Source of the DNA: Oscillospiraceae bacterium
Lineage (GTDB): Bacteria; Bacillota; Clostridia; Oscillospirales; Oscillospiraceae
Assembly (NCBI GenBank): GCA_902790375.1
Contig: CADARY010000031.1
Location: 1 to 36,131, forward strand
Direction of reading: 5' to 3'
DNA length: 36,131 nucleotides
The translations under genes and the position numbers were made by a program. The notes under the pieces are model-generated. The model saw only the letters and a program-made list of their open reading frames with translations, ran no database searches and was not told the origin of the DNA. Positions 1 to 36,131 of this stretch are shown in pieces. Position 1 is the stretch's first letter. Each line of letters begins with the position of its first letter.

Positions 1-360
1 AACAGCGCCTCCTTTGTAGATTCTCCCGCCTACTCATAAGTGACATTTTCTCAAGTTAATACGTCGCGGAAAAAGGGACATTTTAAAAAGTCATTGACAC
101 CGTATCTTATAGCAATTGACAATTGAATCTGACTGTTCAGGAAGCACTGGAACGGAATTGGCATTGATAAAGGGAGTATTTTACCCTTTTTCAATCATTA
201 TTCTCCAGTGCTTTTTTCTTTGCCTATGAACCTTGACAATTGAATCAGGCGTGTGCGCAGGACCATATGCCATGACCCAAAACAGGTGAGCAAAGGAAAA
301 ATGCGTACAGTAAACGCCGAAGTACAAACTTATAAATTTCAGATTAAATTGGAGGAACAT
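1..360. other. Gene-free region with repeats
   Basis: No convincing gene is visible here. Two related motifs, TGACATTTTC at 41-50 and GGACATTTT at 76-84, lie close together. Further on, the 14-nt word TTGACAATTGAATC occurs at 116-129 and again at 233-246, on either side of a weak hairpin in which GCACTGGA near 144 can pair with TCCAGTGC near 205. The base composition is AT-rich compared with the chromosome to the right. The most likely reading is a non-coding remnant of mobile DNA that also serves as the 5' flank of the small gene starting at 361. Confidence 0.4.
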
Positions 361-703
361 ATGAAGCAAACAATCAGAACTTCGGATAATTACTACGGTT
401 GCACACTCAGAGCAGCAAAAGATTTTCAGTTTGAAACGCAGGTACACTGCAATTATGAAGAGGAAACAGTACGCTATGCGGTGTGCCGATATATCCGGCA
501 CTGTCCAAAAATCAGGGACCGATTTATCCGAGAGGCGGTCAAACTTGGTTTATCCACAGGGAAAAAAACACAGGAGACATCAGATTCATGTCAATGTCAG
601 AAATATGGAACTCCCGGGCCGTGAAGCGATTTTAACAATTGAGGTTGGACAAGGAGAGCTTATTGTGAAAAAGCTGATCATCGAAGAAGCTACAGCGGAT
701 TGA
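361..703 (+). pseudogene. Small unknown gene, frameshifted in an A7 tract
   Basis: A reading frame starts at ATG 361 behind a good ribosome binding site (GGAGG at 351-355). It reads MKQTIRTSDNYYGC and continues to a run of seven A residues at 562-568. After this run the original frame decays into an unnatural tail and stops at 624, while the next frame continues with protein-like sequence (HVNVRNMELPGREAILTIEV) to a stop at 703. Removing one A would join the two parts into one protein of about 114 residues. This indicates a single-base insertion in a homopolymer: a frameshift mutation, a sequencing error, or less likely transcriptional slippage. I do not recognise the family. Its position in a decayed mobile region suggests an accessory gene. 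Confidence 0.5.
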
Positions 704-1240
704 TTTCACCAATGTTCGGGCGCATGAAGTAACGCATGGGGTGACGAGAGAAAACCCCGGAACTGGTAAAAAAATTCAGATACATCCTTCTGACCGAACT
801 GAATGCAGCTGGCTCTTTTTTACCCATTCACCCATTTGCTCCTTCTTCTTTTCCATCAAGACGGATGGGAGAAGCGGGCTATCAAAGTATTGCTTGCTCC
901 TTTCCTGTGGTCGATGCTAGTTCTAACAAATACGGAAACCATTATGGCAATTGTGTACGGCGGCAGGAAGGCCTGCAAAAATGCAATGTCTTTTAGCAGA
1001 CTCAGGACTATGGCGAGTAGGAACAAACTGAACATCGTTACGGCCAAAGATTAATTGATGATATTGTTATTCATAATTGTTCCTTGCCTACCTGGCAGAT
1101 ATGTAGATAGCTTTTCTTAACTATGGCCTAAGAACAGCGTATGATTTGTCGCAGATTCCGTACAAAACACTTGCATGCACGGAAATCTGATTGTTTGTAA
1201 TTGACAAGCTATTTTGACCATCCATGAATCAGTGTAATAT
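704..1240. other. Gene-free region, probably decayed DNA
   Basis: About 540 nt without a supportable gene. The short open frames on both strands lack ribosome binding sites and have unnatural composition. I see no RNA gene or clear promoter. It probably represents degraded accessory DNA between the frameshifted gene on the left and the terminator at 1241. Confidence 0.4.
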
Positions 1241-1289
1241 AGCATCAAAACAGCGGTCAGAAATTTTCCCCGACCGCTGTTTTGATGCT
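1241..1289. terminator. Bidirectional terminator-like hairpin
   Basis: A perfect 18-bp inverted repeat (AGCATCAAAACAGCGGTC at 1241-1258, pairing with 1272-1289) encloses a 13-nt loop. The core CAGCGGTC/GACCGCTG is flanked by AAAA on one side and TTTT on the other, so it can end transcription in both directions. It sits just beyond the stop of the minus-strand lipoprotein gene, which is its likely client. Confidence 0.75.
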
Positions 1290-1337
1290 GGTATTATGTT
1301 TACTCTATATCGAAAAGTACAGTCAATACTCTATACA

Positions 1338-2210
1338 TCACACTGGTATAAGCACAGTGAGCTGTCCTGTCTGGTCGTTATACCAATTGAGTTTTCCGTC
1401 TTGTAAATATAGGCTTCCGGTTCCATCAAAGCTTTCGGCTGAGGTGGTATAGCTCACACCATCTGTGCAGGTTTCAAGCCAGAAATGGCTGCTGTCATAT
1501 AGCATGACACCTTCCTTGTACACATACGCCGTCATCTGCCAGCGTGAGCGAACGAATTCTGAGTTTGCCCAGAAAACATTCACTTTCACGCTGCCTTCGG
1601 TCTGGTAGGAGATATTGATCTGACAAAGCCCGGAGAGTTCATCTACCCAGTTGCCGACAAAGCCGTGGTGCAGTGCGGTCGGTGCAGCAGATTTGACTGT
1701 GATCTGCGCAGATGAGGTGTTGACAGAGCCTGCCTCATTGCTGAATTTGCAGTAGACTTTGACACCGTTGAACAGCTCAGGCACTCCCTCCAGTTTCAGT
1801 TCTTTGGTGTTGCCGCCCGTGATCTTCAGTGCAGGGAACTGGTTCTGTACAGCCGAATAGCTCACATCTAGGGAGCTGTCCGGACTTATAAAATGCCACT
1901 CTGCCAGAGTAGCATTATCGCACTGTGCAACGAATGTGCAGCTGCCGTTTGCTGTCACCGTCTCATCTGCCGGTTCCTTCGAGATTTTCGGCAGAGAGAT
2001 TTGAACAGGAGTGGGTGTTGAAACCGGCGCCTTTGTGGGTTCAGGCGTGGGTGACTGTGTTGCCGTGGGAACCGGGGTCGGTATCGCGGTCGGCACAGGT
2101 GTGGATGTCTCAACAGGGATTTTTTCAGGCGTTTTCTGCTTACGCCCGCAGGCGGTAAGCATCAACAGAGATAAAGCAATGCAAAGAGTCAAAAACAGTT
2201 TCTTTTTCAT
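1338..2210 (-). CDS. Secreted lipoprotein with Pro/Thr linker and Ig-like region
   Basis: A 290-residue protein with a lipoprotein signal peptide: MKKK, a hydrophobic stretch, then the lipobox LTAC with Cys21 as the lipidation site. Residues about 28-70 are a Pro/Thr/Ser-rich linker with repeated TPVPT-type units, as in wall-spanning spacers. Residues about 75-172 resemble an Ig-like fold (spaced Cys, Trp and a Y-C-K-F segment). A second region (about 180-290) is Trp- and Tyr-rich and may be a beta-barrel-like ligand domain that I cannot name. A strong ribosome binding site (AAGGGAGG) lies 6 nt before ATG. It is likely anchored to the outer face of the membrane and may bind surface or host ligands, but the function is unknown. 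It probably belongs to the accessory island. Confidence 0.75.
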   Translation of the reverse strand: MKKKLFLTLCIALSLLMLTACGRKQKTPEKIPVETSTPVPTAIPTPVPTATQSPTPEPTKAPVSTPTPVQISLPKISKEPADETVTANGSCTFVAQCDNATLAEWHFISPDSSLDVSYSAVQNQFPALKITGGNTKELKLEGVPELFNGVKVYCKFSNEAGSVNTSSAQITVKSAAPTALHHGFVGNWVDELSGLCQINISYQTEGSVKVNVFWANSEFVRSRWQMTAYVYKEGVMLYDSSHFWLETCTDGVSYTTSAESFDGTGSLYLQDGKLNWYNDQTGQLTVLIPV

Positions 2211-2235
2211 AATATTCCTCCCTTAAAATGATTTT

Positions 2236-2421
2236 TTACCACTTGGACAGGATCTTGCCGTACATCTGCTTCTTTTCATCGCCGAAGCGCTGCACACGCA
2301 AAATAACATAATCGTCGATCTTAAAATCCGAATCCTCATACTGGTATGAGTAGCTGCACATACACACCGCGCCGTCAGGAAGATTGCAGAAGACGCCGCC
2401 CGCGTATTTGCCGGAGATCAT
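2236..2421 (-). CDS. Small S1-like domain protein of the conjugative element, possibly truncated
   Basis: A 61-residue protein that begins MISGKYAGGVFCNLPDGAVC and ends YGKILSKW. The pattern of a short beta-rich segment with a hydrophobic DYVILRV strand resembles the S1-like RNA-binding modules found in proteins of Tn1549-type conjugative elements; this is by memory of the family and not proven. Its start codon overlaps the stop of the TrbL-like gene as ATGA, which suggests translational coupling. The protein starts abruptly inside what looks like a domain, so it may be the C-terminal remnant of a longer protein fused to the end of the broken upstream gene. Confidence 0.45.
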   Translation of the reverse strand: MISGKYAGGVFCNLPDGAVCMCSYSYQYEDSDFKIDDYVILRVQRFGDEKKQMYGKILSKW

Positions 2422-3903
2422 CGCCTGCCCTGCCGTGCTTCGGGTCTTGCGCTTGCCCTCGGTTCTGTGCTGCTCCCGGAGGATTGAGCGCGGATCGTGG
2501 GTGACTGTCCTGTCATGCGCGTATTGGCGGGCCCCTGCTGTGTGGGATTTTGCGTGACGGCGTTCACGGAACTGTTGACGCGTGCTGCGCCGACGGCGAC
2601 GTTATTCTGCTCGGAGCTCTGTACTGTTCCTGCCGTGCCGTGCTCAGCGCGATTCGTGCGTCGGGCATTGCCTGCCTCACGTTGGGTGAAGCGCGGCCCG
2701 TTGCCGACTGCCGACTGGTTTCCTGCCGGTGCCGTGCCGGGACTGTGCTGCTGGTTTAAGGCGCTGCCGCTTTGATCGGCACGACCGGCGCTCTGAACGA
2801 CGCGCTCTCCGGACGCGGCGGGCATTCCTGCCGTGCCGTGCTTAACTTCGCTGCCATTGGTCGGATTCGTTCCCTGCGTTCCGGGAGGATTCGTCTGCAC
2901 TGTCGGGCGGGTATGGCCCGGTGCCCTGCGTGTCCCCAGAGGTACGGAAGTCCTGCGGGTATCATAGGCATTGCTGCCGCCGCTGTTTCCAGAGACATAC
3001 TCGTTGACGCTGGATTGCTGCGCCCCGAACTGCGTGTTCTGACTCTGCTGCGCTGTTGCGCTCTGATTGCTGTTCACGTTCATGCTGCCCATGCTCCTGC
3101 TTCCGGCACCGTCAGATTTTGGCGGGGTCGGTCCGTTGGGCGTAATGTGCGGCCCACCGGCAGGTGTGTTCGGATTCCTGCGGCTGCTCTGTGTGCTGCC
3201 GCGTCCCGCGCTGTGCAGGATACTCCCCGCGATGGAGCGCATCACCATATACGAGAGCGCGTCGGGGAATCTGCCCAGAGAGTCGCCGGTCATGGCCGGG
3301 TTAAGCCTGATCCGTGCGACGATGGCATCGGCTTTCTTCGCTACTCTCACCACTGTCAGCACCAGTACCATCCAGGGCAGCACATCCACACCGCTGGGGT
3401 AAAACGAGAGTACCGACAAAAGCATTTTGACGAACATCACGTTCAGGATCGTGAGCAAACACATGGAGCCATACATCCGACACGGCGCTGAGTCCTGCGA
3501 AGCTCGCCTTGTCCGCGAACTGGATATCCACCGCGTCTGGGACTTCCAGCATATTGATGACTGTGGAGGTCATATTGAGCGCAATGTTGCAAATCTGCGG
3601 ACTTGACACCAGCAGGAAAGAAAAGACAAAGGTTCTTCCGAATAACAGCTTGGGGTCTTCCGCCTCGAAGCCGAGGCCGGTCATCATGCTGCGCACCGCT
3701 TGAAACACCAGGTCCCCGATGAGCAAGGCTCAGCCCAGCGCCAGCATGGTCTGCATGACAGGCTGGATGACCGGCATCCGCTCCTTCAGATATGCGAAAT
3801 CCATGCTCATGACGTTCAGAAGCATGGATGAAAAGTATTCCCAGCACTCCAGGATCAGGCCGTAGGTCCATTCGATGAAGCCCTGAAAGATAAGCTCAAG
3901 CAA
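2418..3903 (-). pseudogene. Broken TrbL/VirB6-like conjugal transfer channel protein
   Basis: In the family this is a polytopic inner-membrane component of the type IV secretion channel of Tn1549-like conjugative elements. The likely start is TTG at 3903-3901 behind GGAGGG, reading MLELIFQGFIEWTYG. Two lesions are visible. First, an in-frame TGA at 3730-3732 replaces what is probably Trp in LALGWALLIG. Second, near 3477-3490 the frame changes: the sequence before it reads ADKASFAGLSAV, and the other frame resumes with RMYGSMCLLTILNVMF. In intact relatives I recall about 50 residues with membrane helices between those motifs, so an out-of-frame internal deletion is likely. The C-terminal part, which remains open from 3476 to 2418, keeps the conserved ADAIVARI and NPAMTGDSLGR motifs followed by a long low-complexity tail rich in Gly, Ser, Asn, Gln and Thr. 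The gene cannot make a full channel protein. Confidence 0.75.
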
Positions 3904-3943
3904 ACTTCGGCCCTCCTCTCTGCCTGGGCTGTGTATTTATCTG

Positions 3944-4291
3944 TCAAGGGGTGATGGTTGCCAGACCGCTGAACAGAGGCGCAACATAGGCGATGAAAGC
4001 GCCGATGCCATTGATGACCGCCCACGCGATCCAGATACGCTTGAGCCAGTCCCAGGCCTGATCGACCTTGTGCTGGTTATTGGAGAGCTTGGCTCCGATC
4101 ACGGCGACGGCAGACATCAGTCCGGCCAGCACCGTGCTGATTCCTGCGATATGGGTGTAGACGTCCACAATGATCCTGTTGGCCGCCGTCCACATATCTT
4201 CCGTCGCGTAGGCGGGTACGGTAAAGAGCGCCGTCAGGAGAAGCGCGGTCAGGGAAAAGAGATACAGCTTAAAAAGTTTCTTCGTAGGCAT
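3944..4291 (-). CDS. Maff2-family conjugative element membrane protein
   Basis: A 115-residue protein with an N-terminal signal peptide (MPTKKLFKLYLF..., probable cleavage after VPAYA near residue 29) and two hydrophobic segments at about 42-66 and 85-108 separated by the polar segment NNQHKVDQAWDWLKRIW. Size, topology and the central motif fit the Maff2 family, small membrane proteins that sit next to the TrbL/VirB6-like gene in Tn1549-type elements and resemble VirB2-like pilins. A strong ribosome binding site (GAGAGGAGGA) precedes the ATG. The gene appears intact although its downstream partner is broken, so the transfer apparatus is no longer functional here. Confidence 0.8.
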   Translation of the reverse strand: MPTKKLFKLYLFSLTALLLTALFTVPAYATEDMWTAANRIIVDVYTHIAGISTVLAGLMSAVAVIGAKLSNNQHKVDQAWDWLKRIWIAWAVINGIGAFIAYVAPLFSGLATITP

Positions 4292-4326
4292 TCCTCCTCT
4301 CGCTGAGCAGTCTCTATATTCGTTCC

Positions 4327-4731
4327 TTACATAACATCACCTCCCTCACGAGGGTTATCCTCCGCACACAGCTCGTTCAGATGATGAACAAAACCGCGAA
4401 CAAAGGGCGCAAGCAAAGCATCGCTGCCGGAGATCCACCAGATGACCTCTGGCAATGGCTTTGCAATGGTGTCATACTGGATGGAGATGATGAGCAGAAC
4501 CTGCCGATCAGTAACCTGCGCAGCCTGCGAGGTAATGCGGCGGCAGACATTTCGGGTGCTGTCCCAGTCTCCGCAGGCGTCGAGGATCTGCGTATAGAGC
4601 AATCCGGCTTGCATAACGCTGACTGCCTCCACCGCGCTTGTGTTGATCTGTCCATCCGCCGTGAGTAATCCCATCCTTTGAAGGCGGATGGAGGCAGCGG
4701 GGTCAAAAGGGCTTATAATTTGTGGCGCCAT
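4327..4731 (-). CDS. Unknown protein of the conjugative element block
   Basis: The start at 4731 (MAPQIISPFDPAAS) is chosen because GGGAGG lies 8 nt upstream; an extension to 4770 has no such signal. The 134-residue product is soluble and probably helical, without signal peptide. I do not recognise the family. It stands directly upstream of the Maff2 gene on the same strand with 35 nt between them, so it was likely part of the same transfer operon. The expected coupling ATPase and relaxase genes are absent upstream, so the element is truncated here. Confidence 0.5.
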   Translation of the reverse strand: MAPQIISPFDPAASIRLQRMGLLTADGQINTSAVEAVSVMQAGLLYTQILDACGDWDSTRNVCRRITSQAAQVTDRQVLLIISIQYDTIAKPLPEVIWWISGSDALLAPFVRGFVHHLNELCAEDNPREGGDVM

Positions 4732-4892
4732 GTGTTTTCCTCCCTTCGGGCAATAAGAAAGGCCCGGCACTTTCGTGTCGAGCCTGAATGTAGATTGTTT
4801 TCATAATATATATGGTAAAAGCCTTTCCTGTGTGCTATAATAACATAGCAGAGTACAGTATCGCTGCATATCTGAAAAGGGGATATTGGTTA

Positions 4893-5335
4893 ATGAGAGT
4901 GTATCTCGATATGTGCTGTTATAATAGACCATATGATGATCAGTCGCAGCTCAGAGTTGCGATGGAAGCGCAGTCAAAGCTTCATATTCAAAACCTGATT
5001 AAAGATGGCAGCTTGGAGCTTATAGGACATATACTCTGGATTATGAGGTCAGCAGGAACCCCTATGAAATGAGAAGGCAGTCAATTGTTCAGTTTATTCG
5101 TGACAATATGAAGGGTTATGTCGGCGCTGAGCGCGCTGAACTCATTGAACCGATTGCAGAAGAAATCATGAAGACGGGTGTCAAGGAAAAGGATGCTTAT
5201 CATGTAGCTTCAGCCATATATGCCGGGTGCGAGTACTTCATTTCTACTGACATTCGGCTGCTGAAATACAAATCCGACAGGATCAAACTGGTCACACCCA
5301 TTGAATTTGTTACAGAAACGGAGGGTGAAGAATGA
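4893..5335 (+). pseudogene. PIN-domain (VapC-like) protein, frameshifted
   Basis: The start at 4893 (MRVYLDMCCYNRPYDD, with the first conserved acidic residue of the PIN fold in VYLD) follows AAAAGGGG. The frame runs through LELIGHI and then derails near 5034; another frame opens with LDYEVSRNPYE and continues through the conserved KEKDAYHVASAIYAGCEYFISTD, which holds the remaining acidic residues. Reading CT instead of CTCT at 5034-5037 would restore GHILDYEVSRNPYE, so a 2-nt duplication is the lesion. Intact members are about 145 residues and are candidate RNases of toxin-antitoxin modules. The downstream gene overlaps its stop codon (ATGA). The disrupted toxin would be harmless to the host. 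Confidence 0.75.
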
Positions 5336-5559
5336 TTCCAAATACTGTTGATATTATGAATCGTGGGATGGAATGTCTTACGGAAGCTCTCGGTGTGGTC
5401 GAGGCAGAGCAGTTTATTTCTATTATCATCCGGGAAAAGTTTGATTACACAAAATGGCAGCGGAATTACTTCGATGCGATGGAGCCCGGGGAATTCCACA
5501 AGAAAGCATTGGAGTATGCCAAGGCACATCCGTATACCGGAAACGCTGAGCGACTGTAA
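5332..5559 (+). CDS. Small partner gene of the PIN-domain protein, possible antitoxin
   Basis: A 75-residue protein (MIPNTVDIMNRGMECLTEAL) that overlaps the end of the PIN gene by 4 nt, so the two were translationally coupled. It looks helical and carries the segment IIREKFDYTKWQRNYF. I recall this kind of small protein next to PIN proteins of the same type, but I cannot name the family. Antitoxin function is inferred only from position and size. It remains open although the upstream gene is frameshifted. Confidence 0.6.
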   Translation: MIPNTVDIMNRGMECLTEALGVVEAEQFISIIIREKFDYTKWQRNYFDAMEPGEFHKKALEYAKAHPYTGNAERL

Positions 5560-5572
5560 AAAAGTATAGCCA

Positions 5573-5655
5573 GAAGGAGAGACGCAGATAAGCGATCTCT
5601 CCTTCACTATTCGATAATAATACACAAGCGAGGCGGCAAGCACACCTCGCTTGTG
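5573..5655. terminator. Two adjacent hairpins after the PIN gene pair
   Basis: The first has a 10-bp perfect stem (GAAGGAGAGA at 5573-5582 with 5596-5605, loop 13 nt). The second has an 11-bp perfect stem (CACAAGCGAGG at 5623-5633 with 5645-5655, loop 11 nt). Neither is followed by a T-tract, so termination is probable but not certain for the first; the second could be part of an attachment-site arm region. Confidence 0.45.
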
Positions 5656-5791
5656 CCGGATAATCTGACCACAATTTTGACCACAAATAGGATGGAATCA
5701 TTGGAAAGATTATCACTAAAAAGTTCACATACAGTCAAATAAATGACGTTTTTGATAATTATTAACAGCGAGTTGTGACAAAATTGGTTTA
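5656..5791 (+). other. Possible integrase C-terminal remnant next to the attachment site
   Basis: The plus strand frame reads NLTTILTTNRMESLERLSL and stops at 5740-5742. Short Thr-rich tails containing repeated LTT units occur at the ends of some clostridial tyrosine integrases as I recall them, and such genes often end beside their tRNA target. No catalytic Arg-His-Arg-Tyr motif is present in the fragment, so this is only a suggestion. Confidence 0.25.
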
Positions 5792-5835
5792 TGGGGTTCA
5801 AGAGGCCGGAAGTTCGAATCTTCTCACTCGGACCA
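5792..5835 (+). other. Attachment-site duplicate: 3' half of tRNA-Pro(GGG)
   Basis: The 44 nt beginning TGGGGTTCAAG read as the 3' side of the anticodon arm (GGGGT then TCAAG), the variable loop AGGCC, a T-arm (GGAAG, loop TTCGAAT, CTTCT), the 3' acceptor strand CACTCGG, discriminator A and CCA. The 5' half of a tRNA is missing: the preceding sequence cannot make the acceptor, D or anticodon 5' strands. C1-G72/A73 and a GGG anticodon would fit tRNA-Pro. Such a fragment is what integration into a tRNA 3' end leaves at the far side of an element. It separates the decayed mobile DNA on the left from ordinary chromosomal genes on the right. Confidence 0.65.
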
Positions 5836-6010
5836 AGAAAAGTTCTGAAATCGAAAGGTTTTGGGATGGTCTCAAATGTGATACTATTACTGTTGAAGAG
5901 CATGGCTTCTTGTCCTTTCAGTTTTGTATAGGCAACTTAACTTTAGGACTGCCATGCTCTTCTTTCAATAGCTTATTCTCTTTTACTCATTAAAGTTTCG
6001 TGATGATCCC
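5836..6010. other. Gene-free spacer with an inverted repeat
   Basis: No gene is supportable. A perfect 12-bp inverted repeat (GAAGAGCATGGC at 5895-5906, pairing with 5951-5962) encloses 44 nt; it is followed by a T-rich stretch. It could be a terminator of an unseen transcript, a small structured RNA or a mini-element footprint. Confidence 0.35.
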
Positions 6011-6013
6011 AAA

Positions 6014-6046
6014 AACAGGCAGTGATCGGTTTGATCACTGCCTGTT
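6014..6046 (-). terminator. Terminator of the HD-GYP sensor gene
   Basis: A perfect 14-bp stem (AACAGGCAGTGATC with 6033-6046) with a 5-nt loop. Read on the minus strand it is followed by TTTTT, and it lies just past the stop of the long sensor gene. Confidence 0.85.
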
Positions 6047-6059
6047 TCGAAGCGCGTTC

Positions 6060-9000
6060 TCAGGGAGCTTTCGGGGGCGCTTCCTGCTTGCGGATGTTGT
6101 CGATGGCTTCCATGCTGCCGCCGCCGTGGTCGTCGGGCGCGCGGAACTCACCCTTGTCCACAAGGCGCAGGAAGGCGTCGACCACGTCTGTGGTGAGCTG
6201 GGTGCCGGAGACCTCCTTGATGATGGAGACCACCTTCTCAAAGTTCATCCGGTTGCGGTAGGGACGATTGGAATACATGGCGTCGAAGCAGTCGGCCACC
6301 GCGATGATCTGGGCCACCCGGGGGATCTCCTCACCCTTCAGATGGCCGGGATAGCCCTTGCCGTCAGGCCGCTCATGATGAGCCTGGGCGCCGACGGCCA
6401 GCTCCGGCATGATGGTGATTTCCTTGAGCGCTTCATAGCCCTTCGTGGTGTGGGACTTGATGATCTCAAACTCCTCGTCCGTGAGCTTGCCGGGCTTGTT
6501 GAGCACCTCCTGCGGCACGCCGACCTTGCCGATATCGTGCAGCAGAGCGATGCGATAATACTTCTCCACCGTCTCCTGATCATACCCCAACTCTCTGGCG
6601 AGCATGGCGGTGTACTTTGCCACACGGGAGGAGTGGCCGTTGGTGTAACGGTCCTTCATATCAATGATTTTTGCAAAGGCCTCCGTAATGCCGCCGACAA
6701 GGGCCATGGTCTCCTGCTGCTTCTTCTCAAGGGCGCGGGTTTTTCTGCGGATGTAATACCGCACGGCCGCCGCCAGAATCAACAGTACCGCAAGTCCTAC
6801 CAGCACATAGAACCACACCTGCTCGTAGAAGGCCTTCTCCTTCACGATCGTGACGCTGACAACCTTGTTGCCGCGCCCCATGCTGTCCTTGAGCTGCATC
6901 ACATAATGATAGGTGCCGCCGCGCAGGTTCGTATAGTCCACGGGCACCATCTCGCTGCGGCTGACCGTGGTGCTCTGCCGGTCAAAGCCCTCCAGCTTGT
7001 AGCTCACCTTGGGGTTGCTGAGCGAATAGTTGAATACAAAGCTCGGCACGGTCAGCTTTTGCGTGCCGGACGGGATGGTGAATGCGCCGGTCTCATCCGG
7101 ATAAAGGACCACGCCGTCTGCCTCCACAAAGGGAACGGAGGCAATCAGATCATTGACGTCCTCAAAGGGCTTTTCAATGTTGACCTTGCAAAGGCCTGTG
7201 CTCCCGGCGATGTACAGGTCGCCTTCACTCGTCAGATTGCTGTAGGAATTGGCTGTGGCGATGCAGGGCAGGCCGTTGGCCAGGCTGTAGTATATGGGGT
7301 TGATGTCACCGTTGGCAAGCAGCTCCTCCGCGGGCGTCACATAGATGCCGTTGCTGCTGAGCACCCACATATCCCCCTTGCTGTTCCAGTAGAGGTCAAA
7401 GTTGTTGGCGTAGGGGAATATCTTTACCGTTGTCACCTGACCGTCCGGACGCATAAAGGCGATGGCGCTGCTGGTGACGATCCAGACCACGTCGCGCTCT
7501 GCGTCCCGCTTGAGGCGCATCACGATATCAGAGGGAAGCCCCTCCTCCACGTTGATATTCTCAATGCCGGAGTCCCGGATGATGTAAAGGCCGCCGCCGT
7601 TGCTGCCGAGGAGGATCTCGCCGTTTGCCCCCTCCTCCACGGTGAGGCTTTCAATGTTGACGATCCCGTCTTCCCTGCCGTAGGAGGCGACCACACGCTT
7701 CCCATCAATGACGTTCATGCCGCCGGTAAGGGCGACAAGGATCCTGCCGTCCTTTGCTTCGGTAACCGTGCGCAGGCTGCTGGACAGGAGTCCCTCCGCC
7801 TCGGTAAAGGCGGTCAGTTCACCGTGGTCATAGCACAGAAGCCCGTGGGCGCGCCAGGTGGAGATCCACAGACGCTCCCGGCTGTCACGGATGATGGAGC
7901 GGATGCGGCATCCATCGAGCAGCGCGATCAGATCGTCCGCCTCCAGCGCCTCGCCGGAGGCAGTTTCTGCCCGGGTCAGCGGGAGAGCGCTGAGCGGGCC
8001 GTTCTCATCGAGCACAAGCAGACCCGTGTCGGAGGCGACAAAGAGCTTTCCGTCGCACATACAGGTGGAATTGACAACCATCTCCGGCAGATCATAGCGC
8101 TCAAAGAGGTCGGAGAACTGGTTCGGTACCACCTTCATCACGCCCTGGCGTGTGGAGGTAAACCAGAGATTGCCCAGATAGTCTGTCGTCACGTGGCCGA
8201 CATTGTTGTTCATAGGCAGGTTTTCCAGCAGATGGAAGTGCCCGTTATCCAGCACGCCGATGCCGTTGCCCGCGCAGATCCAGATTTTGCCGTCGATATA
8301 CTCCATGGCCATCAGGTACTTCAGCGGCGAAATGTCGATCTTCTCAAGAACAGTAAACTCCTCACCGGGGTCGACAAGATAAAGGCCGAAGTCCGATGCC
8401 TCATGATAGAGCAGACCCGGATGCTCCGGATCGGGGAGGATGGTGCCGGTCGCCTTGAGGGGATTGTCGCTGGTACCGATATAGCGGAGCAGCTTGCCGT
8501 CCCGGATCAGCATCAGGTCGCCGAGGTCGGTGGTGCCATAGAGGATGCCGTCGCTGCCGAGGCGGAGACTGCGCATGTTCGCGTCGCTGATGTACTCCCC
8601 CTCAATGGAGCTCAGTTGATAATCGGCGTCGATCATCATGATGCCGCCGGTAGTCGCAATATAGATCGTCCCGTCGGGACCCTCGACGATGGCGCGGGTA
8701 TGGGCGGACTTCATCCCGTCCAGCTTCCCCCAGGTTTTGAGGGTACCGCGCTCCATGACCGCGACACCGTTGTCATTTGTCCCGATCCACAGGCGATCCC
8801 GGCTGTCCACGAACAGGCACTTGATGCTGGTGAGGCCGCTGGTGGAATCCATGCGCTCAAAGGTGTTGCCATCGTAGCGGATAAGGCCGGCATAGCTGCC
8901 GATCCAGATAAAGCCGTCGCGCGTTTGGACGATAGCGTTGGCCTCCGAGGTGGGCAGGCCGTTGAGCCCGTCATACAGTACTGCGGAATAACCCTCGGTA

Positions 9001-9134
9001 TAGCCCAGCAGATCGACAGAAACCCTTGCATTGTCAGCCGCAGCGGCATATACGGGCTGCGCCAGCAGCACAAGGAGCAGCAGGCTAATGCCCAATCGAA
9101 AGCCCAGCCTGCCGGTACCGGTATATTTATACAT
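6060..9134 (-). CDS. Membrane sensor: beta-propeller, Y_Y_Y domain, HD-GYP phosphodiesterase
   Basis: A 1024-residue protein. Residues 1-30 form a signal peptide or anchor (hydrophobic LGISLLLLVLLAQPVYA). Residues about 45-670 hold repeated propeller blades with IWIGS, LWIGTNDNG and LWFTSTRQG signatures of the two-component-regulator propeller family. A Y_Y_Y-type domain follows (about 680-775; YKLEGFD, LRGGTYHY), then one membrane helix (about 785-805) and a cytoplasmic HD-GYP domain with LLHDIGKVG and HHERPDGKGYP. HD-GYP domains hydrolyse cyclic di-GMP; the extracellular propeller probably senses a polysaccharide or other surface cue. The start at 9134 has GAGGAG 8 nt upstream and a strong promoter. 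No GGDEF cyclase is nearby, so its opponent must lie elsewhere. Confidence 0.9.
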   Translation of the reverse strand: MYKYTGTGRLGFRLGISLLLLVLLAQPVYAAAADNARVSVDLLGYTEGYSAVLYDGLNGLPTSEANAIVQTRDGFIWIGSYAGLIRYDGNTFERMDSTSGLTSIKCLFVDSRDRLWIGTNDNGVAVMERGTLKTWGKLDGMKSAHTRAIVEGPDGTIYIATTGGIMMIDADYQLSSIEGEYISDANMRSLRLGSDGILYGTTDLGDLMLIRDGKLLRYIGTSDNPLKATGTILPDPEHPGLLYHEASDFGLYLVDPGEEFTVLEKIDISPLKYLMAMEYIDGKIWICAGNGIGVLDNGHFHLLENLPMNNNVGHVTTDYLGNLWFTSTRQGVMKVVPNQFSDLFERYDLPEMVVNSTCMCDGKLFVASDTGLLVLDENGPLSALPLTRAETASGEALEADDLIALLDGCRIRSIIRDSRERLWISTWRAHGLLCYDHGELTAFTEAEGLLSSSLRTVTEAKDGRILVALTGGMNVIDGKRVVASYGREDGIVNIESLTVEEGANGEILLGSNGGGLYIIRDSGIENINVEEGLPSDIVMRLKRDAERDVVWIVTSSAIAFMRPDGQVTTVKIFPYANNFDLYWNSKGDMWVLSSNGIYVTPAEELLANGDINPIYYSLANGLPCIATANSYSNLTSEGDLYIAGSTGLCKVNIEKPFEDVNDLIASVPFVEADGVVLYPDETGAFTIPSGTQKLTVPSFVFNYSLSNPKVSYKLEGFDRQSTTVSRSEMVPVDYTNLRGGTYHYVMQLKDSMGRGNKVVSVTIVKEKAFYEQVWFYVLVGLAVLLILAAAVRYYIRRKTRALEKKQQETMALVGGITEAFAKIIDMKDRYTNGHSSRVAKYTAMLARELGYDQETVEKYYRIALLHDIGKVGVPQEVLNKPGKLTDEEFEIIKSHTTKGYEALKEITIMPELAVGAQAHHERPDGKGYPGHLKGEEIPRVAQIIAVADCFDAMYSNRPYRNRMNFEKVVSIIKEVSGTQLTTDVVDAFLRLVDKGEFRAPDDHGGGSMEAIDNIRKQEAPPKAP

Positions 9135-9171
9135 GTGAAAACTCCTCTATAAATCATTTGGATTATTCGGT

Positions 9172-9200
9172 ATTGTATGCGCTGCCGCCGCACTTGTCAA
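9172..9200 (-). promoter_or_regulatory. Promoter of the HD-GYP sensor gene
   Basis: On the minus strand TTGACA (9195-9200) is separated by exactly 17 nt from TACAAT (9172-9177). This is a near-consensus housekeeping promoter about 40 nt upstream of the start codon. Confidence 0.75.
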
Positions 9201-9241
9201 GATGGGAATGCGTACTCTGCATGTTGTTAGGGGACATTATT

Positions 9242-9313
9242 ATGAAAAAACACAGAAAATGGAAAAAGCTGAATAATTCCGCATGCCTCCGGCCCTTGGG
9301 CAATACCGCATAA
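9242..9313 (+). CDS. Possible 23-residue basic peptide
   Basis: ATG at 9242 follows AGGGGA by about 8 nt and opens a 23-codon frame: MKKHRKWKKLNN then SACLRPLGNTA. It is strongly cationic at the N-terminus with one Cys. It lies in the otherwise empty 350-nt gap between two minus-strand genes. There is no recognised family and no clear terminator, so it may be chance. Confidence 0.3.
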   Translation: MKKHRKWKKLNNSACLRPLGNTA

Positions 9314-9433
9314 TTCGGCAAGAGCAGATCCTGAGAAAATTTGGGTTCTGATAAAGGCACTTTTTCGCAGATGTACTTTGTGTACCTCAAGACGGATTGT
9401 GCGGTGTTGCCCTTGCGGAAACGGGGAAGCATA
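9314..9433. other. Non-coding spacer
   Basis: Rest of the gap between the sensor gene and the kinase gene. No convincing gene, RNA or promoter is seen apart from the features listed on either side. Confidence 0.4.
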
Positions 9434-9475
9434 ACTCCCTGAGAATGTGCAAAGCTGCGCGCATTCTCAGGGAGT
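9434..9475 (-). terminator. Hairpin after the kinase gene
   Basis: A perfect 14-bp stem (ACTCCCTGAGAATG with 9462-9475) and a 14-nt loop lie just past the stop of the minus-strand kinase gene. No T-tract follows, so it may stabilise the 3' end as well as terminate. Confidence 0.6.
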
Positions 9476-9486
9476 GGGGAGCTGTG

Positions 9487-10395
9487 TTACATCATCTGCG
9501 GCAGAGTGGCCAGTTCCGGATTGTTGGCGCGGGTGCTGCGGCAGGTGATGCTGCCGGCGAGCTGGGCAAACTGGGCACAGGCCACCAGGTCGAAGCCTCG
9601 CAGATCCGCCCAGACAATGGCAGCGGCAGCGGCGTCGCCTGCGCCGGTGCAGTTGATGACCTCAGTCTCATAGGCGGGGAGATAGTGGAGCTTGCCATGC
9701 TCGGCGGCGATCATACCGTCGGCGCCGAGGCTGACGAAGATGCGGCCCGGGCAGAGCTTCGCGAGCTTTTCGGCTGCGCGCTCCGGATCCTTCTCCCCGC
9801 TCAGGGCCCCGGCCTCCAGGGCATTGGTCTTCAGGGCGCGCAGGCGCTTGAGAAAAGGACGGATGCGCTCTGCCTTGGCGACCGAGACGGTGTCGGCGTA
9901 AACAGGCATACGCGCGCGGCCGCAGAGCCAGGCCAGCGACTCTGTGGGGAGATTCGTGTCAAGCACCATGGCGCCGTGCCCCTTCAGCTTCGGCAGCAGC
10001 GGTTCAAAGTAATCCGGCGTCAGCGCGGCACAGATGTCCATGTCGCTGATGGCGGCGCACAGATCGCCGCCGGCCTCGGTGATGAAGAGATAGGTGGAGC
10101 TGTGCCCGCCCGGCTTTACCAGCGTGTGCTCCATATGAAAGCCCAGGGCTTCACAGGAGTCCATCAGCGCCCGGCCCAGCAGGTCGTCGCCCATGGCGGT
10201 GATGAAGCTCACCTCCGTCCCAAGCAGACGGAGATTATGGGCAATGTTGCGCCCCACGCCGCCCGGGGTCATGCGCACGCTCCCAGGGCAGGAGTCGCCC
10301 ATGGTGAGCGCGCCCGTGGGCCGGCCCCAGATATCCATATTGACGCCGCCGATAACCACGGCGGCGTCTTTTTTGGCGTTTAATTGATGTGCCAT
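9487..10395 (-). CDS. PfkB-family carbohydrate kinase, pseudouridine-kinase-like
   Basis: A 302-residue ribokinase-fold kinase. The N-terminal GGVNMDIWGRP and GGVGRNIAHNLRLLG motifs and the C-terminal catalytic NCTGAGDAAAAAIVWA (GAGD with the general base Asp) are present. The overall sequence style resembles pseudouridine kinase (PsuK), which phosphorylates pseudouridine before glycosidic cleavage, but a PsuG glycosidase gene is not adjacent, so the substrate is open. The start at 10395 overlaps the end of glycogen phosphorylase by 16 nt, which implies co-transcription and coupled translation, although the ribosome binding site is weak. The link to glycogen metabolism may be no more than shared transcription. 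Confidence 0.75.
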   Translation of the reverse strand: MAHQLNAKKDAAVVIGGVNMDIWGRPTGALTMGDSCPGSVRMTPGGVGRNIAHNLRLLGTEVSFITAMGDDLLGRALMDSCEALGFHMEHTLVKPGGHSSTYLFITEAGGDLCAAISDMDICAALTPDYFEPLLPKLKGHGAMVLDTNLPTESLAWLCGRARMPVYADTVSVAKAERIRPFLKRLRALKTNALEAGALSGEKDPERAAEKLAKLCPGRIFVSLGADGMIAAEHGKLHYLPAYETEVINCTGAGDAAAAAIVWADLRGFDLVACAQFAQLAGSITCRSTRANNPELATLPQMM

Positions 10396-12782
10396 ATGTT
10401 CTTGGCGTATTCCTCAATGGCGCGGTCGGCGGCGAAGTAGCCGCTCTTGGCGATGTTCATGAGGGAGAGACGGCCCATCTCGGAGGGATCGGAGATCCGC
10501 TTGTACAGGCGCTCCTGCGTATCCACATAGCTGCGGAAGTCGGCAATGACCATATAGGGATCGCCGCCGAAGAGCAGGTTGGAGATGATGTCGGAGTAGT
10601 TCTTGCCGTCAGAGAAGCCCTGCATGATGCGGGTAGTGACGCGGTAAAGCTCGGGATCGGCATTGGTGATGCCGTTGGGGTCATAGCCGCCGGCGCGCCA
10701 CTTGGCAATATCCTCGGTGTGCAGGCCGAAAAGGAACATGTTCTCATCGCTCAGGCGGTCGTACATCTCGACGTTTGCGCCGTCCAAGGTGCCGATGGTC
10801 ACGGCGCCGTTCATCATGAGCTTCATGCAGCCGGTGCCGGAGGCCTCCTTGCCGGCGGTGGAAATCTGCTCGGACACCTGTGCGGCGGGGACAATGGCCT
10901 CGGCGGCGCTGACGCGGTAGTTCTCCACAAAGTAGACCTGCAGCTTATCCTTGCAGACAGGGTCGTTGTTGACGTCGTTGGCAAGGCTCAGAATGAGCTC
11001 GATGATGCGCTTTGCGACCTTGTAGCCGGCTGCGGCCTTCGCGCCGAAGACATAGGTTCTGGGCACAAACTCCATGTTGGGGTTATCGTGCAGCCGCAGC
11101 TGCAGAGCCACGATGTTCATCGCGCACAGAAGCTGGCGCTTGTACTCATGCAGGCGCTTGACCTGCACATCCATTACGGCGTCGGTGTTGAGGGCGAAGT
11201 TGTCATTGCGCCGGGCAAAGGCGGCAAAGCGCAGCTTGTTGGAGTACTTGATGCTGTTCATGTCGGCGCGGACTTTTTCGTCCGACTCGTACTTGGAGAG
11301 CTTCTCCAGAAGCTCCGGATGCGTCAGGTATTCCTCACCGCCCAGCAGTTCGGTGATCAGGTTATGCAGGCCGGGGTTGATCTGCGAGAGCCAGCGGCGG
11401 TGGTCGATGCCGTTGGTGACATGGGTGAAGCGCTCGGGCCGGATGGAGTAGATGTCGTTGAACAGGTCGTTTTTCAGGATCTCGCCGTGAAGGCGGGACA
11501 CGCCGTTGACCATGTAGCAGGTGGCAAGGCAGAGATTTGCCATGTGCACCTGACCGTCCCGGATGATGAGGTTGCGGCCCAGCTTGTCGCCGGTGCCGAA
11601 CTTGACGGCAAGATAATCGCACCAGCGGCGGTTGATCTCACACATGATCTCCCACAGGCGGGGCAGAAGCTGCTGGATCAGATCCTGCGGCCACTTCTCC
11701 AGCGCCTCGCTCATGACGGTGTGGTTGGTGTAAGCCACGCTGTTTTTGACGATGTCCCAGGCCTCGTCCCAGCCCAGACCATACTCGTCCATGAAGATGC
11801 GCATGAGCTCGGGGATGATCATGGTGGGGTGGGTGTCGTTGATCTGGATGACATGGTGGCGGGAGAAGGAGCTGATATCGCCCCAGAGGCGCATATGCTT
11901 GCGCACGATGTCCTGCGCGGAGGCAGAGACAAAGAAGTACTGCTGTCTCAGACGCAGGAGCTTGCCTTCGATATGGTCATCGGCGGGGTAGAGGACCTTG
12001 GTGATGACCTCGGCGTCAATGCGCTCGGACATGCTCTTGATATACTGGCCCTCGGAGAAGAGGTACATGTCCAGGGACTTGGCGCTCTTGGCGTCCCAGA
12101 GGCGCAGGGTGTTGATATCCTTGCCGCCGTAGCCGGCAATCAGCATGTCGCGCGGCAGGGCGTACACGGGGGTGTAGCCGGTATGCTCGGCGTGGTAATG
12201 GCCGTAATTGTCCCAGCGCGGGGAGAGCTGCCCGCCGAAGCGGACCTCGACCATATCCTCATAGCGGGGGATCAGCCAGCTCTCGGCTGCGGTGCGCCAG
12301 TTGTCGGACACCTCGACCTGCTTGCCGTTTTCAAACTTCTGCTTGAAAATACCAAGCTCGTAGCAGATGGAGTAGCCGGTGGCGGGCAGCCCCTCGGTGG
12401 CCATGGAGTCCATATAGCAGGCGGCCAGACGGCCGAGACCGCCGTTGCCGAGACCGGCGTCGGGCTCTTCGTCGAAAATATCGACAGCGCTGCGGCCCAT
12501 ATCGTCGAGTGCGCCTATGATCGCGTCGGATAAGCCGAGGTTGTAGGCGTTCTTCATGAGGCTGCGGCCCATGAGAAACTCCATGGACATATAGTGGACT
12601 TCTTTTTCACCGCGGATGGGTTCCTGTGCGGCGAGGAGTCTGCTCATCAGCTCGCGGATGACGATGGCGGTGGCCTGGAAGATCTGCTCGTCGGTGGCGT
12701 CGACGCTGGAAATGCTGAACTGCGCACAGAGCTTGTCTTCGATGGCACTGCGGATTTCTTCGCGGGAGATTTGATTCTTCAT
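10380..12782 (-). CDS. glgP: Glycogen/alpha-glucan phosphorylase
   Basis: An 800-residue enzyme, the family's usual length. It releases glucose-1-phosphate from glycogen or maltodextrin with pyridoxal phosphate as cofactor. Recognisable blocks include EDMGRSAVDIFDEEPDAGLGNGGLGRLAACY-type sequence near residues 80-115 (GLGNGGLGRLAACYMDS), NDTHPT, VKRLHEYKRQ and the cofactor-lysine region EASGTGCMKLMMNGA. The last differs from the common GTGNMK by Cys in place of Asn. It belongs to the glycogen block with GlgD and GlgC, which lie on the same strand upstream; a 164-nt gap with hairpins lies between. The kinase gene overlaps its 3' end. Confidence 0.95.
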   Translation of the reverse strand: MKNQISREEIRSAIEDKLCAQFSISSVDATDEQIFQATAIVIRELMSRLLAAQEPIRGEKEVHYMSMEFLMGRSLMKNAYNLGLSDAIIGALDDMGRSAVDIFDEEPDAGLGNGGLGRLAACYMDSMATEGLPATGYSICYELGIFKQKFENGKQVEVSDNWRTAAESWLIPRYEDMVEVRFGGQLSPRWDNYGHYHAEHTGYTPVYALPRDMLIAGYGGKDINTLRLWDAKSAKSLDMYLFSEGQYIKSMSERIDAEVITKVLYPADDHIEGKLLRLRQQYFFVSASAQDIVRKHMRLWGDISSFSRHHVIQINDTHPTMIIPELMRIFMDEYGLGWDEAWDIVKNSVAYTNHTVMSEALEKWPQDLIQQLLPRLWEIMCEINRRWCDYLAVKFGTGDKLGRNLIIRDGQVHMANLCLATCYMVNGVSRLHGEILKNDLFNDIYSIRPERFTHVTNGIDHRRWLSQINPGLHNLITELLGGEEYLTHPELLEKLSKYESDEKVRADMNSIKYSNKLRFAAFARRNDNFALNTDAVMDVQVKRLHEYKRQLLCAMNIVALQLRLHDNPNMEFVPRTYVFGAKAAAGYKVAKRIIELILSLANDVNNDPVCKDKLQVYFVENYRVSAAEAIVPAAQVSEQISTAGKEASGTGCMKLMMNGAVTIGTLDGANVEMYDRLSDENMFLFGLHTEDIAKWRAGGYDPNGITNADPELYRVTTRIMQGFSDGKNYSDIISNLLFGGDPYMVIADFRSYVDTQERLYKRISDPSEMGRLSLMNIAKSGYFAADRAIEEYAKNIWHIN

Positions 12783-12847
12783 AAATGATACCTGCCTTTA
12801 TGGTAGAATGGGAATACAATAATATTATGATGTGCCGGCAACGACAG

Positions 12848-12930
12848 CTGCCTGCTCAAGGGTCCGTGAGGCCGGGCCTTTGAGCAGAGAGCGGGAATCC
12901 TCTCCGCCCCGGTTGCCCGGAGCGGAGAGG
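12848..12930 (-). terminator. Hairpins between glgD and glgP
   Basis: A strong stem (CCTCTCCGC at 12899-12907 with GCGGAGAGG at 12922-12930, with extra inner pairing) follows the stop of glgD on the minus strand. A second imperfect stem (CTGCTCAA at about 12851 with TTGAGCAG at about 12881) lies beyond it. No T-tract is visible. They probably attenuate or process the transcript so that glgP is expressed differently from glgCD. Confidence 0.5.
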
Positions 12931-12946
12931 GCGTATGCCGAAAAAC

Positions 12947-14062
12947 TCAGATGTTGCTGCCCTTGGGCACGATGAGGGGCAGACGCTCGTTCCCGTTGAG
13001 AACGGTGTTGGGGGAGAAGCTGCAGTCCTTGTCGATGATGCAGTGGTCGAGGGAGCAGCCGACCTCCACGATGCAGTCGTTCATCACGATGCAGTTTTTG
13101 AGCTTGGCGCCCGGACGGATGCGCGCGCCGGAGAAGACGATGCAGTTTTCGATCGAGCCGTCGATGATGCAGTTGTCCGCCACAAGGGAGTTGCGGGAGT
13201 AGGAGCCGACGCCGTAGTAGGTGCTGACCTCCTCGCGCGCCTTGGTGAAGACGGGACGCTCGGCCGGGAAGAGCTCATGCCGGATGTCGTTGTTGAGCAT
13301 GTCCATGTTGGCCTTGTAGTAGCTGTCCACGCTGCGGATGAGGGCGGTGTAGCCGTGGTGGACGTAGATGTCCATCTTGCCGCCTTCCTTGAGCCAGCTG
13401 TCCAGCGTGTCCTTGTGGAAGCGGTGCAGGCTCTGCTTGCGGCTGGTCTCCATCAGCTCGAGCAGGGTCTCTTTGTTGATGATGTAAGCCTCAAGGCTCA
13501 GGAAGCCTTCCTTCTCGTTGACGGCGTCGACCAGGATCTGCCTGGCCTTGCCGTTGTCGTCGGTGAGGTAGGTCATGCGGAAGCCTTCGGCATCGGCGCG
13601 GTCGGTGCAGATGGCGGTGATGGCGGAGCCGGATTTGCGGTGCTGCTCCATGGGGACGGTCAGGTCGATGTTGGCGCACATGTCGCCGAGCATCAGCACG
13701 AAGTACTTGGCCTTCACGTCCTTGATGTAGGAGCTGACCGCGATCAGAGCCTCCATCGTACCGGCGTAGTTGCCGCGGTGGTACTCAGGCAGACCGAAGG
13801 GGGGCAGCATGCGCAGGCCGCCGGTACGGCGGGCCATATCCCAGGCCTTGCCGCCGCCCAGGTGGTCAAGCAGGGACTGATAGTCGCGCTGCATGATGAC
13901 GCCGACGTCGACAATGCCAGCATTGCGCATGGCGGAGAGGGAGAAGTCGATGACTCTGTATCTGCCGCAGAAGGGCAGGGACGCGGCGGTACGCATGCTG
14001 ACGAGCTCACGCAGTCTCGCGTCGGTATAGTAGGCGAAAATAAGACCGTGGAAATCCTTCAT
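12947..14062 (-). CDS. glgD: GlgD, regulatory subunit of ADP-glucose pyrophosphorylase
   Basis: A 371-residue homologue of GlgC that pairs with it in Firmicutes. It keeps the fold (LPFCGRYRVIDFSLSAMRNAGI, MLGDMCANIDL, and C-terminal left-handed helix repeats near NCIVFSGARIRPGAKL and HCIIDKDC), but the glycine-rich nucleotide loop of GlgC is replaced by IFAYYTDARLREL, which argues for a non-catalytic, activating role. It starts 3 nt after the glgC stop, with GGAGG located in the end of glgC, so the two are translationally coupled and made in equal amounts. Confidence 0.92.
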   Translation of the reverse strand: MKDFHGLIFAYYTDARLRELVSMRTAASLPFCGRYRVIDFSLSAMRNAGIVDVGVIMQRDYQSLLDHLGGGKAWDMARRTGGLRMLPPFGLPEYHRGNYAGTMEALIAVSSYIKDVKAKYFVLMLGDMCANIDLTVPMEQHRKSGSAITAICTDRADAEGFRMTYLTDDNGKARQILVDAVNEKEGFLSLEAYIINKETLLELMETSRKQSLHRFHKDTLDSWLKEGGKMDIYVHHGYTALIRSVDSYYKANMDMLNNDIRHELFPAERPVFTKAREEVSTYYGVGSYSRNSLVADNCIIDGSIENCIVFSGARIRPGAKLKNCIVMNDCIVEVGCSLDHCIIDKDCSFSPNTVLNGNERLPLIVPKGSNI

Positions 14063-14065
14063 GGC

Positions 14066-15259
<1,194 letters not shown>

Positions 15260-15343
15260 GGGCAGCCTCCTCATATTTTGTCGGCTGCGGACGAAATACC
15301 GGGGGAAGAGACGGGACGCCCCCGGGAAACCGCCGCCGCAGAC

Positions 15344-15370
15344 ATTATAATTTACCCTCAAACGAGGGGA
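15344..15370 (-). promoter_or_regulatory. Probable promoter of glgC
   Basis: On the minus strand a perfect TATAAT (complement at 15344-15349) lies about 85 nt before the glgC start. A consensus -35 is not obvious. A small CCCTC/GAGGG hairpin lies directly upstream and could end readthrough from pth. Confidence 0.4.
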
Positions 15371-15388
15371 AAGCGCAGAGAAAAACAC

Positions 15389-15979
15389 CTATGCATTGAA
15401 TAGATTCATGGTCCGCTCCGGACCCTCGCCGATATAGCAGATCACGGCCTCTGCCGCCCGGTCTGCGGCGGCGCGCATATCCTCCAGATCCCGGTCGCGG
15501 AACACGGACAGGACCCAGTCCGCCATGTCGTAATCGGGGTGGGGCGGCGCGCCGACCCCGATGCGGATGCGGGGAAAGGCGTCGCTGCCGAGGGCGGCGA
15601 TGATGCTCTTGAGGCCGTTGTGCCCGCCGGCGGAGCCCTTCGGGCGCACCCGGAGCCTTGCCAGCGGCAGACTCACCTCGTCGGAGACGACGATCACGTG
15701 CTCCGGCGGGACCCTGTAAAAGCGCGCGGCCTCGCCTACCGCGTCGCCCGACAGGTTCATAAAGGTCTGCGGCTTCATCAGCAGCACCTTTTCGCCGTGG
15801 ATCTCCGCGGCGGCGGTGAGCGCCTTGAAGCGCAGGCGGCTGATGCTCACGCCCAGCTTTTTTTCCAGGGCCTCCCCGGCCATGAAGCCCGCGTTATGGC
15901 GCGTGCACGCATATTTGGGACCGGGATTGCCGAGAAAGACCACAAGCCAGGAGACGGAGCCGGTTTTATTGAGAAACAT
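15389..15979 (-). CDS. pth: Peptidyl-tRNA hydrolase
   Basis: Releases tRNA from peptidyl-tRNAs that drop off the ribosome. Key motifs are FLGNPGPKYACTRHNAGF (catalytic His in RHN), KPQTFMNLSGDAV and RPKGSAGGHNGLKSI. I take ATG at 15979 (MFLNKTG) with GGGGAG 5 nt upstream; the longer open frame to 16345 runs antisense-like through the neighbouring prs gene and is not real. Product of 196 residues, close to the usual size. It follows prs by 46 nt on the same strand and is probably in its operon. Confidence 0.93.
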   Translation of the reverse strand: MFLNKTGSVSWLVVFLGNPGPKYACTRHNAGFMAGEALEKKLGVSISRLRFKALTAAAEIHGEKVLLMKPQTFMNLSGDAVGEAARFYRVPPEHVIVVSDEVSLPLARLRVRPKGSAGGHNGLKSIIAALGSDAFPRIRIGVGAPPHPDYDMADWVLSVFRDRDLEDMRAAADRAAEAVICYIGEGPERTMNLFNA

Positions 15980-16025
15980 GGCAACTCCCCGAACAAGAAA
16001 GGCTTGGCATAGCGCTGCGGGACAT

Positions 16026-16988
16026 TCAATCGAACAGATTGGAGATCGAGACCTCTTCATAGATGCGGCGGATCGCCTCGGCAAAAACGGAGGCGGTGGA
16101 GAGGTAACGGATCTTCTCACACTTGGCGCGGTTTGCGGGGTAGGGGATCGTGTCGAGCAGCAGCATCTCCTTGATGCAGCTCGAGTTGATGCGGTCCAGC
16201 GCCGGGCCGGAGAGCACACCGTGGGTCGCGCAGGCATAGACCTCCTTCGCGCCGCCGATCTCCTTGATGGCCTTGGCAGCGCCGACAATCGAGCCGGCAG
16301 TATCCACAATATCGTCCAGCAGGATGCAGGTCTTGCCGGACACATCGCCGATGATGTTCATGACCTCGGACTGGTTGGCGCGCTCGCGGCGCTTGTCCAC
16401 GATGGCCATGTTCACGCCGAGCTTCATGGAGAAAGCGCGGGCGCGGGCGGTGCTGCCCACGTCGGGGGAGACCACCATCACGTCCTCATTGCCCTTGCCG
16501 AACATGCCGACAAAGTGCTTGACGAACAGATGACCGCCCTGCAGGTTGTCTACGGGAATGTCGAAAAAGCCCTGGATCTGCGCCGCGTGCAGGTCCATGG
16601 TCAGGACACGGTCCGCGCCGGCGGCGGTGATGAGGTTTGCCACAAGCTTTGCGGAGATGGGATCGCGGCTCTTTGCCTTGCGGTCCTGACGCGCGTAGCC
16701 GAAATAGGGGATGACGGCGGTGATGCGCCCGGCGGAAGCACGGCGCATGGCGTCAATCATGATGAGCAGCTCCATGAGATTGTCATTGACATGGTTGCAG
16801 GTCGACTGGACGATAAACACGTCTTTGCCGCGTACCGGTTCAAACACGGAGACGGAGCATTCCCCGTCCGCAAACTGCGTGACGTTCACATTGCCGAGCG
16901 ATCTGTACAGCTCAGCGGCAATATGCTCAGCCAGAGCGGGATTGGAATTGCCGGCGAAAACCTTGATTTCCTTACCATGTGAGATCAT
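16026..16988 (-). CDS. prs: Ribose-phosphate pyrophosphokinase (PRPP synthetase)
   Basis: Makes PRPP from ribose-5-phosphate and ATP for nucleotide, His and Trp synthesis. Family motifs are FAGNSNPALAEHIA, FADGECSV, YFGYARQDRK, DLHAAQIQGFF, SPDVGSTARA and the PRPP loop CILLDDIVDTAGS. The start at 16988 (MISHGKEI) follows GGAGG by about 11 nt; ATG at 17027 is possible but lacks a site. The product is 320 residues. The pair prs-pth is a common arrangement in Firmicutes. Confidence 0.93.
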   Translation of the reverse strand: MISHGKEIKVFAGNSNPALAEHIAAELYRSLGNVNVTQFADGECSVSVFEPVRGKDVFIVQSTCNHVNDNLMELLIMIDAMRRASAGRITAVIPYFGYARQDRKAKSRDPISAKLVANLITAAGADRVLTMDLHAAQIQGFFDIPVDNLQGGHLFVKHFVGMFGKGNEDVMVVSPDVGSTARARAFSMKLGVNMAIVDKRRERANQSEVMNIIGDVSGKTCILLDDIVDTAGSIVGAAKAIKEIGGAKEVYACATHGVLSGPALDRINSSCIKEMLLLDTIPYPANRAKCEKIRYLSTASVFAEAIRRIYEEVSISNLFD

Positions 16989-17059
16989 GTTATCTTTATC
17001 CTCCGTATCGCTTTCTCGGAAAAACACAGTCTGTGCAGCGCACAGAAAGATTTCATGCT

Positions 17060-17088
17060 ATTATAACACCCCAGAGCCGAAATGGGAA
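17060..17088 (-). promoter_or_regulatory. Promoter of prs
   Basis: A perfect TATAAT on the minus strand (complement at 17060-17065) lies about 70 nt before the prs start. The -35 (about TTCCCA, spacing 17) is weak. Confidence 0.5.
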
Positions 17089-17135
17089 GAACTTTCGGGG
17101 ATTTTCTATAACTTCAAAACGAAATAAAAAAGCAA

Positions 17136-17164
17136 TTTACAAGTGCGGCGTTTTTGTGTATAAT
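17136..17164 (+). promoter_or_regulatory. Promoter of prfB
   Basis: TTTACA (17136-17141), 17-nt spacer, TATAAT (17159-17164). It is divergent from the prs promoter and about 50 nt upstream of the prfB start. Confidence 0.8.
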
Positions 17165-17215
17165 ATAAAATCGTTGATTTGAAACTGACAATTTGAACGA
17201 AAGTGGTTTGAAAAA

Positions 17216-18322
17216 ATGCTGGAATTTGAAGAATACAAAGTAAAACTGAACAACTGCAAGCCGGGGCTCGATGTGCTGCGCACTGCCCTGAATCTGGAGG
17301 CCTCCCAGAAGGAGATCGAAGAGCTTGAGGCCGCAAGCGCCCGCGAGGGCTTCTGGAACGACGTGGAAAAGTCGCAGAAGGTGCAGAAACGCCTCAAGAA
17401 TTTGAAGGATAAGGTGGATAACTACAGCCGCCTCTGCACTGCCTGGGATGACATGATGACCATCTGCGAGATGGCCGTTGAGGAGAACGACGACTCCATG
17501 CTGCCCGAGCTTGAGCGGGAGTACGCCGAGTTCAGCGAGAAGATGGAGTCCACGCGGCTGTCGACGCTGCTGACAGGGGAGTACGACGCCAACAACGCCA
17601 TCCTCACCTTCCATGCCGGCGCCGGCGGGACCGAGGCGCAGGACTGGGCCTCGATGCTCTACCGCATGTACAACATGTGGGCCGACCGCCACGGCTACAA
17701 GGTGAAGGTCATGGATTACCTGGACGGGGACGAGGCCGGCATCAAGAGTGCCACCATCATGATCGAAGGCGAGAATGCCTACGGCTTTTTGAAAAGCGAG
17801 CATGGCATCCACCGGCTGGTGCGCGTCTCTCCCTTCGATGCGGCAGGGCGGCGCCACACCTCCTTCGCCGCGGTGGAGGTGATGCCCGAAATCGCCAATG
17901 ACAATGAGATCGAGCTGCGCGACGAGGACATCAAGATGGACGTGTACCGCTCCTCCGGCGCCGGCGGGCAGAAGGTCAACAAGACCTCCTCGGCCGTGCG
18001 TCTGACGCACATCCCCACCGGCATCGTGGTGTCCAGCCAGGTGGAGCGCAGCCATTTCCAGAACCTGGAGAACTGCAAAAACATGCTGCGCGCACGCCTG
18101 GCCGAGATCAAGGAGCGAGAGCACCTGGAAAAGATCAGCGACATCAAGGGCGTTCAGATGAAGATCGAATGGGGCAGCCAGATCCGTTCCTATGTCTTTA
18201 TGCCCTATCAGCTCGTTAAGGATCACCGCACAGAATACGAAAACGGCAACATCGACAACGTCATGAACGGGGATCTGGACGGCTTCATCAACGCCTTCCT
18301 CTCCATGAGAGCAAAAAACTGA
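17216..18322 (+). CDS. prfB: Peptide chain release factor 2
   Basis: Recognises UGA and UAA stop codons and triggers peptide release. It is RF2 and not RF1 because of the SPF tripeptide (RVSPFDAAGRRHTSFA); the catalytic GGQ lies in SSGAGGQKVNKTSSAVR. The open frame of 368 residues is continuous: the in-frame UGA and CUU UGA shift site found near codon 26 in many bacteria are absent (that segment reads LDVLRTALNLEASQKE), so autoregulation by programmed frameshift is missing. The start at 17216 has only a modest ribosome binding site (GAAAGTGG). Confidence 0.95.
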   Translation: MLEFEEYKVKLNNCKPGLDVLRTALNLEASQKEIEELEAASAREGFWNDVEKSQKVQKRLKNLKDKVDNYSRLCTAWDDMMTICEMAVEENDDSMLPELEREYAEFSEKMESTRLSTLLTGEYDANNAILTFHAGAGGTEAQDWASMLYRMYNMWADRHGYKVKVMDYLDGDEAGIKSATIMIEGENAYGFLKSEHGIHRLVRVSPFDAAGRRHTSFAAVEVMPEIANDNEIELRDEDIKMDVYRSSGAGGQKVNKTSSAVRLTHIPTGIVVSSQVERSHFQNLENCKNMLRARLAEIKEREHLEKISDIKGVQMKIEWGSQIRSYVFMPYQLVKDHRTEYENGNIDNVMNGDLDGFINAFLSMRAKN

Positions 18323-18324
18323 TC

Positions 18325-18381
18325 TCAGCGTTCGCTCGGACCGGGATCGCAGTCGCCGTAGATCAGATCGTCAACATCCAT
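18325..18381 (-). CDS. Candidate 18-residue microprotein
   Basis: Minus strand ATG at 18381 follows a near-perfect ribosome binding site (AAGGAGGA, GGAGG 8 nt upstream). The frame reads MDVDDLIYGD then CDPGPSER and ends in TGA, convergent with and 2 nt beyond the prfB stop. It is very acidic with one Cys. Such a good initiation signal in an otherwise empty 240-nt gap is unlikely by chance, but no family is known to me and no clear terminator or -35 is visible, so it could also be the remnant start of a lost gene or a leader peptide. Confidence 0.45.
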   Translation of the reverse strand: MDVDDLIYGDCDPGPSER

Positions 18382-18471
18382 TTTTGATTCCTCCTTTTTG
18401 CACAGCATAAGACTATCCTATGCACGATAGCCTTCAGATATGAAAAAAGTCGCCAACAGCGCGAAAGATAC

Positions 18472-18500
18472 TTGAAACCCTGCCCGCTTTGGGGTATAAT
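18472..18500 (+). promoter_or_regulatory. Promoter of the parvulin gene
   Basis: TTGAAA (18472-18477), 17-nt spacer, TATAAT (18495-18500), 65 nt before the start codon. An imperfect hairpin (CTATC/GATAG, 18414-18431) lies upstream. Confidence 0.8.
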
Positions 18501-18564
18501 ACCCGAGTCTGCGAAAACAGCACCCAGTTATACTATGAAGAAGAGACAAAGGATGAGATAAGCA

Positions 18565-20154
18565 ATGAGCGCATCAACTGAAAGAAAAACCCGTCAGGCA
18601 GCCCGCGAGGCCGGCACTGACAAGAAGACCCTTGCCCAGGAAAAACAAGCCCAGGAGAAGGCCAAGAGCAGGCTCCGCTGGACGCTCGGAACCATTGCGG
18701 TTGTCGTAGTGGTCGCTGTTGTCCTGATCCTCAACTCCAGCCTCATGTACAGGATCAACGCCTTCAGCGTCGGCAGCAAGAATTACTCCACCGCCGAAGT
18801 GAGCTATCGCTACGCAAATCAGTATTACAGCTTTGCAAACCAGTACGGCAGCTATGCAAGCATGTTCGGGCTGGATACCTCCAACGGCATTCACGGCCTG
18901 AAGAAGCAGGCCTGCCCCATGCTGGAGGAGGGCGGCACCTGGAAGGATTACTTCCTCAACGCCGCGAAGGAGGAGCTGGTTCACAGCACGGTTCTCGGCC
19001 AGTATGCCGCTGAAAAGGGCATCACCCTCGATGACAGCGACCGCGCCCAGATCGACAGCGCCTTTGAGGGCCTTGAGGAACAGGCGACCTCCCTCGGCTA
19101 TCTCAGCGGAGACAATATGCTGGCCGCAAACTACGGCACCGGCGTCAACGAGAAGATCGTCCGCCGCGCCTATGAGGAGTCCCTGCTTGCAAGCAAGGCA
19201 GGCGAAGCCCTGACCGAAAGCTTCACCTATACCCCGGAGGAGCTGGAGGCAAAGTACCAGAGCTTTGAAGGCGCCCAGGATTACTATGACTATGCCTACG
19301 CCTATATCTCCGCCGAGCGCGTGGAGAGCACCAACGACGCCGGCGAGACCACCAGCGCCGTGACGCCCGAGACCCTGGCCGTAGCCGAGGAGAAGGCCAA
19401 GGCCATCGCGGAGGCATACAACAAGCCCGCCGAGAGCGCCCCCGCAGACGACAGAGCTGCTGAGAGCGCCCCCGCAGAGGAGCTTGATCCCACCGAGCGC
19501 CTGATCGCCGCCGCCAATACGCAGGATGTCTCCGCCATGGGCCAGACCCATGTCTCCGGCAGCACCATCCCTGTGACCGAATGGATGCGCAGCGCCGAGC
19601 GCAAGACCGGCGACATCACCGTTGAGCCTGATGAGAGCGGCTGCTACGTGGTGGTTTTCCTCGCCCGTGACGACAACCACTACAAGACCGCAAACGTCCG
19701 CCATATCCTGATCCGCGCCGAGGCGGACGAGAACGGCATCTATACCGACGAGGCCAAGGCCGCTGCCAAGGCCCGCGCCGAGGAGATCCTGGCCGAGTAT
19801 GAGAGCGGCGACAAGACCGAGGAGCGCTTTGCCGCCCTGGCGGAGCAGTACTCCGAGGATACCGGCTCCAACACCAACGGCGGCCTGTACGAGAACGTGG
19901 CCAAGGGCCAGATGGTCGAAGAGTTTGACGCCTTCTGCTTCGGCGATCACAAGAGCGGCGACACCGCCATCGTATACGGTGAGAGCGGCAGCTACGCCGG
20001 CTATCACGTCATGTACTACGTGGGCGAGGGGATGCTCTACAGCGATTACCTTGCCGATACCGAGCTGCGCAACGAAGCGGCCACCGCCTGGATCGAGGAG
20101 AGAGAAGCGGCCAATCCCACCAAGGAAGGCTTCGGCATGAAGTTTGTCGGATAA
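18565..20154 (+). CDS. Membrane-anchored parvulin-type peptidyl-prolyl isomerase
   Basis: A 529-residue protein of the PrsA/SurA-like foldase group. Residues 1-38 are charged and cytoplasmic, followed by one membrane helix (TLGTIAVVVVVAVVLIL, about 40-58) and an external part. Residues about 75-270 form a SurA-N-like helical chaperone region; about 285-310 is an acidic Ala/Pro-rich linker with a repeated AESAPA unit. The parvulin domain (about 375-500) shows VRHILIRAEAD, FAALAEQYSEDTGS, NGGLYENVAKGQMVEEFD and GYHVMYY. It should assist folding of secreted proteins outside the membrane; several secreted proteins are encoded next to it. The start follows AGGATGAG. Confidence 0.85.
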   Translation: MSASTERKTRQAAREAGTDKKTLAQEKQAQEKAKSRLRWTLGTIAVVVVVAVVLILNSSLMYRINAFSVGSKNYSTAEVSYRYANQYYSFANQYGSYASMFGLDTSNGIHGLKKQACPMLEEGGTWKDYFLNAAKEELVHSTVLGQYAAEKGITLDDSDRAQIDSAFEGLEEQATSLGYLSGDNMLAANYGTGVNEKIVRRAYEESLLASKAGEALTESFTYTPEELEAKYQSFEGAQDYYDYAYAYISAERVESTNDAGETTSAVTPETLAVAEEKAKAIAEAYNKPAESAPADDRAAESAPAEELDPTERLIAAANTQDVSAMGQTHVSGSTIPVTEWMRSAERKTGDITVEPDESGCYVVVFLARDDNHYKTANVRHILIRAEADENGIYTDEAKAAAKARAEEILAEYESGDKTEERFAALAEQYSEDTGSNTNGGLYENVAKGQMVEEFDAFCFGDHKSGDTAIVYGESGSYAGYHVMYYVGEGMLYSDYLADTELRNEAATAWIEEREAANPTKEGFGMKFVG

Positions 20155-20202
20155 GCAGGCTTTTCTGCGCCGACCAGGGATTTGAAAGCATTCATATAAC
20201 GT

Positions 20203-20302
20203 AAAAGCCGTAGGGGCCGATGCCCTCATCGGCCCGAAGTCCCACTGCCTGTGCAGGGAAGCGGGGTTCGGGTCGATCTGGGGATCGACCCCTGCGGCTT
20301 AT
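20203..20302. repeat. REPIN-like palindromic intergenic repeat
   Basis: Two related hairpins face each other. The left one contains GTAGGGGCCGATG and CATCGGCCC (20210-20234); the right one contains GGGTCGATC and GATCGACCCC (20270-20292). The ends AGCCGTAGGGG and CCCCTGCGGCT are near-perfect inverted copies. This resembles the GTAGGGGCG-type intergenic repeats that I recall as frequent in Oscillospirales and the inverted-pair architecture of REPINs mobilised in trans by RAYT transposases. It lies between the parvulin gene and tcdA and may also act as a terminator. Confidence 0.65.
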
Positions 20303-20328
20303 ATCCGGCGGCTTGAAAGGAGGATACC

Positions 20329-21042
20329 ATGCAGGAGAGAACAATTCGCGCCGAAATGCTTCTGGGGGCTGATGCCATGGAGAAGCTTGCAAAGAGCCAT
20401 GTGGCCGTGTTCGGCCTCGGGGGCGTAGGCTCCTGGTGTGCCGAGGCGCTGGCGCGCTCCGGCGTCGGAGCCATGACCCTTGTGGACCGCGATACCGTGG
20501 GGGAGAGCAACATCAACCGGCAGCTGTGCGCCTATATGTCCACCGTGGGCCGGGCGAAGACCGCCGTCATGGCGGAGCATCTGCGGGACATCAACCCCGA
20601 AATCCGGCTGAACTGCATCGAAGGACATTATGAGGCGGCAGAGCGGGAGCGCTTTTTTGCGGACTACGACTTTGTGGTGGACTGCATTGACCTTGTCGCC
20701 TGCAAAATCGACCTCATCCTGAGCTGCCGGGAGCGGGGCATCCCCATCGTCTCGGCCCTCGGCACCGGCAACAAGCGGGACGCGCAGCTGCTTCGGCTGG
20801 AAGATATCTCGAAGACCTGCGGCTGCACCTTTGCCCGCGTGATCCGCAGAGAGCTGCGCGCGCGGGGAGTGGAACACCATCCGGTGGTCTTCAGCCCCGA
20901 GGAGCCGATGAAGCCCGCGCAGTTTGAAGCCCCGCCCCCCGGCAGGCGTGCGGTGCCTGGCTCCCTGATCTGGGTACCCGCCAGCGCGGGCATGCTCCTG
21001 TGCCAGTATGTGGTGGGGGAGCTGGTTTCCCACGGTTTGTGA
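20329..21042 (+). CDS. tcdA: tRNA threonylcarbamoyladenosine dehydratase
   Basis: A 237-residue ThiF/E1-like enzyme that uses ATP to cyclise t6A37 in ANN-decoding tRNAs. The nucleotide-binding GLGGVGSW motif (about residues 29-36), the DRDTVGESNINRQL block with its Arg finger and the VVDCIDLVACKIDLI block are visible. The C-terminal VPASAGMLLCQYVV also fits TcdA. The start follows GAAAGGAGGATACC. TsaB and TsaE, which make its t6A substrate, are encoded at 32572-33686 in this same window. Confidence 0.9.
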   Translation: MQERTIRAEMLLGADAMEKLAKSHVAVFGLGGVGSWCAEALARSGVGAMTLVDRDTVGESNINRQLCAYMSTVGRAKTAVMAEHLRDINPEIRLNCIEGHYEAAERERFFADYDFVVDCIDLVACKIDLILSCRERGIPIVSALGTGNKRDAQLLRLEDISKTCGCTFARVIRRELRARGVEHHPVVFSPEEPMKPAQFEAPPPGRRAVPGSLIWVPASAGMLLCQYVVGELVSHGL

Positions 21043-21130
21043 ACAATCCGTGAAATAATGGAAAGCGTGGGAACTTTACGAAATCCTTCGGCGTCTGGGT
21101 TTCCTGTAAGCAAACGAAGGAGATCCGGCC

Positions 21131-22408
21131 ATGAAAATCAACACCAAACACATCGCGCTCGCTGCGGCGCTTATTCTGATCGCTGATCGCGGCCTCTCCG
21201 GCTGCGGCATCCAGCAGGCCTCGGCAGAGGTTCCGCCCGCCGTGACCGCCGGGCGTGTGCTCCCGTCCCCGACGGCGGAGCCCCCTGTTGTGGGGGTGAG
21301 CTTCTCGGACGGCAGCGACGGCGGACATGCCCTCTTCGTCGACGGGGAGGAGCGCGCCTACGCCAACATTACCGTCAGCAAGACGGGCAGCGTCCAGGGG
21401 GAGAAAGCGGATTTTTATGGCGAGAACGCAGCCATCCTTGCCGCGGGCGGCGCGAAGCTGAACCTGCGGGAGGCTTCTGTCACGAGCGACGGGGCCCACG
21501 CAAACGCTGTCTTCAGCTATGGCGAAGGCACCGTCGTGTACATTGCCGACTCCACCATAAATACCAGCGGCGCCTGCTCCGGCGGTCTGATGACAACGGG
21601 CGGCGGCACGATGAACGCCGATAACCTCGTCGTGCACACCTCCGGCAGATCCTCGGCGGCGATCCGCACGGATCGGGGCGGCGGCACGGTGACCGTCACC
21701 GGCGGCACCTGCATGACCGACGGGGTCGGCTCGCCGGCCGTTTATTCCACGGCGGACGTTACGGTGCGGGATGCCGAGCTCAGCACCGCTGCGGCCCAGG
21801 GGGTCGTGGTGGAGGGGAAGAACAGCGTGAAGCTGGAAAACGTCACCCTCAAGGCGAACAATGTGGAGAAAAACAGCGGCAAATCCCCCTGGTATCAGGC
21901 GGTCATGCTCTATCAGTCCATGTCCGGCGACGCAAGCGAGGGTACGGCGGAGTTCACCATGCTGGGCGGGAGCCTGACAAATCTCAACGGCGATGTTTTC
22001 TTCGTCAACAACACCCGGGCGGTCATCAACCTGACCGGTGTCGACATCGTCAATGACGATCCGGAGGGCGTCTTCCTGCGCGCCGCCGCGGCCGGCTGGG
22101 GCCGTACGGGCGAAAACGGCGGGCACGCGGAGCTCTATACCGCAGCGCAGACAATCAACGGTGATCTGCTGGCAGACAAGCTCTCGAGCCTCGATGTGCA
22201 CCTCGCCGACGGCAGCGTGCTCACCGGCGCGGTCAATCCCGCGGGCGAGGGCGCGGTCTCCGTCTCCCTCACGGACGGCGCAGAATGGACGCTGACCGGG
22301 GATTCATTTGTTGAGAGCCTGCACTGCGAGGCCGGCAGCATTCAGCTCAACGGCTTCCGCCTCTTTGTAAACGGCACGCCCTATACACAGGGCACAGCGA
22401 TGGATTGA
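21131..22408 (+). CDS. Surface lipoprotein with predicted right-handed beta-helix
   Basis: A 425-residue protein. A short signal peptide ends in the lipobox LSGC (Cys25), unusual in carrying Asp19-Arg20 close before it. From about residue 50 on, the sequence is rich in short beta strands with Gly/Asn/Ala turns and repeated patterns such as GGTVTVTGG and ADVTVRDAELST, typical of beta-helix passenger-like proteins. No catalytic motif is recognised; it may bind polysaccharide or act as an adhesin. A strong ribosome binding site (GAAGGAGAT) precedes the ATG. It is followed by a terminator, so it forms its own unit or the end of the tcdA unit. Confidence 0.7.
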   Translation: MKINTKHIALAAALILIADRGLSGCGIQQASAEVPPAVTAGRVLPSPTAEPPVVGVSFSDGSDGGHALFVDGEERAYANITVSKTGSVQGEKADFYGENAAILAAGGAKLNLREASVTSDGAHANAVFSYGEGTVVYIADSTINTSGACSGGLMTTGGGTMNADNLVVHTSGRSSAAIRTDRGGGTVTVTGGTCMTDGVGSPAVYSTADVTVRDAELSTAAAQGVVVEGKNSVKLENVTLKANNVEKNSGKSPWYQAVMLYQSMSGDASEGTAEFTMLGGSLTNLNGDVFFVNNTRAVINLTGVDIVNDDPEGVFLRAAAAGWGRTGENGGHAELYTAAQTINGDLLADKLSSLDVHLADGSVLTGAVNPAGEGAVSVSLTDGAEWTLTGDSFVESLHCEAGSIQLNGFRLFVNGTPYTQGTAMD

Positions 22409-22425
22409 AACACCAATGAAAAACG

Positions 22426-22464
22426 AATGGGGATGCTGCAAAAAAAGGCTGCAACATCCCCATT
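22426..22464 (+). terminator. Terminator of the beta-helix lipoprotein gene
   Basis: The stem AATGGGGATG (22426-22435) pairs with 22455-22464, with further inner TGC/GCA pairs, just beyond the lipoprotein stop codon. The -35 of the next gene begins directly in its end. Confidence 0.7.
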
Positions 22465-22490
22465 GACATTCCCGGAGCGGCGAATATAAT
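22463..22490 (+). promoter_or_regulatory. Promoter of the C11 protease gene
   Basis: Perfect TTGACA (22463-22468), 16-nt spacer, perfect TATAAT (22485-22490). Expected to be a strong constitutive promoter with a 5' leader of about 110 nt. Confidence 0.85.
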
Positions 22491-22609
22491 AAATGTAAAG
22501 TGCTTTAGCAAAAAATGGCTGACGAAGCAAGCAAGTCTTTATCAGCTCTGGAATGCAGGTCATGCCTCATTCCAACCAACACAAAGACAATCTGAAGGAG
22601 GCGTTTTTA

Positions 22610-24532
22610 TTGAAAAGAACCATTGCAATTCTGATTGCGATCATGATGTGCATGACGCTCTGCGCTCCCGCCTGTGCCGATGACAGCGGCTGGACGATCT
22701 TTGTCTATCTCTGTGGATCGGATCTGGAGAGCGGGTCCGGTTTTGCAAGCCAAAATATGCAGGAGATGATTGACAGCTCCGCCAACAGCGGCGTTCGCTT
22801 TGTTGTGCAGACCGGCGGCGCGTCTGCGTGGAGCAACGGCGCTTCCCCCGATGAACTGGACCGCTTTGAAATTGCTGGCGGTGTCAGCACCCTTGTGGAC
22901 AGCCAGCCCCAGGCCAGCATGGGCGACTCTCAGACGCTGGCCGATTTTCTCACCTGGGCCCTCGCGGCCTATCCCTCCGACCATAATGGCCTGGTGTTAT
23001 GGGATCACGGCAGCGGCAGCATCAACGGCGTCTGCTTTGACGAGCTTTATGACCTGAAAAGCCTCACCCTGCGCGCAATCGACACTGCGCTCGGCAGCGT
23101 GAAGGACGCCCTGCCGAACGGCTTTGATTTCATCGGCTTTGACGCCTGCCTGATGGGCACGATCGAAACTGCGGCCATGCTCGCCCCCTATGCGCAGTAT
23201 ATGATCGGCTCTCAGGAGGTCGAGCCCGGAAGCGGCTGGGATTATAAGTCGATCGGCAGCTGCCTGGCTGCCGAGCCCGGCGCGGATGCGACCACACTCG
23301 GAAAGGCGATCTGCGACGGCTTCTACCAGAACTGCGCTGCTGATGAACAGGAAGAGGAGGCAACGCTCGCCCTGATTGATCTCAGCAAAATCCAGGCGCT
23401 CTGCTCTGCCTTCGACCTCTATGCCCAGAATCTTTATGAGGCGACGGACAACACGGAGAATTTCGCCCCGATCTGCCGGACCATCCGATCCGGGGAGAAC
23501 TTCGGCGGCAACAACCGCAATGAGGGCTATACCAATATGGTCGACCTTGGCGGTCTGATTTCATCCGGCTCCGCCTGGTCTTCCAACGCGCAGGCTGCCC
23601 TCGATGCCGAGAATGCCGCGGTTGTCTACCAGGTGCGCGGCGAATGCCATAACCAGGCAAGCGGTCTGTCAATCTATTATCCGTTGCAGGTTCAGGGCTC
23701 GGAGGAGCTTTCGATCTTCCGGGATGTCTGCGTGAGCACGTATTATCTCGCGCTGGTCAATAAGATCGCTTACGGCTTTGCAAACGGCGGCAGCCTCGAG
23801 GGCTTCAGCGAGAACACGCCCTGGGACTGGGATTCCATGGTGCCGAACAACGACGGCCAGAGCACCGCGATCAGCTTTGCGCAGGAGCCCGCTCTGGATG
23901 GCAACGGTACTTATGGCTTCACCCTCTCGGACAAGGCCCTCAACAACACCGCATCTGTGGATGCCCAGGTCTATATGCGTTCGGAGGATGGACAGGACTG
24001 CCTTTCCCTCGGCATGACCAGCGATGTGCGGGCCGACTGGAGCACCGGCCGTGTCGAAGATAATTTCGACGGCCTCTGGTTCTCCCTGCCGGATGGTCAG
24101 TGCCTCAGCGTCAACCTCGTCGATGAGCAGGACGATTATGATATCTATACAAGTCCCGTCACCATCAACGATAAGAACACCAACCTCCGCTTTGCCTGGG
24201 ACGGCAAGACGGGTGAGCTCAAGCTCCTGAGCGCCTGGGGCGGCATCGACGACAACGGCATTGCGGCCCGTCCGGAAGATTCCCTTGCCGCCGGTGACCG
24301 TATTGTTCCCCGGCATGAGGCGTTCGACGCCGAGACGAACGAAAAGTCGGAGTACACCGGGCAGGAGTACATCTGGAGCGACGGCGATACCCTTGCCTTC
24401 GGGCCGCTGCCGGATGGAAGCTATCTTTATTCCTTCTGCATCAACGATATCTTCGGCGGCACTTATGTGACGGACAACGCCGAGTTTGCCGTTGACCAGG
24501 GCAACATCACCTTTAATGCAAGCGCAGCCTGA
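22610..24532 (+). CDS. Secreted clostripain-family (C11) cysteine protease
   Basis: The chosen start is TTG 22610 because GAAGGAGG lies 8 nt upstream and the product then begins with a proper signal peptide (MKRTIAILIAIMMCMTLCAPACADD, cleavage after CA-type site). The upstream ATG at 22553 would place a polar stretch before it and has no site. The mature protein carries the C11 signature: WTIFVYLCGSDLES, the catalytic His in LVLWDHGSGS and the catalytic Cys in FDACLMGTIETA. About 640 residues, with a C-terminal beta-rich part (from about residue 430) that I cannot assign. Such enzymes cleave after Arg or Lys and are activated by self-cleavage. No lipobox or wall anchor is seen. Confidence 0.88.
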   Translation: MKRTIAILIAIMMCMTLCAPACADDSGWTIFVYLCGSDLESGSGFASQNMQEMIDSSANSGVRFVVQTGGASAWSNGASPDELDRFEIAGGVSTLVDSQPQASMGDSQTLADFLTWALAAYPSDHNGLVLWDHGSGSINGVCFDELYDLKSLTLRAIDTALGSVKDALPNGFDFIGFDACLMGTIETAAMLAPYAQYMIGSQEVEPGSGWDYKSIGSCLAAEPGADATTLGKAICDGFYQNCAADEQEEEATLALIDLSKIQALCSAFDLYAQNLYEATDNTENFAPICRTIRSGENFGGNNRNEGYTNMVDLGGLISSGSAWSSNAQAALDAENAAVVYQVRGECHNQASGLSIYYPLQVQGSEELSIFRDVCVSTYYLALVNKIAYGFANGGSLEGFSENTPWDWDSMVPNNDGQSTAISFAQEPALDGNGTYGFTLSDKALNNTASVDAQVYMRSEDGQDCLSLGMTSDVRADWSTGRVEDNFDGLWFSLPDGQCLSVNLVDEQDDYDIYTSPVTINDKNTNLRFAWDGKTGELKLLSAWGGIDDNGIAARPEDSLAAGDRIVPRHEAFDAETNEKSEYTGQEYIWSDGDTLAFGPLPDGSYLYSFCINDIFGGTYVTDNAEFAVDQGNITFNASAA

Positions 24533-24560
24533 TACAGGCGCGTCCGCATCAGATGCAATA

Positions 24561-24604
24561 AAAAAGGGATCACTGCAGAATCCGTTTTGCAGTGATCCCT
24601 TTTT
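24561..24604. terminator. Bidirectional terminator between C11 protease and lacZ
   Basis: A perfect 17-bp stem (AAAAAGGGATCACTGCA with 24588-24604), loop 10 nt, with A5 on one side and T5 on the other. It serves the two converging genes. Confidence 0.92.
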
Positions 24605-24618
24605 CCGTTTCTTCCGTA

Positions 24619-27600
24619 TCAGATCCCCCGGAAGGTGAAGCAGAGGCGCAGGGGCTTGTCCGCCGGGAGCAGATACTCGGGGTGGGTTCTGGCCCCCCAG
24701 CTATCGTCACCGCCGACGCCCATCTGCTGCAGTGCCACCCGGACCACTGTGTAGTTCACCGGCGGCAGCTCGTGGGTGTGCAGGGCGTTTTCCAGCTCAT
24801 GCGGCGTCCAGGGCAGCGCGCTCACCGAAAGCGCATCCCCGGCAAACTCCATGCCGCGTCCCTTACGGTCGATGACTCTGGCCCAGCGCACACCGCAGTG
24901 GTTGCCGCTCTCCTGCGGGCGGAGGTAGCGGGCAAGCTGATCGCGGACCGTACCCTCCCAGATGCCGAGCTTCCCGCCGCGCAGGCGGTCGGCGTATGTT
25001 TCCCCGGGCCCGAGGCCGTACCAGCAGAGCCGATCCAGATCCGCGCTCAGGCGAAAGAGCATGCCGAATTCGGGCATGTCCGCCAGCCCCGCCACTGGTG
25101 TGTAGGTAAGCTCCGTCTTCACCGTACCGTCCCCGAAAACCTCATAGCTCACGGTGCAGGCGCTCTCAGGAATCGTGGGCAGCTTGTAGCGGTAGGCGAC
25201 GCGGATGCTGTGCGCGAGCCTCTCGACTTCCGGGACGTACTCCGCCGCGGCATAGAGGCTCGCAGCCTTCCACTGACTGTAGCGCTGCGGCATCTGATTG
25301 CCCCTGTCGTTGTCGGTGGGCGCGCGCCAGAAGTTGGGGGCCGGCATCTGCTCAAGAAGCTCCCGACCGCCCCAGACATAGGAGGACAGACCCGGGCGCA
25401 GGGAGGAGAAGAGGACGGAAAAGCCCTCGCCCCGCACACCGAGATTGAAGCTCCCCTGCACGATTTCAAGCGGCAGGGTACAGGCGGGCTTTTGCGCCGC
25501 AGGCGCAAGGACGGTCTGACCGAAAGCGACCTCATGCCCGGCTCTGGCCCAGCGTGTGTCCTCCCGCAGGGTGAAGGAGACGATCAAGACCAGCTCCTCA
25601 CCGGGCGCAGCGCCGCGCAGCATGGCGATCTCCTGCTGCAGCTCCTCCGGGAAGGGGAAGGAGGCCTCGGAGAGGGGCGCAACAGCGAGCGCAAGCGGGA
25701 AGCGCCGCTGCTCCCTGCCCTCGCGCAGCAGGATGGCGCAGGCGGCATAGCGGTCGGTATTCGTAAAGAGATTCTTGTTTCTGACCGTAAAGCTTTCACC
25801 GGCGAAGCTGACGCTGATGCCCTGGTAGTTGTATTTGACCTCCTGCATCTTGGGGGAGGGGGCATGATCCCCGCCGTAGACGATGCCGTTGCCGCTGAAC
25901 TCCCAGTCGGTGGGCCGCTCCAGAAAGTCGCCGCCGTAGGCCTGGAAGACCTCGCCGTCGCGCCCGGTCTTGTAGAGAGACTGATCCGCCCAGTCCCAGA
26001 TGAAGCCGCCCTGATACCGGGGCTCCCGGTCGCTGAGGTCGGTATACTTGTGCATGGCGCCGCAGGAGTTGCCCATGGCGTGGGTGTATTCGCAGCAGAG
26101 GAAGGGCTTGCCGGGGTTTTCGCGCAGCCACTGCTCGATCTCGGCCGCGGAGGGGTACATGCGGCTCTCCATGTCGCTGGTGTCCGGATAGCTGCGGTCC
26201 CAGAAAATGCCCTCGTAATGTACCAGGCGGCTGCTGTCGAGCGCGCGGAAGCGCTCGCTCATGGCGTGGATGACCGCGCCGCCGTAGGACTCGTTCCCGC
26301 AGGACCAGATCAGCACGCAGGCGTGGTTCTTGTCCCGCTGGTAGATGGATTCCACCCGATCCAGCAGCAGCGGCTCAAACTCCCGGCGGTCCTTCGGGAT
26401 GATGTTTTCTGCCCCGATGCCCATGTTCGCCGCAAGGTACCAGGAGCCGTGGGTCTCCATGTTCGTCTCGTCGATCACGTACAGGCCGTAGCGGTCGCAG
26501 AGGGCATAGAGGGCGGAGTCGTTGGGATAGTGGCTGGTGCGGATGGCGTTGATGTTGTTCTGCTTCATGGTGCGGATGTCGCGCTCCAGCTCCCCGGGAT
26601 CGGGCACGCGGCCTGTGCGGGAGTTGAAGTCGTGGCGGTTGACGCCCTTGAAGACGATGCGCCTGCCGTTTAAGAGCATGAGGCCGTCCTTCATTTCAAA
26701 GCGCCGGAAGCCCAGCTCCTGAGCCATGACCTCGGTGAGCGCGCCGTCCGCGTCCAGAACCTCGACCGTGAGGCGGTAGAGGGCAGGCTCCTCCGCGCTC
26801 CAGAGAGCGGGGGAGGGGACGGAGAGCGCAGCCCTGGCAGAGCCTCCGGTGATCCCGGCTGCCATCTCGGCGACGGGCTCGCCCTCCCGCTCAAGGCGCA
26901 GGAAGAGGGAGCCCTCGCCCTTCATCCTCGCGGCGATCTCCACCGTGCCGGTTTTAAGATCCTCCGACAGGCCGGGGATCACAGACAGATCCGTCACCGC
27001 GGTCTTCGGCTGCATGGTAAGAAAAACGCTGCGGAAAATGCCGGAGAAGCGGTAAAAATCCTGATCCTCAAACCAGCTTCCCGGCGTCCACTTGAATACA
27101 CGTACCGACAGGGTGTTGACACCCTCCCGCAGCGCGTCGCCCAGGGCAAAGTCGGCAGGAGAGAAGCTGTCCTCGCTGTAGCCCAGGTAGATACCGTTGA
27201 GCCAGACGGCAAAGCCGCTCTCCACCCCCTGGAAGGAGATGTTGACCTCTTCCCCGCGAAAGCTCTCCGGCAGGGTAAACTGCCTCACGTAGTCCGCCAC
27301 GGGGTTGAAGCGCTCCGGCACCTCGCCGGGGCGCAGAGCCTCCGCCCCGTCCCAGGGGTACTGGTAATTGACATAGGCCGGCCTGTCCCAGCCCTCCAAC
27401 TGGATGTGCGCCGGAACACGGATCGCGGCCCAGCCGCTGCTGTCCACGTCAGGGAAATCCTTAGGCGCTTCGCTGAGATTGCGGGCGTAGTGAAAACGCC
27501 ACACGCCGTCGAGCGGAAAGCGCAGAGAGCTGACGCCGGCATGCATTTCCTCCGCCGTCCGATAGGGGACATGGTCGGAGTGGGCGGGCAGACGCCCCTC

Positions 27601-27651
27601 GGCAAAAACGGCCGCGTCCTTTACGACGCGCTCATAACTGAAATCCATCAT
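24619..27651 (-). CDS. lacZ: Beta-galactosidase, glycoside hydrolase family 2
   Basis: A 1010-residue enzyme of the LacZ type (sugar-binding, Ig-like, TIM-barrel, Ig-like and C-terminal small-chain domains in that order). The acid/base Glu is in LIWSCGNESYGG (about residue 451) and the nucleophile Glu in FLCCEYTHAMGNSCG (about residue 520). GVNRHDFNSRTGR and ETNMETHGSW are also typical. There is no signal peptide, so it is cytoplasmic and acts on lactose or galacto-oligosaccharides after uptake. No transporter or regulator gene is adjacent; it has its own promoter and terminator, so it is monocistronic. Confidence 0.95.
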   Translation of the reverse strand: MMDFSYERVVKDAAVFAEGRLPAHSDHVPYRTAEEMHAGVSSLRFPLDGVWRFHYARNLSEAPKDFPDVDSSGWAAIRVPAHIQLEGWDRPAYVNYQYPWDGAEALRPGEVPERFNPVADYVRQFTLPESFRGEEVNISFQGVESGFAVWLNGIYLGYSEDSFSPADFALGDALREGVNTLSVRVFKWTPGSWFEDQDFYRFSGIFRSVFLTMQPKTAVTDLSVIPGLSEDLKTGTVEIAARMKGEGSLFLRLEREGEPVAEMAAGITGGSARAALSVPSPALWSAEEPALYRLTVEVLDADGALTEVMAQELGFRRFEMKDGLMLLNGRRIVFKGVNRHDFNSRTGRVPDPGELERDIRTMKQNNINAIRTSHYPNDSALYALCDRYGLYVIDETNMETHGSWYLAANMGIGAENIIPKDRREFEPLLLDRVESIYQRDKNHACVLIWSCGNESYGGAVIHAMSERFRALDSSRLVHYEGIFWDRSYPDTSDMESRMYPSAAEIEQWLRENPGKPFLCCEYTHAMGNSCGAMHKYTDLSDREPRYQGGFIWDWADQSLYKTGRDGEVFQAYGGDFLERPTDWEFSGNGIVYGGDHAPSPKMQEVKYNYQGISVSFAGESFTVRNKNLFTNTDRYAACAILLREGREQRRFPLALAVAPLSEASFPFPEELQQEIAMLRGAAPGEELVLIVSFTLREDTRWARAGHEVAFGQTVLAPAAQKPACTLPLEIVQGSFNLGVRGEGFSVLFSSLRPGLSSYVWGGRELLEQMPAPNFWRAPTDNDRGNQMPQRYSQWKAASLYAAAEYVPEVERLAHSIRVAYRYKLPTIPESACTVSYEVFGDGTVKTELTYTPVAGLADMPEFGMLFRLSADLDRLCWYGLGPGETYADRLRGGKLGIWEGTVRDQLARYLRPQESGNHCGVRWARVIDRKGRGMEFAGDALSVSALPWTPHELENALHTHELPPVNYTVVRVALQQMGVGGDDSWGARTHPEYLLPADKPLRLCFTFRGI

Positions 27652-27685
27652 CTCAATAACTCCTGTTAAAAAAGATCACATAGGC

Positions 27686-27714
27686 ACTATACAGAAAAAG
27701 CGGCGCTGCGTCAA
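27686..27714 (-). promoter_or_regulatory. Promoter of lacZ
   Basis: On the minus strand TTGACG (27709-27714), 17-nt spacer, TATAGT (27686-27691). The spacer includes a T5 run. No clear operator palindrome is visible. Confidence 0.75.
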
Positions 27715-27777
27715 CCGCTTCGGCAACAAAATAACGACAGCGTGACCGCGTTCTGCCGCAGCTCCGCGCTTGCCGCG

Positions 27778-28836
27778 TCATCGACGCTCCGACGCCTGGA
27801 AGGCCTCCGGCGGGAGGCAGGGGGAAAGACCTGTGAGGAGGGTGTCATAGCTCTTTTCGTATTCCGTCTGCGGGGATTTGAGCGGGCTTATGGAGCGGGG
27901 CGCGCGGCTCAGGGATACGCGCACGGCGGTGCCGATGCCCTCACGGCTCTCCAGCAGGAGCGTTCCGCCGTGGGTCCGGGCAATCTCCCGCGCGGCGGTG
28001 AGGCCGAGGCCCGGCCCGTGTCCCGCCTCGCTCAGACCGCAGTCGTAGCGGTAGCGCTCGAGCACGGTGTTGAGTCTCTCGCCCGGAATGCCGCAGCCGT
28101 CGTCGTCCACGGACAGAATCGTCTGCTCGCCCGCGCTGTGCAGCGTGACGCGGATGCGGGTGCAGCCCTCGGCATGCAGCAGACAGTTTGACAGCAGATT
28201 CAGCGCCAACGTCTCCAGCAGGGCGGGGTCGCCCTGGATCGGCAGCGTATCGGGCGCGTTGAAGCAGATCTCCGGCGCGGGCACCAGCAGACGCACCGAT
28301 TCGATCAGATCCCGCAGCAGACGCGCCAGATCGAGCGCCTGGGGCAGAAAAAGAACACTGTTTCGCTCCCCGTCGCGGATGATCGAGAGGTTCTGGAGGG
28401 TCCGATTGAGCCGGTAGAGAGACATGGAAATGCTGCCCAGGGCCGAGGCTGCGCCAGGCTCTGCGGAGCGGAGCTGGTTTTTGAGCATGGAGGCCGCCGC
28501 GCCGAGCTGCATCATCTCGGTCCTGAGCGTAAAGAGAAAGGCGTCGCTGATGAGCTCCTGCACACTCTCGCGCGGGGAGAGGAAAACCACGCGCATCCCC
28601 TCCATCGCCTTGACCCGCAGCAGCATACGCCGGCCCGCGACCTCGGTCTCGGCTACGAAGCCGGGGGCCTGCATGCCCGCGATCTCCTTTCCGAAAAGCT
28701 CCCGAAAGCTTTTGCTGCGGCAGTCCGGCCCCAGCAGGGTGCAGGCGGCCTCGTTGGCAAACAGAATTTTACCGCCCTTGATGAGAAGGGCGGGCTCCCC
28801 GGTGAGTGCAAGAAGCTCGGCGGAAAACGCAATCAT
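27778..28836 (-). CDS. Histidine-kinase-like ATPase lacking the phospho-acceptor His
   Basis: A 352-residue soluble protein. Residues about 5-85 look like a small PAS-type sensor. The dimerisation helix carries FTLRTEM where kinases have HELRTPL, so the usual His is Phe102. The ATPase domain is well kept: N box NLLSNCLLHA, G1 DDDGCGIP and G2 GHGPGLGLTAAREIARTHGG. A proline-rich tail of about 40 residues follows. There is no transmembrane segment and no response regulator next to it. It may bind ATP without autophosphorylating, or act through a partner kinase. The gene stands alone on the minus strand. Confidence 0.8.
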   Translation of the reverse strand: MIAFSAELLALTGEPALLIKGGKILFANEAACTLLGPDCRSKSFRELFGKEIAGMQAPGFVAETEVAGRRMLLRVKAMEGMRVVFLSPRESVQELISDAFLFTLRTEMMQLGAAASMLKNQLRSAEPGAASALGSISMSLYRLNRTLQNLSIIRDGERNSVLFLPQALDLARLLRDLIESVRLLVPAPEICFNAPDTLPIQGDPALLETLALNLLSNCLLHAEGCTRIRVTLHSAGEQTILSVDDDGCGIPGERLNTVLERYRYDCGLSEAGHGPGLGLTAAREIARTHGGTLLLESREGIGTAVRVSLSRAPRSISPLKSPQTEYEKSYDTLLTGLSPCLPPEAFQASERR

Positions 28837-28998
28837 GATATGTCCTCCCTCGTTTTCGGCTGCTGCAGCGGCTGTTTTCTCATACTTGCCGACATATTAT
28901 AACAAATCTGGACAAAATGAACAATACCCGCGGGAAACAAACCCGTGATCAGGGCAAAATTTCGGCACATTACGCGGCAAAATCCGAGACAGTAAAAC

Positions 28999-29028
28999 TT
29001 GATTTTTACGAATAGTATATGTTATTAT
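28999..29028 (+). promoter_or_regulatory. Promoter and leader of the gap gene
   Basis: TTGATT (28999-29004), 18-nt spacer, TATTAT (29023-29028). The roughly 90-nt leader contains a 7-bp hairpin TGGAAAC/GTTTCCA (29062-29085) shortly before the ribosome binding site GGAGG (29110-29114), which could affect message stability or initiation. Confidence 0.6.
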
Positions 29029-29107
29029 GAGTAAGCTATGACAGCAGTTTGTCAGGCAGACTGGAAACGGGTTATTTCGTTTCCAAAAAATAGTCATATC
29101 TTATTAA

Positions 29108-30054
<947 letters not shown>

Positions 30055-30073
30055 GTTATACACGGATTGAATC

Positions 30074-30109
30074 AAAAAATCCCGAAAGGTTCGCCTTTCG
30101 GGATTTTTT
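30074..30109 (+). terminator. Terminator of the gap gene
   Basis: A 16-bp perfect stem (AAAAAATCCCGAAAGG with 30094-30109) closed by a TTCG tetraloop and ending in T6. It can work in both directions. Confidence 0.95.
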
Positions 30110-30150
30110 GTCGAACGATCTGCAAAAGCAAGTTAAAAGTCCCTACAGAC

Positions 30151-30179
30151 TTGCGCTTTTCACAGCGCTTGTGTATAAT
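30151..30179 (+). promoter_or_regulatory. Promoter of the tandem-domain secreted protein gene
   Basis: TTGCGC (30151-30156), 17-nt spacer, TATAAT (30174-30179), about 50 nt before the start codon. Confidence 0.7.
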
Positions 30180-30227
30180 CTGGGGTGAAAAAGACCCCTG
30201 CCATTTAAACGGAAAGGAAGAACAAAC

Positions 30228-31367
30228 ATGAGAAGAATCCTGCCCCTGCTTCTGGCGCTCCTGCTGGCCGTGTCCCTGTTCATGGCGCTGAACGTCAGCG
30301 CCGCCGCGGCGGAGACGGACGCGCCTGCCGCGCTTGAGATCTACACCATGACGGGCAGCACGGGCACACCCGTACTCGCCAAGGCCTACAGCGCCGCCGC
30401 GCTCGACGCGCTGAAAGAGACAAAAGCCGACGGCTACGCCTACGCCTCGTATAAGGGAGGCGCTGAGACCGCGATCGTTGCCACCGAGTATGTGACGCTT
30501 GACGCGCTGCTGGCCGACGCGGGCGTGAGCTTCACTGCGGGCGACAAGCTGAGCTTTGTCTGCTATGACGGCCCCTATCAGTATGGCGATTTCAGCTATG
30601 AGATCATGTCCCGGCGCGGCATTGATCCCAGCGGCGAACCTGTGCCCACCGCCTTTGCCATCACCTACGCAAAGGGCTCCCTCGCCGAGAGCAGCGTTGC
30701 GGACATTGCAAAGACCGCTGCGAACAGCGGCGCGCTGCGCTTCGTCTCCGGCATGACGATCGAGGAGAGCGAAGAGAAGGCGATTGCAGGCGAACGCATG
30801 CCCTCCGGCGTTATCTCCATGACAGTCGTCAAGGCGCCCGCCGCGCTCGAGGTCTACACCCAGAGCGGCGACGAGGGTACGCCCGTGCTCACCAAAGCCT
30901 ACAGCGCTGCCGCACTTGAGGCGCTGAAAGAGACGAAGACCGACGGCTGTGCGTACATCTTCTATAAGGGAGACGAGAAAAACGCGATCGTCGCGACCGA
31001 GTATGTGACGCTCGACACGCTGCTGGCTGACGCGGGCGTGAGCTTCGCTGAGGGCGACAGGCTGAGCTTCAATTGCTTTGACGGCCTTTATCCGTATGGC
31101 GATTTCCGCTATGAGGCCGTGGCGCAGCGCGGCGTGGATTCCAGCGGCGCGCCCGTCCCCACTGCGTTTGCCGTCACCTACGCGAAGGGCTCCCTCACGG
31201 AGATGAGCATTGCAGATATCGCCAAGGCCGCTGAAAATAACGGTGTGCTGCGCTTCGTCTGCGGCATGACCGCCGAGGAGAAGGACGCGAAAACCGCCTC
31301 GGGTGAGCGGATGCCCTTCGGCGTCGCCTCCGTGACGGTCGTCAGCCCGTCCCCCGATGGGAAGTAA
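30228..31367 (+). CDS. Secreted protein of two tandem copies of one domain
   Basis: A 379-residue protein with a signal peptide (MRRILPLLLALLLAVSLFMA, cleavage near VSAAAAE, no lipobox). Residues about 35-204 and 205-375 are two copies of one domain, aligned from ALEIYTMTGSTGTPVL and ALEVYTQSGDEGTPVL through ATEYVTLDALLADAGVSF, PVPTAFAITYAKGSL and GERMP. The segment TLDALLADAGV...GDKLSFVCYDG faintly recalls the ligand-binding core of oxidoreductase molybdopterin-binding domains, but the active-site Cys and cofactor motifs are not evident, so I do not assign a function. The start follows GGAAAGGAAG. It has its own promoter and terminator. Confidence 0.75.
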   Translation: MRRILPLLLALLLAVSLFMALNVSAAAAETDAPAALEIYTMTGSTGTPVLAKAYSAAALDALKETKADGYAYASYKGGAETAIVATEYVTLDALLADAGVSFTAGDKLSFVCYDGPYQYGDFSYEIMSRRGIDPSGEPVPTAFAITYAKGSLAESSVADIAKTAANSGALRFVSGMTIEESEEKAIAGERMPSGVISMTVVKAPAALEVYTQSGDEGTPVLTKAYSAAALEALKETKTDGCAYIFYKGDEKNAIVATEYVTLDTLLADAGVSFAEGDRLSFNCFDGLYPYGDFRYEAVAQRGVDSSGAPVPTAFAVTYAKGSLTEMSIADIAKAAENNGVLRFVCGMTAEEKDAKTASGERMPFGVASVTVVSPSPDGK

Positions 31368-31425
31368 AAAACGCTGAACCGGCAGCGGGCAAGTCTGCAT
31401 GGCCCGGCTACGGTACAGAATACAG

Positions 31426-31461
31426 CAATCGCCCCGAAAGGCATGCCTTTCGGGGCGATTG
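31426..31461. terminator. 36-nt perfect palindrome, probable terminator
   Basis: CAATCGCCCCGAAAGGCA and its exact complement (31444-31461) form an uninterrupted 36-nt palindrome. It shares the core CCCGAAAGG/CCTTTCGGG with the gap terminator at 30074-30109. There is no T-tract, but its position past a stop codon fits a terminator. Confidence 0.65.
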
Positions 31462-31508
31462 ATGTACAGATAACCGGAAAACAAATCCCGCAGCGATTTC
31501 CGGTATTA

Positions 31509-31706
31509 TTATTTGGATCGGGCAGCCTTGCCGGTCTCCCTGATACTGTCGGAGAGGACGCTGCCTGTGTGCTCGGCCTTACTCATGCTGAAGAGCATGC
31601 TGACCACATTGCTGGCTGTGCGACAGATCAGCTCTCCCGGGACTCCGCCCGAGACATTGGCAAGCTCGCCGTTCTCGATGCTCCTTTTTTTCGTTTCGTT
31701 CTCCAT
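31509..31706 (-). CDS. Double-glycine-leader peptide, putative bacteriocin or signal precursor
   Basis: A 65-residue peptide. The first 21 residues end in IENGELANVSGG and match the double-glycine leader used by C39-peptidase ABC exporters: hydrophobic at -12, Glu at -8, Leu at -7, Val at -4, Gly-Gly at -2/-1. The core (VPGELICRTASNVV... to GKAARSK) is 44 residues with one Cys, a small hydrophobic middle and a basic end. There is a ribosome binding site (AGAGGTG) and its own TATAAT promoter. No transporter, immunity or modification gene is nearby, so the export partner must be elsewhere. It may be a class II bacteriocin-like or signalling peptide. Family assignment rests on the leader alone. 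Confidence 0.65.
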   Translation of the reverse strand: MENETKKRSIENGELANVSGGVPGELICRTASNVVSMLFSMSKAEHTGSVLSDSIRETGKAARSK

Positions 31707-31742
31707 AATCGTACACCTCTGATCTTTCGGTTTCCTCTCGCT

Positions 31743-31771
31743 ATTATATTACAAAACGCCGGAAAAAGCAA
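31743..31771 (-). promoter_or_regulatory. Promoter of the double-glycine peptide gene
   Basis: On the minus strand TTGCTT (31766-31771), 17-nt spacer, perfect TATAAT (31743-31748), about 40 nt before the start codon. Confidence 0.65.
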
Positions 31772-31802
31772 TGCACAAGGCGCTGAAAGAATCTTAATAA
31801 AT

Positions 31803-31846
31803 AAAAAAGCACAGGCCCCGTCCTTCCTGACAGAGCCTGTGCTTTT
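31803..31846 (-). terminator. Terminator of upp
   Basis: The stem GCACAGGC (31809-31816) pairs with GCCTGTGC (31835-31842), flanked by A6 and T4. On the minus strand it ends in TTTTTT, just past the upp stop. Confidence 0.85.
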
Positions 31847-31849
31847 CGA

Positions 31850-32479
31850 TTACTTGGTGCCGAAGATACGGTCGCCGGCGTCGCCCAGACCGGGGACGAT
31901 GTAGCCGTGCTCGTTCAGGTGATCGTCCAGCGCGGCGACATAAATGTCCACATCGGGGTGATCCTCCTGCATGCGCTTGACACCCTCGGGAGCGCCGATG
32001 ATGCTCATGAGCTTGATATGCTTGACGCCGGCTTCCTTGAGGAAGGCGACGGCCGCGGAGGCGGAGCCGCCGGTGGCGAGCATGGGATCAACAATGATAG
32101 CGTCACGCTCTTCGATATCGGGGGGCATCTTGAAGTAGTACTTGACCGGCTCAAGCGTTGCGGGGTCGCGGAAGAGACCCACATGGCCGACCTTGACGTT
32201 GGGCATCATGCTCACGATACCGTCAACCATGCCGAGACCGGCGCGGAGAATGGGGACGACAGCCAGCTTCTTGCCGGAAATACGTCTGCACTTGGCAGGA
32301 GCAACGGGGGTTTCGACCGTGATCTCCTCCAGCGGCAGATCGCGGGTAGCCTCATAGCACATCAGCATGGCGATCTCGGAAACGAGCTCGCGAAATTCCT
32401 TGACGCTGGTGCTCTTGTCGCGGAGAATGGAAAGCTTGTGCTGAATCAGCGGATGGTCGAAAACGCATACTTTGCTCAT
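31850..32479 (-). CDS. upp: Uracil phosphoribosyltransferase
   Basis: Salvages uracil to UMP using PRPP. The 209-residue protein has the full set of motifs: [26 protein letters not shown], the PRPP loop [14 protein letters not shown] and the uracil-binding C-terminus [17 protein letters not shown]. The start follows AAGGAGAAG. It has its own strong promoter, placed between the end of tsaB and upp, so it is a separate unit. Confidence 0.97.
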
Positions 32480-32535
32480 GAATAGCTTCTCCTTTATTTA
32501 GTTGATCGCACAGAAAATTTGCTTTTATCCTGAAT

Positions 32536-32564
32536 ATGATATACTACCTTCGGACAGAAGTCAA
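32536..32564 (-). promoter_or_regulatory. Promoter of upp
   Basis: On the minus strand TTGACT (32559-32564), 17-nt spacer, TATCAT (32536-32541), about 60 nt before the upp start. Confidence 0.75.
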
Positions 32565-32571
32565 GCGCAAT

Positions 32572-33267
32572 TTATCCCTCCCGCTGCATGCGCTCCTGCC
32601 GCTCCCGCTCGGCCTGGGACAGGCGCAGATACACGGGCAGCAGGGTGTCGGCCGTACCGGGCGTCTTGTCCTGCGCGGCCATGGCTACGCCCCAGGCGCT
32701 CTGCATGCGTAGATTCTCCGGCGCGAGGACGCAGGGGATGCCCTTTTCGGTCAGGGCGCGAAAGCTCAGCTCCGCTCCGTCGCCCACGAGGAAGACAGAC
32801 TCGCCGTAAGCGCCGAGCTCCACCGCCAGCTCCTCCAGCGCGATGGGCCGGTCCTCGCACAGACGCCGGGGCCGCCCGTCCTCGATGCGGAAGAGGGCGT
32901 TGTATACCTGGCTGCGCCGGGCGTCCATCACCGGGCACACAAGGCCGCCCGCGGCCAGACCGTGCCAGGCCATGGCCTCCAGCGTGGAGACGCCCACACA
33001 GGGCTTGTCGGAGGCCCAGGCGAGGCCCTTGACCATCGACACGCCGATGCGCACACCGGTGAAGGAGCCGGGCCCGTGAGCCACCGCGAGCAAGTCCACA
33101 TCCCGCAGGCTGAGCTCCGCGTTTTTCAGCATATCCTCCCCCATGGGCAGGAGGGTGCGGCTGTGGGTCAGGCCGCTGCACTGGCTGTACTGGCTGACGA
33201 GCTTCCCGTCCCGCACCAGCGCGGCCGAGGCCGCCTTCGCCGTGGATTCAAATGCCAGGATCAGCAT
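32572..33267 (-). CDS. tsaB: tRNA t6A synthesis protein TsaB
   Basis: The 231-residue scaffold subunit that pairs with TsaD and TsaE in making t6A37 in tRNA. Typical N-terminus [16 protein letters not shown], then THSRTLLPM and AVAHGPGSFTGVRIGVSMVKGLA. The C-terminus LLPVYLRLSQAERERQER also fits. The gene overlaps the end of tsaE by 7 nt, so the two are translationally coupled. TsaC and TsaD genes are not in the window. Confidence 0.93.
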   Translation of the reverse strand: MLILAFESTAKAASAALVRDGKLVSQYSQCSGLTHSRTLLPMGEDMLKNAELSLRDVDLLAVAHGPGSFTGVRIGVSMVKGLAWASDKPCVGVSTLEAMAWHGLAAGGLVCPVMDARRSQVYNALFRIEDGRPRRLCEDRPIALEELAVELGAYGESVFLVGDGAELSFRALTEKGIPCVLAPENLRMQSAWGVAMAAQDKTPGTADTLLPVYLRLSQAERERQERMQREG

Positions 33268-33686
33268 AGCTCTGCCCCCTCAATGGTGATTTTTCTCTGC
33301 GTGTCGGAGAGCTTTTCAATGGTGACGCGCACCTCGTCCCCGAAGAAGGCGTCCTGCACGTTCTCGCTCCACTCCACCGCGCAGACCGCGCCGCGGTTGA
33401 GATAATCCTCCCAGCCGATGTCGAACAGCTCGTCGGCGCCGGAGAGGCGGTACATATCAAAGTGGATCAGCTCCCGAGGCCCCAGGTACTCGTTGACGAT
33501 GGTGAAGGTGGGGCTGGACACGCGGCAGTCAAGGCCCATGCCGCGGGCCATGCCGCGCACAAAGGCGGTCTTGCCCGCGCCGAGATCGCCGTACATGGCG
33601 ACCACCGCGCCCCCCGGCAGCTTCTCTGCCAGGCGCGCGCCGAGCGCCTCGGTTTCTCTTTCGTTGTGACTAATATATTCGGACAT
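33261..33686 (-). CDS. tsaE: tRNA t6A synthesis ATPase TsaE
   Basis: A 141-residue P-loop ATPase needed to drive rounds of t6A synthesis. Walker [14 protein letters not shown] (about residues 33-45), then [11 protein letters not shown] and LIHFDMYRL, and the conserved EWSEN near the end. It is the first gene of the tsaE-tsaB unit, starting in the divergent region with the SEDS gene. Confidence 0.94.
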
Positions 33687-33750
33687 GTTTCTCTCCCGGG
33701 CCCCGCGCTTTTTTACAGTCTTCTAACAAACGCAGGGCATTTTTGTGATA

Positions 33751-33778
33751 TTGTAACGATTGTTGTAAAAGATATTAT
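33751..33778 (+). promoter_or_regulatory. Promoter of the SEDS gene
   Basis: TTGTAA (33751-33756), 16-nt spacer, TATTAT (33773-33778). It lies about 75 nt before the proposed start. Confidence 0.55.
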
Positions 33779-33853
33779 AGCACCGATTCCCTTCTTGCGT
33801 AAAGAGCAAGTTTGTGTTAGCATTACGGCTGTTCAGGAAAGGAGGCGCCGCAC

Positions 33854-35008
33854 ATCAAAACACTCAAGCCCTTTTTCAGGCAGTTTTTCCAGCGGGCGGA
33901 TGTCTTTCTCCTTGTGATCTGCACGATCTGTTCGATCTTCGGCATTGTGATGATCAACAAGGCCGTCGTCGGCATGGTCAACGGCGGCTGGAACATGTCG
34001 GCCCCCTCGAAGTATATCGCCGTGCAGACCTTCTCCATGTTCCTCGGCATCGGGGCCTTCATCGTGCTGACCTTTATCGACGCGGACATCCTCGGCTCCC
34101 AGTGGAAGCTGCTGTGCGTCATCAACGTGCTGCTGCTGGTGGCGCTGGTCATCTTCGGCCAGGACGACGGCACCGGCAACAAAGCATGGATCCGCTTCGC
34201 CGGCATCGGCATCCAGCCGGCCGAGGTCATCAAGATTCTCTATATCATCGTCGCCGCAAGGCAGATGACCTTTATCAAGGAGCATGAGGATATTGACGGC
34301 TTCTTCTCCGTCGTGCAGATGGTGGGGCATTTTGTTATCGTCTTCGGCCTCATTATCGTGGTCTCCTCGGACCTCGGCAGCGCCACGGTCATCATGCTCA
34401 TCTTCCTGACCATGTTTTATCTGCTCGGTGTGCGGCTCTACTGGTTCGCCCTCGGCGGCGCGGCGGTGGCTGCGGCAGTGCCGCTGCTGTGGAACTACTT
34501 TCTCAAGGATTACCAGAAGAAACGCCTGATCGCCCCCTACGATCCCAGCATCGACCCGGACGGCTGGGGCATCACCTGGCAGACTACCCAGAGCAAGCTG
34601 ACGCTCGCCTCCGGCCGTCTCACCGGCGTGGAGGAGGGGCACCGCACCACGGTCTTCACCGGCAAGCACACGGACTTCATCTTCTCCGTCGTGGGTGAGA
34701 ACCTGGGCATGATCGGCTGCATCATTGTGGTGATCCTGCTCGCGGTCATCATCATCCACATCGTACGCATCGGCCTCAAAAGTGGGCGGCTCTACGACAT
34801 GCTGATCTGCATGGGCGTCGCCGCGGCCATGACCTTCCAGACCCTCATCAACATCGGCATGTGCATCGGCATCACCCCCGTCATCGGCATCACGCTCCCG
34901 TTTTTCAGCTATGGGGGCTCGTCAATGGTGACCATGTATATTGCTATGGGCCTTGTGTCCGGCATCAAGTACAAACTCAAGCCGGAGCATTTCTCCCTGA
35001 TCTACTGA
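33854..35008 (+). CDS. SEDS-family peptidoglycan polymerase (RodA/FtsW/SpoVE-like), probable ATC start
   Basis: A polytopic membrane glycosyltransferase that polymerises lipid II together with a class B PBP. Family motifs are AWIRFAGIGIQPAEVIKI and GITLPFFSYGGSSMV, with about ten membrane segments. The first start codon of a usual kind is GTG 33914, but this cuts the first helix to VICTICSIFGIVMI and has no ribosome binding site. In frame upstream the sequence IKTLKPFFRQFFQRADVFLL completes the helix, and GGAGG (33841-33845) lies 8 nt before the ATC at 33854, after an upstream stop at 33818. I therefore propose an ATC start, or a sequence error in an ATG. RodA, FtsW or SpoVE role cannot be decided here. 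Confidence 0.85.
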   Translation: MKTLKPFFRQFFQRADVFLLVICTICSIFGIVMINKAVVGMVNGGWNMSAPSKYIAVQTFSMFLGIGAFIVLTFIDADILGSQWKLLCVINVLLLVALVIFGQDDGTGNKAWIRFAGIGIQPAEVIKILYIIVAARQMTFIKEHEDIDGFFSVVQMVGHFVIVFGLIIVVSSDLGSATVIMLIFLTMFYLLGVRLYWFALGGAAVAAAVPLLWNYFLKDYQKKRLIAPYDPSIDPDGWGITWQTTQSKLTLASGRLTGVEEGHRTTVFTGKHTDFIFSVVGENLGMIGCIIVVILLAVIIIHIVRIGLKSGRLYDMLICMGVAAAMTFQTLINIGMCIGITPVIGITLPFFSYGGSSMVTMYIAMGLVSGIKYKLKPEHFSLIY

Positions 35009-35010
35009 AA

Positions 35011-35039
35011 AAAGCAGGCGGTTTTCAGCCGCCTGCTTT
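35011..35039. terminator. Terminator between the SEDS gene and the DUF975 gene
   Basis: An 11-bp perfect stem (AAAGCAGGCGG with 35029-35039), loop 7 nt, A-rich before and T-rich after; it serves both converging genes. Confidence 0.85.
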
Positions 35040-35041
35040 CC

Positions 35042-35782
35042 TTAGGCCGGGTAATCCGGGGTGTAGCTCCATACATTGCTGCCGGTGAGCGTTTCGTAAA
35101 ACAGAGCCTTGGTCATGGCAATGTAAGGCACCGACCAGACCTGGGCAGCGTAGCCGAGATAGGGGATCATGCCCAGCAGATACCAGCCGATGAAGCTCAG
35201 ATCCAGCGTAAAGAGCTCCTTCTTGTGCCCGTCCATCAGGGCCGAGGATTCCCGCAGGCACTGCAGCGGGGACTTCGACGGATCGTCGATGAGAATGTAC
35301 AGGGCCTGACTGTAGCGGTAATGGGCGATAATGCCCGGCACGATCAGCAGCAGGCTCCACAGCCCAATGAGCAGATCCTGCAGCAGATTGAGCAGGATGA
35401 TCTTCCACCAGAAGCCGAAGCCGTCCAGCAGGTTTTCAAAGCAGGGCTGGCGATTGCGGACGGTATTGAGCAGGAAGATAATGAAGCCCGCGCCCACAAC
35501 GCCCGAGAGCAGGGACAGCAGGAAATTGATGGCATAGGCTGCGGCGGGCGGCTGCATGGTCTCGGCATATTTTAACGCATATTCATAGTTGCCGTCCGCA
35601 GCGTAGCGCAGGTAGTTCATGGCTTCGCTTTCGCTGATGTTGACGCTCATCACGCGGGCGCTGAGAGCGCTCAGTACAATGGAGATCACGAGATACACGA
35701 GCCCGACGGTGATCACCCGCGGGTTGGATGTGGCGATGACCTCCTTGGCCCTGGCTTTCAGGGCAGCTCTGTCCAGCGGCAT
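35042..35782 (-). CDS. DUF975 family membrane protein
   Basis: The start at 35782 (MPLDRAALKARAKEVI) is chosen for AAGGAGG 8 nt upstream; the longer frame has no support. A 246-residue protein with about five membrane segments, e.g. VGLVYLVISIVLSALSARV and FIIFLLNTVR, and the typical IAHYRYSQALYILIDDP...CLRESSALMDGHKKELFTLDLSFIGW-type block of the DUF975 family, which is common in Firmicutes and of unknown role, perhaps envelope or stress-linked. It is monocistronic and converges on the SEDS gene. Confidence 0.85.
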   Translation of the reverse strand: MPLDRAALKARAKEVIATSNPRVITVGLVYLVISIVLSALSARVMSVNISESEAMNYLRYAADGNYEYALKYAETMQPPAAAYAINFLLSLLSGVVGAGFIIFLLNTVRNRQPCFENLLDGFGFWWKIILLNLLQDLLIGLWSLLLIVPGIIAHYRYSQALYILIDDPSKSPLQCLRESSALMDGHKKELFTLDLSFIGWYLLGMIPYLGYAAQVWSVPYIAMTKALFYETLTGSNVWSYTPDYPA

Positions 35783-35891
35783 TTTCGCGCCTCCTTGTTT
35801 TGCGGTTCTCCCGCAGTGTATTCTGGTTTCAATATAGCATTTTTGGGCCCTTCTGTAAAGCAAACAAGTTGTGAACGCCCCGCGCGGCATC

Positions 35892-35920
35892 TTGACTTGC
35901 CGGGCTTGACGTGTTAAAAT
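35892..35920 (+). promoter_or_regulatory. Promoter of tRNA-Ser
   Basis: TTGACT (35892-35897), 17-nt spacer, TAAAAT (35915-35920), 18 nt before the tRNA 5' end. Confidence 0.6.
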
Positions 35921-35938
35921 CTCAGCAATTGAATACAC

Positions 35939-36027
35939 GGAGGGTTACCGAAGCGGTCATAACGGGGCGGTCTTGAAAACCGTTAGGGGGAAACCCCACG
36001 CGGGTTCGAATCCTGCACCCTCCGCCA
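35939..36027 (+). tRNA. tRNA-Ser(UGA)
   Basis: An 89-nt class II tRNA. Acceptor GGAGGGT pairs with ACCCTCC, followed by G and an encoded CCA. The anticodon arm CGGTC-TTGAAAA has anticodon TGA. A long variable arm (GGGGG AAA CCCC) and the T-arm GCGGG TTCGAAT CCTGC are visible. It decodes UCA and related Ser codons. Confidence 0.97.
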
Positions 36028-36065
36028 CATCTGGCGTTGTCTCAAAATAGCTCAATCAGCTAATG

Positions 36066-36086
36066 AGAGGCAACGCCTCTTTATTT
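36066..36086 (+). terminator. Terminator of tRNA-Ser
   Basis: A short GC stem AGAGGC-AAC-GCCTCT (36066-36080) followed by TTATTT. The 5' part GGCGTTG at about 36033 could pair instead with CAACGCC, giving an alternative longer structure. Confidence 0.6.
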
Positions 36087-36131
36087 GGGAGATTTCTGTG
36101 GAAAAACAGCAGTGTGCAGGAGTGGAATCAC

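Follow-up and report, generated by a model that had tools for sequence, protein, structure and literature searches.

A short minus-strand gene in the window, by which we mean the whole 36,131-nucleotide stretch analysed, encodes a 65-residue precursor with a double-glycine leader, and we consider its 44-residue core to be probably a small secreted protein, exported in trans by a C39 transporter of the NHLM type, that belongs to a dispersed, leader-coded set and probably acts at the envelope. By computation we find a conserved open reading frame and leader, two exporters in the same genome, a set of small proteins behind the same kind of leader, a genus-wide association of such leaders with exporters and a physical linkage between the two; for the peptide itself, we infer export, cleavage and envelope action. 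The precursor's leader would be bound by the C39 peptidase domain of an exporter of NHLM type, either that of contig C8 or its relative on C20, and would be cut off after its Gly-Gly, releasing the 44-residue core outside. The same leader label would serve some 20 small proteins encoded at scattered places, and this set would act at the cell envelope or extracellular matrix, the cell's own or its neighbours', not as a classical self-contained bacteriocin. In this genome the leader may label proteins for export in general and not mark one antibiotic peptide. We regard the peptide as a new member of the set, and the set itself, dispersed, linked to NHLM exporters and including wall-binding cores, as a new form of a known export type.

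The precursor and its relatives

The gene (31509..31706, minus strand) runs from an ATG at 31706 to a stop at 31509, as given by the open reading frame list and by its relatives. Its 21-residue leader (31644..31706, minus strand), MENETKKRSIENGELANVSGG, ends in ELANVSGG, with C39 cleavage predicted after Gly21 from the alignment and a leader profile; the core (31512..31643, minus strand) starts VPGELIC and, as read from the translation, has 44 residues with one Cys and a net charge of +2 (K+R minus D+E). Gly stands at -1 and -2, Val at -4, Leu at -7, Ile at -12 and Lys at -15. Among the aligned sequences, the Gly-Gly of a PCAT substrate is present at -2/-1 in 6/6, V/L/I at -4/-7/-12 in 6/6 and the Lys at -15, in place of a hydrophobic residue, likewise in 6/6. 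The sequence-only reading had described just such a 65-residue precursor, with a one-Cys core beginning Val-Pro, and conservation of leader and core in four independent relatives bears this out; its further statement that the leader fits at every diagnostic position holds for -1/-2, -4, -7 and -12 but is slightly overstated at -15. Since double-glycine leaders have three or four conserved hydrophobic positions, the fourth being -15, according to the available part of PMC7018657, we have not treated the Lys as excluding. The peptide's leader scores E 7.4e-6 with the leader profile, of which it is itself 1 of 12 seeds. Neither Pfam nor NCBIfam has a family, class II ones included, that the whole protein matches at E<=10, and its leader, at 21 residues and with no Pfam or NCBIfam match, is not of the long NHLP or Nif11 type.

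A database search returned four clusters with 75-98% identity to the precursor over its whole length, to which a profile search added one more, at 65%. The cluster at 98%, P0003, is listed with no source, as are proteins that the window itself encodes; it may be the window's own protein, and we count four independent relatives (65-80%). All four keep both the leader and the 44-residue core in an end-to-end alignment, and GGVPGELIC, including the single Cys, is invariant in the six-row alignment. Between P0002 and P0006 there are 1/21 leader and 15/44 core differences, and between P0006 and P0058 there are 8/21 and 1/44, a pattern suggestive of leader-core exchange within the family, in pairs picked after looking among six sequences only. 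Two antisense reading frames overlap the gene (31443-31904 and 31513-31722), which, together with the family's absence from 101 other genomes of the genus, might point to a spurious frame whose leader resemblance arose by chance; four independent relatives that align end to end across an invariant leader-core junction make this scarcely credible.

The family is rare. Homologues with the same leader, which the sequence-only reading had proposed to look for in related genomes, number four in the databases, but no family member was confirmed in the 101 other genus genomes searched, many of them incomplete. That search gave 8 matches outside the peptide's own genome, at E 0.009-0.09, none belonging to the family. 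Considered as distant relatives and rejected were L011, L014, L016, L017 and L018, with L004 from the order search, which are not double-glycine-leader peptides of the family, and, as distant core relatives, L015, L019 and L020, which carry double-glycine leaders on different cores and were used as profile seeds. The best match to the core among 23 genomes from the order's other families had an E of 0.12; the genome_contigs collection, scanned by pattern, gave no confirmed match to the family, and phages and viral contigs gave none to the protein. A phage, plasmid or viral origin was rejected, as no phage or viral protein matched and plasmid DNA matches, among the 20 of 27 records listed, cover the upp end only.

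C39 exporters and a scattered leader-bearing set

The peptide's genome (3.1 Mb, 95 contigs, 88.6% complete) contains two C39 exporter loci, on contigs C8 and C20, in keeping with the remote C39 exporter suggested by the sequence-only reading. Because both lie on contigs other than the peptide's, we infer the pairing of peptide and exporter. The two loci have the same layout of a short membrane protein, a C39-ABC protein and a second ABC protein, and a double-glycine-leader reading frame follows each operon. The C8 exporter passes the cut-offs of both NHLM families, reaching 931.2 bits against TIGR03796 (853.3 needed) and 741.1 against TIGR03797 (709.4 needed), while that of C20 scores 826.5 and 617.1 bits, under both. 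The short membrane proteins of the two loci align to the first part of TIGR03794, far under its cut-off; the HlyD-like partner at C8 reaches 31.5 of the 156.2 bits needed, over the first 51/421 positions only, and does not qualify as a member of that family.

A pattern scan for double-glycine leaders also picked up numerous false sites within upp and elsewhere in coding sequence, and we therefore adopted a profile (A2) of 12 leader seeds, chosen by pattern and by eye from loci of six genomes, three of them from the peptide's own genome and two picked because they lie beside its C39 operons. In that genome the profile has 20 matches at E<=10, 14 of them at E<0.1, spread over 15 contigs in open frames of 61-167 residues; 17/20 are non-seeds, and a Shine-Dalgarno-like site precedes the candidate start in 19/20 (all but L057). 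Positions -4, -7 and -12 are always hydrophobic in these 20 leaders, a property for which the profile selected.

Scanned with Pfam, 8 of the 20 set proteins have recognised cores: LysM in L056, L062, L065, L067 and L070, CW_7 in L063 and L068, and PepSY in L051. The leaders of L051, L056, L062 and L063 score E<0.1, those of L065, L067, L068 and L070 only 0.27-1.7. Under the Pfam cut-off are SH3_3 (L060, L061), GW (L058), a Nif11-like protein (L069, 23.5 versus 23.8 bits) and the weakly NHLP-like L066 (PF02979, nitrile hydratase alpha, E 0.017); six remaining set proteins have nothing over the cut-off. Among 51 database relatives of L062, a LysM protein, the leader's Gly-Gly is present in 50, recognised by pattern in 43 and by inspection in 7; P0057, counted among the 50, is a fragment without an annotated LysM, and one relative is recorded under an Oscillospiraceae bacterium. 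In the eight proteins with recognised cores, double-glycine leaders directly precede single LysM, CW_7 or PepSY domains, and the eye finds no Sec signal.

As the recognisable cores are single LysM, CW_7 or PepSY domains, the set, and probably the peptide with it, would act at the envelope; the peptide's own core has no recognisable domain, so that such an action would be ascribed to it by association with the set. The orphan bacteriocin or signal of the sequence-only reading is an orphan in its local setting but too narrow a description of one of about 20 leader-bearing reading frames, the recognised cores of which are LysM, CW_7 or PepSY.

The main rival is a bacteriocin of class II type, whose core would kill relatives after NHLM export in trans and whose immunity gene would lie elsewhere or be absent. 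Such a function would suit the peptide's length, leader type and net charge of +2, its amphipathic stretches (moment 0.44-0.48 in the 18-residue windows that begin at residues 23-27, the tail reaching 0.53) and its single Cys, invariant in six sequences and possibly forming a disulfide dimer; leaders of two other set members also show weak, sub-cut-off matches to Bacteriocin_IIc (PF10439; L025 at E 0.0033, L058 at E 0.018). Yet the gene is solitary, the protein lacks any Pfam or NCBIfam match at E<=10, no nearby immunity gene is recognised, and where cores of the set can be assigned, in eight proteins, they are wall-binding or PepSY. An immunity protein may escape recognition from sequence, and we regard the bacteriocin as an unlikely but serious alternative.

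At 44 residues the core is long for a pheromone, and we find it distinctly unlikely that it is secreted as a signal between cells that a two-component system would sense. The invariant start of the core, VPGELIC, in six sequences would fit a signal, and the window does encode an HATPase_c protein, but this kinase (27778-28836) lies 2.7 kb from the peptide gene, separated from it by further genes, and few members of the genus would have the peptide at all. Streptococcal double-glycine peptides do include pheromones (PMC7018657; see also PMC7595303). A RiPP precursor, with Cys, Ser or Thr enzymatically modified before export, appears very unlikely for a peptide that has neither an NHLP nor a Nif11 leader and only one Cys, and in whose window no modification enzyme is found among the 20 reading frames scanned; what speaks for it is that the original description of NHLM exporters links them to precursors of the NHLP and Nif11 types (available part of PMC2887384) and that the same genome has the weakly NHLP-like L066 and the Nif11-like L069, both under cut-off.

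Leaders and exporters across the genus, and known systems

Our preferred reading, of a leader-coded set served by an NHLM exporter in trans, gains a wider setting from the genus. An exporter over the TIGR03796 cut-off occurs in 63/102 of its genomes, and at least one leader match at E<=0.02 in 61/102, with 249 matches in total. Leader matches are found in 56/63 exporter-positive against 5/39 other genomes, a difference whose Fisher value (p 6e-15) is overstated because related genomes of one genus are not independent; by subtraction, the counts without the six seed genomes are 50/57 against 5/39. Among the five leader-positive genomes without an exporter over the cut-off, G086 has its exporter in two pieces and G009 and G028 are 65% and 57% complete, while G077 and G082 are unexplained. 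Seven exporter-positive genomes of the genus have no leader match.

Leaders and exporters are also physically linked: 37/150 listed matches are no more than 10 kb from a listed exporter (at least 640 bits), where 2.1 would be expected for 2.5 Mb genomes. The 37 include five seeds, two of which were picked because they adjoin the own C39 operons, leaving 32/138 listed non-seed matches. All but two of the 150 listed matches fall in open frames of 200 residues or fewer. In leader-rich genomes the listed matches are mostly far from the exporter, with 0/16 near it in G015 and 2/10 in G000; leader genes are clustered beside the exporter in some species and scattered in others. G015 has 22 leader matches at E<=0.02, including two adjoining Cys-rich reading frames with double-glycine leaders.

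Outside the genus the leader is uncommon: at E<=0.01 the profile matches 4/146 other genomes in the order sample, the same genus being absent among the rows listed. TIGR03796 is found at E<=1e-150 in 12/146 order genomes, including 3 of the 4 leader-positive ones, and in these three the leader matches share a contig with the exporter, at a distance of 0.5-9 kb; the exporter of G041 is under the cut-off, and those of G195 and G237 have an internal stop.

We extend these observations, tentatively and at somewhat short of even odds, to the proposal that the C39 exporter of NHLM type in this genus provides a general, Sec-independent, leader-coded route for small folded proteins with single LysM, CW_7, SH3-like, PepSY or unrecognised cores, its substrates forming a dispersed, fast-changing and partly co-regulated secretome of the envelope or matrix. 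A double-glycine leader is commonly taken to indicate a bacteriocin or a pheromone, and an NHLM exporter to transport modified peptides. Should an NHLM exporter also transport wall-binding domains, some of what is predicted as 'bacteriocin' repertoire has been misread, and a non-Sec route for small envelope proteins has been overlooked; the leader profile offers a simple rule for listing substrates encoded away from their exporter.

Precedents for the separate steps come from better-known systems, each as given in the available part of its source. The C39 domain recognises the leader and cleaves after the Gly-Gly (PMC7018657), a transporter of this kind in Gram-negative bacteria exports small proteins that vary in sequence and carry a leader of double-glycine type (PMC10231218), and small proteins with such leaders can serve biofilms (PMC4997328); it is on these three that we base export in trans and an action at the envelope or outside as probable for the peptide. 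Closest to the set are EbfG1-4 and the transporter PteB of Synechococcus elongatus (as far as described in PMC4997328), which are likewise small proteins with a double-glycine motif, whose efficient secretion needs a transporter with a C39 peptidase. They serve biofilm development, not killing; the four cyanobacterial genes are transcribed together, whereas the set here is dispersed, its putative exporter is a pair of NHLM type and several of its cores are known wall-binding domains.

With the NHLM/NHLP system (TIGR03794, TIGR03796 and TIGR03797; PMC2887384 in its available part) the own genome shares the C8 pair, which passes TIGR03796 and TIGR03797, and sub-cut-off NHLP- and Nif11-like reading frames; it differs in the short HlyD-like partner, far under TIGR03794, and in that most putative substrates have short leaders of class II type. 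The peptide resembles class II bacteriocins (PF10439; the accessible text of the IIBacFinder commentary, PMC12648078) in its short leader, hydrophobic -4/-7/-12 and Gly-Gly, but has no family match and neither a recognised immunity gene nor an exporter as neighbour. For the double-glycine peptides of pneumococcal ComAB, BlpAB and RtgAB, the available part of PMC7018657 describes transporters that are shared and not necessarily encoded alongside, the leader directing export, as we propose here; those peptides are streptococcal pheromones and bacteriocins with a hydrophobic -15, where the present peptide has Lys. In the open-access literature, most subscription papers lying outside this scope, we found no description of a dispersed NHLM-linked double-glycine-leader set with wall-binding cores.

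The locus around upp

Immediately upstream of the peptide gene, and on the same strand, lies upp, assigned by Pfam to uracil phosphoribosyltransferase (31850..32479, minus strand), which ends in a terminator-like hairpin found by hairpin scan (31804..31847, minus strand), so that a promoter of the peptide gene's own would fit. The sequence-only reading had given it a TATAAT promoter and a ribosome binding site, and both motifs are there to be read on the minus strand: a -10 box TATAAT (31743..31748) and a Shine-Dalgarno-like AGAGG (31716..31720), 9 nt 5' of the ATG. The -35, TTGCTT (31766..31771, minus strand; spacer 17 nt), is weak and under the promoter-scan threshold, at which no sigma-70 site is listed for the gene. 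Downstream of the reading frame, a terminator scan places a hairpin terminator (31426..31461, minus strand) that may perhaps be shared with the convergent gene at 30228-31367.

A candidate regulator repeat, TTAAG-N5-TTCAG (31783..31797, minus strand), resembles repeats 5' of some other double-glycine-leader genes, but the pattern is post hoc and suggestive only: the TTAAG-N5-TTAAG-like repeat was defined after viewing sequences that included the peptide gene's, with mononucleotide shuffles as control. Its P is 0.01 for the peptide gene and ranges from 0.0 to 1.0 across 20 upstream regions (16 from the own genome, 4 from relatives), and we take it as a suggestive lead, no further, to shared regulation. 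A second motif, TGTGAC, is present in 8/16 own-genome upstream regions of leader genes (shuffle mean 0.86) and is a possible shared promoter or regulator site of such genes; none was seen in the 110 bases 5' of the peptide gene.

That no exporter, immunity or modification gene is nearby, as the sequence-only reading had it, agrees with the Pfam scan of 20 window reading frames, among which no such family was recognised; a pattern scan of the whole window gave no second double-glycine-leader frame. The gene's neighbours are upp, with TsaD- and TsaE-family genes beyond it, and a 379-residue protein.

In three genomes of sister species, G094, G095 and G106, a different double-glycine-leader gene lies just 3' of upp on the same strand, and we read its core as SH3-like, although the Pfam matches for G094 and G095 are under cut-off. 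Among 30 upp loci with flanks, some of them cut by contig ends, 3, the own locus included, have a double-glycine-leader gene 3' of upp, G106 standing outside the 30. We rejected a single gene by descent at this place, since G094 and G095 carry other cores and no DNA similarity of the peptide gene to either locus was found; for the same reasons we call it a reused site. In L023, L024 and L120 (G109, G027), the place 3' of upp that double-glycine-leader genes have in other species is taken by a small protein whose N-terminus includes a hydrophobic segment and which looks PepSY-like by eye.

Elsewhere in the window, the 379-residue protein at 30228-31367 (plus strand), convergent with the peptide gene, shows long similar DNA repeats by eye and has no Pfam match over cut-off. 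A GAPDH-type reading frame at 29108-29851 (plus strand) has a C-terminal domain that matches only the first half of its profile, and the gene may be interrupted. At 6000-9152, two long reading frames of 1050 and 1024 residues overlap on opposite strands, the minus-strand one having Reg_prop and HD domains.
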